Positions 1 to 60,164 of a stretch of 60,164 bases of DNA are shown piece by piece. The stretch comes from SAR86 cluster bacterium. Its GTDB lineage: Bacteria > Pseudomonadota > Gammaproteobacteria > Magnimaribacterales > TMED112. The stretch is taken from NCBI GenBank assembly GCA_003331605.1, contig QOPD01000008.1, positions 1-60,164 on the forward strand, in the 5' to 3' direction. The notes beneath the pieces are model-generated. The model searched no databases. It worked only from the letters and a program-made list of their open reading frames with translations, and was not told the DNA's origin. The position numbers and the translations under genes are program-made. The number at the start of each line of letters is the position of its first letter. Position 1 is the first letter of the stretch.

Positions 1-162
1 TTGATAATTGTGAGTGCTTTTCTTTATGTAATTGGTGCAGTGGGTTACGGTCTCAAATACCCAAAACTGTCTCCAAAAATTTTTGGGTACCATGAAGTTT
101 TTCATTCTATGGTATCAATAGCTGCAATTCTCCACTTTATAGTGATCTATTCGATAATTTAG
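1..162 (+). CDS. Hemolysin III / YqfA-like membrane protein, C-terminal fragment
   Basis: The window opens inside a reading frame that runs in frame 1 for 53 codons to a TAG at 160-162. The visible peptide is hydrophobic and contains FGYHEVFHSMVSIAAILHF. That matches the end of the hemolysin III / AdipoR-like family, where a GYHExxH segment supplies metal-binding histidines next to the last membrane helix. The start and most of the helices lie upstream of the window, so length and gene integrity cannot be judged. The gene ends 21 bases before the 3' end of the oppositely oriented tRNA-Asn. The family call rests on this short motif alone; the exact function (stress or lipid-related membrane protein) is unknown. 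Confidence 0.7.
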   Translation: MIIVSAFLYVIGAVGYGLKYPKLSPKIFGYHEVFHSMVSIAAILHFIVIYSII

Positions 163-183
163 GCGACAATATCAATCAGAAAG

Positions 184-259
184 TGGCTCCCCGAACTGGG
201 CTCGAACCAGTGACCCACTGATTAACAGTCAGTTGCTCTACCAACTGAGCTATCGGGGA
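184..259 (-). tRNA. tRNA-Asn (GTT)
   Basis: On the minus strand the sequence folds as a 76-base tRNA: acceptor TCCCCGA paired with TCGGGGA, D-arm AGCTCAGTTGGTAGAGC, anticodon stem-loop ACTGACTGTTAATCAGT with anticodon GTT, T-loop GGTTCGAGCCC, and an encoded GCCA end. It lies between the hemolysin III-like gene and uvrB and points away from uvrB. Confidence 0.97.
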
Positions 260-299
260 ACAGATTGGAATTATAACAACAATTTAAAAATATAAAACA

Positions 300-2303
300 A
301 TGACAGGCTTCAAAGTAATTGCTGATTTTAAACCAACTGGAGATCAGCCTAATGCCATCAATTCAATATCTAAAAACCTTAATGATGGTCTGTTGAACCA
401 GATTTTACTTGGAGTAACAGGATCAGGTAAGACTTATACCATAGCTAAAGTAATTGAACAGACACAAAGGCCTGCAATAATTATGGCTCCAAATAAAACC
501 TTGGCCGCACAGCTTTATGGTGAATTTAAGGATTTTTTTCCCAACAATAGAGTAGAGTATTTTATTTCTTATTATGACTACTATCAGCCAGAAGCTTATG
601 TTCCATCTTCTGATACTTACATTGCCAAGGATGCCAATATTAATGAACATATTGAGCAGATGCGCCTATCTGCAACCAAAGCACTTATAGAATCAAATGA
701 CACAATTGTCGTGGCTTCAGTTTCAGCAATTTATGGTCTTGGGGATCCAAAATCGTATTTAAAGATGATCTTAAATTTAAGCAGAGGAGAGGTGGCAAAT
801 CAAAGAGATATCTTAAGACAATTATCGACCATGCAGTATTCAAGGAATGATTTAGATTTTCAAAGATCAAACTTTAGAGTCAGAGGTAACGTGATTGACA
901 TCTTCCCTGCAGAATCAGAAAAAGAGTCGGTCAGAATTGAGCTGGAAGGCGATAAAATATCTGAAATATCTTTTTTTGATCCCCTAACAGGAGCTGTTCT
1001 ATATGAGGTGCCAAGGGTCACAATATTTCCAAAAACTCACTATGTAACTCCCAAAACAACCATTGAACACGCCATCGAACAAATAAGATCAGAACTGCAT
1101 TTAAGACTCAAAGAGCTTAAGGCAAATAATAAATTGCTTGAAGCACAAAGACTGGAAGAGAGAACTAATTACGACCTAGAAATGTTACAGGAACTGGGGT
1201 TTTGCAATGGAGTTGAAAATTATTCTAGATATTTATCTGGTAGAGCTGCTGGTGAGGCACCACCATGTTTGTTTGACTATATCCCAAAGAATGCGATTGT
1301 CTTTGTGGACGAATCGCATGTTTCTGTACCGCAAATAGGTGGTATGTTTAAAGGGGACAGATCAAGAAAAGAAACACTTGTTGAATATGGCTTTAGATTG
1401 CCAAGTGCCTTGGATAATAGGCCTCTAAGATTTGAGGAGTGGAATAAGATTGCGCCTCAAAGGGTATTTGTTTCCGCCACACCAGGAAAGTGGGAGAATG
1501 AAAACACGGATACAAAAGTTGAATTACTTGTCCGACCAACAGGATTGGTAGATCCAGAAGTTGAAATACGGTCAGCTGAACATCAAGTTGAAGATATTTT
1601 AGAAGAGGTTCAAAAAACTTCACAAAAGGGTCTTAGAAGTCTAATCACAACACTAACAAAAAAAATGGCGGAAGACCTAACCGATTATATGCATGACAAA
1701 GGCATTAAAGTAAGGTACATGCATTCGGATATTGATTCCGTAGAGAGGGTAGAAATTCTTAGAGACTTAAGGCTTGGTGCTTTTGATGTGCTGATAGGTA
1801 TCAACTTGCTTAGGGAGGGCTTGGACCTTCCAGAAGTTGGGTTCGTTGGTGTTCTAGATGCTGATAAAGAAGGTTTTTTAAGATCAGAAGGCTCACTGAT
1901 TCAAACAATTGGTCGAGCTGCAAGAAATGTTGAAGGCAAAGCAATTTTATATGCCGATAAAATTACAGGCTCAATTGAAAGAGCAATAGGAGAGACTAAT
2001 AGAAGGCGAGAAATTCAAAATAAATATAACAAAGAACATAACATTACCCCAAAAACCGTTACATCAAAAATAAAGGATGTCATGGAGGGCGCAAGAATAA
2101 TTAAAAAAGAGAAGAAAAATAAAAAAAATCTTGATGCTGAATACGATATTTCAGAAATAAATTACAGGAATATTGGCAAGGAGATCAAAAAAATAGATAA
2201 ATTAATGCGACAATCTGCAAAGGAATTAGATTTTGAAAAAGCCGCTTACTACAGAGATCTAGTTAACGAGCTAAAAGAAAAAATTTTAATTAACAAAGCA
2301 TAA
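300..2303 (+). CDS. uvrB: UvrABC excinuclease subunit B
   Basis: UvrB is the DNA-loading helicase-like subunit of nucleotide excision repair: it receives damaged DNA from UvrA and recruits UvrC. The 667-residue length is normal for the family. Visible landmarks are Walker [10 protein letters not shown] (about residues 38-46), the damage-probing beta-hairpin [12 protein letters not shown] (91-102), a DExx-type motif in VFVDESHVS, the helicase motif [15 protein letters not shown], the QTIGRAARN motif VI, and a C-terminal UVR-type segment ([13 protein letters not shown]). ATG at 300 is the first good start after the tRNA; I see no strong Shine-Dalgarno, and the leader is short and AT-rich. It overlaps purL by one base (TAATG), so the two are probably translationally coupled, although their functions are unrelated. 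Confidence 0.98.
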
Positions 2304-5300
2304 TGGCTCAAAAAATATTTTTTTACGAAGGGGATAGCATTCTCAATGAATTGGATATTAAAAGAATTTTCAAGAACACAAATATTGCGCTCCGATCTAG
2401 ATATGTCTTTTGCATTCTTTTTGATGATCAGCCGGATATTAATGAAATAGAAAAAATAAAAACGTTACTGAATGCCCAAGATCTAAAATTTGAACCTAAT
2501 TTGATCTTTACACCTAGAGCTGGAACTATAAGCGCTTGGTCAAGCAAAGCTCAGGATATTTTTAATAATATAGGCATCAAAAGGGTACTAAGAATAGAGA
2601 GATTTAAGGCATTTTTTACTCCTGAAGAAAATAAAAAAATGGTCAAAAGTAAATTGTTTGACCGTATGACAGAATCTTTGTTTGAACAGATTGATGAAAC
2701 AGCTTCAATCTTTAATAAAAGCAAAAGAAAGAAAACTAATGTTTTCGATATCCATAAGAATAAAGATTTGCTCATCTCACTAAATACAGAGCTTGGCCTA
2801 GCTCTCAACCAGCATGAGATTCAGTATTTAAACTCTTTATTTCAAAAACTTGAAAGGGGAATAACTGATGCAGAGTTAATGATGTTTGCTCAAATTAATT
2901 CTGAGCATTGTAGACACAAAATATTTCGATCAAATTGGCAGACTGATATTCCTTTTGCCTTTGATAGCTTGTTTGATGCCATTAAATCAACAACTAAAAA
3001 ATCAATGAAGCATATTAAGTCTGCATATCATGATAACTCTGCGGTCATTGAATCCTTTTCAAAGTCAATGCTAGAAGTAGGTGGCGATAACATTTACAAA
3101 AAGTTTAATGACAGTGTGCACACAACTATCAAAGTTGAGACACATAATCACCCCACTGGAATATCACCTTTTGAAGGTTCTGCGACAGGTAGTGGTGGGG
3201 AAATAAGAGATTGCTCGGCGACTGGAAGAGTGGCTAGACCAAAAGCTGGTTTTATGGGTTTATGCTTGTCGCATTTAAGGCTAGATGAAGATCTTGAAAC
3301 TTGGGAAAATCCGCTTCATAAGCCTAGCCATATGGCAACTCCTAAAGAAATTATCAATGAAGCTCCCTTAGGCTCGTCAACCTATAACAATGAGTTTGGT
3401 AGACCAGCAATTTACGGTTACTTTAGAACCCTAGAGCACCAACACTTTGGTTATCATAAGCCTATAATGCTGGCAGGCGGATTGGGGTCAATAAAAGATG
3501 CACTAATTCAAAAAGGGCAGCCGGAGTCAGGCGATTTAGTAATAGTTCTTGGAGGGCCTGCAATGCTTATTGGCTTAGGCGGCGGATCAGCAAGCTCAAC
3601 CAAAGACCCATTAAACTCAGAACTTGATTTTGTTTCGGTGCAGAGATCGAACCCTGAAATTCAAAGAAGAGCTCAACAAGTTCTAGATAAGTTTAATGCG
3701 AGAAACTCAAAAAACCCTATTTCATTTATTCATGATGTTGGGGCTGGAGGCATCTCAAATGCCATTCCTGAATTAGCAAAGGATACTAACTTAGGTGCAA
3801 ACATATCATTAGAAAAAGTAAATTGTGCCGACGATACAATGTCTCCAATGGAGATGTGGTGCAACGAATCTCAAGAGAGATATGTATTTAGCATTCCAAA
3901 ACAAAAGCTATCCGCATTAGATCACATCTGCAAAAGGGAGAGGTGCCCATACTCTGTAGCTGGTGAATTAACATCTGAAAAAATCGTTAAAGTAAGCTAT
4001 TACGACGAAATTATTGTTGATTTGACGCTGGCTGATTTGTTTGGCGATATTCCTTTACCAAAACTTATAGCCAATGACTACGACCGAACAACCGAAATTG
4101 AAGACCTGCCACACGATAACATTCAGCAACACTTATTAAATATACTTAGATTCCCAGCAATTGCCTCTAAAAAGTTTTTGATTACCATTGGTGACAGAAC
4201 AGTCACCGGGTTGGTGTATAGAGATCAATTCATTGGCAACAAGCAAGTTCCAGTTAGTGATTATGCTGCGACTCTGGATGATTATGATAGTTACTCAGGT
4301 CAGGTAGTAGCAATTGGTGAGAAACCATCCATTGCAATTGGGAATCCAGAAGCATCGACAAGAATGGCTATGGCTGAAGCCCTAACAAATTTAGTGGGGG
4401 TAAAGCATCAGTCTCTGAGTCACATTGCCTTCTCAGCAAACTGGATGAGCTCAACCAAGAGCTCAGACGAAAGAGGAGATTTATTACGAGGAGTTCAGGC
4501 TCTAACAAATCTCGCGGATTACTTAGGTGTATCTATACCTGTTGGTAAAGACTCGTTGTCAATGAATACAACATGGAGCGATGATATTGAAAGAACGGTA
4601 ACCTCGCCTATGACTTTAAATATTTCAGCCTTTTCTAATGTAGGGGATCTAAGAGTTGGCGTTACTCCAGAATTAAGTGATGCAGAATCAACGCTCCTCC
4701 ATGTTTGGATCAATCAAGGAGATTTTCGTATGGGGGGAAGCTGTCTATATCAAAGCTACAATCTTTATGGTGGATCAACACCTGATATAGATGATCCAGA
4801 AAAGTTAAAAAGATTGTTTAATGCAACGCAAAAAATTCTCTCAAAAGGCATGATCACAGCCCTACATGATATTTCTGATGGCGGACTTATAACTGCTCTT
4901 TGGGAAATGGCACTATGCAGCAATACGGGCCTTGATATTAATCTAAAAGTTGCAGATAGAAGTGAATTAATTCCTTTGCTATTTTCTGAAGAGATTGGTT
5001 TAGTAGTTGAGGTTCCCAATGATCGTTTAAAAGAAGTAATCGATTATTACACGAAAAAAGATCTTTATTTCCAGGAAATTGCAAAAAAATCCAAACATAA
5101 AGAATTTAGGTTGCTCAATTATGGTGAAAAAGTTTTCTCACAGAGTATTGAAGAACTATATAAGGCTTGGGATGATGTTTCATTTAAGGTCCAATCTATG
5201 AGAGATAACCATGAAAGTGCTGAGTCAGAAAGAAAAGCTTTTCTTCAGCATGATAAATACCTCACACCCAAAATTACCTTTGATATGCCAGAGGTGAAAA

Positions 5301-6073
5301 ATAATTTTTTTGAGAAAAAACCCAAGGTAGCCCTTCTTAGAGAGCAGGGTATTAATGGACACTATGATATGGCTGCTGCACTTATGGCAGCAGGTTTCGA
5401 AGTTGAAGATATTCATTTGAGTGAAGTTGGAGCTAGCATTAAGTCTTTGGATAAATTTAGTGGGCTAGTGGTCCCAGGTGGATTTTCTTATGGCGATGTT
5501 TTGGGTGCAGGCAATGGGATGGCAAAAACAATTATGTTTAAACCAAAATTAAAAAAGATTTTTAAATCGTTCTTTGAGAACAAATCAAAGTTTGCCTTTG
5601 GAGTATGCAATGGTTGCCAATTCCTTTCAGGATTGAAAGATATTATTCCCGGAGCAAGTCATTGGCCAAAATTTATTAAAAATGAATCAAATCAATATGA
5701 GTGCAGGCTAGTTCAATTACAAATAGCAGATTCGAATTCAATCTTTTTTGAAGACATGAAAGATAGTGTTATTCCAGTCATGGTCTCTCACGGAGAGGGA
5801 CGAGCTGCATTTGAAGATGTTCCTCAAAATATCGTAGCGTCATATGTAGATCCTTCTCATAATGCTTCACAAATCTACCCATTTAACCCAAATGGGTCAC
5901 ATGAGGGGGTTGCTGGAGTATGCAATGATGATGGCCGAATAATGATTATGATGCCACATCCTGAACGAACTTTCTTAACCAAACAATTTTCTTGGGCACC
6001 GTCGGAATGGGGAGAACTATCTCCTTGGTTTAAAATTTTTGAAAATGCCTATAAGTTCGCAAAGAAAAATTAA
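2303..6073 (+). CDS. purL: Phosphoribosylformylglycinamidine synthase (single-chain PurL)
   Basis: This enzyme converts FGAR, glutamine and ATP to FGAM in purine synthesis. It is the large single-chain type of gammaproteobacteria (1256 residues here, about 1295 in E. coli), not the split PurLQS type. Visible parts: N-terminal domain, the conserved [21 protein letters not shown] region, the glycine-rich ATP site around [14 protein letters not shown], a second synthetase half ([17 protein letters not shown] and [12 protein letters not shown]), and a C-terminal class I glutamine amidotransferase domain with nucleophile Cys1102 in FGVCNGCQ and the HPERTF motif. The ATG shares a base with the uvrB stop. 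Its stop overlaps the stop of the convergent NUDIX gene, leaving no room for a separate terminator. Confidence 0.98.
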
Positions 6074-6597
6074 TTCTCCAGCACATTATTGAATACCTTG
6101 CCAACGCCTTCTTTTAGGTAAAGCTCTATTGTCATCTTGACAGTGCGAAACGCAAGATCATCCCACGGTATATCATCGATATGAAAAAGTTTCACCTCAC
6201 TACTTTCTGGAGTTGGTCCAAAATCATTATTTACAACTAAGCCTGTGAAGAATGTATAGATTTGATTGATTCTTGGAACACTAATGACGTTAAATAGTTG
6301 CACATCTTTTACAAGAAGTTTGGCTTCTTCTTGTGTTTCTCTAAGGGCACCTTCTTCAATACTCTCACCATTTTCAAGAAAACCGGCAGGCAAAGTCCAA
6401 TATCCAGATCTTGGTTCTATTGATCTTTTGCAAAGTAGAATTTCGTTATTCTTTGTAAAAGGGAGAACTCCTGTGACAACGTTTGGGTTGGAATAAAAAA
6501 TTTCTCCACACGCTGAGCAAATATCCCGTGGCAGATTGTCATCATCGGGTATTCTTTTTTTAATATTTGCTGAGGCACAATTTGAACAAAAATTCAT
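6070..6597 (-). CDS. NUDIX hydrolase with N-terminal zinc ribbon
   Basis: A 175-residue protein with a short zinc ribbon (CSNC near residues 4-7, later CSAC) followed by a NUDIX domain. The NUDIX box [20 protein letters not shown] carries the REXXEE core that binds the catalytic metal. NUDIX enzymes hydrolyse nucleoside diphosphates linked to another group; the ribbon plus this box resembles ADP-ribose or NADH pyrophosphatase-like members, but the substrate cannot be read from sequence. It converges on purL with overlapping stop codons and diverges from the carbonic anhydrase gene across a 31-base gap containing a palindromic -10 element. Confidence 0.88.
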
Positions 6598-6614
6598 AAA
6601 GATTACAGTTACTC

Positions 6615-6622
6615 ATTATAAT
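6615..6622. promoter_or_regulatory. Palindromic -10 element shared by divergent genes
   Basis: ATTATAAT reads identically on both strands, giving TATAAT toward the carbonic anhydrase gene (6617-6622) and TATAAT toward the NUDIX gene (6615-6620 on the minus strand). On the plus side, exactly six bases separate the hexamer from ATG at 6629, so a start site seven bases downstream would be the A of the ATG. A weak -35 candidate, TTCATA, lies at 6593-6598. Prediction from sequence only. Confidence 0.5.
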
Positions 6623-6628
6623 AAAGAT

Positions 6629-7153
6629 ATGATTTATAGCCTAGGCAATTCGCATCCTAACTTTAATAAAGACACCGTTTGGGTAGCAGACTCTGCAGAT
6701 GTTATCGGGAATGTTGTAATGGAAGATGATGTTTCAGTTTGGTTTAATGTAACCATTAGGGGAGACAACGATGAAATTAAGGTTTGCAAAGGAGCAAATA
6801 TTCAAGATAACTCTGTTATTCATACAGATGTGGGAATTAAGGTAGTGATAGGAGAGAACGTTACTGTAGGTCATAAAGTAATATTGCATGGTGCTAATGT
6901 TGGAGCAAATACAATCGTTGGAATGGGCAGTGTGTTAATGAATAATGCTCAAATTGGTGAAAATTGCATAATTGGAGCAAATTCACTAATTACAGAAGGC
7001 AAAGAGTTTCCAAAAAATAGTTTAATCATGGGTAGTCCAGCTAAATTAATCAGAGAGTTAAGAGAAGAAGAGATTGAATTTTTATCATTGAGCGCCAAAC
7101 ATTACATTGACAAATCAAAATACTTCAGCAAAGAGTTAAAAAATGCAGATTAA
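6629..7153 (+). CDS. Gamma-class carbonic anhydrase-like hexapeptide-repeat protein
   Basis: A 174-residue left-handed beta-helix protein of the YrdA/PaaY type. Hexapeptide repeats run through most of the chain (VIGENVTVGHKVILHG, NTIVGMGSVLMNNAQIGENC). The three metal-ligand histidine positions of the family are present: one in SVIHTDVG and two in VGHKVILHG. Family members bind zinc or iron as trimers; some have carbonic anhydrase activity and others do not. I chose ATG 6629 rather than an upstream in-frame start at 6536, because the upstream extension lies inside the divergent NUDIX gene and is not family-like. The 3' end overlaps alaS by 11 bases, so coexpression with alaS is likely. Confidence 0.9.
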   Translation: MIYSLGNSHPNFNKDTVWVADSADVIGNVVMEDDVSVWFNVTIRGDNDEIKVCKGANIQDNSVIHTDVGIKVVIGENVTVGHKVILHGANVGANTIVGMGSVLMNNAQIGENCIIGANSLITEGKEFPKNSLIMGSPAKLIRELREEEIEFLSLSAKHYIDKSKYFSKELKNAD

Positions 7154-9701
7154 TGAACTAAGAAGTGCCTTTCTAAATTATTTCAAATCAAAAAATCATA
7201 AGATTATTAATTCAAGTGATTTGGTTCCACATGGTGATGACAGCCTATTATTCACCAACGCAGGGATGGTCCAGTTTAAGGATACATTTTTAGGTGCTGA
7301 ACCAAGAGATTATTCTGCAACCACATCACAAAAATGTTTGAGAGTTGGTGGCAAGCACAATGATCTTGAGAACGTCGGGTTTACCACCAGACACCAAACG
7401 TTTTTTGAAATGCTTGGGAATTTCAGTTTTGGTGAATATTTTAAAAAAGAGGCAATACAATATGCTTGGGAATTCTTAACTGAGGAATTGAAGTTACCTA
7501 AAGATAAACTTTGGATAACAGTGCATAAAGACGATAAAGACTCAGAAGAAATTTGGTTTAATGAAATAGGAATAGACCCTAAATTACTTTCAAGATTGGG
7601 TGATGAGGATAATTTTTGGGCGATGGGCGATACAGGACCCTGCGGACCCTGCTCAGAAATTTTCTATGATTATGGTCCAAGCTTTGAGGGCGTTCCGCCT
7701 GGTGAAGGCGATACGGGTGAGAGATATGTTGAAATCTGGAATTTAGTTTTCATGGAGTTCAACAGAGATGTAGACGGCAATTTAAACCCTCTGCCTAATA
7801 AATGCGTTGATACCGGTATGGGTCTTGAAAGAATTTGTTCAGTGTTGCAAAAAGTAGGGTCTAATTTTGAAGTCGATGTGTTTAAGAATTTTAAAGAAAA
7901 AATACAACCATTATTTTCAGAACCTAATGATCAATCTTTAAATGTAATTGCCGATCATGTTAGAGCGATATTCTTTTTAATGGCAGAACAGATTTATCCT
8001 TCAAATGAAGGGCGAGGCTATGTAGTTAGAAGATTAATTAGAAGAGCAGTACGACATGGTTATAAAATGGGAGCAAGAGAACCATTTCTGTTTAAATCGC
8101 TAAGCCACTTTAAGAATTTCCTAGAAAATGACTTTACCAATGAATATAAAAATATTGAATTGGTAGGAGAAAAACTCAAATTCGAAGAGGAATCTTTCTT
8201 TAAAACATTGGCCTTGGGCATCAAGATATTTGAAGATAATTTACCAACCTCAGAACAATCCAAATTAAGTGGCGAAATAGCATTCAAGCTTCACGATACT
8301 TATGGTTTTCCTATTGATTTAACTAAAACGATGTTGGGGGAAAGAGGTTTTGAGCTAGAGGATGACGTTTTTGAAGCATTAATGAAAAAGCAAAAAGAAG
8401 GCTCAAAGCAGCATTCAATGTTTAATGTCAAAGATCTTGTTGTAGATTCCGGCCTTGAATCCCAATTCTTGGGCTACAAAGAGAGTTCAGCCAATGGAGA
8501 GTGTCTGGCTTTATTTGATTCAAATGGGAAGCCTCAATCTATTTTAGAACAAGAAGGATTTGCAATTTTTTCAACAACTCCGTTTTATGCTGAATCAGGA
8601 GGACAGATTGGAGATACAGGGGTTGTAAAAAATGAAAACACTTATTGTTTAGTCGAGGATTGTAAAAAGTCAGGCGATTTCCATATTCATCATATAAAAA
8701 TTTTGGATGGTACAATTTCTGTGGGTGAAAGTTTTGATTTAACAATTGATCTTGAGCGAAGGGAAAAAATTATGAGAAATCACTCGGCAGCCCATTTGCT
8801 TCATTCTGCTCTTAGAAAAGCTCTTGGAGATGGAGTTGAACAGAAAGGATCCTTGGTAAATGATGAAAAGCTAAGATTTGATTTCTCGTATGAGCGCAAA
8901 CTATCTGCTGAACAAATATCTGAAATAGAAGATTTGGTAAACCAGCAAATAGAGAGTGAGGTTGCAACACAAACCAGGGTTATGAGTTATGAGGATGCCC
9001 TAGAAACTGGTGCTTTGGCCTTTTTTGGCGATAAATATGGCGATAATGTCAGAGTTTTAAACATTGGTGGTGATTTTTCGGTAGAATTTTGTGGAGGTAC
9101 TCATGTAAAGAATACTTCGGATATTGGTGGTTTGGTCATAACTAGCGAATCGTCTGTATCGGCAGGAGTTAGGAGGGTAGAAGCAATTACTGGTTCAAAT
9201 TTAGTTAAAAAATCAAAAGAGGCCATATCCTTAATCGATAAAATTGAAGGTTTATTGAATGTTTCGTCTGAGAGTGTAGTGGAAAAAATCCAAGATTTAA
9301 TCAAAGAGAACAAAAAATTAAAAGCCAATAAAAAGTCAGAAAAAAGTTTAAGCTCTGAAACTTTATCTGCTGAATCCTTTAAAAACAAGAAAGGAGATGG
9401 AGAAGCAATCCTCTATAAAAATGCTTCTATTGATATGCTTAGAAGGCAAGCTGACAAAGCTTTAAAAGAGGACAGCAAGTCCTTTTCAATCCTGCTTTCA
9501 GATGAAGGTGATAAACTATCTTATATTGTCACCTCTTCTTTGGAGGATCATACAGCGAAGGTGCTTATTGATTTAGTTAATGATTCATTTAATGGTCGAG
9601 GTGGAGGAAGAAATGATTTTGCACAAGGTGGCAGTCAAGAGGTGAATGACCTTGCAAAAAAATTTGAGGCTCTAGCAGAGGCAATCAAAAAGTTAATTTA
9701 A
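7143..9701 (+). CDS. alaS: Alanyl-tRNA synthetase
   Basis: It charges tRNA-Ala and edits mischarged Ser and Gly. Visible: the class II catalytic domain opening (FTNAGMVQFKDTFLG, RVGGKHNDLENVG), GDTGPCGPCSEI, the editing-domain zinc residues in HSAAHLLHSAL and CGGTHV, and the C-terminal C-Ala domain ending in GRGGGRNDFAQGG. At 852 residues it is slightly shorter than the E. coli protein (876), with all domains present. A lysine-rich stretch (KENKKLKANKKSEKS) sits between editing and C-Ala domains. The start lies inside the end of the carbonic anhydrase gene; only two bases separate its stop from the esterase start. Confidence 0.98.
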   Translation: MQINELRSAFLNYFKSKNHKIINSSDLVPHGDDSLLFTNAGMVQFKDTFLGAEPRDYSATTSQKCLRVGGKHNDLENVGFTTRHQTFFEMLGNFSFGEYFKKEAIQYAWEFLTEELKLPKDKLWITVHKDDKDSEEIWFNEIGIDPKLLSRLGDEDNFWAMGDTGPCGPCSEIFYDYGPSFEGVPPGEGDTGERYVEIWNLVFMEFNRDVDGNLNPLPNKCVDTGMGLERICSVLQKVGSNFEVDVFKNFKEKIQPLFSEPNDQSLNVIADHVRAIFFLMAEQIYPSNEGRGYVVRRLIRRAVRHGYKMGAREPFLFKSLSHFKNFLENDFTNEYKNIELVGEKLKFEEESFFKTLALGIKIFEDNLPTSEQSKLSGEIAFKLHDTYGFPIDLTKTMLGERGFELEDDVFEALMKKQKEGSKQHSMFNVKDLVVDSGLESQFLGYKESSANGECLALFDSNGKPQSILEQEGFAIFSTTPFYAESGGQIGDTGVVKNENTYCLVEDCKKSGDFHIHHIKILDGTISVGESFDLTIDLERREKIMRNHSAAHLLHSALRKALGDGVEQKGSLVNDEKLRFDFSYERKLSAEQISEIEDLVNQQIESEVATQTRVMSYEDALETGALAFFGDKYGDNVRVLNIGGDFSVEFCGGTHVKNTSDIGGLVITSESSVSAGVRRVEAITGSNLVKKSKEAISLIDKIEGLLNVSSESVVEKIQDLIKENKKLKANKKSEKSLSSETLSAESFKNKKGDGEAILYKNASIDMLRRQADKALKEDSKSFSILLSDEGDKLSYIVTSSLEDHTAKVLIDLVNDSFNGRGGGRNDFAQGGSQEVNDLAKKFEALAEAIKKLI

Positions 9702-9703
9702 AA

Positions 9704-11461
9704 ATGAAAAAATTTGTTGGGTTTTTCTTTCTTGCTGTTGTCTTATCTAACTGTTCATCTAATTTGGTTGATTCATCTGAAAATAATAAAATTCAAGTTT
9801 CGTCACCTCAGCTTACAACCATCGGATCAGTTGAAGATGGTTTGTACGTTTTTCGAGGAATACCATATGCTGAAGCACCTGTAGATGATTTACGTTGGAA
9901 AGCTCCTAGACCATTCTCATCGAATGAGATTGTTGATGCTACAAGATTTAAAAATGAGTGCATACAGCCTCAAGATAATTCCTCACTTTTCAATAGAAGT
10001 CTCATAACAGGCGATGAAGATTGTCTCTACTTAAATATATATGTGCCCAAGAATAGTTCCAATATAGAGATGAATAAATTTCCAGTCATGTTTTGGATAC
10101 ATGGTGGATCCAATATCTGGGGTTCAGGAAGTTTTTATGATTATTCAAGATTAGCCGAGCGTAAAGACGTCATAGTTGTAACCATCAACTATAGATTAGG
10201 TATTTTTGGTTGGTTTGCCTCAGATTTCATTAGGGATACTTCAAGTGACCTAGACCAGTCACCAAATTTTGGCCACTTAGACTTGCTTGAAGGCCTTAGA
10301 TGGGTACAGAAAAATATTGCTGCTTACGGAGGCGATCCAGAGAATGTAACAGTCTTTGGTGAGTCGGCAGGAGGCCATAATATACTTACACTTCTAGCTT
10401 CACCTTTGTCCGATGGACTCTTTCATAAAGCCATCAGTCAGTCTGGTTATGTCACATCTCACTCTCTAGAATTTGCCACATCGGAATCTGAATTATCCTC
10501 AGAAAAAATATTTGAAGAGGATATTAAGTATTTAACAAACTCAAATGAAATAGTCGATTATTTGCGTAGCCTCAGCTCTCAAGAAGTTTACGAAAAATAT
10601 ATTGAAACTGCCGAAAAGCATCCATACCCTATAACACCAATCACAATTAGAGATGGCATTGTAGTGCCCAAGAATGGCATTTATGAGGGCCTTGAAAAAG
10701 TGGATACAGAAATTGTTGTGGTTGCAGGCACAAATAAAGATGAGATGAACTATTGGTATATTAATTCAGATTATTTTTATCAGACCACTCTCGAGGTTAA
10801 GAGAACCTTGAAAAGAAGCGAAGAAAATCTAAGAAGCTGGAATAAATACCGAAGCGATATATGGCGTTATAGAGGTGCAGAGGAACCCTTAAGACGAATG
10901 AGTGAATCAAATGATAATCTTTATTCCTATAGATTTGATTGGGATGAAGAACTCAATGGTTTCGCTGGTGATTATAGTCTTTTCTTGGGTGCTGCCCACG
11001 GCCTAGACATTCCTTTTTTATCCGCATCCTTCGATATGCCACCGATAACTTGGTACATCAAACCAATACTTTTCCCAGATTCATCTGCTTCAGGTAGAGA
11101 TGCCTTAAGTGATCAGATGATGACATTCTGGAGCAATATTGCAAAATACGGTGATCCCAATGCTTTTGGAAAACAACAAAACTGGGAAAAATTTACTTTA
11201 GAAAATCAATCTTATTTGACTCTAGATAATCCAGAAGCACGCTTAATTCAGATGACCAATAACCCTGTAAAGCGCAGCAAACTTTTAGAGGAACTCGAAT
11301 CAGATTCCACATTAGAAATTAAAGAAAGGTGTCTCCTAGGTTGGATTGCAGTAAGGCAATTCTCAGAATTTAATAATCCAAAGCCACCATTTAGCTTTTG
11401 CAGTGACTTTTCTGAAGAGGAGCTCTTTCTTTTTAGAAGAGAAGTTGAAGGTTCAGACTAA
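9704..11461 (+). CDS. Carboxylesterase type B lipoprotein
   Basis: A 585-residue alpha/beta hydrolase of the carboxylesterase B (para-nitrobenzyl esterase, cholinesterase-like) family. The N-terminus is a lipoprotein signal with lipobox LSNC (Cys about residue 17), so it is probably anchored in the outer membrane or periplasm. The nucleophile is the Ser of FGESAGGHN; the family fold marker GIFGWFASDF follows INYRLG; the acidic residue probably lies in AGTNKDEMNY; the catalytic His is in GAAHGLDIPF. Two conserved early segments, YVFRGIPYAEAP and EDCLYLNIYVP, also fit. The likely role is hydrolysis of exogenous esters. It starts two bases after alaS. tRNA-Ser follows. Confidence 0.93.
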   Translation: MKKFVGFFFLAVVLSNCSSNLVDSSENNKIQVSSPQLTTIGSVEDGLYVFRGIPYAEAPVDDLRWKAPRPFSSNEIVDATRFKNECIQPQDNSSLFNRSLITGDEDCLYLNIYVPKNSSNIEMNKFPVMFWIHGGSNIWGSGSFYDYSRLAERKDVIVVTINYRLGIFGWFASDFIRDTSSDLDQSPNFGHLDLLEGLRWVQKNIAAYGGDPENVTVFGESAGGHNILTLLASPLSDGLFHKAISQSGYVTSHSLEFATSESELSSEKIFEEDIKYLTNSNEIVDYLRSLSSQEVYEKYIETAEKHPYPITPITIRDGIVVPKNGIYEGLEKVDTEIVVVAGTNKDEMNYWYINSDYFYQTTLEVKRTLKRSEENLRSWNKYRSDIWRYRGAEEPLRRMSESNDNLYSYRFDWDEELNGFAGDYSLFLGAAHGLDIPFLSASFDMPPITWYIKPILFPDSSASGRDALSDQMMTFWSNIAKYGDPNAFGKQQNWEKFTLENQSYLTLDNPEARLIQMTNNPVKRSKLLEELESDSTLEIKERCLLGWIAVRQFSEFNNPKPPFSFCSDFSEEELFLFRREVEGSD

Positions 11462-11494
11462 TACTTAATAATTTTGTAGTATCATAACTCTTCC

Positions 11495-11584
11495 GGAGAG
11501 GTGGCTGAGTGGTCGAAAGCGGCACCCTGCTAAGGTGTTATACGAGTAATCGTATCGAGGGTTCGAATCCCTCTCTCTCCGCCA
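11495..11584 (+). tRNA. tRNA-Ser (GCT)
   Basis: A 90-base class II tRNA with acceptor GGAGAGG paired near the CTCTCC-GCCA end, D-arm GGCTGAGTGGTCGAAAGC, anticodon loop CTGCTAA (anticodon GCT, reading AGC/AGU), a long variable arm (TTATACGAGTAATCGTAT) and T-loop GGTTCGAATCC. CCA is encoded. The next gene starts 37 bases downstream. Confidence 0.97.
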
Positions 11585-11621
11585 ATTTAAATATCTCATT
11601 TTTTAAGTTAATGTATAGCTA

Positions 11622-12857
11622 GTGATTAAGAAAATAGTAATAGTAATCTTATTTTTGATTCTGGCTTCATGTGCCGATAGTAATTATAAAGAGGAGGCTC
11701 CAAATCAAGTTCTCTATCTTTGGCTGCATGATATTGGTTTTGAGGATCCAAATTTCTTAGCAGTAGTAAATGCCGATCCAGAATCAAAGAACTATGGAAA
11801 ATTGATCGACACAGTTGCTGTTAATGAAACGTTGGGAATGGCTCACCATACTCCAATCTTCCTTCCTTCTTCTGGCATGATATTTGCAAACGATTTTCAT
11901 AATAGCTATACCTATATATTTGATACCAAAAACCCTTTAAAACCTAAATTGATAAATAGCTTTGGTAAATTAAATGATTTTAATTTTCCTCACAGTTACT
12001 CTGAGCTGCCCAACGGAAACATTATCACGACCTTCCAAACCAAGAGCGGAATAGATTCAATAGGAGGCATAGTTGAATTTGATAAGGAAGGAAATTATTT
12101 AAGATCTTCCAGGGCTGAACCAGAGGATCCATCAATTTTTGTCAGACCATACGGAATTATTCTCGTTCCAAAATTAAATAAAATTATTACAACAAATTAT
12201 GATATGCATGAAACAGATATAGGCTACCACATTCAGATTTGGGACATGGCTACATTGAATCTTCTTCATACAATTCAATTACCTAAAGTAGGGGGCATGA
12301 TCATCGACCAGAACCCATTTGAAGGAAGATTGTTATCTGATGGAGAAACAATATTGTTTCAAACATTTTCTTGCGGCCTATTTGTTCTTGATAATTTAAG
12401 TGAACTTGAACCTAAAGTTACGTATACGCACCACTTTGCAGAGGGTCCCTTTTGCTCATTGCCAGTTAGACTGGAAAATTATTGGATTCAAACTGTTGCT
12501 AGTGACAATGGTGGTTTCAATGGTTTGGTAGTTCTTGATATCAGTGATCCATTTAACCCACTTGAGGTCGATAGGTTAGATACTGGCAGCAAGATCGGCC
12601 CTCATTGGCTAAGCCCAAATCAAACTGGTGAACAAATTGTCCTAACTGGTTTTTTTGAAGAATTAGAGCGAAGAATAATCATGTTAAATTTTGATAAATC
12701 TAGTGGAGATTTATCCATAGACAAAACCTTCGGAGGAGGTGACGTCAGTGGCCCCGGGCTAATGGTAGACATTGAGGAATGGCCACATGGGAAGACGGGA
12801 GCAGCATTAGCACATGGCGCAATTTTCTGGCCTCCCGCTCCTCCAGATTGGAAATAG
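11622..12857 (+). CDS. SBP56 / methanethiol oxidase-like beta-propeller lipoprotein
   Basis: A 411-residue protein with a lipoprotein signal ending LASC and GTG as start. The body resembles the selenium-binding protein 56 / methanethiol oxidase family: an opening of the form LYLW...DPNFLAVVNADPESKNYGKLI, then histidine clusters at MAHHTPIF, FPHSYSELPNG, PHWLSP and WPHGKTGAALAHG. In characterised methanethiol oxidases such histidines bind copper, and the enzyme turns methanethiol into formaldehyde, hydrogen peroxide and sulfide. Here the protein is divergent, shorter than the roughly 470-residue human homologue, and membrane-anchored by lipid, so the activity is a hypothesis. It sits just after tRNA-Ser with no clear promoter of its own, and ends 47 bases before the convergent Coq4-like gene. 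Confidence 0.72.
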   Translation: MIKKIVIVILFLILASCADSNYKEEAPNQVLYLWLHDIGFEDPNFLAVVNADPESKNYGKLIDTVAVNETLGMAHHTPIFLPSSGMIFANDFHNSYTYIFDTKNPLKPKLINSFGKLNDFNFPHSYSELPNGNIITTFQTKSGIDSIGGIVEFDKEGNYLRSSRAEPEDPSIFVRPYGIILVPKLNKIITTNYDMHETDIGYHIQIWDMATLNLLHTIQLPKVGGMIIDQNPFEGRLLSDGETILFQTFSCGLFVLDNLSELEPKVTYTHHFAEGPFCSLPVRLENYWIQTVASDNGGFNGLVVLDISDPFNPLEVDRLDTGSKIGPHWLSPNQTGEQIVLTGFFEELERRIIMLNFDKSSGDLSIDKTFGGGDVSGPGLMVDIEEWPHGKTGAALAHGAIFWPPAPPDWK

Positions 12858-12904
12858 CAGCACTACTTGTTATTAATTTAAAATATGAAGTGCAGATTTA
12901 TAGG

Positions 12905-13417
12905 CTAGTTCTTTTGCGTCTCAAGAAAACGACCTACGGGCACATCATCTAGTGGTAATAGTTTGATATTAAATTCTTCCCTTATCTCTTTTAGTGTTTT
13001 ATTAAGATAATTTTGAGGCGTATGATAATCCCATCGTTTTGTCATCTTCATGCATATCCGAAATATTTGTAATTTAAAAGGAATTAAGGATACATAGATT
13101 TTAAAGATTGACCACCAGCCACCATATTTTCCAACTAAGGATTTAATGAACTTGCTGTAATCAGGATCTCGATAAAAACTTATTATTGGACCCCATTTAA
13201 ATTTCGTACCCCATAATGCATAGGTATCGAGCAGTGACTCTTCCTCTATTGATGTTCCCAAACCAAATAAAACATGAGTGTAATCGTGCTCTTTAAACAC
13301 CTTTGTGTTTGGGGAGTCTATTTCTAATATTTCTTTGAATGCAGGATTTATCGCGTAGAATTCTTCTATGCCTTGCTCTAAAGTTTGTAATGAATCTTGT
13401 TTTTGAAACTCATACAT
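12905..13417 (-). CDS. Coq4-like protein (ubiquinone biosynthesis family)
   Basis: A 170-residue helical protein without signal peptide. Residues 44-60 give HDYTH, then eleven residues, then Glu60. That is the HDxxH-x11-E zinc motif of Coq4, a protein needed for coenzyme Q assembly and recently linked to C1 decarboxylation/hydroxylation of the quinone ring. The following segment LDTYALWGTKF and a C-terminal part that could wrap the helical bundle also fit. No other ubiquinone gene is nearby. It diverges from the M23 peptidase gene; the 24-base gap must hold both promoters (AT-rich GATATTTTAA on its strand). The family call is from this motif and general shape; membrane or complex partners are unknown. 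Confidence 0.68.
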   Translation of the reverse strand: MYEFQKQDSLQTLEQGIEEFYAINPAFKEILEIDSPNTKVFKEHDYTHVLFGLGTSIEEESLLDTYALWGTKFKWGPIISFYRDPDYSKFIKSLVGKYGGWWSIFKIYVSLIPFKLQIFRICMKMTKRWDYHTPQNYLNKTLKEIREEFNIKLLPLDDVPVGRFLETQKN

Positions 13418-13441
13418 AACACCGTTAAAATATCACAATTA

Positions 13442-14236
13442 ATGAAAAAAAATAAAGTATTTTCCCTTGTTTTTAGCATTTGTTTAGTTTCCTGTACAAC
13501 ATTTATTCAGGAGCAATATGCTTCGCCAATTCAGTTGGTTGGAAACTCAGGTGAATATATAATTTTGCCAACCAAAACGGGCACAGGTTACCTCATTAAG
13601 AACAGGGAAGGAAACAAAGAGGTATTCGGTCTGCCTTATGTTACCGAAGAGGAGCTGATTATTATAGCTGGTAAAGAAATCTTGATGCAGCCAGTAGATT
13701 ATGGTGAATCAAGAATTACCATAACAAATAACTCGTTGGTTAATTTAAGCCCAGAGGACCAAGCTCGGGCAAATGCTGAAGCCATCAAAGTGAATCAGGC
13801 AGTAAAGCAAATTACACAACAAACCGATTTTAATTTTGATTTTTCCCCGCCAGTGCAAAATTTCATTACATCTGGTTATGGCAAGAAACGATTCATTAAT
13901 GGTAATCCAAGATCACCACATTTGGCTTTAGACATTGATGGTTATGAGGGTGACTCGATCTATGCGCCTAAAGCAGGAGTAGTGGTTATTGCGGAAGAGC
14001 ATTTTTACAGTGGCAAAATGATGCTGATCAACCATGGCGGTGGTCTTTTTACTTCTTATAGTCACATGAGTGACTGGGTTGCAGAGGAAGGCGATTATGT
14101 CGAAGCCAAAGAGTTGATAGGTAAAGTTGGTTCAAGCGGAAGAGTAACAGGACCTCACCTGCATTGGGTGGTTTATTTAAATGGCAATAGAATCAATCCA
14201 GAGCTACTGGTTGATTTGCAATACTATCAAGACTGA
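13442..14236 (+). CDS. M23 (LytM) peptidase lipoprotein
   Basis: A 264-residue lipoprotein (lipobox LVSC, Cys18) with a C-terminal M23 domain. The metal and catalytic residues are all present: His160 and Asp164 in SPHLALDID, and His239/His241 in GPHLHW. It should therefore be an active peptidoglycan DD-endopeptidase, not one of the inactive LytM activators. The N-terminal 120 residues are family-poor and may hold the domain away from the membrane. I chose ATG 13442 over an earlier in-frame start at 13397 because the latter lies in the divergent gene and would destroy the signal peptide. A TAAAAT hexamer at 13426-13431 leaves only ten bases before ATG. Its end overlaps the convergent PNPOx-family gene by ten bases. 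Confidence 0.93.
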   Translation: MKKNKVFSLVFSICLVSCTTFIQEQYASPIQLVGNSGEYIILPTKTGTGYLIKNREGNKEVFGLPYVTEEELIIIAGKEILMQPVDYGESRITITNNSLVNLSPEDQARANAEAIKVNQAVKQITQQTDFNFDFSPPVQNFITSGYGKKRFINGNPRSPHLALDIDGYEGDSIYAPKAGVVVIAEEHFYSGKMMLINHGGGLFTSYSHMSDWVAEEGDYVEAKELIGKVGSSGRVTGPHLHWVVYLNGNRINPELLVDLQYYQD

Positions 14237-14829
14237 AGGAAAAACTTTCCCCAATCATTTTCTGATAATTTATAGCATTCTCGGTAATTAAGCCTTTCCT
14301 CACTTGCTTCCCAGAATTCAAAATAAGACACCTTAATTTGGTAGCCGCCCCAATCTAAAGGTCTTTTTTCTTCCAGTTCTCCAGATTCAATTAGTGATTT
14401 GGTTTGTTCAAATTTTGCCTGCAACATTTCGTATGACTCTATTGGTTGCGATTGATCAGATGCAATGGCAGCAATGTTTTTGCCTTGCTCCCGCCCATAA
14501 AAATGCTCATCAGAAAAAATCTCTGAACACTTTGAAATCGTACCTTCCAATCTAATTTGTACATTGATTGCAGCCCACCAGAAATTTACAGCAACCTTAT
14601 CATTAGCGATGAAATCATTGGCTTTGTGACTGCTGTAGCTGGAAAAGAAGATTAAATTATCTTCAAAAAAATACTTGAAATTTACGTATCGAGCATGAGG
14701 CGCCCCATCGGCATCTACAGAAGAGATGCAACCAGCTTCAGCAATTGGCTGTCCATTCGCTTCGGCTTGTTGATAGTAATCTTCAAATTTTTTAAATGGA
14801 TCTTGATTGGGCAGGTTTTTAAATTGCAT
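14227..14829 (-). CDS. Pyridoxamine 5'-phosphate oxidase family protein (PdxH-like)
   Basis: A 200-residue FMN-binding split-barrel protein closest in layout to PdxH, which makes pyridoxal phosphate. The PdxH-like order is visible: ARYVNFKYF, the FSSYSSHKANDF flavin-phosphate region, QIRLEG, and the end RPLDWGGYQIKVSYFEFW. Two hallmark segments are altered. The C-terminal RLHDR of E. coli PdxH reads RLNYR, and the SRK before the second strand reads SHK. These change residues that touch substrate or FMN, so it may be a divergent PdxH or a related flavoprotein. It shares one base with the pyk stop and is probably cotranscribed with it. Confidence 0.75.
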   Translation of the reverse strand: MQFKNLPNQDPFKKFEDYYQQAEANGQPIAEAGCISSVDADGAPHARYVNFKYFFEDNLIFFSSYSSHKANDFIANDKVAVNFWWAAINVQIRLEGTISKCSEIFSDEHFYGREQGKNIAAIASDQSQPIESYEMLQAKFEQTKSLIESGELEEKRPLDWGGYQIKVSYFEFWEASEERLNYRECYKLSENDWGKFFLQS

Positions 14830-16226
14830 TAGTCCATTAACCTAACTTGAATTGCATCGGCATAGATTTCAGAAAAAATACCCGATATCACAACAAACTT
14901 CTTTTTGCCTTTAAGTTTCATTTTTGATTTAAGAGCATCAAATGCTGCTGAGATAGTTTTTTCATGGTTTTTAGTAAATTTCAGACTAAGGTTCTCAACC
15001 GAAGAAGATAGAGATAATTTGCTTTGAGTTGATGGATTGTTGGTAAATGCGTATACAGGTACTTTTGGCCTGGCTCGAGAAATTAAATTGGCTGTAAAAC
15101 CACTTCTCGTTAATACCACTATGGCGTCGGCATTAATTTTTTCACTCAATTTAACAGTAGTGGCCGCTAAGGTATGCCAGTCAGTTTCTTGTTTAAAGCT
15201 ATTTTGAAATTGAAGTGTTTCTGATCTCTCGGCATTCAGAGCGATATCACGTATGTATTCAACGCATTTAAATGGATATTTTCCGACGCTTGTTTCACCA
15301 GAAAGCATCAAAGCATCTGTGCCCTCATAGACAGCATTGGCCACATCTGACACTTCAGCTCTTGTTGGGTGTGGGTTCTTAATCATTGATTCAAGAAGTT
15401 GAGTTGCAACTATGGATTTTTTGCCATGTTTCGCAGCAACCCTAATCATCTTTCGTTGGATATATGGCAAATTGGTAATGTCGGTTTCGATCCCCAAATC
15501 TCCTCGGGCTACCATAACGCCATCGGAATTTTTTACAATTTCATCCAGGTTTGAGAGACCTTCTTGGTCTTCAACTTTAACAAATGTCTCAACATTATCA
15601 GCTCTATCTTTTAGAAATTTCTTAAGCGTCAGTAAGTCTTGTTTTGAACGGCAAAATGATAGGGCAATAAAATCAACGCCCATCTCCAATGCAAAATCCA
15701 AATCCTTTTTGTCTTTGTCTGTTAGTGTGGGTAGTTTAATCTTTGCACCTGGGAAATTAACGTGCTTTTTCCCAGCAATTACGCCGCTATCTAAAACTTC
15801 ACAAGTAATATTGTTAGACAGGTCAATTTTCTTAATTTTTAGTTCAATTGCCCCATTATCAAGAGAAATTTTTCCACCTTTTTTAATGTCTTTGACGTAC
15901 TTTAAATTATCTACAGGTAAGGCTTTATCTTTTTTACCCTTCTTTTGGGTAAGGATAAGTTCTTGACCTTTTTTAAGCTCAAGAGAATCAGAGGTTTTTG
16001 TTGTTCTTATTTCCGGACCTTGGGTATCTACCATAATACCAATTGACTGATTTAGTGATTTGTTTAAAGACTTGACGTAACCGATAATCTCTTTTAAATC
16101 CTCATGGTTAGCATGAGACATATTAATTCTCACAACATTCATACCTTTTTTATAAAGATTTAAGATCGATGTTTTTGATTTAGTGCTTGGCCCTACTGTT
16201 GTAATTATTTTTGTTCTTTTATGCAT
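14829..16226 (-). CDS. pyk: Pyruvate kinase
   Basis: It converts phosphoenolpyruvate and ADP to pyruvate and ATP. At 465 residues it covers the whole family: RTKIITTVGPST at the N-terminus, RINMSHANHEDL, the B domain, VEDQEGLSNLDEI, VMVARGDLGIE, the signature MLSGETSVGKYP, and a C-terminal domain (VLTRSGFTANLISRARP). The start is ATG 16226. A TATAAT lies 23 bases upstream on its strand, and I see no clear Shine-Dalgarno in the A/T-only leader. It diverges from kbl across 37 bases and leads a two-gene unit with the PNPOx-family gene. Confidence 0.97.
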   Translation of the reverse strand: MHKRTKIITTVGPSTKSKTSILNLYKKGMNVVRINMSHANHEDLKEIIGYVKSLNKSLNQSIGIMVDTQGPEIRTTKTSDSLELKKGQELILTQKKGKKDKALPVDNLKYVKDIKKGGKISLDNGAIELKIKKIDLSNNITCEVLDSGVIAGKKHVNFPGAKIKLPTLTDKDKKDLDFALEMGVDFIALSFCRSKQDLLTLKKFLKDRADNVETFVKVEDQEGLSNLDEIVKNSDGVMVARGDLGIETDITNLPYIQRKMIRVAAKHGKKSIVATQLLESMIKNPHPTRAEVSDVANAVYEGTDALMLSGETSVGKYPFKCVEYIRDIALNAERSETLQFQNSFKQETDWHTLAATTVKLSEKINADAIVVLTRSGFTANLISRARPKVPVYAFTNNPSTQSKLSLSSSVENLSLKFTKNHEKTISAAFDALKSKMKLKGKKKFVVISGIFSEIYADAIQVRLMD

Positions 16227-16249
16227 ACACAGTTTTTTTTAATTTTTTT

Positions 16250-16257
16250 ATTATAAT
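16250..16257. promoter_or_regulatory. Palindromic -10 element between pyk and kbl
   Basis: ATTATAAT is self-complementary and supplies TATAAT in both directions. Toward kbl the hexamer (16252-16257) is followed by exactly six bases and then GTG at 16264, the same spacing as at 6617-6629. Toward pyk the hexamer occupies 16250-16255 and leaves a 23-base leader. No convincing -35 is visible in the surrounding T-tracts. Confidence 0.5.
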
Positions 16258-16263
16258 CTCTTT

Positions 16264-17457
16264 GTGAGCAAAAGTTTTTATTCGTCCATCAAAAGTGAGT
16301 TAGAAGTTATCAGAAATGATGGGCTTTATAAAGAAGAACGCTTTATTTCATCACCTCAAAAAACAAATATAAGCTTATCAGATGGCTCGGATGTGCTTAA
16401 TTTTTGTGCCAATGATTATTTAGGATTAGCTAACAACAACGAAATAAAGAAAGCTGCTAGTGAAGCCTTAGAGACCGATGGTTTTGGAATGGCTTCAGTC
16501 AGATTTATTTGTGGCACCAACGATTTGCACCAACAGCTTGAAACTAAGTTAAGCACCTTCTTAGGTTACGAAGACTGTATACTCTATATTGCTGCCTTTG
16601 ATGCCAATGGCGGTTTGTTTGAGCCACTTTTTCATGCTGAAGATGCAATTATAAGTGATGCCCTTAACCATGCTTCTATCATAGATGGCATACGGCTTTC
16701 GAAAGCAATGCGCTTAAGGTATGCCCACAGCAATATGACAGAACTTGAAGACTGCTTGAAAAAAGCGGACGATCAAGGTGCACGTCATAAGGTAATCGTC
16801 AGCGATGGTGTCTTCTCTATGGATGGTTCGTATGCCAAACTTGATAAGATTGTTCCATTAGCAAAAAAATACGATGCTTTAATTATGATTGACGATTGCC
16901 ATGCAACAGGTTTTGTTGGCAAAAATGGCAGAGGCACAGCAGAACATTTTGGTCTCGAGGGTGAAATTGATATTTTAACTGGCACACTCGGCAAAGCTTT
17001 AGGTGGAGCTTCGGGTGGTTTCACCTGTGCCAAAAGTGAGGTAATTAAGTTACTTAAACAAAGATCTAGACCTTATCTATTCTCCAACGCATTGCCTCCT
17101 TCAATTGTCGCAGCCAGTCTTAAAGCTCTTGAAATAATCGAAGTCGATTCAGAGCGTAGAACACGGATTGCAACAAATGCTTCCTACTTCCGTTCACAAA
17201 TAAAAAACCTTGGATACACAGTAATTGGTGACGATCATCCAATTACACCAGTGATGCTTGGTGATGCAAAAATAGCTCAGCAAATGTCGAAACTTCTACT
17301 TGCTAAAGGTTTATATGCTATTGGTTTCTTTTTTCCGGTTGTACCAAAGGGTCAAGCACGTATAAGGCTGCAGATCACCAGCGAACATAAAAAAGATGAA
17401 CTAGATAAAGCTGTTACAATATTCGAGGAAGTTGGGAAAGAGCTTGGGGTAATATGA
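16264..17457 (+). CDS. kbl: Glycine C-acetyltransferase (2-amino-3-ketobutyrate CoA ligase)
   Basis: A PLP enzyme that cleaves 2-amino-3-oxobutyrate with CoA to glycine and acetyl-CoA, the second step of threonine breakdown. 397 residues, the expected length. Visible: VLNFCANDYLGLANN, the DALNHASIIDG region, the PLP-binding DDCHATGF, and the Schiff-base Lys244 in TGTLGKALGGASGG. Start is GTG 16264; no in-frame ATG competes nearby, and the leader from the predicted -10 is essentially zero, so a leaderless mRNA is possible. It overlaps tdh by four bases (ATGA), a coupled catabolic pair. Confidence 0.96.
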   Translation: MSKSFYSSIKSELEVIRNDGLYKEERFISSPQKTNISLSDGSDVLNFCANDYLGLANNNEIKKAASEALETDGFGMASVRFICGTNDLHQQLETKLSTFLGYEDCILYIAAFDANGGLFEPLFHAEDAIISDALNHASIIDGIRLSKAMRLRYAHSNMTELEDCLKKADDQGARHKVIVSDGVFSMDGSYAKLDKIVPLAKKYDALIMIDDCHATGFVGKNGRGTAEHFGLEGEIDILTGTLGKALGGASGGFTCAKSEVIKLLKQRSRPYLFSNALPPSIVAASLKALEIIEVDSERRTRIATNASYFRSQIKNLGYTVIGDDHPITPVMLGDAKIAQQMSKLLLAKGLYAIGFFFPVVPKGQARIRLQITSEHKKDELDKAVTIFEEVGKELGVI

Positions 17458-18479
17458 AAGCACTAGTAAAAGCTAAAAGTGAAATTGGTTTAGTTTTGAG
17501 TGAAGTTGATAAGCCTAGTTTTGGGCCCAAAGACGTTCTTGTTAGAGTCAAAACAACATCTATCTGTGGTACAGATTTACACATTTGGAATTGGGACAAT
17601 TGGGCACAGTCTGCCATAAAAACACCTATGACTATCGGCCATGAATTTATGGGAGTGGTTGATCAAATTGGCTCTGATGTCAAAGGACTAAATATTGGAG
17701 ATAGAGTTTCAGTTGAATCTCATATTGCAGGCACCAGAAGTAGAAATGCTAAAGCTGGAAAACTTCATCTTGATCCAGATACTGTAAATCTAGGAGTAGA
17801 TAGAGATGGTGCATTTGCTGAATACGTTTCAGTTCCGGAAACCAATGTAGTGCCATTACCTGATTCAGTTGGAGACGAACTTGGAGCTATTTTAGATCCG
17901 TTTGGCAATGCAGTGCATGCCACGCTTTCATTTGATTTGGTAGGAGAAGATGTTCTTATTACTGGCGCAGGACCAATTGGCATAATGTCTGCAGCAATCG
18001 CTCAACATATAGGAGCAAGGAGAGTGCTATTAACCGATATAAACAACGAACGATTAGCTTTGGCACAACGGGTTTGCAATGTGGAGACTGTTAATCCTAC
18101 TGAACAATCAATTGCCGACAAAATGTCCGAGATGGGTCTTAAAGAGGGATTTGATGTTGGTTTGGAAATGTCGGGATCCGAATTGGCCCTTAAAGAAATG
18201 GTTGAAAATATGATCATGGGCGGTAAGGTCGCTTTGCTTGGTTTGCCGAGTAATGAGATTTCCTTGGACCTATCAAAAGTAATTTTTAAAGCACTCAATA
18301 TAAAGGCTATCTATGGTCGGGAAATTTTTGAGACCTGGTACAAAGGATTGGCATTGCTTGAATCCGGCTTAGACATAAAAAATATAATTACACATAATTT
18401 TGAATACAGTGATTTTGAGAAAGCCTTTGCATTATTGAAAGATGGAAAAGCAGGCAAAATAGTGCTGCATTGGAGTTGA
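17454..18479 (+). CDS. tdh: L-threonine 3-dehydrogenase lacking the structural zinc site
   Basis: An NAD-dependent medium-chain dehydrogenase oxidising threonine to 2-amino-3-oxobutyrate for Kbl. 341 residues, the E. coli length, and it aligns to E. coli Tdh from memory without gaps through the zinc region. Catalytic zinc residues Cys38 (ICGTD), His63 and Glu64 (GHEFMG) are kept, as are the cofactor motif GAGPIG and the segment YGREIFETWYKG. The four structural-zinc cysteines at 93, 96, 99 and 107 are Gly, Ser, Ala and Asp here (segment IAGTRSRNAKAGKLHLDPD). The lobe itself is kept, so the fold must hold without that zinc. It overlaps kbl, and the aldo/keto reductase starts one base after its stop. 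Confidence 0.95.
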   Translation: MKALVKAKSEIGLVLSEVDKPSFGPKDVLVRVKTTSICGTDLHIWNWDNWAQSAIKTPMTIGHEFMGVVDQIGSDVKGLNIGDRVSVESHIAGTRSRNAKAGKLHLDPDTVNLGVDRDGAFAEYVSVPETNVVPLPDSVGDELGAILDPFGNAVHATLSFDLVGEDVLITGAGPIGIMSAAIAQHIGARRVLLTDINNERLALAQRVCNVETVNPTEQSIADKMSEMGLKEGFDVGLEMSGSELALKEMVENMIMGGKVALLGLPSNEISLDLSKVIFKALNIKAIYGREIFETWYKGLALLESGLDIKNIITHNFEYSDFEKAFALLKDGKAGKIVLHWS

Positions 18480-18480
18480 C

Positions 18481-19455
18481 ATGGAATATAGGAAATTAGG
18501 AAATTCAGGCTTAAAAGTTTCTGCTTTGTCGTTTGGTTCTTGGGTAACCTTTAGCAATCAGATTGATGCAAAGTTGGCACAACAAATGTTTGGTATCTGT
18601 CTGGATCATGGTGTCAATTTTTTTGATAATGCTGAAACTTATGCACATGGACAATCAGAGATTGTGATGGGTGAGGCTTTAAGTGCATTAAGCCATCCTC
18701 GAGATTCCTATTGTGTATCCTCAAAAGTATTTTTTGGCGCTCAAAAAAATCCTTTACCAACTCAGATGGGTTTGAGTAAAAAACACATAATAGAAGCATG
18801 CGATCAGGCTATGAAGCGTTTGAAAGTAGATTACTTAGATTTATTTTTCTGTCATCGAGCTGATCCGGATACGCCAATTGGTGAAACAGTGTGGGCAATG
18901 CACAACCTAGTGACACAAGGGAAAATTATCTATTGGGGCACGTCCGAGTGGGAAGAGTCACAGATTAGAGAAGCTTATGAGTTTGCTGAAAAATACAACC
19001 TCACCCCGCCAACCATGGAGCAGCCTCAATACAATCTGCTTTACACAAACAGGCTGGAGAAAGATTATTTACCAATTTTTAACGATTATAAAATGGGCAC
19101 AACCATATGGTCACCACTAGCAGCTGGATTGCTAACTGGCAAATACATAGAGGGTGTACCGGCTGATTCGCGTGCCAATCTTCCAGGCTACGAATGGTTA
19201 AGAAAGATAATGATCGAGACTGATAATAGTAAAGATCGAATGCAAAAGATCGTAGATCTAAAAGTTATAGCCGATGAGCTTGGGGTAAGTTTAGCAAAGA
19301 TGTCTATTGCATGGTGCTTATTAAATAAAAATGTTTCCACGGTAATTTTAGGTGCCTCAAAAATATCTCAGCTTGAGGATAATTTGGGATCCATGGAGGT
19401 CCTAAAATTATTAACTCCTGAAATTGAGAAAAGAATTAGAGCTATTATTGATTAG
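18481..19455 (+). CDS. Aldo/keto reductase (Kv-beta / AKR6-like)
   Basis: A 324-residue NADPH-dependent TIM-barrel reductase. The catalytic tetrad is readable: Asp and Tyr in FFDNAETYAHG, Lys in VSSKVFFG, His in FFCHRADP. The segments LGNSGLKVSALSFGSW, WGTSEW, MEQPQYNLLYTNRLEKD and VILGASKISQLEDNL resemble the potassium-channel beta-subunit branch, which in bacteria consists of soluble reductases of aldehydes or ketones. It lies one base after tdh, so coexpression with threonine catabolism is likely. A role in detoxifying reactive carbonyls such as aminoacetone or methylglyoxal is a guess from context. Its end overlaps the convergent serine hydrolase by 11 bases. Confidence 0.9.
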   Translation: MEYRKLGNSGLKVSALSFGSWVTFSNQIDAKLAQQMFGICLDHGVNFFDNAETYAHGQSEIVMGEALSALSHPRDSYCVSSKVFFGAQKNPLPTQMGLSKKHIIEACDQAMKRLKVDYLDLFFCHRADPDTPIGETVWAMHNLVTQGKIIYWGTSEWEESQIREAYEFAEKYNLTPPTMEQPQYNLLYTNRLEKDYLPIFNDYKMGTTIWSPLAAGLLTGKYIEGVPADSRANLPGYEWLRKIMIETDNSKDRMQKIVDLKVIADELGVSLAKMSIAWCLLNKNVSTVILGASKISQLEDNLGSMEVLKLLTPEIEKRIRAIID

Positions 19456-20629
19456 GCTGACTCACATCACCCAGCCCAAAAATTAAATTTTGAACCTTAT
19501 TCACACCAGGACAAATGTCTGGGGCCGTGAAAGGGCAATTTAAATTTGAAACTCCTAAGGATTTTGTGTCGGGGAAATTCAAATTTGGGTCATCCACAGG
19601 TGCAGCTCCGGGCTCAGGCTCAGTTGCTAGCATTAAGGTAATGTACTTAATCCAGGAATAGGGCATCCATAGCAAATATTCAAGAGGCCCAAATTTTATC
19701 TGATGACCTTTGTCGTAGTTATGGAAGTATTTGGTAAATCTTACAAGGGAAATATTTTCTTCAGGCACAAAGAATGCAAATTGACCATCGGTTACTTCAA
19801 GACCAACTAAGGTCTTGTTTTCATTAAATTTCCTTACGCTCCAATGTAGGCCAAACCATTCTCCAGTCCCTTCAGATAGGGGTTTTATCGATTGATTTAT
19901 GAAATAAGGATCAATAAGTTGAACGCCATTATATTCACCCTTGTCGACTATGAGATTAGTAAATTTTAAAAAGTCTAGGGGCTTTAAATCAACACCATAA
20001 TAAGTCATGTCGTTACCAGCCATATCGCTCCATAAGCCATATTTTTTAATGCCCAAAGGCTTAAAAATTTCTTCAACCAAAACTTCGTGTGGTTCTTTGC
20101 CAAAAATTGTTTGAATGACAGGGTTAAGAAGCATGGTATTAACGTTGTTGTATTCATAAACCACACCTTGTTCTAAGTTTGGTTTTACTTTCATTGCAAA
20201 AGCGAGATTGTCTTTCGAGAAAAACATTTCTTCGTTCTGGTATTCAGTAATGGCCAAGCCCGTTTTCATTGCCAATAAGTTGTAGAGGGTAATATTAGAT
20301 TTAACGTCTCTTGATAACTCAGGTATGAAGAAGCTCAAAGGTTTGTTAAGGTCCTCAAACGTAATGAGATCCTGTTCAATTGCCACACCAATAAGAGCAG
20401 CATAAAACGTTTTGGCTATTGACCAAGAGGTCGCTAAGTCGTCTTCGCTATAGTTCTCACCATAATATTCATGAATAATTTCGTTATTATGCGACATGAT
20501 AAATGCTTGAGTGGCATCGTCGGATTCTATAAGTTCAACTAACTGTTTTTTTACCTCTTGATTGAGTGGTTCGTTTGCAGAAAAGTTAGCAGTAAAAAAA
20601 ACAAGTAAGCCAAATAGAATTCTATTCAT
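19445..20629 (-). CDS. Periplasmic serine hydrolase, beta-lactamase/esterase family (copy B)
   Basis: A 394-residue protein with a cleavable-type signal peptide (first ~18 residues). It carries the class C beta-lactamase-like catalytic pair Ser70-x-x-Lys73 in SWSIAKTF and Tyr160 in EYNNVN. A clear third motif (KTG or HxG) is not seen. Such proteins include esterases, 6-aminohexanoate-dimer hydrolases and peptidases; antibiotic hydrolysis is not implied. It is a diverged paralogue of the upstream gene: both share SWS(I/V)AK, MFF(S/E)KD(N/H)LA and EYNNVN(T/S)MLL at similar spacing. The two overlap by eight bases (ATGAATAG). Confidence 0.87.
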   Translation of the reverse strand: MNRILFGLLVFFTANFSANEPLNQEVKKQLVELIESDDATQAFIMSHNNEIIHEYYGENYSEDDLATSWSIAKTFYAALIGVAIEQDLITFEDLNKPLSFFIPELSRDVKSNITLYNLLAMKTGLAITEYQNEEMFFSKDNLAFAMKVKPNLEQGVVYEYNNVNTMLLNPVIQTIFGKEPHEVLVEEIFKPLGIKKYGLWSDMAGNDMTYYGVDLKPLDFLKFTNLIVDKGEYNGVQLIDPYFINQSIKPLSEGTGEWFGLHWSVRKFNENKTLVGLEVTDGQFAFFVPEENISLVRFTKYFHNYDKGHQIKFGPLEYLLWMPYSWIKYITLMLATEPEPGAAPVDDPNLNFPDTKSLGVSNLNCPFTAPDICPGVNKVQNLIFGLGDVSQPNQ

Positions 20630-21800
20630 CTTCTAAGAATGTCAGGTAATCAATTATTTGTGAGTAATCTCTTATGAACTCTCTTGATATTCCATCCTCC
20701 AAAGTTGCTGGAGACATTATGTTTCCACCTGCGTTTAGGACACCCCATTCAATTAAGAGCCTAGCCAAGGCAATAACATTATCCATACCCAAAAAACTTA
20801 ACCCATAAAGAAAACCAAGGTTTTGAACATCACCCGAGGGAGGGGTGTATTTGGTAATTCTGACAAATACTACGTCTTTTTCTCTGTCGACAAAAATGTA
20901 TTGTCCAAATTTACCGCTGGCATTGAAAATTTTTCTCTCTTCATCAAACCTTGATATCCACCAATGCAAAGAATAACCACGTTCTGATTGGTAACCATTT
21001 TCAGGTGGCAAGTCCCAAACCTGTTGAAATGTCTCGTTAACAAACTCCTCTGATATTAATTGTTTATCTTTCCATTTTCCGTTGCGTGAAAACAGCAAAC
21101 CAAATCTTGCGTAATCTCGTGCTGACATATCAAGACAACAATAGGACAATGTATTGCCAGCATTATCAGTCCAGGCAGAATAAGAAGAAACTTTAGTTGG
21201 GTCCATTATTCTCTCTTTCAGCAATGTTTTAGCACTTTTTCCAGTTGCTTGAAGCAATATATCGCTTAAAAGCATGGAGTTAACATTGTTGTACTCAAAT
21301 TTAGAATCAGGCTCTTTATCCCTTTTAATTGTTTTTGCATAAGCCAGATGGTCTTTTTCAAAAAACATATTTTCATGTTGGTTTGCTGGATATTCGAGAC
21401 CACTCGACATATTTAATACTTGTCTAATTGTTATATCTTGTCTGTCTTCGGTAAAATACGGCAGATAGCTAGACACCTTATCGTCCAATGATACAATTTC
21501 ACCTCTATCAATAGCGGTACCAATCAGACTTGCGTAATAACTTTTAGCCACTGACCAAGATGTGCCTCTAGAGTTTTGATCAAAACCTTCTGCATATCGC
21601 TCACCTACTATGTAGCCATTTTTAATGAGCACTGTAGCCATCGTTGAATTATCTACAAAAGATGCATCTAATAGCCGATCAACTTTGCTTGGATTTAAGC
21701 CAAGACTCTCTGGTGATCTAGATTCCCATTCTGTATCTGGGTATGTGCTCTCTGCAATTGTGTTTAATGAAAGAAGTAAAGTTAATGCGATGTATCTCAT
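20622..21800 (-). CDS. Periplasmic serine hydrolase, beta-lactamase/esterase family (copy A)
   Basis: A 392-residue exported protein (signal about residues 1-17, LTLLLSLNTIAES) with catalytic Ser83-x-x-Lys86 in SWSVAKSY and Tyr170 in FEYNNVN, plus a possible third motif in ASGKFGQ. It leads a two-gene tandem with its paralogue. A Shine-Dalgarno AAGGGA sits six bases before the ATG on the minus strand, and a TATTAT hexamer lies further upstream, so this unit has an ordinary leader. The reaction is unknown; ester or amide hydrolysis in the periplasm is likely. Confidence 0.87.
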   Translation of the reverse strand: MRYIALTLLLSLNTIAESTYPDTEWESRSPESLGLNPSKVDRLLDASFVDNSTMATVLIKNGYIVGERYAEGFDQNSRGTSWSVAKSYYASLIGTAIDRGEIVSLDDKVSSYLPYFTEDRQDITIRQVLNMSSGLEYPANQHENMFFEKDHLAYAKTIKRDKEPDSKFEYNNVNSMLLSDILLQATGKSAKTLLKERIMDPTKVSSYSAWTDNAGNTLSYCCLDMSARDYARFGLLFSRNGKWKDKQLISEEFVNETFQQVWDLPPENGYQSERGYSLHWWISRFDEERKIFNASGKFGQYIFVDREKDVVFVRITKYTPPSGDVQNLGFLYGLSFLGMDNVIALARLLIEWGVLNAGGNIMSPATLEDGISREFIRDYSQIIDYLTFLEDE

Positions 21801-21896
21801 GTAATTCCCTTTTTTACGTTGTTAAAATAATACCATATGGAAAAAACCAGACACTTATAGTATGGGTTTAGGTAATTATACTCCCAAATTTTCGGG

Positions 21897-21924
21897 TTGA
21901 AAATTCATTTAAAATCCATATATG
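21897..21924 (+). promoter_or_regulatory. Candidate sigma-70 promoter of the ccm operon
   Basis: In the 179-base divergent gap 21801-21979, TTGAAA (21897-21902) and TATATG (21919-21924) are 16 bases apart and face ccmA. A Shine-Dalgarno-like AGCAGGT precedes the ATG at 21980. The rest of this gap is AT-rich with no coding signal that I can see. Weak consensus, prediction only. Confidence 0.35.
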
Positions 21925-21979
21925 TAAAGGGATTGCAAGGTATTATCGTAGTTTATTTTCAGAGTAGCAGGTTAACTTC

Positions 21980-22552
21980 ATGACAGTTTTATTTTCAGCA
22001 AATTCATTGAGCTATAACATAGATGGCAATGATATTTTCACAGATATATCTTTTGAGATTCAAGCGGGTACTATCACTGAGATTAGAGGAGGCAATGGAT
22101 CCGGAAAATCTTCCCTTTTGAAGATCTTATGTGGATTAGTTAATTCAAACAACCTTGATACACAACAAGATGTTTGGGGAGATATATCCTACTTGGGCCA
22201 TCACAATGCAATGGTCGAAGAATTGAGCTTCAGGCAAAATTTTGCCTTAGATGGAGTAAGCATAGATAAAACTTTAGCTCAAAGACTTAATATTTTTAGA
22301 TTGAGAAACCAAAAACTAAACAACCTTTCATATGGGGAAAAAAGAAAAATAGCGCTACAAAGAATATTGCAGTCTGGGAAAAAAATATGGATTTTAGATG
22401 AGCCGTATGCTGGCCTAGATGATCTAAGTATTGCTACTCTAGAACGTATTTTTACTGGACATGTAAAAGGGGGTGGAACCATTGTGGTCGCAAACCATCA
22501 ACAGAGTATTTTAAGCAGCAGTGTTATCAATATGGAGAAGAGTTATGCTTAG
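21980..22552 (+). CDS. ccmA: Heme exporter ATP-binding protein CcmA
   Basis: The ATPase of the CcmABCD complex, which powers release of holo-CcmE in System I cytochrome c maturation. 190 residues, slightly short for the family (about 205). Walker A is GGNGSGKSS, the signature is the degenerate LSYGEKRK, and Walker B is IWILDEPYAGLD. The H-loop may be ANHQQ near the end. It is the first gene of ccmABCDEFGH and overlaps ccmB by eight bases (ATGCTTAG). Confidence 0.95.
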   Translation: MTVLFSANSLSYNIDGNDIFTDISFEIQAGTITEIRGGNGSGKSSLLKILCGLVNSNNLDTQQDVWGDISYLGHHNAMVEELSFRQNFALDGVSIDKTLAQRLNIFRLRNQKLNNLSYGEKRKIALQRILQSGKKIWILDEPYAGLDDLSIATLERIFTGHVKGGGTIVVANHQQSILSSSVINMEKSYA

Positions 22553-23162
22553 TGCTCTAAAAAGAGAGTTATTGTTGTTTTTTGGTGTGCCCAAAAATAT
22601 TTACCTACCTTTATCGGTATTTTCAGTAATATTTCTAATCTTTCTCATACTTGATGACAGGGAGTTATTTCAGTATGCAAGTTTATTTATTGCCTCTTTT
22701 ATTACTGTTTTAATTATTTCTGAAAATACATTTAAGGATGATTTTTTAAATGGATATATCGAGAAGCTCTTGTGTGAGCAAAGCAACTTTTTTTATTACT
22801 TCTTCGCAAAGTACTTTACCCAATTAATATTTATTTTTATACCAATGCTTGTGCTTAACTTTATTTTTGGTTCAGTGCCCACTGGCATGAGTGTTGCTAG
22901 CTTTAGTTTTGCTTACTTAGTTTCTCTTTTGACTCTTAATTTTTTCTTTCAGTTGGGTAGCGTAGTTTCAGTAAGAAGAAATAATTCTTTGAACGCCCTA
23001 ATTATTATTCCACTTTTGATACCTTTCATAATATTAGTTAAAGGCTTAGTGGTGGATGGGGTGTGGGAGCCAAACTTTTATTTTTTAATGGCTTATTTTA
23101 TTTTTGGATTGTTTTTTATAAATTACTTAACAGCTAAAATCTTGGAAATTCAGAGTAGATAA
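22545..23162 (+). CDS. ccmB: Heme exporter permease CcmB
   Basis: The membrane partner of CcmA. 205 residues from ATG 22545, with about six hydrophobic segments. I preferred this ATG over an in-frame start 24 bases upstream because it gives the usual cytosolic opening (MLSALKREL), a GGAG-containing ribosome site about ten bases upstream, and the eight-base overlap seen elsewhere in the operon. One base separates its stop from ccmC. The sequence is low in conserved motifs, so the name depends partly on position between ccmA and ccmC. Confidence 0.93.
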   Translation: MLSALKRELLLFFGVPKNIYLPLSVFSVIFLIFLILDDRELFQYASLFIASFITVLIISENTFKDDFLNGYIEKLLCEQSNFFYYFFAKYFTQLIFIFIPMLVLNFIFGSVPTGMSVASFSFAYLVSLLTLNFFFQLGSVVSVRRNNSLNALIIIPLLIPFIILVKGLVVDGVWEPNFYFLMAYFIFGLFFINYLTAKILEIQSR

Positions 23163-23163
23163 C

Positions 23164-23895
23164 ATGTACAAATATATTGCGAAATATTTTTTACTGGAGA
23201 AGGTGTACTTATTTTGTAGAGCTACAGCCTTATGGTCGCTAGGTATTGGAGCTGTATCATTTTTGTTGGTTGCATATTTATGCTTATTTATTTTACCTTC
23301 GGATGCTACTCAATCTGAGGTATATCGAATTCTTTTTGTTCATGTTCCTTCTGCTATTTTTTCAGAATTGGTTTACATTTTCATGGCCGTAAATGGATTC
23401 ATATACTTAGTTTGGAGAACTAAAATTTCAGCCATATTTTTAAGCTCCGCAATTAACATTGGGCTGGCATTCACAGCATTGGTTCTAGTAACCGGCGCTT
23501 TATGGGGCAAGCCTACCTGGGGAACATATTGGGTTTGGGATGCGCGAATTACTTCAACGTTTGTATTGCTAATTCAATACATAGGAATCTTGGCTTTAAA
23601 ATCTTCGTTTAATTCAAAAGAAACAGCAGATCAAATTGTCTCAATTGTAGCTATTATTGGCGCCATAAACATTCCAATAATTAAATTTTCTGTAGAGTGG
23701 TGGAACACTTTACATCAGAGTGCAAGCATCACCTTTAGTGGCAGCTCAATTGATGCTGAAATGCTTTATGCTTTGCCGCTTATGATTTTATCTTTCGCTT
23801 TTTTGGCCTTCTTTATTTTCAGTCGAAATATACAGATTGAAATCTTATCTAGAAATTCAAACACTAAGAAAGTTAGGGAGTTATTAAATGGATAA
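23164..23895 (+). CDS. ccmC: Heme transporter CcmC
   Basis: It presents heme to CcmE at the periplasmic face. 243 residues, six predicted membrane helices. The heme-handling tryptophan-rich motif reads WGTYWVWDARITS, flanked by the two expected histidines in LFVHVPSA and NTLHQSASI. It overlaps ccmD by eight bases (ATGGATAA). Confidence 0.97.
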   Translation: MYKYIAKYFLLEKVYLFCRATALWSLGIGAVSFLLVAYLCLFILPSDATQSEVYRILFVHVPSAIFSELVYIFMAVNGFIYLVWRTKISAIFLSSAINIGLAFTALVLVTGALWGKPTWGTYWVWDARITSTFVLLIQYIGILALKSSFNSKETADQIVSIVAIIGAINIPIIKFSVEWWNTLHQSASITFSGSSIDAEMLYALPLMILSFAFLAFFIFSRNIQIEILSRNSNTKKVRELLNG

Positions 23896-24013
23896 TTTGC
23901 TGTTAGTGTATGCTTGCTACTTTATTGCATTTGCAACATTAATTGGATTAGGAGCTTTGGTTGAAATCAAATTTCGTAATCAAGTAAAGGAGTTGCAAGA
24001 GGATTATGATTAG
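23888..24013 (+). CDS. ccmD: CcmD, small membrane subunit of the heme export complex
   Basis: A 41-residue gene. It encodes a short lead, one hydrophobic helix (YFIAFATLIGLGALVEI) and a charged cytosolic tail (KFRNQVKELQEDYD), the standard CcmD layout. CcmD helps release CcmE from the CcmABC complex. It fits exactly between ccmC and ccmE with eight-base overlaps on both sides (ATGGATAA and ATGATTAG), which supports the start and the reality of the gene. Confidence 0.92.
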   Translation: MDNLLLVYACYFIAFATLIGLGALVEIKFRNQVKELQEDYD

Positions 24014-24422
24014 AAAAAATAGAGCAAATAGAATTTATTTAATTTGTACATTTATATTTGCTGCTGTAGCTATTGTTTATTTTGTTTTGCAGGCTATGAA
24101 TAAAAACATTGATCTATATTTGACTCCAACACAGGCCAAATCAGGCCAGTATGAGATAGATGGCAGCTTTAAACTTGGGGGTATGGTTGCAATTGATTCT
24201 ATTGAGACTGGAAGTGAACTTGATGTGACCTTCGTTGTTACAGATTTTAAAAATTCAATGACTGTAAATTATTCTGGTGTTTTGCCAAGTTTGTTTAAAG
24301 AAAATAGTGGGGTAGTTGCTTCAGGTTTTTATGACCAAGATGCAGAGATTTTTGTTGCAGAGGAGATATTAGCTAAGCACGATGAGAATTATATGCCAAT
24401 AAAAATAGAGGTGGAAAATTAA
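24006..24422 (+). CDS. ccmE: Heme chaperone CcmE
   Basis: It carries heme covalently from CcmC to the CcmFH ligase. 138 residues with an N-terminal anchor helix (IYLICTFIFAAVAIVYFVL) and a periplasmic OB-fold. The heme-binding His125 and Tyr129 form the HxxxY motif in AKHDENYMP. It overlaps ccmD by eight bases; its TAA stop overlaps the proposed ATT start of ccmF. Confidence 0.97.
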   Translation: MIRKNRANRIYLICTFIFAAVAIVYFVLQAMNKNIDLYLTPTQAKSGQYEIDGSFKLGGMVAIDSIETGSELDVTFVVTDFKNSMTVNYSGVLPSLFKENSGVVASGFYDQDAEIFVAEEILAKHDENYMPIKIEVEN

Positions 24423-26235
24423 TATCAGCCCTGATGTCTTAGGCAATATTTTTTTAGGTCTAGCATTATTTTCTGCTTCACTTCAGATTATTGTTTCGTT
24501 AAAACAAAAAATACTACTCGCTAAAAATCTTAGCTATGCCACGTTTCTATTTCTTTTGGGTGGTGGTGTATACCTGTTATCCAAATTTTTGACCAATGAT
24601 TTTTCCTTTTTGTATGTAGCTCAAAATTCAAACGTATTATTACCAACCTTTTACAAAGTCTCAGCTTTCTGGTCGGCCCATGAGGGCTCATTCTATTTAA
24701 TGATTCTGCTCTTGAGTTTTGCAAGCTCTGTTGGTCTCTATATAAGTAAAGACCATGCTTTCACATCCTATGTCATAACATCACAAGGCATTATTGTTTT
24801 CACTTATTTGCTTTTCATGATTTTTGTATCAAGCCCATTTTTAAGGTTGGACTTTGCTCCAGCAAATGGAGCAGACCTTAACCCCTTGCTCCAAGACCCT
24901 TTACTGGCAATTCACCCTCCGATAATTTTTTCTGGCTATGTATTCTATGCTGTAACTTTTTGTTATGTCATTGCGGGTCTATTCAGTGGGTTTTCAAAAG
25001 AATTATTTCAGCATTTAAAGATATGGGCTGGCATTTCATGGTTTACATTATCTTTTGGCATATTGCTTGGTTCGATTTGGGCCTACTATGAGTTGGGTTG
25101 GGGTGGATATTGGTTCTGGGATCCTGTTGAGAATATCTCCCTTATGCCTTGGATAGCTGGGACTGCTTTGACCCACTCTTTAGTCTACAGTCGCGATAAG
25201 CTATTGCTTTCATGGATGGTATTTTTAGCAATCCTTACTTTTTTACTTTCAGTTTTTGGATCATTCATTGTACGCTCTGGAATCCTCAACAGCGTTCACA
25301 GTTTCGCAGCTGACCCCTCTAGAGGAATTTTCTTGCTTAGCATCTTTGCCTTATTCTCATTAATATCATTTGCACTCTTTATAAAAAACTTTACAAAAAT
25401 GGAATCTGCCTGGCCAAAAGTAGGCTCAAGAAATTATTTAGTGGTTCTCAATAACATCGTGTTATCTGGTATTTTATTGGTTGTATTTATTGGTACTTTG
25501 TACCCAATACTTACCGAAGTTATATTCAGACAAAAGCTTAGCATTGGTCCAGATTATTTCTCTCAGCTTATTTCACCCCTAGTGCTTGTTTTAATCGCAT
25601 TATTTACCTACGAGCAATTTATGAGTTTAAGTGTAAAAACAATTTTTAAGCTTAGCGGCTTGCTGGTTGTTTCAGCAACAGTGCTTTTTATAGTGTTGCC
25701 AGCAAACGTATACCTTAATCTCATTTTTTCTTTTGTATTTTTGGTAGTCTTGGCAATAAAAGCAATTTACGATTTCCAGCAAAGAGGAACCTTAATTCAA
25801 CCTCATAAGGTTTTAGGACATTTTTCAGTGGCTTTAATGACGCTAGCGATTATCTTTAACCATAATTTTTCAGAACGTGTTGATATTAGAATTTCTCCAG
25901 GAGATGAAATAAAAGTGATGAATGCTGACATTCAATTTGAAAGTATTGATATTGTGGCTGAACAAAATTTTGATTCTGTTAAAGCAAACTTTGTAGTTAA
26001 TGAAAATATTACTCTTACTCCTGAAAAAAGGATTTACAAAGTGGGAGGACAAATCACCTCGGAAACTGCTGTTAACTCTAATATTGTAAAAGATTACTTA
26101 ATTGTTCTTGGAGATAGGTTTGAGGATGGATCCTGGTCAGCAGCTTTTTCGATCAAGTACGGCATTCTTATAATATGGCTTTCAGCAGGTTTATTGCTTG
26201 TTTCTATGCTTTATGGAACGATAAGGAGAGCATGA
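24418..26235 (+). CDS. ccmF: Cytochrome c heme lyase subunit CcmF, probable ATT start
   Basis: The core of the heme ligase. From 24418 the product has 605 residues (about 647 in E. coli), many membrane helices and the motif WGGYWFWDPVENISLMPW. The first ATG/GTG/TTG in frame is TTG 24556, but starting there would remove the first helix and the conserved opening. Frame-open sequence upstream translates as NISPDVLGNIFLGLALF, matching the family opening of the type IPELGN. The only plausible initiator is ATT at 24418, six bases after GAGG and overlapping the ccmE stop (ATTAA). ATT starts are rare; infC is the classic example. It overlaps ccmG by four bases. Confidence 0.93.
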   Translation: MNISPDVLGNIFLGLALFSASLQIIVSLKQKILLAKNLSYATFLFLLGGGVYLLSKFLTNDFSFLYVAQNSNVLLPTFYKVSAFWSAHEGSFYLMILLLSFASSVGLYISKDHAFTSYVITSQGIIVFTYLLFMIFVSSPFLRLDFAPANGADLNPLLQDPLLAIHPPIIFSGYVFYAVTFCYVIAGLFSGFSKELFQHLKIWAGISWFTLSFGILLGSIWAYYELGWGGYWFWDPVENISLMPWIAGTALTHSLVYSRDKLLLSWMVFLAILTFLLSVFGSFIVRSGILNSVHSFAADPSRGIFLLSIFALFSLISFALFIKNFTKMESAWPKVGSRNYLVVLNNIVLSGILLVVFIGTLYPILTEVIFRQKLSIGPDYFSQLISPLVLVLIALFTYEQFMSLSVKTIFKLSGLLVVSATVLFIVLPANVYLNLIFSFVFLVVLAIKAIYDFQQRGTLIQPHKVLGHFSVALMTLAIIFNHNFSERVDIRISPGDEIKVMNADIQFESIDIVAEQNFDSVKANFVVNENITLTPEKRIYKVGGQITSETAVNSNIVKDYLIVLGDRFEDGSWSAAFSIKYGILIIWLSAGLLLVSMLYGTIRRA

Positions 26236-26744
26236 TGAAAAAAATTATTGTTCTTCTAACGGCAGTGCTATTGATAGCTTTGGTATGGTTTTTTGCCTTA
26301 TCTTTGAATGCTCCAAAAATATCAAATGTAAAAACCCAAGAAGGAAAAGGTTTGCCTAGTGGTTTTGAGCTTTTAAAACTCAATGGTGAGAAAGTTAATG
26401 AAACTGAACTTAACAACGGCATAGTCTTGCTTAATGTATGGGCCAGTTGGTGCATTACTTGCTTAGTTGAGCACCCCTTTTTAAATGAGCTAAGTGAAAC
26501 TTATAACATTGATGTAATAGGAATCAATTACAAAGACAAGCTTGGTGATGCTATTAGGTACCTTGATAAAAACGGCGACCCATATATTTATTCTATTCAC
26601 GATTATGACGGCAAGTATGCTCTTAAGCTAGGGGTAACAGGAGCTCCTGAAACCTTTTTGCTGATTGACGGTGAGATTGTTAAACACAGAGTTGGAGAAG
26701 TAAACCAACAGGTATGGGATGAAGAATTTAGCAACTTTTTTTAG
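26232..26744 (+). CDS. ccmG: Thiol:disulfide interchange protein CcmG/DsbE
   Basis: A membrane-anchored periplasmic thioredoxin that reduces apocytochrome c cysteines. 170 residues: one N-terminal helix (IIVLLTAVLLIALVWFF), then a thioredoxin fold with Cys74 and Cys77 in ASWCITCLVEHP and the cis-Pro segment GAPETFL. The active site is CITC, where most family members have CPTC or CPPC, which should change its redox potential. I chose ATG 26232 (ATGA with the ccmF stop) over an upstream in-frame start inside ccmF. It overlaps ccmH by 26 bases. Confidence 0.95.
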   Translation: MMKKIIVLLTAVLLIALVWFFALSLNAPKISNVKTQEGKGLPSGFELLKLNGEKVNETELNNGIVLLNVWASWCITCLVEHPFLNELSETYNIDVIGINYKDKLGDAIRYLDKNGDPYIYSIHDYDGKYALKLGVTGAPETFLLIDGEIVKHRVGEVNQQVWDEEFSNFF

Positions 26745-27102
26745 TATTTTTTTCATAAATTTTTTTATTTATGCTGACCAGCTATATACAGGACTGGATG
26801 AGCAGCAACTCAAAAGGCTTAATCATCTTTCAGATAATATACGTTGCCCGAAATGCTCGTATGGCAATATTTCAAGTTCAAATGCACCAATTTCAAAGGA
26901 TCTAAAAGAAGAAATTGCTCAAATGATTTTAGCCAAAAAAACGGATGACGAAATATACGATACTATGAGCGAAAGATACGGAGACTATATTCTCTTAAAT
27001 GACGTTGAAAAAAGGAATCCGCTTATATTTCTTGCTCCTTTAATAGCATTAATTATATCCATATTAGTGGTTACAATTTATACTATTAAAAAATCTAAAT
27101 GA
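26719..27102 (+). CDS. ccmH: Cytochrome c maturation protein CcmH
   Basis: A 127-residue CcmH of the short type: signal/anchor, the redox motif IRCPKC (Cys43, Cys46) followed by NAPISKDLKEEI, and one C-terminal membrane helix. It reduces or holds apocytochrome c for CcmF. The C-terminal TPR part present in E. coli CcmH, or the separate CcmI of other proteobacteria, is absent here: smc starts at once with an ATGA overlap. Confidence 0.96.
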   Translation: MKNLATFFSIFFINFFIYADQLYTGLDEQQLKRLNHLSDNIRCPKCSYGNISSSNAPISKDLKEEIAQMILAKKTDDEIYDTMSERYGDYILLNDVEKRNPLIFLAPLIALIISILVVTIYTIKKSK

Positions 27103-29296
27103 GACTAAAAAGCTTAAAATTAGCAGGATTTAAAAGTTTTGTTGATCCAATAACTGTCGATTTCCCTGGAATAATGTGTGGCATCGTTGGCCCAAATGGA
27201 TGTGGAAAATCAAATATCATAGATGCCATTAAGTGGGTCAAGGGTGAGCTTTCTCCCAAGAGCCTTCGAAGTGAAAGTTTGCAAGATGTCATATTCAATG
27301 GATCAGATAATCGTAAACCTGTCAGTCACTGCTCGGTAGAGTTAACTTTCGATAATTCAGAGAATTTTTTAGGTGGTGAATATTTAAAATTTAACGAAGT
27401 CAGTGTTAAGAGAGAAATGGCAAGAGATGGCCAGTCGACTTATTTTATCAACAACGCCGTTGCCAGAAGAAGAGACGTTCAAGACTTGTTTTTGGGCACG
27501 GGTTTAGGATCAAATAGTTATGCAATTATTGAACAGGGAATAGTTTCAAGCATGGTTGGAGCTAAGCCAGAGGAGCTAAGAAGCTACGTTGAAGAAGCTG
27601 CTGGTATAACAAAATATAAAGAGAGAAAGAGGGAGACAGAATCGAGGATTCGAAGAACCTCTGAGAATATATCTAGATTAAAAGACCTGGAAGACGAGGT
27701 TAAAAGATCAATTAGAAGATTGAATGCTGAAGCTAATTTAACAACTAAATACAAAAAGTTGCGTGATCAAGAGCAGCAATTTCAAAAATTCCTTATTAAG
27801 AATGAGCTTGATGAATTGATTACCAAGAAAAAAAGTTCCGAAAAAGAAAACAAATCAATTGATACAGACATTGAAGGTTTAGAAGCCCAAAAACTTTCAT
27901 TTGTTTCCAAAAGAGATGTAGTTAAGACTACATTGATGGAGGGGTTAAAGAAGCTTGAAGATGAGCAAAGAAAATTCTTTGAAACGGGAGCTAAAATTTC
28001 ATTGGTAGAAGAAAAAGAAAAGTCTAGCAAGCAGAGGGTTGAAGGCTTAACCAAAGAAAAAGAAAAAATTAAGAATAATATTGCCGAACTAAATAGTTCT
28101 GAAAATTCTGCTACAGCTGAGGAAAATCTAAGCCCTGAACTAGAAAAAAAATTGCAGATAAATGCCAGCAAAGAAGCAGGATCATTAAGCCTCGATGATT
28201 CAACTGAAAAAAAAGTTACACAATCCTTATCTAATTTTTGGATAGATGGCTATAAAACTGGTGTGGGTGAAGCCAATGACAACATTTTGACCATCAACAG
28301 CCTAAAGAAGGATTTTGAAGAAAGAATAGAGACAATTGAAAATGAAATTAAAGTATTGGAGAAAGATACAACAACAGAGAAAGCCAATCTCTCGGACTTA
28401 ATTGAGCTTAGAAAGACCCAAGAGCTAGCTGTCATTGAGCTAAGAGGCAATCAGGATAAATCAAGCGAGGAACTAAGGTCTTTTGAGCATGAGATTTCAA
28501 GACTTGAAACTGAAAAGGACGTAGTCATTCGAGACAGGAATGAAAAAGAGCTTAACAAACGAAGTATCGAGATAGAAATTAAGGAAAAAGAAGACAGGAT
28601 TAAGGTCTTTAATGAAGTAAAAGATATTGAAGGAGAATACGATGAAGTTCTTGTATCTTTAGAAAAGCTTCAAAAAAGAATCATGAATCTGGGACCCATA
28701 AACTTTGCTGCTCCCGAAACTCTTGAGGCTGAGAAAAAAAGGAAAGAGACACTGACAAGTCAGATTGAGGAACTAGAAACCTCCTTGAGTAAACTTGATG
28801 AAGCAATTAAAAAGATCGATCGTGAATCAAATAAGTCATTTCATGAGTGCCTAAATTCAGTTAATAAATATCTTGAAGAGATGTTTCCAAAGCTGTTTGG
28901 TGGAGGTTTTGCCAAACTTAATTTACAAGACGATTCGGAAGACTCTGGCCTTGTGCTGATGGCTAGACTGCCTGGTAAAAAAAACACCAAGTTATCTCAA
29001 TTATCTGGAGGTGAAAAAGCATTGACAGCATTAGCTCTAGTCTTTTCACTTTTTTCTATCAATCCAGCTCCATTCTGTTTGCTGGATGAGGTTGATGCAC
29101 CGCTTGATGATGATAACACCGCTAGATTTATAAATTTGGTATCTGAGATGTCTGAGAAAGTACAATTTATTTTTGTAACTCATAATAAAATTTCCATGGA
29201 AAAAAGCTCACACCTTCTAGGAGTAACTATGAGAGATTTAGGTGTCTCTAAGGTTGTGTCTGTGGATGTGGAGCAAGCAATGGAGATGGCACAATC

Positions 29297-29300
<4 letters not shown>
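27099..29300 (+). CDS. smc: Short SMC ATPase without a recognisable hinge
   Basis: Both halves of an SMC ATPase head are present. The N-terminal part has GFKSFVDP and Walker A GPNGCGKSN (31-39); the C-terminal part has signature LSGGEKALTALAL (635-647) and Walker B FCLLDEVDAPLDD (659-671). The conserved LGPINFAAPE lies near 531-540. The total is 733 residues; canonical SMC has about 1150-1200. Two coiled-coil arms of similar length (about 170-333 and 398-590) are joined by only about 65 residues, acidic and Ser-rich and then FWIDGYKTGVGEAND, with no glycine-rich hinge domain. One frame throughout argues against a frameshift. It overlaps ccmH and zipA by four bases each. Whether it dimerises or loads ScpAB is unknown. 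Confidence 0.93.
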
Positions 29301-32512
<3,212 letters not shown>

Positions 32513-32528
32513 AAAGAACTTAGACCCT

Positions 32529-35411
32529 CTAGATTCTTCTAATCTGAAACCCTTCCTCAGATGCTTTTTTCTCAAGATTCGGATTAATGATAGAAAAACA
32601 GCTATTAGGTTGCCCCTTTAGTTGCTCTGCCGCTTCGATAATCTCTTCTCTCGAGGCATTAATAATTTTCTTTCGGTATTGAGACCTAATTTTCTGTGAT
32701 TTTTCTTCAACATTAAATCTGTAATCCTTGAATGCTTCTCCTGCAGGGGACGCTGGTTTATCGATATCCGATAATACAGATAGCTTAGCTTCAAGAATCA
32801 TTTCATCATCAAAATCACCTTTGGTTGCCCACTTGAATGATTCAGAAAAGTCTTCAAAAGTTTCAATAAATCTTGGATCTCGATATGAAAAGAATTTAAA
32901 TGCTCCTGCAAAAGGATCATAGATAGCTCCACCACCATATGCACCACCCTGTTCGCGCACTCTTCTATGCAAAAATTCATTCCTTAAGAGGCTTGCAAGA
33001 AGAAGATATTTTGGTGATTCTTCTGGAGAGTAGGAGGGCGCATCAAGCGACATTGCTGAAAAATTAACTTGAGTATTAATGGGCATCGCAACTTTTAAAA
33101 AAGCAGGCTTAAAATCAAAATTAATGGCTGAATCCCCGTCCTTCTTGAAATTTATATTCTTTATAAAACTCAGCTGTTCTTTGTTAGGTTTTATATTTGA
33201 AATAATTGCAAGCTCATTCGCATTATCTTTAAGACTTACACTGAGATCGGCAATTTTTTGGATTTGTTTTTTCGCATCCTCCTCATTGTTGGAAATAAAA
33301 GGAGCAAATTTAAATAATGAGGAAAGACCACCACTTATCTCATGAAGAGCACCAAGTTGGTTATGCATTGCTGATGCTGAAAGCATCGCAAACCTATGGC
33401 CATTTTCTACAATGGACTGCTGTATGCCCATGAAATTTTGAAACATAAGCTCTTTGATTCTCTTTTCATCATCAAACTTAGAGGAATCGAGTATTTTGAA
33501 CATTAAATCCAAGACTTCGTCGTTATTTTCTGGCAAGTATTTTGATGACAGAGCAACCCTCCCTTTAAGTTGCTTGGTTTTGTCAAAATAGAAATGAGTT
33601 GATGCAGATATGCCTCCAGATACTTTTGCTACTGACTCTTGTAGTTTGATGTGGTCAATATCTCCAGCACCTACTTTACCCATAAGTGTTGTCAGCAGCA
33701 TTAAGTCACCAACTTCATCGATGGAACTAAGATTAACCTTTCTGGATATTGAATTGTAGGTCAAACCATTGGTAGCTTGATCATAAAATATTGGACTATA
33801 ACCAAATGTTGATAGTTTTTTTGTGGCTGGGTATACAACCTCACTTGGTACATCTGATAACTCAAGTTTAGGAAGTAAATTTTTATCAGGTACAGCTTCT
33901 TGTCTTTCCGCTAGCGCTTTAGCAGAGTTAACTAATTCAAGTTTTTCTCTACTGCTCATTGAGGATTTAATTAAATCCAATGTTTTTGTAAAGTTCGATT
34001 CTCTGCTATTGATAAGTTCCATATCCGGAACCATTTCTAGGTCAACCCTGTGTTGATTGTCTATAAAAAACCTTTTTACTAAATCTTGCAGGTAGCTGCT
34101 ATCTTTAATTTTTTCTTTAAGAGACTTCAAAGCTTCATCAACATTTGATAATGCAATTGGATCAGCTTTATAGAGGGCTCCGGGAGCCATAGAGAGAAGT
34201 ATTTGCAGTCCATATGGCATCGATCCTGATGAGATTTCCCTTCTATTAAGCTCAAGCTGGTAGAATGCTGCATCAATTTGGTCTTGTGAGAATCCATTTT
34301 TGACAATATCGCCAAAAGTTTTATCTAGTAGTTTTTTGAATTTGTCCTGAGAGTCTTTTTCAGAACCTTCAATGCCACAAATGAACATTAAGTGACGCAT
34401 GCTATCTTCAAGTCCTAAAATTTGAGCAGGAGATTTCCCAATATCATTAGATTCAAGTGCTTTATAGAGCGGAGACGCAGAATTACCAAGCAGCAGCAAT
34501 GATATCAAGTGCGCTTCAAGAAGTTGTTCAATATCAAAACTTTCACCAAGAGCCCAAGCTGTATAGTTTTGATAGCCACTTTGTTCTTTCGATACAGGGG
34601 TAAATGGTTCTTCTGCGCTTACACTTTTATTAAAAGGTTTTTGGTTTTTTACTATTTCTAATTTTGCTTCATCGATTCTTTTAAATTTCTGTGCCAATTT
34701 TTTGTCAATGAAATTTTGTATTTCTTTGGCGCTTACATCACCCCATGTGAAGTAGGTCGCATTCGATGGGTGGTAAAACTTTTTATGGAATCCTTTGAGG
34801 TAGTCGTGAGTCAGTTCAATAATTGTTTCTGGATCACCTCCACTATTATGCTTATAGGTCAGATCTGGAAAAAGGTTTTTAGTCAGAGCTTGCCAAGTGA
34901 TGCTTGAAATATTGCTCATTGAACCCTTCATTTCATTGAATACCACACCCTTGTATTCAAGAGGAGAGCTACTCTTATCAAACTTTGAAAATTCCAGTCT
35001 GTGACCTTCTTGCTTAAAATCCTCTTCGGCCAGTATTGGAAAATAAACTGCATCGAGATAAACATCTAGCAAATTAAAAAAATCTTTCTTGTTTTGTGTA
35101 GCAAAAGGATACGCTGTCCAATCGCTTGCTGTAAAAGCATTCATAAAAGTGCTCATTGACCTTCGTAACATCATAAAAAAAGGGTCTCTGACTTTGTAAT
35201 TTTCTGAGCCACAAAGTGTTGTATGCTCAAGTATGTGCGCTACACCTGATGAGTTTTCCGGTATCGTTCTGAACATCACCATGAAGACCAATTCCTTGGA
35301 GTCATTCTTTAGGTGTATGTGTTCGGAACCATATTCATCCAACTGATATCTCTCTGCTTCGAAACCAAGGGATGGATTTTGCTTTTTATCTATTAATTTG
35401 TAACTATTCAT
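32529..35411 (-). CDS. M16C (presequence protease / PreP-like) zinc metallopeptidase
   Basis: A 960-residue M16 peptidase of the single-chain PreP branch, which encloses and degrades peptides up to a few tens of residues. The inverted zinc motif HxxEH is His59-Glu62-His63 in AHILEHTTLCGSENYKVRDPF, and the distal zinc ligand is likely Glu160 in GVVFNEMKGSMSN. The C-terminal half contains the expected RVREQGGAYGGGA substrate segment. No signal peptide is evident, so it probably degrades peptides in the cytosol. It diverges from the DUF4136-like gene across an unusual tandem repeat. Confidence 0.95.
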   Translation of the reverse strand: MNSYKLIDKKQNPSLGFEAERYQLDEYGSEHIHLKNDSKELVFMVMFRTIPENSSGVAHILEHTTLCGSENYKVRDPFFMMLRRSMSTFMNAFTASDWTAYPFATQNKKDFFNLLDVYLDAVYFPILAEEDFKQEGHRLEFSKFDKSSSPLEYKGVVFNEMKGSMSNISSITWQALTKNLFPDLTYKHNSGGDPETIIELTHDYLKGFHKKFYHPSNATYFTWGDVSAKEIQNFIDKKLAQKFKRIDEAKLEIVKNQKPFNKSVSAEEPFTPVSKEQSGYQNYTAWALGESFDIEQLLEAHLISLLLLGNSASPLYKALESNDIGKSPAQILGLEDSMRHLMFICGIEGSEKDSQDKFKKLLDKTFGDIVKNGFSQDQIDAAFYQLELNRREISSGSMPYGLQILLSMAPGALYKADPIALSNVDEALKSLKEKIKDSSYLQDLVKRFFIDNQHRVDLEMVPDMELINSRESNFTKTLDLIKSSMSSREKLELVNSAKALAERQEAVPDKNLLPKLELSDVPSEVVYPATKKLSTFGYSPIFYDQATNGLTYNSISRKVNLSSIDEVGDLMLLTTLMGKVGAGDIDHIKLQESVAKVSGGISASTHFYFDKTKQLKGRVALSSKYLPENNDEVLDLMFKILDSSKFDDEKRIKELMFQNFMGIQQSIVENGHRFAMLSASAMHNQLGALHEISGGLSSLFKFAPFISNNEEDAKKQIQKIADLSVSLKDNANELAIISNIKPNKEQLSFIKNINFKKDGDSAINFDFKPAFLKVAMPINTQVNFSAMSLDAPSYSPEESPKYLLLASLLRNEFLHRRVREQGGAYGGGAIYDPFAGAFKFFSYRDPRFIETFEDFSESFKWATKGDFDDEMILEAKLSVLSDIDKPASPAGEAFKDYRFNVEEKSQKIRSQYRKKIINASREEIIEAAEQLKGQPNSCFSIINPNLEKKASEEGFQIRRI

Positions 35412-35439
35412 CTTGTTTTTATTAATGGGAACTAATATA

Positions 35440-35475
35440 TATAAATAAAGTCATAAATAAAGTAATAAATAAAGT
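35440..35475 (+). repeat. Three tandem 12-bp repeats abutting a start codon
   Basis: TATAAATAAAGT, CATAAATAAAGT and AATAAATAAAGT follow one another without gaps, differing only at the first base, and the third ends immediately before ATG 35476. They fill half of the 64-base gap between the divergent M16C peptidase and the lipoprotein gene. They could be a protein-binding array, a promoter with repeated -10-like TATAAA/CATAAA/AATAAA cores, or slippage-prone DNA. Confidence 0.9.
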
Positions 35476-35988
35476 ATGTTCAAGAATTTTTTTAAAGTTA
35501 TCTTTGCTCTAACGGTTTTATCCTCGTGTGCAACAACAGTTAGCACTGAACAAGTCTATAATTTCAACTTAGCTGATTACAGTTCTTTCTCGGTTGAAAC
35601 TTCTGGTTCATCGGATGAAGTAAGAGTTAGTCCCTTTACTGTTTCAAATCTTAACAATGAGTTCAAAGAAGAATTGCAAAATTTAGGCCTAATGTTAGAC
35701 CAAGAAAATGGAGCGATAAAATTTAGAGTAAGTTTGTCACTGGACGAAGAGAACAGGAGAGGGGTTGCATACCGTTCAAGGTACGGTCCTTGGTGGACTG
35801 GCCCAGTACTTTACGACGACTATGATGACTATGACCGAGCCTATTTGAGAGTCACCATCTCCGATCAGGAAGGCTTACCTCTGTGGACAGGGTTTAGACC
35901 AGTAAGATACGTTGATAGAGAGTTGAGGCTTGATCAAGAAGAGATAAGCGCATTAGTCAAAGGGTTTTTAGTCCAGCTAACAGGCTAA
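35476..35988 (+). CDS. DUF4136-like lipoprotein
   Basis: A 170-residue lipoprotein (lipobox LSSC, Cys18). The pattern of a beta-rich N-terminal half, a central tract rich in Tyr/Asp (VLYDDYDDYDRAYLRVTI) and a C-terminal helix resembles DUF4136 outer-membrane-associated proteins of unknown role. No catalytic motif is visible. The start is fixed by the signal peptide and lies right after three 12-bp repeats, leaving no Shine-Dalgarno other than the AAAG of the last repeat. It converges with the next gene, overlapping by four bases. Confidence 0.65.
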   Translation: MFKNFFKVIFALTVLSSCATTVSTEQVYNFNLADYSSFSVETSGSSDEVRVSPFTVSNLNNEFKEELQNLGLMLDQENGAIKFRVSLSLDEENRRGVAYRSRYGPWWTGPVLYDDYDDYDRAYLRVTISDQEGLPLWTGFRPVRYVDRELRLDQEEISALVKGFLVQLTG

Positions 35989-36566
35989 GGCACTAGCCAA
36001 TAACTTTCCTTTTTCCCCTTGGCATTCCATGAAAATTTACATCTGCGATGACCGGTTCTCTGAAGATATAAAAATTCAAGTGTCTTAAACTTAAATTCGA
36101 TAGTGCAGAAATTTTCATAACCTTCTTCAATTGAAATTTCTTTCATATGGAAATCGTATTTTTTGGGATCAGAAATTTTATGACTTGATCCACCAAGAAC
36201 TGAATAGCATTTTTTTGAAATTGCTTGAGAGTCACTCCATGCCTCTTTTGTTTTTTTATTTTTATAATTTATTTTTGCAATCCCTGTCAGTCGCAACTGA
36301 ATTTTTTCATTAGGGTCATAGCCAATTACAGATGCTTTATTATTTGCTTTTATTAATTTGGCTTTATTCGATCTGTAATCTGTATGAAAACGAAGAGTCC
36401 TTGTAGCTGCATTAAAATCTCTAAGCACCATAATCTTATTAGAGATATTTTTTCCATCAAAATTACTAAAAACCAGTGTATGAAACAAAGAGTCTCGGTT
36501 TTTAATCCCATCTTTGAGAAGGTGATAGGCGTGCTTTTCAATGACACTCTTTGAATTAAAGTTCAT
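35985..36566 (-). CDS. PNPOx-like FMN-binding split-barrel protein
   Basis: A 193-residue protein resembling pyridoxamine phosphate oxidase-like flavoproteins of the Alr4036 type. The pattern of HTLVFSNFDGKNISNKIMVL, TLRFHTDYRSNKAKLI and QLRLTGIAKI matches the three early strands and flavin-phosphate loop (YRSNK) of that fold. The C-terminal RTGHRRCKFSW replaces the PdxH ending, so it is not the vitamin B6 oxidase. It is distinct from the PdxH-like gene at 14.2 kb. It diverges from the alkylsulfatase gene. Substrate unknown. Confidence 0.7.
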   Translation of the reverse strand: MNFNSKSVIEKHAYHLLKDGIKNRDSLFHTLVFSNFDGKNISNKIMVLRDFNAATRTLRFHTDYRSNKAKLIKANNKASVIGYDPNEKIQLRLTGIAKINYKNKKTKEAWSDSQAISKKCYSVLGGSSHKISDPKKYDFHMKEISIEEGYENFCTIEFKFKTLEFLYLQRTGHRRCKFSWNAKGKKESYWLVP

Positions 36567-36609
36567 AAAATAAGTCTAATTCAAAATATCTTTGCTTGAT
36601 AACTTTGAT

Positions 36610-36615
36610 TAAAAT
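36610..36615 (+). promoter_or_regulatory. -10 hexamer six bases before the alkylsulfatase GTG
   Basis: TAAAAT at 36610-36615 is followed by AAAACC and the GTG start at 36622, the same six-base spacing seen before the carbonic anhydrase, kbl and AhpD-like genes. No Shine-Dalgarno is present in the intervening bases. A -35 is not clear. Confidence 0.4.
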
Positions 36616-36621
36616 AAAACC

Positions 36622-38352
36622 GTGCTTAAAAAATATTCACTACTATTAATAATCCTGCTCTCATCCTGTGCTGACGATACAAATAATTCAGAACAAAAAA
36701 GCGATGGACTAGGCTCACCCAATCAAAACAACGACTTAAAATTCCTGGCACAAGACTTTAGAGAGCAAATTCACATGCCGCATGAAAACATCAAAGTGGC
36801 AGTTGGTTATGGTCTTGCCAATTCAATTTTGGTTATGGGCAATTCTGAGAGTCTGGTTGTCGACACCATGGGAGGAATTGAGACTGCAAGCAGAGTAATT
36901 ACTGATTTAAATATTCCTTCAGATAAGCCTGTGACTACATTGGCTTATACGCACTTTCATGCAGACCATACTCTAGGAGCTCAAGCATTTGTTGATCAAT
37001 TTTCAATTGAAAACGTTATATCCCACGAAACAACTGTTGCTGAGATAAGAGATTTTTTTGGCATAAAGCGCGACTTGATCAGTAAAAGATCCCTAAAAAT
37101 GTTTGGATCAATTCTCCAAGAAAAAGACAAAACTTCATCAAATGGCATTGGGATTAAGCTTGAAACTGGAATAGATACACCTGGATACATTAAACCAACC
37201 ATCACATTTAGCGACTTCTATAGTTACGATCTTGACGGGTTAGAGATTCAATTTTTTCATGCTCCGGGGGAAACTGATGATCAGCTTTTTGTATGGATAC
37301 CGAAATATAAAGCATTGATGCCAGGTGACAACATCTACAAAGCATTCCCTAACATTTACACAATAAGAGGCACGACATACAGAAGTTTTAAGTCATGGTA
37401 TACCAGCCTAGAAAAAATGATGGCGCTGGAACCAGAAATATTAATACCTAGTCACGGCACACCCATAAATGGCAAAGAGGAAATTTTAAGAGTGTTATCA
37501 AATTACCGTGATGCTATTAAGTATGTTCATGACCAAATGATGCGAAACTTAAATTCAGGTTCCAGCCCGTTAGAGGCTGCTAGAAAAATTAAATTACCAG
37601 AAAATCTGGCACAAGATCCTCACTTATTTGAACTTTATGGCACCATTGAGTGGAGTGCCCGTAATCTATTCAACGGATACTTCGGATGGTTCGATGGCAA
37701 CCCTACCAATTTATATCCATTTACAAAAGAAGAGTACGGTGAAAAGCTGCTGAGGCTGATTCCTGAAAAGCAACTAATTTCCGAACTTGATAAAGCCCTC
37801 GCAGAGGAGGATTCACAATGGGCGCTTTACATTTCTGACCTTCTAATCGATTCAGGAAAAGGTAACGAACTAATTCTTGCAAAAAAAGCTGAAGCTCTCA
37901 AAAACCTTGGAGATTCTGCTTACAACCCAAATGCAGTAAGCTTTTATAGAAGCACCTATGCAGAATTAACTAATAGCACTAGTGATAAAACTTTCATAAC
38001 TGCTGATAGCCAAATAGAACCCAACCTCTTAGAACAGCTTGATGTTTTAATGTTTTTGGAAACTATGGCTATTAGGCTTGATCCATCAAAAGTAGCCGGG
38101 ATTGCTGATACTAAGTATGTGAAATTCACAGACTTAGATGAAGTATGGAAACTAAGATTGGAAAACAGTGTTTTCACTTATGAACAAGTAAGCTCAATGG
38201 TTGAACACGATATTGAAATGTCATCTTTAACCTTTAAAAGCCTTGTTACTGGTACAATTAATCCAATAACTGGCATATTATTAACGAATAATAATGCCAA
38301 AGGCCCAAATAAAAGAGGGTTTTTAGAACTGCTGAGCAACTTTCAAGAATAA
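36622..38352 (+). CDS. Alkylsulfatase-like metallo-beta-lactamase lipoprotein
   Basis: A 576-residue lipoprotein (lipobox LSSC, Cys15) of the SdsA1-type alkylsulfatase family. The di-zinc motif is THFHADH (residues 110-116); later ligands lie in HAPGETDDQ, PGDN and PSHGTP. The family segment NIYTIRGTTYRSFKSWY and the dimerisation-domain signature GYFGWFDGNPTNLYP are clear, followed by a shortened C-terminal SCP2-like part. SdsA1 hydrolyses primary alkyl sulfates such as dodecyl sulfate; the substrate here could be a natural sulfate ester. GTG 36622 is the only start that keeps the signal. The next gene follows directly. Confidence 0.9.
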   Translation: MLKKYSLLLIILLSSCADDTNNSEQKSDGLGSPNQNNDLKFLAQDFREQIHMPHENIKVAVGYGLANSILVMGNSESLVVDTMGGIETASRVITDLNIPSDKPVTTLAYTHFHADHTLGAQAFVDQFSIENVISHETTVAEIRDFFGIKRDLISKRSLKMFGSILQEKDKTSSNGIGIKLETGIDTPGYIKPTITFSDFYSYDLDGLEIQFFHAPGETDDQLFVWIPKYKALMPGDNIYKAFPNIYTIRGTTYRSFKSWYTSLEKMMALEPEILIPSHGTPINGKEEILRVLSNYRDAIKYVHDQMMRNLNSGSSPLEAARKIKLPENLAQDPHLFELYGTIEWSARNLFNGYFGWFDGNPTNLYPFTKEEYGEKLLRLIPEKQLISELDKALAEEDSQWALYISDLLIDSGKGNELILAKKAEALKNLGDSAYNPNAVSFYRSTYAELTNSTSDKTFITADSQIEPNLLEQLDVLMFLETMAIRLDPSKVAGIADTKYVKFTDLDEVWKLRLENSVFTYEQVSSMVEHDIEMSSLTFKSLVTGTINPITGILLTNNNAKGPNKRGFLELLSNFQE

Positions 38353-38997
38353 ATGAGCCAACCAACCAGAATACCACCCAGAAGAAAATCTCGTGGCGAC
38401 AGCCAAACACTTTTCAGTGCCTTAATTTTGGTGATTGTCTTTGCATCACTAGCAGGCATGTATTTTTATCTAGAGGGTCAAAGAAAAGCCAACGAAGAAG
38501 TGCTTAATTCAATTGCTGACAAGGTAAGGGTGATTGAGGATAAATTATCAATAACCAATGAAGATTCTGAACAAAATATGCAAACAGTTTTGGAACAAAT
38601 TAAATTCATCGACACCGAAGTTAGAAAGCTATGGGGCCATCGAAAAGGTTATTTAGACAGCATTAAGAAACAAGAAAATAAGTCAGCTGCCAATGATAGA
38701 TCGATTAGGCAGCTTAGCTCTAAATCAACCAACCTAGAAGACAAGATTGACAGTGTTAATAATAAGATTGAATTAGCTGAGGACCTACAGCTTAAAATAA
38801 CAATGCTTACGAATGAGCTCAACAAACAAAAGCAAATATTAGATGAAAATGGCGAAAATTTGGATGCCATAGATAGGTATCGCATTCAAAACAATCAGAA
38901 AGTCACAGAAATACTTACCAGACTAAATAATTTATCTAAAGAACTTGATGACATACAAGAATCTTTGGTTATGCAAGCTGGAGCTGCAAATGAGTAA
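38353..38997 (+). CDS. Single-pass coiled-coil membrane protein of unknown function
   Basis: 214 residues: a basic cytosolic tail (IPPRRKSRGD), one membrane helix (FSALILVIVFASLAGMYFYL, about residues 21-40), then a long predicted coiled coil in heptad-rich segments (VRVIEDKLS, RQLSSKSTNLEDKIDSVNNKIEL, ILTRLNNLSKELDDIQESL). No enzymatic motif. The orientation with basic residues first suggests the coil is periplasmic. Its ATG abuts the alkylsulfatase stop, and its end overlaps the next small gene by eight bases (ATGAGTAA). A structural or envelope role is plausible, but I do not recognise the family. Confidence 0.8.
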   Translation: MSQPTRIPPRRKSRGDSQTLFSALILVIVFASLAGMYFYLEGQRKANEEVLNSIADKVRVIEDKLSITNEDSEQNMQTVLEQIKFIDTEVRKLWGHRKGYLDSIKKQENKSAANDRSIRQLSSKSTNLEDKIDSVNNKIELAEDLQLKITMLTNELNKQKQILDENGENLDAIDRYRIQNNQKVTEILTRLNNLSKELDDIQESLVMQAGAANE

Positions 38998-39202
38998 TTT
39001 CCTTAATGAAACTTTTTTTAAATTTTTTTTAATTATCTGTCTAATTCCAAGCGTAATTTTTATTGGAAAAGCTTTTATATTGTTTTCACCTGTAATCTTT
39101 TGGGTTCTTGGTTACATGGCCCATAAGAAAGGCAATAAAAGTGAAACAATAATGTGGGTGATTTTTGCAATTATTGCTTTAATCCTGGCATTTGTTATAT
39201 AA
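38990..39202 (+). CDS. Small two-helix membrane protein
   Basis: A 70-residue protein with two hydrophobic helices (FFKFFLIICLIPSVIFIGKAF, partly continuous with the next, and TIMWVIFAIIALILAFVI) separated by a basic loop (AHKKGNKSE). I chose ATG 38990 over an in-frame start at 38945, because the upstream piece lies inside the coiled-coil gene and the ATGAGTAA overlap is the usual coupling here. Function unknown. tRNA-Leu begins 16 bases after the stop, so it may be cotranscribed with this gene. Confidence 0.75.
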   Translation: MSNFLNETFFKFFLIICLIPSVIFIGKAFILFSPVIFWVLGYMAHKKGNKSETIMWVIFAIIALILAFVI

Positions 39203-39218
39203 AATACACAATTCAGTT

Positions 39219-39303
39219 GGGGATGTGGTGGAACTGGCAGACACGCTGGATTTAGGTTCCAGTGCCGTAAGGCGTGGGGGTTCGACTCCCTCCATCCCTA
39301 CCA
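39219..39303 (+). tRNA. tRNA-Leu (TAG)
   Basis: An 85-base class II tRNA with acceptor GGGGATG pairing CATCCCT (one G-T at the end), D-arm TGGCAGACACGC, anticodon arm CTGGATTTAGGTTCCAG (anticodon TAG, reading CUN), a variable arm and T-loop GGTTCGACTCC, with encoded ACCA. Confidence 0.96.
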
Positions 39304-39307
39304 ACTT

Positions 39308-40462
39308 TTAGTTAAAAAGATCGCGGGCAACTAGCTCAAGCATTATTTCTGATGTGCCACCATAGATCTTTTGTATCCGCGCATCGGCGTATGCTCTAGC
39401 AATAGGGTATTCTTTCATATAACCATAACCACCAAATAATTGCAGACACTCGTCTGCCATGTGGCATTGTGCTTCACTGGTTGAGAATTTTGCCATTGAA
39501 GCAGTTGCCGCATCCAGCTTCCCCTCAGCAAAGAGTTTTAAACACTCTGTCATAAACGCTCTATTTAACATTAGTTGTGTTTGGAGTTTGGCCATTTTGA
39601 ATCTGGTATTTTGAAATTTAGCAATCTGTTGACCGAAGGCTTTTCTTTCAGAGACATATTCCTTTGTAATGTCCATCATAAAATCCATGGCAGCAACTGC
39701 ATTCAATGCCAAAGCTAGTCTCTCTCGAGGCAATTCCGTCATCAATGTTATAAAGCCTTGGTCTGCTTCTCCTAAGATCGCAGAATGAGGAACTAGCACT
39801 TCATCAAAAAATAATTCTGAGGTATCGGATGAATGAAGGCCTAACTTTTCTAGGTTCCTGCCACGTGAAAATCCATCTGCTGATGTGTCGACCAGAAAAA
39901 GCGATACACCAGATGAACCTTTTACATCTGGGTTGGTTTTGGCAGCAGTAATGACAAAGTCAGCATGCTGACCATTAGTTATAAACGTTTTAGCGCCACT
40001 AATAACCCAGCCATCTTTATTTTTCCTAGCTCTTGTCTGGATGCCTTGCAAATCACTGCCAGCTCCAGGCTCGGTCATTGCTATTGCTCCAACTAGCTGG
40101 CCAGCAACCATTTTTGGTAAGTAATGCAATTTTTGATCTTCTGTCCCTATATTTAAAATGTAGTGTGCAACTATGTCTGAGTGCACACTTAATCCAACGG
40201 CTACCGAACCAAAGTTTGCATAAGTGATTCCACAAGGGATGGTAAGAGCCATTTCAGCATCGGCTTCATGACCACCATACTTTTCAGGAATATCTATGCA
40301 AAGCAAGCCTGCAGTGCCTAACTTTTTCCATAAATCTCTGGGAAAAATACCATTTTCTTCCCACTCTTCGTAATAGGGAGCAATTTCATTTTCACAAAAT
40401 TTTGCGATCGTTGTTTGAAGGAGAGTTAAGTCTTCACGATCTGGATTTAAAGAATATTTCAT
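39308..40462 (-). CDS. Acyl-CoA dehydrogenase
   Basis: A 384-residue FAD flavoenzyme catalysing alpha,beta-dehydrogenation of acyl-CoA. Visible: the FAD/substrate signature AMTEPGAGSDLQGI, the second signature ALNAVAAMDFM with SERKAFGQQIAKFQ, QLFGGYGYMKEYP, and the C-terminal catalytic Glu in KIYGGTSEIMLE, the position used by short- and medium-chain members. It diverges from a thiolase gene, with back-to-back -10 hexamers between them. Together with the thiolase and MaoC genes it suggests a beta-oxidation-like or branched-acid route. Acyl chain length cannot be assigned. Confidence 0.95.
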   Translation of the reverse strand: MKYSLNPDREDLTLLQTTIAKFCENEIAPYYEEWEENGIFPRDLWKKLGTAGLLCIDIPEKYGGHEADAEMALTIPCGITYANFGSVAVGLSVHSDIVAHYILNIGTEDQKLHYLPKMVAGQLVGAIAMTEPGAGSDLQGIQTRARKNKDGWVISGAKTFITNGQHADFVITAAKTNPDVKGSSGVSLFLVDTSADGFSRGRNLEKLGLHSSDTSELFFDEVLVPHSAILGEADQGFITLMTELPRERLALALNAVAAMDFMMDITKEYVSERKAFGQQIAKFQNTRFKMAKLQTQLMLNRAFMTECLKLFAEGKLDAATASMAKFSTSEAQCHMADECLQLFGGYGYMKEYPIARAYADARIQKIYGGTSEIMLELVARDLFN

Positions 40463-40479
40463 TATAGCTCTGTGTGTTT

Positions 40480-40493
40480 ATTATATTTATAAT
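40480..40493. promoter_or_regulatory. Back-to-back -10 hexamers between the acyl-CoA dehydrogenase and thiolase genes
   Basis: ATTATATTTATAAT contains TATAAT for the thiolase (40488-40493) and, on the opposite strand, TATAAT for the dehydrogenase (40480-40485). Predicted leaders are about 18 bases toward the thiolase (with TTGGAAG as a ribosome site) and about 11 toward the dehydrogenase. Confidence 0.45.
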
Positions 40494-40517
40494 AAAGCAA
40501 TAACAAAAGTTGGAAGT

Positions 40518-41705
40518 ATGGGAGAGAGAATTATAGTAGCTGGAGTCGGAATGATTCCCTTCACAAAGCCAGGAGCAAGCGACCCTTACCATCTTATGGG
40601 TGAGAGAGCAGCTCGTGCAGCACTTGAAGATGCTGGACTGGACTATCAAAAAGTTCAGCAAGCTTATGTTGGTTACGTCTATGGTGATTCAACTGCAGGT
40701 CAAGCAGCTTTGTATGGTGTTGGTTTAAGTGGTGTTCCTATTTTCAACGTTAATAATTACTGCTCAACCGGATCATCGGCTCTATTTCTTGCAAGACAAG
40801 CTGTACAGTCAGGTTCAGTTGACTGCGCGTTAGCTCTGGGTTTTGAGCAAATGACACCAGGCGCTTTGGGCATTATTTTTGAAGATAGACCCAATCCTTT
40901 GATGCGATTTTACGAAGAGATGGAGAGCCTGCAAGGGTTTGATGAATCTTCCCCTTGGGCTGCTCAATTTTTTGGTGGTGCTGGGCTTGAGCATATTAAG
41001 GAATATGGAACATCAGCAAATACTTTGGCAAAAATTAAGGTTAAGGCGAGCAAGCATGCTGCTAAAAACCCATTTGCTATTTTCAACAAAGAAGTAACCG
41101 AAGAAGAGGTTATGAATTCTCCAATGATTTTTAACCCTCTAACTAGACTGCAATGCTGCCCGCCTTCTTGTGGGGCTGCAGCTGCAATAATCTGCACTGA
41201 AGATTTCGCCAAAGTAAATAACCTAAATACTGATATTGCTATTGCTGCACAAAGCATGACAACTGATTACAGCACGACATTTGAAGATCATGATATGAGA
41301 AAAGTGGTCGGTTATGATATGGCGAAAGAAGCTGCTCAAGAGGTTTATGAGGCAGCAAGCATTTCACCAAAAGATATTAAGGTGTGCGAGCTGCATGATT
41401 GCTTCACAACAAATGAACTTATCTCATACGAAGCTCTTGGGCTTGCCGAGGAAGGTGAAGCAGAAAAATTTGTCATTGATAAACAAAATACCTACGGTGG
41501 ACAATGTGTAACCAACCCAAGTGGGGGATTGCTTTCAAAGGGACACCCTCTTGGTGCTACCGGTTTGGCACAGTGTTATGAGTTGGTTAATCAGCTAAGA
41601 GGCAATGCAGGTGAGCGTCAAGTTCCCAATGTTAAGTTAGGCTTGCAACACAACCTAGGCCTTGGGGGAGCATGTGTTGTGACTCTTTACCAATCGATAA
41701 ATTAA
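40518..41705 (+). CDS. SCP-x-type thiolase / lipid-transfer protein
   Basis: 395 residues of the thiolase superfamily, SCP2-thiolase branch. The nucleophilic Cys is in NVNNYCSTGSSA. The branch-specific active-site segment is CELHDCFT, followed by GGLLSKGHPLGATG. No SCP2 lipid-binding domain is attached. Such enzymes cleave 3-ketoacyl-CoA, often branched or steroid side-chain types. Two MaoC-fold genes follow at once (one and zero bases), giving a hydratase-thiolase unit. The expected intermediate 3-hydroxyacyl-CoA dehydrogenase is not encoded here. Confidence 0.92.
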   Translation: MGERIIVAGVGMIPFTKPGASDPYHLMGERAARAALEDAGLDYQKVQQAYVGYVYGDSTAGQAALYGVGLSGVPIFNVNNYCSTGSSALFLARQAVQSGSVDCALALGFEQMTPGALGIIFEDRPNPLMRFYEEMESLQGFDESSPWAAQFFGGAGLEHIKEYGTSANTLAKIKVKASKHAAKNPFAIFNKEVTEEEVMNSPMIFNPLTRLQCCPPSCGAAAAIICTEDFAKVNNLNTDIAIAAQSMTTDYSTTFEDHDMRKVVGYDMAKEAAQEVYEAASISPKDIKVCELHDCFTTNELISYEALGLAEEGEAEKFVIDKQNTYGGQCVTNPSGGLLSKGHPLGATGLAQCYELVNQLRGNAGERQVPNVKLGLQHNLGLGGACVVTLYQSIN

Positions 41706-41706
41706 G

Positions 41707-42147
41707 ATGTTTAATCCTGAATTCATAGGATATTCTTTTCCAACAAAAACAGTTAATGTCGAGGAAGGCAAACTAAAATTCTTTTCTCAAACTATCGGAG
41801 AAACTGATCCTATTTACCTTGATAAAGATACTGCAAAAGATCAAGGGTATAGATCTATCCTGGCACCTCCTACATACTCATTTAGCTTAACCTTAGAAGG
41901 AGAATCACTTAGAGATAAGTATGAGCCGATTGGTCTAGAACTAGGAAAGTTGTTGCATGGAGCGCAAAGCTTTGAATTCTTTGGTGAGATATGTGCAGGT
42001 GACACGGTCATTATTGACTCGAAGATAGTGGATATTTTTCAGAAGAAAAGCGGAGCTTTAGATTTTTGTATCGAGGAAATGGTGGTCAAAAATGTTGAAG
42101 GAGAAACTTTGGCGGTTCTAACACAGACTTTCATAATGAGGCATTAA
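41707..42147 (+). CDS. MaoC-fold protein, probable non-catalytic hydratase subunit
   Basis: A 146-residue hot-dog-fold protein of the MaoC N-terminal (FAS1-dehydratase-like) type, with SQTIGETDPIYLDKDTAKDQGYRSILAPPTY read in pieces. At the place where R-specific hydratases have NP(I)H, it has DPIY, so the catalytic His is replaced by Tyr. That resembles the structural half of two-subunit hydratases such as mycobacterial HadA or ChsH2. It directly precedes the catalytic MaoC gene with no gap, supporting a heterodimer. Substrate is probably an enoyl-CoA. Confidence 0.86.
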   Translation: MFNPEFIGYSFPTKTVNVEEGKLKFFSQTIGETDPIYLDKDTAKDQGYRSILAPPTYSFSLTLEGESLRDKYEPIGLELGKLLHGAQSFEFFGEICAGDTVIIDSKIVDIFQKKSGALDFCIEEMVVKNVEGETLAVLTQTFIMRH

Positions 42148-42567
42148 ATGAGCATTTCAGAAATTGCAAAATTACGCGTTGGAGATATGTTAGAACCAAT
42201 GACTCATAATCCTATTTCACGCACAACCCTAGCTCTTTTTGCTGGGGCGTCTGGTGACCATAATCCCATTCATATTGATGTAGACTTTGCCAAATCTGTA
42301 GGCATGGATGATGTTTTTGCTCACGGCATGTTGGGCATGGCTTATCTAGGTCGGTTTTTGACATCAATTGCAGATCAAAGGAATATTCGATCTTACTCTG
42401 TAAGATTTAGTTCGATCACACAGGTAGGCGCTAAGTTAAAATGCATTGGTAAGGTAATAGAAATTACAGACACTAGTGCTGAAAGACTAATGACAATAGA
42501 ATTATCAGTTACCGATCAAAACAATGATGTAAAATTGATAGGTGATGCAGTAATTGCATTTCAATAA
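42148..42567 (+). CDS. MaoC-type (R)-enoyl-CoA hydratase, catalytic subunit
   Basis: A 139-residue hot-dog-fold hydratase. The hydratase-2 motif is intact: FAGASGDHNPIHIDVDFA supplies Asp and His, followed by DVFAHGMLGMAYLG. It begins immediately after the previous subunit's stop (TAAATG) and is probably its partner. The reaction would be hydration of trans-2-enoyl-CoA to (R)-3-hydroxyacyl-CoA, between the dehydrogenase and thiolase steps of the same locus. Confidence 0.9.
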   Translation: MSISEIAKLRVGDMLEPMTHNPISRTTLALFAGASGDHNPIHIDVDFAKSVGMDDVFAHGMLGMAYLGRFLTSIADQRNIRSYSVRFSSITQVGAKLKCIGKVIEITDTSAERLMTIELSVTDQNNDVKLIGDAVIAFQ

Positions 42568-42574
42568 CATAGTT

Positions 42575-42991
42575 ATGAGCAAAGAAGTAAAAGAGTTTTT
42601 TTCTACATACAGTGATTTCGTAAAGAAAGTTACTAGCAAGCCTAGTCTAGACCTAGATGCTTTAAAAAAGATCATGCAGGACATTGAAGATAAATCCCCT
42701 ATCGAGTCAGCAAGATTAATGACAGCTGCATTAGGTCTTGGCAGTGAAACAGGTGAATTTGTAGAAATAGTAAAAAAGATGTTTTTGCAAGGTAAGCCAC
42801 CAACAGAAGACAACATCTTTCATATGAAGAGAGAACTTGGAGATATTATGTGGTATTGGGTTACCGCATGTTCTGCTCTTGGCCTCGATCCTTTTGAAGT
42901 CATAAGTGAAAATCAAAAAAAACTTGAAGCCCGCTATGGCGAACAATTTAAAGTTCAAAGAAGTGAAGTTAGGAAAGACGGCGATCTATAA
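42575..42991 (+). CDS. MazG-like nucleotide pyrophosphohydrolase
   Basis: A 138-residue all-alpha NTP pyrophosphohydrolase. The metal-binding pattern ExxE...ExxD is present: SETGEFVEIVKK then KRELGDIMWYW. Family members hydrolyse nucleoside triphosphates to monophosphates as housecleaning. I use ATG 42575, seven bases after the MaoC stop, over an upstream TTG inside that gene. Its link with the acyl-CoA genes looks like operon packing, not pathway. Confidence 0.87.
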   Translation: MSKEVKEFFSTYSDFVKKVTSKPSLDLDALKKIMQDIEDKSPIESARLMTAALGLGSETGEFVEIVKKMFLQGKPPTEDNIFHMKRELGDIMWYWVTACSALGLDPFEVISENQKKLEARYGEQFKVQRSEVRKDGDL

Positions 42992-43051
42992 AAAGATAAA
43001 TTTCAGCAAAAAAAATCAGGGAAAGTTATAATAATAATTCTGGGGTAAACA

Positions 43052-46000
43052 GTGGCCGAAAAAATTTCATTACAAGATAAATATACAAAGCGAGAGGGAA
43101 GAATATTCCTCACAGGCATACAAGCTCTAGTTAGATTGCCCTTAATACAAAGCCAATTAGATCAAAAAAATAACCTCAATACTGCAGGCTTTATATCAGG
43201 TTACAAAGGTTCACCTCTTGGTGGGTACGATTTAGAACTTAGTAGAGCAGAGCAATACTTAAAGGAATTCTCCATTCATCATCAGCCAGGTTTAAATGAG
43301 GAGCTTGGTGCTACGGCAGTATGGGGTTCACAACAAGGTGAGTTTCATGGCAGAGGCAAAAAAGATGGAGTTTTTGGTATCTGGTACGGCAAGGGTCCAG
43401 GAATGGATAGAACTATGGACGTCTTTAAACATGCCAACGCTGCTGGTGTTTCAAAATATGGTGGTGTGCTTGCTGTAGCTGGAGATGATCATGGTGCAAA
43501 GTCTTCAACACTTCCTCACCAATCTGACCACAACTTTATGAGTGCATTCATGCCATATCTATATCCTGCAGGCATAGATGAAATAATTAGATATGGATTG
43601 CTGGGTTTTGCAATGAGTAGGTACAGTGGTTGTTGGACTGGTTTCAAAGTGGTTTCTGATATTGCAGATTCAGGTAAGACATACGACACCGCTATTGAGA
43701 ATTTACCCATCATTATTCCAAGTGCAGATTTTCTTGGTGAATACTCAGAGGTAAATAGAAATATTCTTTATTCAGATACTCCTAGAGAACAAGATTATCG
43801 ATTGCAGAGAATTAAAGGCTTTGCTGCTCAAGGGTTTGCTAGAGCTAATGGCATAGATAGAGTTATTTGGGAAAATAAAGGTGCGAAGCTGGGGATTATT
43901 ACAACAGGTAAATCCTACAACGACGTTAGAGAAGCTCTAAGATGGTTAAATATTGATGAAGCAAAAGCTGAAAGTCTTGGACTTTGTTTGTATAAAGTTG
44001 GCATGCCATGGCCACTTGAACCTGAGGGAATAAGAGAGTTCTGCGAGGGACTTGAACATGTTCTTGTTATTGAAGAAAAAAGAGAATTAATTGAACATCA
44101 GGTTAAATGGCAGCTATATAACTGGAAAGAGAATGTCAGGCCAGTGGTTATTGGTAAGCAAGATGAATCAGGATCATGGTTATTGCCTGCTGAAAACGAC
44201 CTGCCTCTGCAAACCATTTTAGAGACCATAGCCAAAAGGTTACACATTCTAAGTGGAGATCCAGAACTATTAGAGAGGCTTGAATGGTTCAAAAAGAGAA
44301 ATGCAGAACAAGAAAAAATCAATTCCCCGGTTGTTAGAAAGCCTTTTTTCTGCTCAGGCTGTCCACATAATACATCTTTAGTATTACCTGAGGGTAAAAG
44401 AGCACTTGCTGGAATTGGTTGCCATTACATGGCAGTAAACACTGTAAAGGGAACTGAATTTTTCACACAAATGGGTGGAGAAGGAACGCCTTGGATAGGG
44501 TTGGCACCATTTTCAAAAGAGGAACACGTTTTTGCTAATTTAGGTGATGGCACTTATAAGCATTCGGGAATCTTAGCAATTCGAGCAGCACTAGATGCTA
44601 ATGTAAATATCACATATAAGATACTTTATAACGACGCCGTTGCTATGACGGGAGGCCAAGAAATTGGAGACAATTGGAACGTCGATGGAATTGTAAAACA
44701 GCTTCTTGCTGAGGGTGTTAAAAGGATATCAATACTATCTCAACAGCCTCAAAAATATAACAAACTAACTTCAAAATACGTTAAAAGTCTGCACAGAGAT
44801 GCCATCATTGTTGAGCAAGAAGAGTTAAGTAAATACAAAGGCGTAAGTGCTCTAGTATTTGACCAAACATGTGCTGCGGAGAAACGACGAAGAAGAAAAA
44901 GAGGTTTAATGCATGATCCTGTAAAAAGAGTCATGATTAATCCGGATGTTTGTGAGGGGTGTGGTGATTGTTCAATACAATCAAACTGCGTCTCTATCGA
45001 GCCCTTGGAAACTAAGCTTGGAAGAAAGAGAAAAATAAATCAATCAACATGCAACAAAGATTATTCATGTTTGAATGGGTTTTGCCCATCCTTTATTACT
45101 GTCGATGCTGAACTAAAACCTAAAGGTAAGTTTTATGAAATATCAGAATTACCTGAACCAAAATATCAAGACTCTGATGGCATAACTAATATTATGCTTA
45201 CTGGAATCGGCGGTACAGGAGTTCTAACCATTTCAGCTATCGTTGGCATGGCCTCTCACATTGAAGGTAAAGATTCCAGTATCTTAGATATGACAGGTCT
45301 CGCACAAAAAGGTGGTGCGGTCTGGTCACACATTAAGGTGTATGAAAAGGACAATAAACCATATAGCCACAAAATATCGCCCGCTTCTGCAAACTTGCTG
45401 CTAGCTTGCGATGCAGTTGTTGGTACTAAGCCTGAAATACAAGAGGTGCTATCGGATCAAAGAACTAACTCCTTAGTAAATACCAATACTATCCCAGTGG
45501 CAGACTTTGTCACCAATAGAGATATTGATTTTAAATCTTCTGAAGTTTTTGATTTGATAGAAAAAACTACCAACAGTATTGAAGGTGTGCCAGCGGTTGA
45601 GATGGCTGAAAAGCTTACTGGAGATGCAATTGGCGGCAATATGATTATGCTGGGAGCTGCTTTTCAAATGGGTTTAATTCCATTGAAAGAAGAAAGCATT
45701 ATTTCAGCAATCGAGCTAAATAAAATTAGTATCGAAAGCAATATATATAGTTTTAGACTTGGCAGAGCTTATATCAATAACCCAAAAAATGAAATCTTTA
45801 AATTCTTGCAAAAAGACACGGGTGAAAAGTTGTCTAATGAAGAAGTTTTAGCTGACAGGGAAGATCGGCTAATGAAATACGATCCCAAAGTTAGTCAGGA
45901 GTTTTCTGTGCACATGAGGAACTTGAAAAAAGTTCTAGAAACAGAACTTGAACCCGATGCTTCTTTTAGAAGAGCCATCAAAGAAGCTTACAGAGTTTGT

Positions 46001-46450
46001 GCAATAAAGGATGAGTATGAGGTTGCAAGAATGCACATTGAAACTTCAAAACATGTATTAGATAACCAATTCAACTCATGGTCCAATTTAAGTTTTTATT
46101 TATCACCACCATTCTTATCTTTCATTAAAGACCAAAGAACGGGGAGACCAAAAAAATATAGAGTACCTGGTTTTATTGCTATGCCTTTATTCCACATTTT
46201 AGCCAAACTTAAGTTCCTAAGAGGCACAGCTTTTGATCCGCTAAGTATGAGTGGAGATAGAAAGAGAGATCTTCAACATAAAGATATCTTCTTTAACAGG
46301 TTAGCTGAACTTAGCTCACTAACTGCAGGGCAAAAGACAACAAAGCTAAATAGGCTGTTAGATTGCTCAGAGGCTGTTAAAGGTTACGGCCCTGTAAGAG
46401 AAGAAGCCTTTAAACAGTTTTTGGTAAAGATTGATGAAAAAAGTTTCTGA
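43052..46450 (+). CDS. Fused indolepyruvate (2-oxoacid) ferredoxin oxidoreductase
   Basis: A single 1132-residue chain joining the alpha and gamma parts of indolepyruvate:ferredoxin oxidoreductase, the type widespread in aerobic proteobacteria. Visible: the pyrimidine-binding start (GFISGYKGSPLGGYD, LNEELGATAVWGSQ), the TPP/Mg site (NLGDGTYKHSG ... YNDAVAMTGGQ), cysteines in FFCSGCPHN, a 4Fe-4S cluster region CEGCGDCSIQSNC with later CNKDYSCLNGFCP, and the gamma domain (MLTGIGGTGVLTISAI). It oxidatively decarboxylates aryl or branched 2-oxoacids to acyl-CoA. Start is GTG 43052 with GGGG nearby and TATAAT at 43027-43032. Confidence 0.93.
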   Translation: MAEKISLQDKYTKREGRIFLTGIQALVRLPLIQSQLDQKNNLNTAGFISGYKGSPLGGYDLELSRAEQYLKEFSIHHQPGLNEELGATAVWGSQQGEFHGRGKKDGVFGIWYGKGPGMDRTMDVFKHANAAGVSKYGGVLAVAGDDHGAKSSTLPHQSDHNFMSAFMPYLYPAGIDEIIRYGLLGFAMSRYSGCWTGFKVVSDIADSGKTYDTAIENLPIIIPSADFLGEYSEVNRNILYSDTPREQDYRLQRIKGFAAQGFARANGIDRVIWENKGAKLGIITTGKSYNDVREALRWLNIDEAKAESLGLCLYKVGMPWPLEPEGIREFCEGLEHVLVIEEKRELIEHQVKWQLYNWKENVRPVVIGKQDESGSWLLPAENDLPLQTILETIAKRLHILSGDPELLERLEWFKKRNAEQEKINSPVVRKPFFCSGCPHNTSLVLPEGKRALAGIGCHYMAVNTVKGTEFFTQMGGEGTPWIGLAPFSKEEHVFANLGDGTYKHSGILAIRAALDANVNITYKILYNDAVAMTGGQEIGDNWNVDGIVKQLLAEGVKRISILSQQPQKYNKLTSKYVKSLHRDAIIVEQEELSKYKGVSALVFDQTCAAEKRRRRKRGLMHDPVKRVMINPDVCEGCGDCSIQSNCVSIEPLETKLGRKRKINQSTCNKDYSCLNGFCPSFITVDAELKPKGKFYEISELPEPKYQDSDGITNIMLTGIGGTGVLTISAIVGMASHIEGKDSSILDMTGLAQKGGAVWSHIKVYEKDNKPYSHKISPASANLLLACDAVVGTKPEIQEVLSDQRTNSLVNTNTIPVADFVTNRDIDFKSSEVFDLIEKTTNSIEGVPAVEMAEKLTGDAIGGNMIMLGAAFQMGLIPLKEESIISAIELNKISIESNIYSFRLGRAYINNPKNEIFKFLQKDTGEKLSNEEVLADREDRLMKYDPKVSQEFSVHMRNLKKVLETELEPDASFRRAIKEAYRVCAIKDEYEVARMHIETSKHVLDNQFNSWSNLSFYLSPPFLSFIKDQRTGRPKKYRVPGFIAMPLFHILAKLKFLRGTAFDPLSMSGDRKRDLQHKDIFFNRLAELSSLTAGQKTTKLNRLLDCSEAVKGYGPVREEAFKQFLVKIDEKSF

Positions 46451-46856
46451 GAATTTTTATGTATCTCCTCAAATAGAGCCATCAAATATTGATGGCTTAT
46501 CAAAAGACAAATTTGATATCGTTGTTTGCAATAGGCCTGATGGCGAAGAGTCCAATCAACCATCTAAAATTGAAATATCCAATGAGTGTCAAAAAAAGAG
46601 TTTAGAGTTTATAGATCTTGAAATAGTTCCTGGAGATATTAATTTCGAAACTATAAAAAGAACTAAAGAAATTCTAGACACCAATAAAAAAGTATTTGCC
46701 TATTGTCGAACAGGTACAAGGTCAATAACTCTATGGGCCTTTGCTAGCTGCTACACAAAAGAAGTCGTTGATATAATTAGCAAGGCAAGCAACGCTGGTT
46801 ATGAACTAGCGCACTTTAAAGATGCATTTGTAAGCTTTAAGTCTAGCCTTTCCTAA
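46434..46856 (+). CDS. DUF442 / TIGR01244-type phosphatase-like protein
   Basis: A 140-residue protein with the phosphatase-like loop AYCRTGTRSITLW (CxxGxxRS), preceded by the fold marker FDIVVCNRPDGEE. This family (also fused to beta-lactamase-like hydrolases as Blh) belongs to the tyrosine-phosphatase superfamily, with roles proposed in sulfide handling. I chose ATG 46434 over TTG 46431. It lies 17 bases inside the end of the oxidoreductase gene and overlaps the convergent membrane protein by 14 bases. Confidence 0.85.
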   Translation: MKKVSENFYVSPQIEPSNIDGLSKDKFDIVVCNRPDGEESNQPSKIEISNECQKKSLEFIDLEIVPGDINFETIKRTKEILDTNKKVFAYCRTGTRSITLWAFASCYTKEVVDIISKASNAGYELAHFKDAFVSFKSSLS

Positions 46857-47100
46857 GCAGAAGAATTAACCAAACTAATGGCACTATAGCCAAACATCCT
46901 ATGGTTATATTGATTGCTGTCATTAGTGGAAAATCTAAGAGGGCTCCTAAAAAATCTGACAAACTATTGCCCAACAAAGCACCATAGATGGCGCCATGAA
47001 TACCTGACCCTTTAAAGTATTTATCAATGTCTATGCCAATTAGGGTTGTAAAAGCCAGAATGCCATTATCAACTAAGCCAAAAACTAGTCCTTCAGGCAT
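46843..47100 (-). CDS. Small membrane protein of unknown function
   Basis: 85 residues with two or three hydrophobic segments (GLVDNGILAFTTLIGIDI, IHGAIYGALLGNSLSDFLGALL, TIGCLAIVPLVWLILLL). The glycine-rich middle helix is distinctive, but I do not recognise the family. Its ATG shares one base with the stop of the DUF4345-like gene, so it is the third gene of the putA operon on this strand. Confidence 0.72.
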   Translation of the reverse strand: MPEGLVFGLVDNGILAFTTLIGIDIDKYFKGSGIHGAIYGALLGNSLSDFLGALLDFPLMTAINITIGCLAIVPLVWLILLLRKG

Positions 47101-47483
47101 TAAAATATTCTCCTTTCCTGCTTTCTCAAAGCTATTAGTAAGAAAACAAAGTAAACCAATTCAAAGACGGTAAAATACAACAAAAATACGGAATCAAATT
47201 CTCCATAAATGAATGTAACAATCCGGCCTAGCAGAATACCAGTGATTACAAATAAAAGAATCTTGAAGAATGATGACTCATATTTACTTTTAACTAGAGC
47301 AAGTAATGAAAACAACCCAATTAGAAAATTGATTCCGCCATACAACGATCTAATTTCGCCACTACCAACATTGGTAGTTATAGCCAAACCTACCGAATCA
47401 ACAAAGCCAGCAGGAAAAAACAATGCCCACCCCCCAAGATAGAGGTAAACCAAAGCAGTTAAAAATAAAAAAACCTTATTCAT
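47100..47483 (-). CDS. DUF4345-like membrane protein
   Basis: 127 residues and four hydrophobic helices. The arrangement LYLGGWALFFPAGFVDSVG, then GSGEIRSLYGGINFLIGLFSL, matches DUF4345, where an acidic-Arg-x-x-Tyr-Gly-Gly motif follows the first helix. Function unknown. It starts two bases after the putA stop and ends overlapping the small membrane gene by one base. Confidence 0.75.
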   Translation of the reverse strand: MNKVFLFLTALVYLYLGGWALFFPAGFVDSVGLAITTNVGSGEIRSLYGGINFLIGLFSLLALVKSKYESSFFKILLFVITGILLGRIVTFIYGEFDSVFLLYFTVFELVYFVFLLIALRKQERRIF

Positions 47484-47485
47484 GT

Positions 47486-50400
47486 TTACTCATTATTTTT
47501 ATTTAATAAATCTATATTACCACCAGTTGCCATTACATTATCAGTAAATGTTTTTTCATTCACAAAACTCTTTAAGTAATCTGGACCACCTGCTTTTGGC
47601 CCAGTACCACTAAGGCCCTGGCCACCGAAAGGTTGAACACCCACAACTGCACCAACAATATCTCTGTTTAAGTAAAAATTCCCAACGTTTCCTTTTTCAA
47701 ATATCTTGCGAGCTTTTTCGAGTATTCTAGTGTGTGCACCCATAGTTAAACCATATCCTGTCTCATTTACTTCATCCAAGACTCGATCCAAATCAGATGC
47801 CGAATAACGAATAAAGTGAAGAATGGGCCCAAATTTCTCACCGCCTATTTCACTGATTGCATCAATTTGTATGGCTGTTGGATTGAAAAAATATCCCTGA
47901 TCTGAAATTTTGTTTGCAACTTCAACTATTACCTTATTTTCTTTCTCCATTCTGGCTTTATGATCCAATAATTTTTTCAAAGACACCTCATTAATAATTG
48001 GGCCTATATCAGTTTCAGGCAGATTGGGATCACCAATAGAAAGTTCATTCATAGCTTCTGATAAATAGTTCCAGTATTCATCTGCAACCTCTTCCTGAAC
48101 ATATACAGCTCTAAGAGCACTACACCTTTGGCCTGCACTTAAGAAAGACGATCTCAAAATGTCGTCTATTACCTGTTCTTTAAGAGCTGAAGAGTCAACA
48201 AACATGACATTTTGACCACCTGTTTCAGCAATCAATGTTCTGATAGGGCCATCCAGATTAGCTAAGTTAAGGTTAATCTGTTTGGCTGCAGCGCTAGACC
48301 CTGTAAAAGCAACTCCATCAAGCCACTCTAGCTTAGTCAATTCATTACTGATGTCTTTTTCTGCGATAACAAGATGTAGAGCGGATTGAGGCACTCCCGC
48401 CTCATAGAACATTTTCACAACTTCGTAAGCAATTAAAGAAGTATCCTCTGCTGGTTTGGCAATAACATTGTTTCCTGTTATCAGTGCTGCTGAAATTTGA
48501 CCCACAAAAATTGCTAAAGGAAAATTCCAGGGACTCACACACAAAAAATTTCCTTTTGGAGCATGCTCTAAGAAATTATTTTCCCCAGTAGGGCCAGGAA
48601 GCTTCAACGCCTTGAATAAATTATCGCTCTGTAGGGAATAGTAATTGATGAAGTCTATTGCCTCTCGAACTTCGGCGTCACAATCTTTCAGAGTTTTTCC
48701 TGCTTCATTTGCTAGGAGATAAAAAAGCTTTGTTTCATTTTTTGACAGAGCTTGAGCCACTAAATCTAAAACTTTTTTTCTTTCAGCAAGTGGTATTTCA
48801 GACCATTCTTTTGATGGTTTTAAAGTTTTTAGATCAGCTATTATTTGTTGGTCGGCGTATGCTACTTCTCCAATTTTTTTGTTGGGATTAAATGGAGCAG
48901 CTCTGCCTAATTTCTTACCTTCATGAAGGACGCCATTAACGATGGACGAAGCATGGAAGGTTTCTTTTTCAAATTCTTTCATACCTAATTTTAAATCACT
49001 GATATCAGCCAGGTCACCAAAATCAAAGCCCTTGGAATTTGCTCTATCATCAAAGATTTGATCAGGTCTTCTTACATTTGATAAAAAGTTTTTATTCTCA
49101 AGATTCTCATCGGCAATCAAGATAGGGTTTTTCACTACATCGGAAACAGGAATGTCTTTTGATAAATACTTATTTACAAAAGAGCTATTTGCACCATTCT
49201 CAAGCAATCTTCTTACTAAATAAGGCAGTAACTCTTTCTTGGATCCAACAGGAGCATAAATCCTTGTAACAGGAAAACTATTATAAATCTTTTCTGCATT
49301 GCGATAAGTTAGATCCCCCATCCCATAAATTCTTTGGAATTCAAAATCATCAACTCTTCCCTTATATAGCTCCATTATTGCTGCAATGGTATGAGCATTG
49401 TGGGTTGCAAAATATGGTCTTAGATTCTTTGAGTGGGCAATGAGTCTTGCTGTATGCAAATAATTTAAATCCGTAAAGGATTTAGAGGTAAATACTGGAA
49501 GATCTGGAGCACCTTTTGTCTGATGAATTTTAATTTCTTGGTCCCAATATGCTCCTTTGACTAGCCTCATCATCATGCCATTTCTATTGCTTCCTAGTTC
49601 ATCAATCAAATTAACAACCTCCGATGATCTTTTCCCATAAGCTTGGATTGCTAAACCTAGTCCACTCCAATCTTTAAGGCTTTTTTCTTGTGCCAATTTT
49701 TCAATTAATTTGAGACTTAACTCCAGTCTATCCTGTTCCTCAGCGTCTACAGTTAGAGCTATTTCTTGGATAGCAGCTTGCTTCGACAACTCAAGCACCC
49801 GATCGTAGAGCTCATTTAAAACTCTTGTTTCTTTAACCGCCTCGTATCTTGGATGTATTGCCGATAGCTTTATTGAGATTTCGTGGAATGAGTTTGTTAA
49901 TTGAGCATTTTTTTCACCGACTTTTTTGATTGCTTTTTCATATGCATCAAAAAAGAAATCAACGTCACCTTGCGTTCGTGCAGCTTCACCCAACATATCA
50001 AAAGAACATGGCAACTTAGGTGAATTAAATTTTCTGAGAGCATCATCGATATCGATTCCTGAAACAAACTCCTCACTTAAGATTTCCATCCCTTTTTTAA
50101 TGGCTTCTCTTAAAACAGGATCACCAATTCTAGAAGTCACACCACTCAACCATGAAAGAGGGTTGCCTGTGATTGTTTTATCAAGCTCAACTACTTGTTC
50201 AGCTAGAAACAATCCAAAAGTTGTTGCATTAACAAAAATTGAGGGAGAGCTATTTAAGTGCTCAAGCCATTTTTTTCCACCAATTTTTTCTTCGATGATT
50301 TCATCGCAAGTCCGGTTATCAGGAATACGCAAAAGAGATTCTGCAAGACACATCAGAGCTACTCCCTCTTGATTGCTGAGGCCGTACTCTAAAAAAAAGT

Positions 50401-50566
50401 TGTCCAGCCTTGTTTTTTTTCTATCATCTCTGCAGTTCTGAACAATTTGCACTGCATTTTTTTCAATGTTTGGCTCATTGATCCATGCGTTGTTTTGAAT
50501 CAACTCTTCAACCAGACCAATCTCTTCTCTGTACTTTAGTTCTTTAAGTTTATTGAAAAAGCCCAT
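47486..50566 (-). CDS. putA: Bifunctional proline dehydrogenase / P5C dehydrogenase PutA
   Basis: It oxidises proline to glutamate in two steps with channelled P5C. 1026 residues, the short type, without the N-terminal ribbon-helix-helix DNA-binding domain of E. coli PutA (1320). The proline dehydrogenase barrel shows ISIKLSAIHPRYE, LTVDAEEQDRLELSL, RLVKGAYWDQEI and FATHNAHT. The aldehyde dehydrogenase half shows PWNFPLAIFVGQ, ETGGQNVMFV (general base Glu) and Cys815 in SAGQRCSALRAVY, ending PFGGQGLSGTGPKAGG. Because it cannot autorepress, another regulator is needed; a 16-bp palindrome lies 20 bases upstream and LysR is the next gene upstream. Confidence 0.97.
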   Translation of the reverse strand: MGFFNKLKELKYREEIGLVEELIQNNAWINEPNIEKNAVQIVQNCRDDRKKTRLDNFFLEYGLSNQEGVALMCLAESLLRIPDNRTCDEIIEEKIGGKKWLEHLNSSPSIFVNATTFGLFLAEQVVELDKTITGNPLSWLSGVTSRIGDPVLREAIKKGMEILSEEFVSGIDIDDALRKFNSPKLPCSFDMLGEAARTQGDVDFFFDAYEKAIKKVGEKNAQLTNSFHEISIKLSAIHPRYEAVKETRVLNELYDRVLELSKQAAIQEIALTVDAEEQDRLELSLKLIEKLAQEKSLKDWSGLGLAIQAYGKRSSEVVNLIDELGSNRNGMMMRLVKGAYWDQEIKIHQTKGAPDLPVFTSKSFTDLNYLHTARLIAHSKNLRPYFATHNAHTIAAIMELYKGRVDDFEFQRIYGMGDLTYRNAEKIYNSFPVTRIYAPVGSKKELLPYLVRRLLENGANSSFVNKYLSKDIPVSDVVKNPILIADENLENKNFLSNVRRPDQIFDDRANSKGFDFGDLADISDLKLGMKEFEKETFHASSIVNGVLHEGKKLGRAAPFNPNKKIGEVAYADQQIIADLKTLKPSKEWSEIPLAERKKVLDLVAQALSKNETKLFYLLANEAGKTLKDCDAEVREAIDFINYYSLQSDNLFKALKLPGPTGENNFLEHAPKGNFLCVSPWNFPLAIFVGQISAALITGNNVIAKPAEDTSLIAYEVVKMFYEAGVPQSALHLVIAEKDISNELTKLEWLDGVAFTGSSAAAKQINLNLANLDGPIRTLIAETGGQNVMFVDSSALKEQVIDDILRSSFLSAGQRCSALRAVYVQEEVADEYWNYLSEAMNELSIGDPNLPETDIGPIINEVSLKKLLDHKARMEKENKVIVEVANKISDQGYFFNPTAIQIDAISEIGGEKFGPILHFIRYSASDLDRVLDEVNETGYGLTMGAHTRILEKARKIFEKGNVGNFYLNRDIVGAVVGVQPFGGQGLSGTGPKAGGPDYLKSFVNEKTFTDNVMATGGNIDLLNKNNE

Positions 50567-50585
50567 GATATTTCCGTGCTTGATA

Positions 50586-50601
50586 TTTTAAACGTTTAAA
50601 A
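50586..50601. promoter_or_regulatory. 16-bp perfect palindrome upstream of putA (candidate operator)
   Basis: TTTTAAACGTTTAAAA is a perfect inverted repeat centred at 50593/50594, in the 66-base gap between the LysR stop and putA. On the putA strand it overlaps a TAAAAT -10-like hexamer, with GGAAA as ribosome site before the ATG. That placement would suit a repressor. The protein that binds it is unknown. Confidence 0.5.
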
Positions 50602-50632
50602 AGAAAAATATAGCCAGAATAGATAGAATAAA

Positions 50633-51535
50633 TTAAAGCTTGGCTTCTTTAAAAGCTTGCTTAATAAGGTCTTTTAACCAAATATGTCCCGGGTCGTTAT
50701 CATTGGTTTCGTGCCATGCCAAAAAGAATTGAGATGGTGCTACTTCAAAAGGCAAAACCTTAAATCCAAGCTTGTGTTTTTTAGCAAAAACTTTTGTACA
50801 AGTTAAAACCATATCGGTATTTTTTAAGATCTCTGGTGTTACTAAAAAATGTTGGGCTCGCAAGGTGACTTTTCTTTCCAACTGCAATTTTGATAAAGCA
50901 TTGTCGACCAAGGCTCCACCGATTTTTCTACCTGAGATGTGGATATGATCAAGTTCCAGAAATTGGTCAATTGTTAGTTCCTTCTCAGAAGCAAGTGGGT
51001 GATCATTTCTAAAGCCACAAACAAACTCATCTTCAAAAACTAATTCTTTTGTGATGTCTGTTTCAGATGGCGGGAATGGATCAACAATGAAATTAATTTC
51101 ATTGGCTGCTAGAGCGTGATGCATTTTATCACGATTGGTGTAATAACTTGAAATTTTAACGTTTGGGGCATTTTGATGAATTTTGGTCATTAGTATGGGC
51201 AAAATTCTACCTTCGGTGACATCATTAAGTGCCAATCTAAATGTGCGACTTGAAGTTGCAGGATCAAAAGATTCAGGTTTTTCTAGACTTTTTTGCAGTA
51301 TGGAAAGAGCATCCCGAACATGGATAATGATATTCTCGGTCTTTGCAGTTGGCTTTACCCCTTGACCAACACGAATGAACAACTGATCATCAAAATAATC
51401 TCGTAATTTTGCCAAGGCACTGCTTACAGCAGGTTGTGTGATGCCTACAATTTCTCCTGCTTTTGTTAAGCTGCCTTCTGTGTATATGGCATTAAATACA
51501 ACAAGCAAGTTTAAGTCGAGATTATTAAGTTTCAT
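50633..51535 (-). CDS. LysR-family transcriptional regulator
   Basis: 300 residues. The N-terminal winged helix-turn-helix is typical (LDLNLLVVFNAIYTEGSLTKAG, then ITQPAVSSALAKLRDYF), with an effector-binding domain after it. The NodD/NahR/PcpR-like opening suggests an aromatic or small-acid ligand, but this is not certain. It diverges from the six-gene operon at 51629, with a TATAAATACTATTTATA palindrome between, and lies upstream of putA on the same strand. The likely target is the divergent operon and itself. TATAAT on its strand (51546-51551) leaves ten bases before the ATG. Confidence 0.93.
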   Translation of the reverse strand: MKLNNLDLNLLVVFNAIYTEGSLTKAGEIVGITQPAVSSALAKLRDYFDDQLFIRVGQGVKPTAKTENIIIHVRDALSILQKSLEKPESFDPATSSRTFRLALNDVTEGRILPILMTKIHQNAPNVKISSYYTNRDKMHHALAANEINFIVDPFPPSETDITKELVFEDEFVCGFRNDHPLASEKELTIDQFLELDHIHISGRKIGGALVDNALSKLQLERKVTLRAQHFLVTPEILKNTDMVLTCTKVFAKKHKLGFKVLPFEVAPSQFFLAWHETNDNDPGHIWLKDLIKQAFKEAKL

Positions 51536-51565
51536 TTTTGAAATAATTATACAGCAGGTGTATAT

Positions 51566-51582
51566 TATAAATACTATTTATA
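51566..51582. promoter_or_regulatory. Candidate LysR-type operator
   Basis: TATAAATACTATTTATA is a 17-bp inverted repeat with a single central base, and it contains the T-N11-A pattern (T at 51568, A at 51580) usual for LysR regulators. It lies about 15 bases upstream of the regulator's own -10 hexamer (covering its -35 region) and about 20 bases upstream of a TATTAT hexamer (51604-51609) facing the acyl-CoA dehydrogenase. That is the standard position for divergent control and autorepression. Confidence 0.55.
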
Positions 51583-51628
51583 TTATTAAAGTAATAACTT
51601 CAATATTATCAAATAGTTGGGGAAAATC

Positions 51629-52849
51629 ATGAACTTTGAATCTACAGAAAAAATAGATTTTTATTTACCAAAAGTTAAGCAATATATTGAAGAAGAAGTA
51701 ATACCAGTTGAAAAGAAAATACATGAGCAAGAAAAAGCTGGCTCAGATAGATGGCAGCCGCATGAAGAGCTTGAGCCTCTAAAAGAGGAAGCAAAAAAAA
51801 GAGGCTTATGGAATTTATTTCTACCAGATAGTGAGCTAGGATCTGGACTCTCAAATTTTGAATATGCACATTTAGCTGAGCAAATGGGAAGAACAACTTT
51901 TGCTTCTGAGACTATGAATTGTAGTGCACCAGATACAGGCAATATGGAAGTGCTGGTTAGGTATGGCTCCAAGGAGCAACAAGATCAATGGTTAAAGCCA
52001 CTTCTAAATGGAGAAATTAGGTCGGCTTTTGGGATGACCGAGCCTGGCGTTGCTTCATCCGATGCAACAAATATGGAGGCTAAAGCTGAACTTGTTGATG
52101 GTCAATGGGTAATTAATGGAGAGAAATGGTGGACTTCAGGTGCAGGAGACCCAAGGTGTAAGATTATCATCTTTATGTGTGTGACCAATCCAGATAATGA
52201 TAGACACAGAAGGCATTCAATGATTCTTGTTCCAATGGATACACCTGGTGTAGAAGTTCAGAGAATGATGCATGTCTTTGGTTACGATGATGCACCACAT
52301 GGCCATGCGCACATAAAATTTAATAACGTTAAGGTCCCATATGAGAATGTCATTCTAGGAGAAGGTCGAGGTTTTGAAATTGCTCAAGGCAGACTTGGGC
52401 CTGGTCGAATCCACCATTGCATGAGAGCTATTGGAGCTGCTGAAGTTGCTCTTGAGATGATGTGTGATCGAGGCACCAAAAGAACAGCCTTTGGTAAAGA
52501 GTTAGTAAGGCTGGGTGGGAACTTTGATGTAATTGCCAACTCTAGAATAGAAATAAATCAAGCACGACTGTTAACCTTGCAAGCAGCATGGATGATGGAT
52601 AAATATGGCAATAAGCATGCTGCAAGCGAAATAGCACAAATCAAAGTTGTTGCGCCAAATGTTGCATGCAATGTTATTGATAGAGCTATTCAGATGCACG
52701 GAGGTGGGGGTGTTTCACAAGATTTTCCTTTAGCTAAAATGTACTCCTTTATGCGTTGCCTACGTTTAGCTGATGGTCCTGATGAAGTCCATAGAAGGAG
52801 CGTTGCCAGAATTGAGTTGGCCAAAAATTTACTAAAGATTAGTGAATAG
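51629..52849 (+). CDS. Acyl-CoA dehydrogenase (ACAD10/11-like)
   Basis: A 406-residue FAD acyl-CoA dehydrogenase. Signatures: [66 protein letters not shown], and the C-terminal active-site region [17 protein letters not shown]. This resembles the ACAD10/11 branch, which in animals acts on long, branched or 4-hydroxy acids. ATG 51629 follows a strong Shine-Dalgarno (GGGGA), so I reject an in-frame start 12 bases upstream. It is the first gene of a coupled six-gene operon divergent from LysR, and overlaps the nitronate monooxygenase fragment by eight bases (GTGAATAG). Confidence 0.95.
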
Positions 52850-53138
52850 AGTAACGAAACTAACTGGTTCTAGATTTCCAATTATTCAAGCGCCAATGGG
52901 CTGGATTGCAAGGCGCAAACTTGCTTCAGCAGTTTGTAACGCGGGAGGGCTTGGAATAATAGAAACCTCCTCTGGAGAAGTTGAAAACTGTATTGCAGAA
53001 ATTCAAGCAATGCCGGAATTAACCGATCAGCCTTTTGGGGTTAACCTTCCATTACTTTTTTTGGCTGATGACAAAATGGTCAATATTGTTGCTGAGTTCA
53101 ACGCAACATGCGATGCAATGTTAAAAGCAAAATTATGA
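52842..53138 (+). pseudogene. Truncated nitronate monooxygenase (N-terminal fragment)
   Basis: 98 residues from GTG 52842. The sequence is the start of a nitronate monooxygenase / 2-nitropropane dioxygenase barrel: FPIIQAPMGWIARRKLASA, CNAGGLGIIETSS, QPFGVNLPLLFLADDKM. Full family members have about 320 residues; here the match stops at about residue 87 and a short unrelated tail (NATCDAMLKAKL) leads to a TGA. FMN-binding and catalytic parts are missing, so it cannot be an active monooxygenase. It is still exactly coupled on both sides (GTGAATAG with the dehydrogenase, ATGA with the dehalogenase), so the remnant may be kept for translational coupling. Confidence 0.85.
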
Positions 53139-54226
53139 AAGTTTTAAGAACCCCAGATTCGTATTTTCAAAATTTAAAAGAATACCCATTCAAGCCTATA
53201 TATACCAACATTAAAACAAAAGATGGTACAGATTTAAGAATTCACCATATTGATGAAGGTCCAAGAGATGGACCTATATTGTTAGCGATGCATGGCCAAC
53301 CAGTATGGAGCTATTTATACATACGTATGTTGCCTTACCTTACAAAGGCAGGGATAAGGGTAATAGCACCTGATCTTGTGGGTTACGGCAAATCTGATAA
53401 GCCAGCTGCTCGAGAAGATTATTCTTATCAGAACCAAGTTGATTGGATGGGCGCTTGGTTAAAGGAAAATGATTTGAATAATCTGACATTTTTTGGGCAA
53501 GATTGGGGAGGTTTGATTGGTTTGCGCATGGTAGCTGCAGACCCTGACCGCTTTACAAAAGTAGCAGTTGGGAACACTGGCTTGCCATATAACCCTGACG
53601 TTGATCAAGAGGTAATAGATAGAGTTCATGCATTTAGAGCAAGCAAGAAAAGGTACTCAATCTTTAAGATGGCTCAAGAGGTCTCAAAGATGGATAAGAA
53701 AAGCTTAAGTCTTGATAAAAGCGTTAGAAGACATCCAGCTTTGAAGTTCATGTATTGGCAAAAATGGACGTGGGACACCGTTGATCCTGCATTGGGTTTA
53801 ATTAATTCGATGCAGATGGAGCGAGGCTCGAGAATTGGAAGATTGATTTATTATTTATTTCAAAGGACGGGTTTAGAAAAAATAGCTCCTTTTAAGACAG
53901 ATTTAATAAAGGCATACGAAGCACCTTTCCCAAATCCAAGCTATAAGATGGGGCCTCGAGCTATGCCTAGTCAAGTGCCCTTAATACCCGATAAGTCATT
54001 GGAAGCACAAAGGGTAGCTAGGGAGTTTTTCAAAACATCAAATAAACCATTTTTGTCAGTGTTTGCTGGGAATGATCCTGTGACAAATGGGATAGAAAAA
54101 GATGTTGTGAAAATGGCACCTAACGCAGTAAGTGCAGAAAAGATAGGGGGTGGACATTTTTTTCAATGGACTAAACCTGAAAAATTATCAAATATCCTGA
54201 TTAAATTTATTAAAGGAAGTAAATGA
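53135..54226 (+). CDS. Haloalkane dehalogenase-like alpha/beta hydrolase
   Basis: A 363-residue alpha/beta hydrolase of the haloalkane dehalogenase I type. The nucleophile elbow is GQDWGG with Asp123 and the adjacent halide-stabilising Trp124, nearly the same numbering as DhlA (Asp124). The likely acid is Asp314 in VFAGNDPVT and the base His341 in GGGHFFQ. The oxyanion region reads HGQPVWSYLY, where HGEPTW is usual (Glu to Gln). The protein is longer than DhlA (310) by an insertion in the cap, so the substrate may not be a haloalkane. ATG 53135 overlaps the preceding stop; an earlier frame start is inside the fragment gene. Confidence 0.85.
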   Translation: MKVLRTPDSYFQNLKEYPFKPIYTNIKTKDGTDLRIHHIDEGPRDGPILLAMHGQPVWSYLYIRMLPYLTKAGIRVIAPDLVGYGKSDKPAAREDYSYQNQVDWMGAWLKENDLNNLTFFGQDWGGLIGLRMVAADPDRFTKVAVGNTGLPYNPDVDQEVIDRVHAFRASKKRYSIFKMAQEVSKMDKKSLSLDKSVRRHPALKFMYWQKWTWDTVDPALGLINSMQMERGSRIGRLIYYLFQRTGLEKIAPFKTDLIKAYEAPFPNPSYKMGPRAMPSQVPLIPDKSLEAQRVAREFFKTSNKPFLSVFAGNDPVTNGIEKDVVKMAPNAVSAEKIGGGHFFQWTKPEKLSNILIKFIKGSK

Positions 54227-54630
54227 TTGTACTTAATTCACTAAGACTAACAGATGAGCAAATGAAAATGTTTATGGAGTTCCCTGATGATAAACCAATC
54301 AAAATGGTCAACTTACTAAAGTTTAAAAATAAAGCTGAATACAAAGATAAAAGAGAAACGGCTTTAACTGGGGAAGAGGCCTACAATATTTATTCTGAAG
54401 AAGTCGGCAACCATTTAGCCAAAGTTGGCGGTAAGATAATTTTTTGGGGCAAAGTTAAAGGTCTCTTGCTGGGTGAAGTTGAGGAACTGTGGGATCAAGT
54501 AGCAATTGCAGAATACCCTAACAAGACAGCGATGATTACAATGTTTACCAACGAAGACTATTTAGTTAGCGAGAAACACAGAAGTGCAGGGTTGGAGGGC
54601 CAGCTAAATATAATTACTCAAGATGAATAA
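54223..54630 (+). CDS. DUF1330-like protein
   Basis: A 135-residue ferredoxin-like-fold protein. KMVNLLKFK near residues 28-36, the YNIYSEEVGNHLAKVGGKIIFWG segment in part, and EELWDQVAIAEYPNKTAM are the landmarks of DUF1330, a family of small dimeric proteins without known activity. It overlaps the dehalogenase by four bases (ATGA) and the following membrane gene by eight (ATGAATAA). A role in the same degradation or detoxification route is inferred only from context. Confidence 0.78.
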   Translation: MIVLNSLRLTDEQMKMFMEFPDDKPIKMVNLLKFKNKAEYKDKRETALTGEEAYNIYSEEVGNHLAKVGGKIIFWGKVKGLLLGEVEELWDQVAIAEYPNKTAMITMFTNEDYLVSEKHRSAGLEGQLNIITQDE

Positions 54631-55078
54631 GTTATTCCCTAATGTTGCAGACAATAATTACTTAGGAGCTAAGTCTGCTTATTACTTTTTTATACTCTGG
54701 ATGCTTGTAAATACATGGCGCAGTTTTGTGCATTTTACAGCTGAAGATGCGGGTCTTAATTCAATTGCTAATTTAATTGTTTTTGAAGGCATCCCAGATC
54801 CAAACCAAGTGATTTATCTCTTTGGTTCACTTTGGGGAGAAGTTCAAGTCTTGTTATGTCTAATTAGTTGGGTGGTATTAATTAAATACAGAAGCCTTTT
54901 ATCTTTTATGTACTTAATTTGGTTATTGGAATGGGTTTTAAGAATAACTCTAATTTCATCTTGGCATGGATTGGATGACAGTTACAGAACTGCACCGACG
55001 CCCGGAGTGGTTTACGCGCCTTACGTTCTCGGTTTATTGAGTATTTTCTTTGTATTGTCTTTGAAGGAATCAAAATGA
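54623..55078 (+). CDS. Four-helix membrane protein of unknown function
   Basis: 151 residues, four hydrophobic stretches: YYFFILWMLVNTWRSFVHF, YLFGSLWGEVQVLLCLISW, LLSFMYLIWLLEWVLRI, and VLGLLSIFFVLSL at the C-terminus. A charged loop (SSWHGLDDSYRTAPTPG) lies before the last helix. I do not recognise the family. It is translationally coupled to the genes on both sides, so it probably belongs with the dehalogenase operon, perhaps as a transporter-like or sensing component. Confidence 0.78.
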   Translation: MNKLFPNVADNNYLGAKSAYYFFILWMLVNTWRSFVHFTAEDAGLNSIANLIVFEGIPDPNQVIYLFGSLWGEVQVLLCLISWVVLIKYRSLLSFMYLIWLLEWVLRITLISSWHGLDDSYRTAPTPGVVYAPYVLGLLSIFFVLSLKESK

Positions 55079-56154
55079 AGTTATTAAGGAATACAGTTAT
55101 CGTTCTTGTATTGCTAGTCATTGCATTGTGGTTGGCAATAAAAGTGCCAGCAGTACAAAATCACGTGTATGAAAGAGCTATTAAGATGAGGTTATTTGCA
55201 ACTTTGCAGGAAGAAAAAGAAGACACACTTTCAGCAACTGTTTGTGGCTCAGGCTCTCCCTTAGCTTCTAATAGCGCTCAAGCATGCATATTAATTAAGG
55301 CGGGTGAAGATCTATATGTCGTAGATGTAGGAGACGGTAGTGTAGCCAATTTATCACGCTGGAACACCCCATTTGAAGATGTAAAAGCTGTGTTCATTAC
55401 CCACAATCACTCAGACCATATTTCCGATTTAGCCGATCTTCATTTAATGACTTGGGTTACAAGGGAGAGGGAAAGCAAACTTACAGTTTATGGGCCTGAA
55501 GGCATTGAGGATGTTACTAAAGGTTTTGAGATGACCTACAAACACGATTACGAATTTAGAAATGCACACCATGGAGATTTAGTAACGCCCCTAGATGTCG
55601 TTGGCTTTAATCCTATAACCATACAGGACGAATCCGTTATTTTTGACAATGGGGATTTGCAAGTTACAGCATTTAGGGTAGAACATGAACCTGTGGATCC
55701 TGCTTATGGCTTTAGGTTTGACTACAAAGGTCGTTCGATTGTTATTAGTGGTGATACAAATTACAGTACAAATTTAATTAAAAATTCTCAAAAGGCTGAT
55801 GTGCTGTTTCATGAAGCTATTTCACTTGATTTAACAAGAAGGATGTCAAAAACTCTTGCCGATCTTGGTGAAGAGTTTGATAACAATATTGCCCGTTACG
55901 GCTCAAAAATCTTCACTGATATTGAGAACTATCATGCCACCCCTTTAGAAGTAGCAGAGATAGCAAGTCTTAGTAACGTTGATATGCTTGTCTATTATCA
56001 CTTAACCCCAACCCCTCAACCTCCCATCGACAAGATAATGGCAGATATAATCTTTCGTGGTGTAGATGAGAACTTCTCCAACTGGGAATATGCCATCGAT
56101 GGCACAAAAGTAATTCTACCAATTAACTCAAAAAAAATTATTTTCAATAAGTAG
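55075..56154 (+). CDS. Membrane-anchored metallo-beta-lactamase-fold hydrolase (RNase Z-like)
   Basis: 359 residues: N-terminal helix (VIVLVLLVIALWLAIKV), then an MBL domain with the di-metal motif THNHSDH (residues 109-115), the substrate-side segment VEHEPVDPAYGFRF, ISGDTNYSTNLI and a C-terminal YYHLTP. The order resembles the RNase Z / arylsulfatase-like MBL branch, but the membrane anchor makes a tRNA-processing role unlikely; an envelope-facing esterase or sulfatase is more plausible. It is the last gene of the six-gene operon, overlapping the previous stop by four bases. Confidence 0.88.
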   Translation: MKLLRNTVIVLVLLVIALWLAIKVPAVQNHVYERAIKMRLFATLQEEKEDTLSATVCGSGSPLASNSAQACILIKAGEDLYVVDVGDGSVANLSRWNTPFEDVKAVFITHNHSDHISDLADLHLMTWVTRERESKLTVYGPEGIEDVTKGFEMTYKHDYEFRNAHHGDLVTPLDVVGFNPITIQDESVIFDNGDLQVTAFRVEHEPVDPAYGFRFDYKGRSIVISGDTNYSTNLIKNSQKADVLFHEAISLDLTRRMSKTLADLGEEFDNNIARYGSKIFTDIENYHATPLEVAEIASLSNVDMLVYYHLTPTPQPPIDKIMADIIFRGVDENFSNWEYAIDGTKVILPINSKKIIFNK

Positions 56155-56255
56155 TACATCAAATATTTAATGTGTTAATCTGTTTCCCCTTTAAAATTTT
56201 GTAACTAAAGCAATATATAGAGAGTTAGAATAAAAGGGTTAAATATGGAGAAAGA

Positions 56256-58712
56256 ATGAGAATATTATTTTTATTAATCTTAAGCCTAAGTGCTTATACG
56301 CAAGAAGCCCCAGAAGCTCCAACCATGCCTGAAGGAGTTGAGGGTGGCATGCCAAACATGGGCATGATGGGCAAGCCAGAGATAGAGGAATATGAAACTA
56401 TAGAAGAGTTTCTTGAAGACGGAGAATACGAATTAATAGACGGTTTCTTAAAACTTTACAAAGACACTGAAAAAGATAAATATTATCTTGAGCTAGCAGA
56501 TGCAGATTTAAATAAAGAATTTATTTACTTTGCTTACGTACTAAATGGTCCACAAGCTGCAGGTGTAACAGGTGGAGCAATTGGTGATGGAGCAATTCTA
56601 GAATTTAGAAAATTCAAAGATCGTTTGGGTCTATATAAAAACAACACCAACTTCTCTAACGAAACAGACAATAATATTGCAAAAGCTGACTTAACCAATA
56701 TATTTGACTCATTTCTTTCAGACTTTGTTCCTGTTGTGGAGGAAGAGGGCAAATATTTAATTTCAGCAGACAAATTATTTCTCTCAGAAATGCTCACAAG
56801 TGTCTCTCCCAATCTCCCCCCAGAGTATAGAGATTTTGTTGATCTAAATTTGGGTAACTTAGATAAAAGTAAAACCTATGTAAATCAAGTAAGAAACTAT
56901 GAGAAGAATACTGCAGTAGAGGTTAACTTTGGTTTCTTCAACCCAGCACCTAGAGGCCGTGAACCTGTTTATGCAGTTGCCGATATTAGATATAACGCAA
57001 TAAGTGCAAGACATCTTTTTGTTGAAATGCCTGATGCCAATTTCGAGCCAAGAGTTGCAGATCAAAGAGTTGGTTATTTTTCACAAAGAGTTACCGATCT
57101 ATCAACTTACGATTTATACCCACAGCGTGATTTAATCAATAAGTGGAGATTGGTAAAAAAAGACCCAACTGTTGAGCTATCAGAGCCTGTTGAACCCATC
57201 GTATTTTGGGTAGAAAAATCAACACCAGAGGAAATCAAGCCATTTGTTGTTAAAGGCATAGAAGGCTGGAACAGTGCTTTTGAGAAAGCTGGATTTAAAA
57301 ATGCTATCGTCGCAAAAATACAGCCCGATGACTCAGACTGGGATGCTGGTGATGTTAGATACAACGTTGTTAGATGGTCATCCTCACCTAGGCCGTCATT
57401 CTCAGGATATGGCCCTAGCATAGGCAACCCTAGAACTGGCGAATTAATCGCTGCTGACATCGTTCAAGAATTTAACGCCATTAAAAGAGGATATCAGTAC
57501 AGAAAGATTTGGGGCTGGACTCCAGAAAACGACCCATTAGAGCAATGGATAGTGAGTTTAACTTTGCATGAAGTTGGTCATACTCTAGGGCTAAGACATA
57601 ACTTTGCAGCTAGTTATCTTTACAACGCTACTGAGATTCATGATGCAGATCTTACAGGCGAAGCAACCATTGGTTCGGTTATGGATTACGACCCTATTAA
57701 TTTAGCTCCTCCAGGCCTAGAACAAGGTAGATATTTCCCAACTGCACCAGGACCATACGATGAGTGGGCAGTAGAATTTGGTTATAAGCCTAATCTAACA
57801 GACGTAGAAAGAGATGAGTTATTAGCCTTATCCGTATTAGGTGAAAACCTTTATGGAACTGATGGGGATGCTATGTCTAGTCCAGGTAGAAATATTGACC
57901 CAAGAGTTAAAAGGTACGATATGTCCAGTGAAGTGGTGGAATATACCAAAGGTCGCTTTCAAGTCTTAGACAATAAGATTGCAGAACTGCCATCTATATT
58001 TAACGACGAGGGAGAAACCAAAAATGACTTTGCCAATACTTTCTTTAGCTTGGTGAGAGAGAAGGGTAGATTTATGGATGCTGTCTCAAGACAAATTGGT
58101 GGCGTCTACGCAACCAAAGTAGTCAATGGACAAGATGGTATCGATGCCTATGTTCCGGTTTCTTATGCCAACCAAAAAGATGCAATGAACCTGATTGTTG
58201 ATCAATTTCTTTCAAATGGGGTATGGACTTTTGACCCATCGATTTTAAAGAATCTACAAAGAGAGAAGAGAGCTACAAGTTATGGTGGCGATGGCAATGA
58301 AGACCCACAGCTACATTCTTTAGTTCTTGGAATGCAAACAAGAGTATTGGCTCATGTATTGAATCCAGCTGTAATGACGAGACTTGTTGATACAGCTGAG
58401 TATGGAAATACATACATGCCTGAAGAAGTCTTAGCAGACTTATTCAATGGGATTTTTGTCAAAGGTGAAGTTCCAGATACTTATAAAAGAAACCTGCAAT
58501 CTAAGTATGTTGATGCGTTAATTGGAGCAATGTCTCCACCTGCACCACAAGGTGGTCCAGGCGGTGGTAGACCTCCAGCACAATACGATGAGATTGCAAA
58601 AGTTGCTATTTATAACAGCCTGATTCAAATACAAAAGTTTGCTGCCAGTTATAGGCGTGATCCTCATTTTGCTTATTTGAATTGGAAAGTTGATAACTTT
58701 TTCAATCAGTAA
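56256..58712 (+). CDS. Exported zinc-dependent metalloprotease (DUF5117/DUF5118-like)
   Basis: An 818-residue secreted protein with a short signal peptide (first ~15 residues) and a Met/Gly/Pro-rich start (GGMPNMGMMGKPE). The metzincin-type zinc site HEVGHTLGLRH places ligands at about 438, 442 and 448, and SVMDYDP is the likely Met-turn. The flanking domains (YYLELADADLNKEFIYFAYV; GFFNPAPRG; DPRVKRYDMSSEVVEYT) match large bacterial zinc proteases with DUF5117/DUF5118 ends. It probably degrades proteins outside the inner membrane. A strong Shine-Dalgarno (GGAGAAAG) precedes ATG 56256, and the 100-base upstream gap contains only AT-rich promoter-like sequence. A terminator follows. Confidence 0.93.
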   Translation: MRILFLLILSLSAYTQEAPEAPTMPEGVEGGMPNMGMMGKPEIEEYETIEEFLEDGEYELIDGFLKLYKDTEKDKYYLELADADLNKEFIYFAYVLNGPQAAGVTGGAIGDGAILEFRKFKDRLGLYKNNTNFSNETDNNIAKADLTNIFDSFLSDFVPVVEEEGKYLISADKLFLSEMLTSVSPNLPPEYRDFVDLNLGNLDKSKTYVNQVRNYEKNTAVEVNFGFFNPAPRGREPVYAVADIRYNAISARHLFVEMPDANFEPRVADQRVGYFSQRVTDLSTYDLYPQRDLINKWRLVKKDPTVELSEPVEPIVFWVEKSTPEEIKPFVVKGIEGWNSAFEKAGFKNAIVAKIQPDDSDWDAGDVRYNVVRWSSSPRPSFSGYGPSIGNPRTGELIAADIVQEFNAIKRGYQYRKIWGWTPENDPLEQWIVSLTLHEVGHTLGLRHNFAASYLYNATEIHDADLTGEATIGSVMDYDPINLAPPGLEQGRYFPTAPGPYDEWAVEFGYKPNLTDVERDELLALSVLGENLYGTDGDAMSSPGRNIDPRVKRYDMSSEVVEYTKGRFQVLDNKIAELPSIFNDEGETKNDFANTFFSLVREKGRFMDAVSRQIGGVYATKVVNGQDGIDAYVPVSYANQKDAMNLIVDQFLSNGVWTFDPSILKNLQREKRATSYGGDGNEDPQLHSLVLGMQTRVLAHVLNPAVMTRLVDTAEYGNTYMPEEVLADLFNGIFVKGEVPDTYKRNLQSKYVDALIGAMSPPAPQGGPGGGRPPAQYDEIAKVAIYNSLIQIQKFAASYRRDPHFAYLNWKVDNFFNQ

Positions 58713-58721
58713 GATTTCACT

Positions 58722-58766
58722 AGCAGTCTCTAGTATTTGCTAGAGGCTGCTTATTTTATTATTTTT
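58722..58766 (+). terminator. Rho-independent terminator after the metalloprotease
   Basis: AGCAGTCTCTAG (58722-58733), loop TATTTG, then CTAGAGGCTGCT (58740-58751) forms a 12-bp stem with one G-T pair, followed by the T-rich tract TATTTTATTATTTTT. It is the clearest intrinsic terminator in the window. The remaining 58767-58898 is AT-rich with no gene seen. Confidence 0.85.
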
Positions 58767-58898
58767 ACAACGACTTTCTTTACTGAACTATAGAAAATTG
58801 CCGATGAGAGTGATGTCGTTGCTTTTTAGGACATATGGAACAAAAGCCTTAAATTAAAGTTTTAAAATAACTGATATTAAGTTAAATTAACGAATCCT

Positions 58899-58975
58899 AG
58901 ACCCGTAGCTCAGCTGGTTAGAGCGCTGTCTTGACATGGCAGAGGTCGTTGGTTCAAGTCCAATCGGGTCTACCA
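58899..58975 (+). tRNA. tRNA-Val (GAC)
   Basis: A 77-base tRNA with perfect acceptor AGACCCG/CGGGTCT, D-arm GCTCAGCTGGTTAGAGC, anticodon stem CTGTC/GGCAG around loop TTGACAT (anticodon GAC), T-loop GGTTCAAGTCC and encoded ACCA. Confidence 0.96.
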
Positions 58976-58981
58976 TTGTTA

Positions 58982-58987
58982 TATAAT
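58982..58987 (+). promoter_or_regulatory. -10 hexamer six bases before the AhpD-like gene
   Basis: TATAAT lies seven bases after the tRNA-Val end, followed by CTTCTA and ATG 58994. The spacing is the same as before three other genes in this window and leaves no room for a Shine-Dalgarno. Any -35 would fall inside the tRNA gene. Confidence 0.45.
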
Positions 58988-58993
58988 CTTCTA

Positions 58994-59578
58994 ATGCCTC
59001 TTGTTGAACCACAAAAAAATATTGAATCCAAAGAAGTAAGAGAATTAGTTAAGTTTTTTAATGAAACCTTGGGCTTTTGCCCGAACTCAGTTTTAACCAT
59101 GCAAATTAAACCTGGCTTAGCGGAAGCTTTTGTTAATTTAAATAAAGCTGTAATGAAAAATGAAGGGAGCCTGACATCAGAATTTAAAAGGCTGATTGCT
59201 TTTGTTTCAAGTAATACAACAGGATGTCGTTATTGCCAAGCCCATACCATCCGTGCAGCAGATAGGTATGGCTCAACCCAAGATCGACTAAACAATGTAT
59301 GGGATTACATGAATCACGATTGTTTTAGTGATAAAGAAAAAATTGCCTTGGCTTTTACCGAAGCAGCAAGCAAAGTTCCGCAGAAAGTTACGCCGCAAAT
59401 GGAGAAAGAATTAAAAGAGCTTTGGTCTGAAGAAGAAATTGTCGAAATTATGAGCGTTATTTCTTTATTTGGTTTTTTAAATAGGTGGAACGATACCATG
59501 GGGACATGCTTAGAACCCGATGCTCAAAGTTCAGCAGAAAAATACTTGGCAAACTGGGATATTGGCAAACATCAATGA
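58994..59578 (+). CDS. Carboxymuconolactone decarboxylase / AhpD-like protein
   Basis: A 194-residue all-alpha protein of the AhpD-like family. The redox motif is CRYCQAHTIRAADRYG (CxxC plus His), preceded by RLIAFVSSNTTG and followed by the family helix EIVEIMSVISLFGFLNRWND. Members act in peroxide defence or as gamma-carboxymuconolactone decarboxylases; the CxxC favours a thiol redox role. I use ATG 58994; an open frame from 58931 starts inside the tRNA and is not real. It overlaps the next gene by four bases. Confidence 0.88.
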   Translation: MPLVEPQKNIESKEVRELVKFFNETLGFCPNSVLTMQIKPGLAEAFVNLNKAVMKNEGSLTSEFKRLIAFVSSNTTGCRYCQAHTIRAADRYGSTQDRLNNVWDYMNHDCFSDKEKIALAFTEAASKVPQKVTPQMEKELKELWSEEEIVEIMSVISLFGFLNRWNDTMGTCLEPDAQSSAEKYLANWDIGKHQ

Positions 59579-60164
59579 AGTTAATTACTAAAATTTTAAT
59601 TATTTTTATTCTTTTTAGTTGTGGTTCTGGCAGCAGTGAAGAAGAAGCAAATATTACCCCAAGCCAACCTAAGGTAGTTGATATTGATCCCCATGAGGTT
59701 GGGACATTAGAGAAAACAATATTTCATGAGGGACTGTTAAGAAATTTTATTCTTTACGTTCCAGAATCCTATGATAGGAATACTGCTACTCCGATGGTTT
59801 TTAACTTTCACGGTTATGGCAGTAATGCTGAAGAGCAGATGTATTACAGCAACTTTATTGAGGTTGCAGACGATGAAGGTTTCTTAGTCTTACATCCACA
59901 AGGCACACCTCATCCATTGACTGGCTCATCCATGTTTTGTGTTGGAGGTTTTACTCGACCCTGTGACATTGATGATGTCTCATTTAGTAATTACTTAATT
60001 AATGTTATTTCGACTTTATATAACTTAGATGCGCAAAGAATTTATTCTACTGGTATGTCAAACGGAGGCTTTATGAGCTTTCACCTAGCATGTAATTTAA
60101 GTAACAGGATTGCAGCAATTGCATCAGTGACTGGTAGCATGACTCCAGAAACTTATGATGAGTG
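59575..60164 (+). CDS. PHB depolymerase / LpqC-like esterase lipoprotein (cut by window end)
   Basis: The frame opens with ATG 59575 (ATGA overlap) and runs off the window after 196 codons. A lipoprotein signal ends FSCG (Cys16). The hydrolase part shows NFHGYGSNAEEQ (oxyanion region), LVLHPQGTPHP and the nucleophile elbow TGMSNGGFMSF, as in the COG3509/LpqC polyhydroxybutyrate depolymerase and feruloyl-esterase-like family. The acid and His should lie beyond the window. It is likely a surface or periplasmic ester hydrolase. Confidence 0.87.
   Translation, partial: MKLITKILIIFILFSCGSGSSEEEANITPSQPKVVDIDPHEVGTLEKTIFHEGLLRNFILYVPESYDRNTATPMVFNFHGYGSNAEEQMYYSNFIEVADDEGFLVLHPQGTPHPLTGSSMFCVGGFTRPCDIDDVSFSNYLINVISTLYNLDAQRIYSTGMSNGGFMSFHLACNLSNRIAAIASVTGSMTPETYDE

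Follow-up and report, generated by a model that had tools for sequence, protein, structure and literature searches.

In E. coli, pcnB is an example of an AUU start in a gene that does not encode an initiation factor, and it is not known to involve a stop/start overlap. The gene considered here, ccmF of a SAR86 cluster bacterium, shares with pcnB an apparent AUU start outside the initiation-factor genes; it is another gene in another lineage, and its start overlaps the stop codon of the gene before it. AUU, AUC and other non-canonical starts are already known (infC, pcnB, the GTC of sigR, and infC and rnhC of Listeria). The novelty lies in which genes are concerned, in the ATTAA junction of ccmF and in the fact that AUU is conserved as a codon across a family.

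Several described systems invite comparison. The AUU or AUC start of infC, on which IF3 autoregulation acts, is a conserved AUH start in an essential gene that gene finders have missed, and this is also its likeness to the present case (PMC5472188). The difference is that ccmF does not encode a translation factor and that infC itself starts with TTG in this genus. In Streptomyces, sigR has a conserved GTC start together with an extensive ribosome binding site (AGGAGGTG), and its repression by IF3 has been shown by experiment (PMC5472188). A conserved non-canonical start and an extensive binding site are found at ccmF as well, but there the codon is ATT. Fixed non-canonical starts in Listeria, in infC (ATT), rnhC (ATC) and four other genes, make up 6 of 2265 conserved genes (PMC13068326). 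Here too a small set of ATH-type starts seems to be fixed, although the genes are other ones and number about seven candidates among 784 compared. In a survey of 36 groups, a switch from AUG to AUU was found once among 61,358 reconstructed AUG starts (PMC5622118). Finally, genes with overlapping stop and start codons can be coupled by termination-reinitiation; the ccmE-ccmF pair shares with such pairs the one-base overlap and a Shine-Dalgarno (SD) element inside the upstream gene, while its start is ATT (ATTAA) instead of ATG and its coupling is presumed (PMC6728339).

Judged by its relatives, the bacterium belongs to TMED112, which is what GTDB calls the SAR86 family CHAB-I-7 (PMC11582366). 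Among the papers listed by our literature search on SAR86 and start codons, none contains SAR86, and the SAR86 comparison paper (PMC11582366) does not mention start codons. From the comparisons below, it is almost certain that ccmF in this family of ocean bacteria with small genomes starts at ATT, not ATG.

Anatomy of the ccmE-ccmF junction

The window, by which we mean the whole analyzed stretch of 60,164 nucleotides, is one contig (C10) of a 939 kb genome. It carries on its plus strand a ccm operon in the order ccmA-B-C-D-E-F-G-H, in which the ccmC/D, D/E and F/G junctions are stop/start overlaps too, with ATG starts. We identify the gene as ccmF because its product has both PF16327 and PF01578, while the preceding gene encodes CcmE and the following ones a thioredoxin-like CcmG and CcmH; the NCBIfam CcmF/NrfE model scores 427 bits, under its cut-off of 569.

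The 3′ end of ccmE, GAG GTG GAA AAT TAA, holds both a predicted SD element and a stop codon overlapping the ccmF start (Table 1). In the ccmF frame, the codons after the closing TAG are AGG TGG AAA ATT (24418) AAT ATC AGC CCT GAT GTC TTA GGC AAT. The original prediction had stated that no ATG, GTG, TTG or CTG occurs in this frame between the end of ccmE and TTG 24556, and that ATT 24418 lies six bases past GAGG and forms ATTAA with the ccmE stop. All of these sequence statements are correct, except that the SD match is longer than was given (GAGGTG, 6 nt, not GAGG). The frame is free of these four codons from the TAG (24406-24408) up to TTG 24556, which lies 46 codons into the protein. The 6 nt between GAGG (24408-24411) and ATT make a workable SD distance, and in the ATT genomes the one-base ATTAA overlap is the stop/start arrangement of a termination-reinitiation pair. 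Predicted local RNA structure around the ccmF start is nothing unusual (z -0.25). ATT 24418 is, as had been proposed, the most likely ccmF start, and the operon around it has several overlapping junctions.

Table 1. Positions of the features at the ccmE-ccmF junction, numbered along the window
Feature	Position	Strand	Evidence
ccmE, 138 aa	24006..24422	+	ORF list; Pfam PF03100 CcmE
TAG, in ccmF frame, shuts the frame upstream	24406..24408	+	sequence
GAGGTG, predicted Shine-Dalgarno element, within ccmE	24408..24413	+	-10.5 kcal/mol predicted pairing with 16S 3′ end; motif in 12 genus genomes
ATT, putative ccmF start codon	24418..24420	+	invariant in 12/12 genomes of the ATTAA junction type
TAA, ccmE stop	24420..24422	+	sequence; one base in common with the ATT start (ATTAA)
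ccmF CDS from ATT, 605 aa	24418..26235	+	Pfam PF16327 CcmF_C, PF01578; aligned to solved CcmF 6zmq
TTG, first canonical in-frame codon; rejected as start	24556..24558	+	missing in G011; not conserved elsewhere

Selection on the segment upstream of TTG 24556

Could translation begin at a codon other than ATT? TTG 24556 is the first canonical codon of the frame, and when the product is aligned to the solved CcmF 6zmq, the start methionine of the Thermus protein falls on ATC 24424, two codons downstream of ATT. Against TTG stands the evolution of the segment that such a start would skip. Codons 2-46 of the window genome (G000) and of its sister G011 (94% identical) differ at 9 bases, 6 of which are third positions (dN 0.020, dS 0.259; dN/dS about 0.08). 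On this comparison the 46 skipped residues evolve as protein, under purifying selection. The alignment with 6zmq begins at residue 6 of the open frame, and residues 7-29, numbered from ATT, form a hydrophobic stretch. The frame upstream of TTG encodes a conserved N-terminus, which the original prediction had described as the conserved first helix, and a start at TTG would remove this 6zmq-aligned segment. The TTG itself is missing in G011, and the first canonical codon is scattered in the other genomes. Translation from TTG 24556, which the original prediction had named as a case that would speak against ATT, is very unlikely by these comparisons. As for 24424, the codon there is ATC, ATA, ATT or ACC in relatives and stands 12 nt from GAGG; it was rejected because it is not conserved. 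We give initiation at either codon an outside chance at best.

Conservation of ATT and its Shine-Dalgarno element

The relatives of the window genome are SAR86 cluster bacteria, including the isolate TMED112-A1. GAGGTG-N4-ATTAA, followed by T or C, is common to 12 of the 17 genus genomes with a readable junction. Written as GAGGTGBNARATTAAYAY, the pattern occurs exactly once per genome, at ccmF, in 12 of 21 genus genomes, and its reversal has zero occurrences in the genus genomes; the motif is therefore above chance. Could the ATT nevertheless reflect a sequencing or assembly error by which a true ATG was lost? A one-base deletion from a hypothetical ATGATC could yield the observed AATATC, and the window derives from a draft genome. 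However, the ATT is common to twelve genomes, which come from MAG and single-cell projects, and these independent assemblies refute the explanation, whose probability we regard as negligible. The original prediction had also reserved the case that relatives carry ATG at the same place; when the codon was compared, the 12 ATT genomes did not.

In a codon-by-codon alignment of 11 genomes, ATT is invariant at the ccmF start. For comparison, single-codon columns account for 0 of the 12 invariant internal isoleucines and 7 of the 209 invariant residues other than methionine and tryptophan. By this measure AUU is kept as a codon, not merely as isoleucine, in ccmF (11/11) and likewise in rsmH (16/16) and pyrD (14/15). 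This codon-constraint test of single-codon columns was used in place of counting, over the whole genome, which codons follow SD-like sequences, a count in which AAA and AAT score as often as ATT. The count is not discriminating because SDs are sparse in the window genome (120 of 566 single-candidate canonical starts). The SD-forming codons of ccmE, GAG and GTG, are 2 of only 6 single-codon columns among the 61 invariant ccmE columns, GAA and other valine codons being commoner in these genes. Given that ATT overlaps the ccmE stop, some of its constraint could stem from ccmE; this is not the full explanation, because the last ccmE residue varies between Asn and Asp (AAT or GAT) while ATT stays.

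The same junction could in principle dispense with a separate ccmF start, if ribosomes shifted +1 at the end of ccmE to make a CcmE-CcmF fusion. GAGGTG lies three bases before the last sense codon, and the prfB frameshift site has an SD-like element at comparable spacing. But the tRNA on the last ccmE codon, AAT or GAT, would be expected to pair badly with ATT after the slip, TAA is a strong stop, and ATT is conserved in the same way in rsmH and pyrD, at sites that require no fusion. On these grounds we judge a frameshift fusion extremely improbable and return to initiation at ATT.

Five of the 17 readable junctions are not of the ATT type. Four have an ATG a few codons upstream of the aligned place (G005, G017) or directly before it: in G009 the ATG is immediately 5′ of ATT-AAT, and in G013 ATGATGGAAACA precedes the ATT-AAT place. 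The fifth, G014, has TTG or ATA. Two genomes with ATT offer alternative starts as well: G001 has an in-frame TTG four codons 5′ of ATT, and G008 has an ATG farther upstream. The predicted SD duplex energy, computed for four ATT genomes, is -9.5 to -11.5 kcal/mol there, compared with -0.1 to -2.9 kcal/mol in the four ATG genomes, which have hardly any SD; in G014 it is -9.1 kcal/mol. The anti-SD reads CACCTCCTTA in G018, and the anticodon stem of the initiator tRNA, an ordinary one, has three G-C pairs. Mapped onto the ccmF tree, ATT requires three changes, of which well-supported branches force at least two; it was therefore either gained once and lost again in places or gained more than once.

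Other likely ATT and ATC starts in the genus

Is ccmF alone? We compared the conserved genes of the whole window genome with those of an ATT relative (G018), which left 784 genes after filtering. Besides ccmF, six genes have conserved N-termini without a nearby canonical start: rsmH, pyrD, a hexapeptide-repeat transferase, a saccharopine-dehydrogenase-like gene, a DUF4399 gene and rimM. The likely start codon of all six in the window genome is ATT or ATC. For rsmH (G000:C4:72064) it is ATT in all 16 genus genomes where the gene was found, with a GGAG-type SD, and this ATT is aligned with ATG in other SAR86 families. For pyrD (G000:C11:14210-14212) 14 of 15 genus genomes have ATT and the remaining one has ATC, with an SD-like element in front; in three of them a TTG lies a few codons upstream. 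At the hexapeptide-repeat transferase (G000:C4:144295), nearly all genus genomes carry ATT, ATC or ATA after an AGGAG, and a genome of a sister family (G025:C1 about 381765) apparently has ATT. The choice of ATT is, as far as the conserved starts of rsmH and pyrD in the same family indicate, not specific to ccmF.

The likely start of rimM (G000:C4:160671), which overlaps the end of the upstream gene, is ATC, ATA or ATT in most genomes. Across the genus it has no fixed codon and no clear SD, and we therefore grade its non-canonical start as only probable. The saccharopine-dehydrogenase-like gene (G000:C1:211863; ATC) and the DUF4399 gene (G000:C7:42177; ATT) apparently have no canonical start in the window genome, and both have ATG in G018. 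Within the window, a 217 amino acid gene after an SMC-like gene (29297) has a TTG start, conserved in G018 as ATC TTG AAT CCT.

As a control we examined one third of the genome of G025. The numbers of flagged genes there (6 versus 5 and 10 versus 9) do not separate the groups, many of the flagged genes being shadow frames or alignment overhang. In the same genome, rnhB (G025:C1 about 231927) seemingly has no canonical start, and an ATT follows an AGGA there. Since the counts are similar and G025 has plausible ATT starts, we do not claim the trait as exclusive to TMED112; it may extend through SAR86, and we draw no sharp boundary.

infC, IF3 and start-codon discrimination

The start of infC is TTG in the genus and apparently ATA in several other SAR86 families. 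The IF3 of the genus carries substitutions at the positions that correspond to R116, R129 and, for the most part, R147 in E. coli. G014 keeps R147 and yet has ATT in both rsmH and pyrD, and the link between the IF3 substitutions and ATT starts is a correlation only. One infC sequence (G003:C19) is very unlike all others from the genus, and it may have entered the G003 assembly as contamination.

A broader idea may be put forward tentatively, at somewhat less than an even chance. Start-codon discrimination may be relaxed in TMED112 (CHAB-I-7) or in all SAR86, so that AUU and AUC form a standing class of starts in a number of core genes, with SD elements as compensation. TMED112 would then combine this with an IF3 that lacks residues kept in E. 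coli and the other SAR86 families, and with an infC that is no longer AUH-started.

Discussion

How might CcmF be made? Very probably, on the evidence of sequence conservation, its translation starts at AUU 24418, with a strong SD compensating the weak codon, and is probably coupled to ccmE termination. Ribosomes finishing ccmE would halt at UAA 24420-24422, one base into the ccmF start site, where GAGGUG in the last ccmE codons would hold the ribosome or the 30S subunit on the 16S rRNA tail. The strong SD would let initiation at the weak AUU succeed, presumably through the ordinary initiator tRNA charged with formyl-methionine, and ribosomes ending ccmE could re-initiate immediately. The family keeps this arrangement, and its translation system appears to tolerate AUU or AUC in unrelated genes, among them rsmH, pyrD, the hexapeptide-repeat transferase and probably others.

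The original prediction read the ATT differently, as a possible means of regulation that would hold CcmF at a low level or make it depend on IF3. In a Listeria reporter ATT is indeed weaker than ATG and ATA (PMC13068326). However, the SD at ccmF is strong and conserved codon by codon together with ATT, which indicates compensation at least as much as repression; unrelated genes have ATT too; and since infC starts with TTG in the genus, the classical AUU feedback is not evident. Nothing we found supports low CcmF output or IF3 dependence, and we consider the regulatory reading unlikely.

Because ATT is conserved with a strong SD and other core genes behave alike, standard gene finders probably misplace the starts of these genes. 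Gene callers restricted to ATG, GTG and TTG would truncate the proteins; for ccmF of the window this would cost the product its first predicted membrane helix. AUU has been thought a rare exception among start codons, and here a marine family appears to keep it in ccmF, rsmH and pyrD over a wide divergence (about 50-60% protein identity between species). The evolution of start-codon fidelity, and the question whether a strong SD is enough to make up for a weak codon, would thereby become directly testable in these bacteria.
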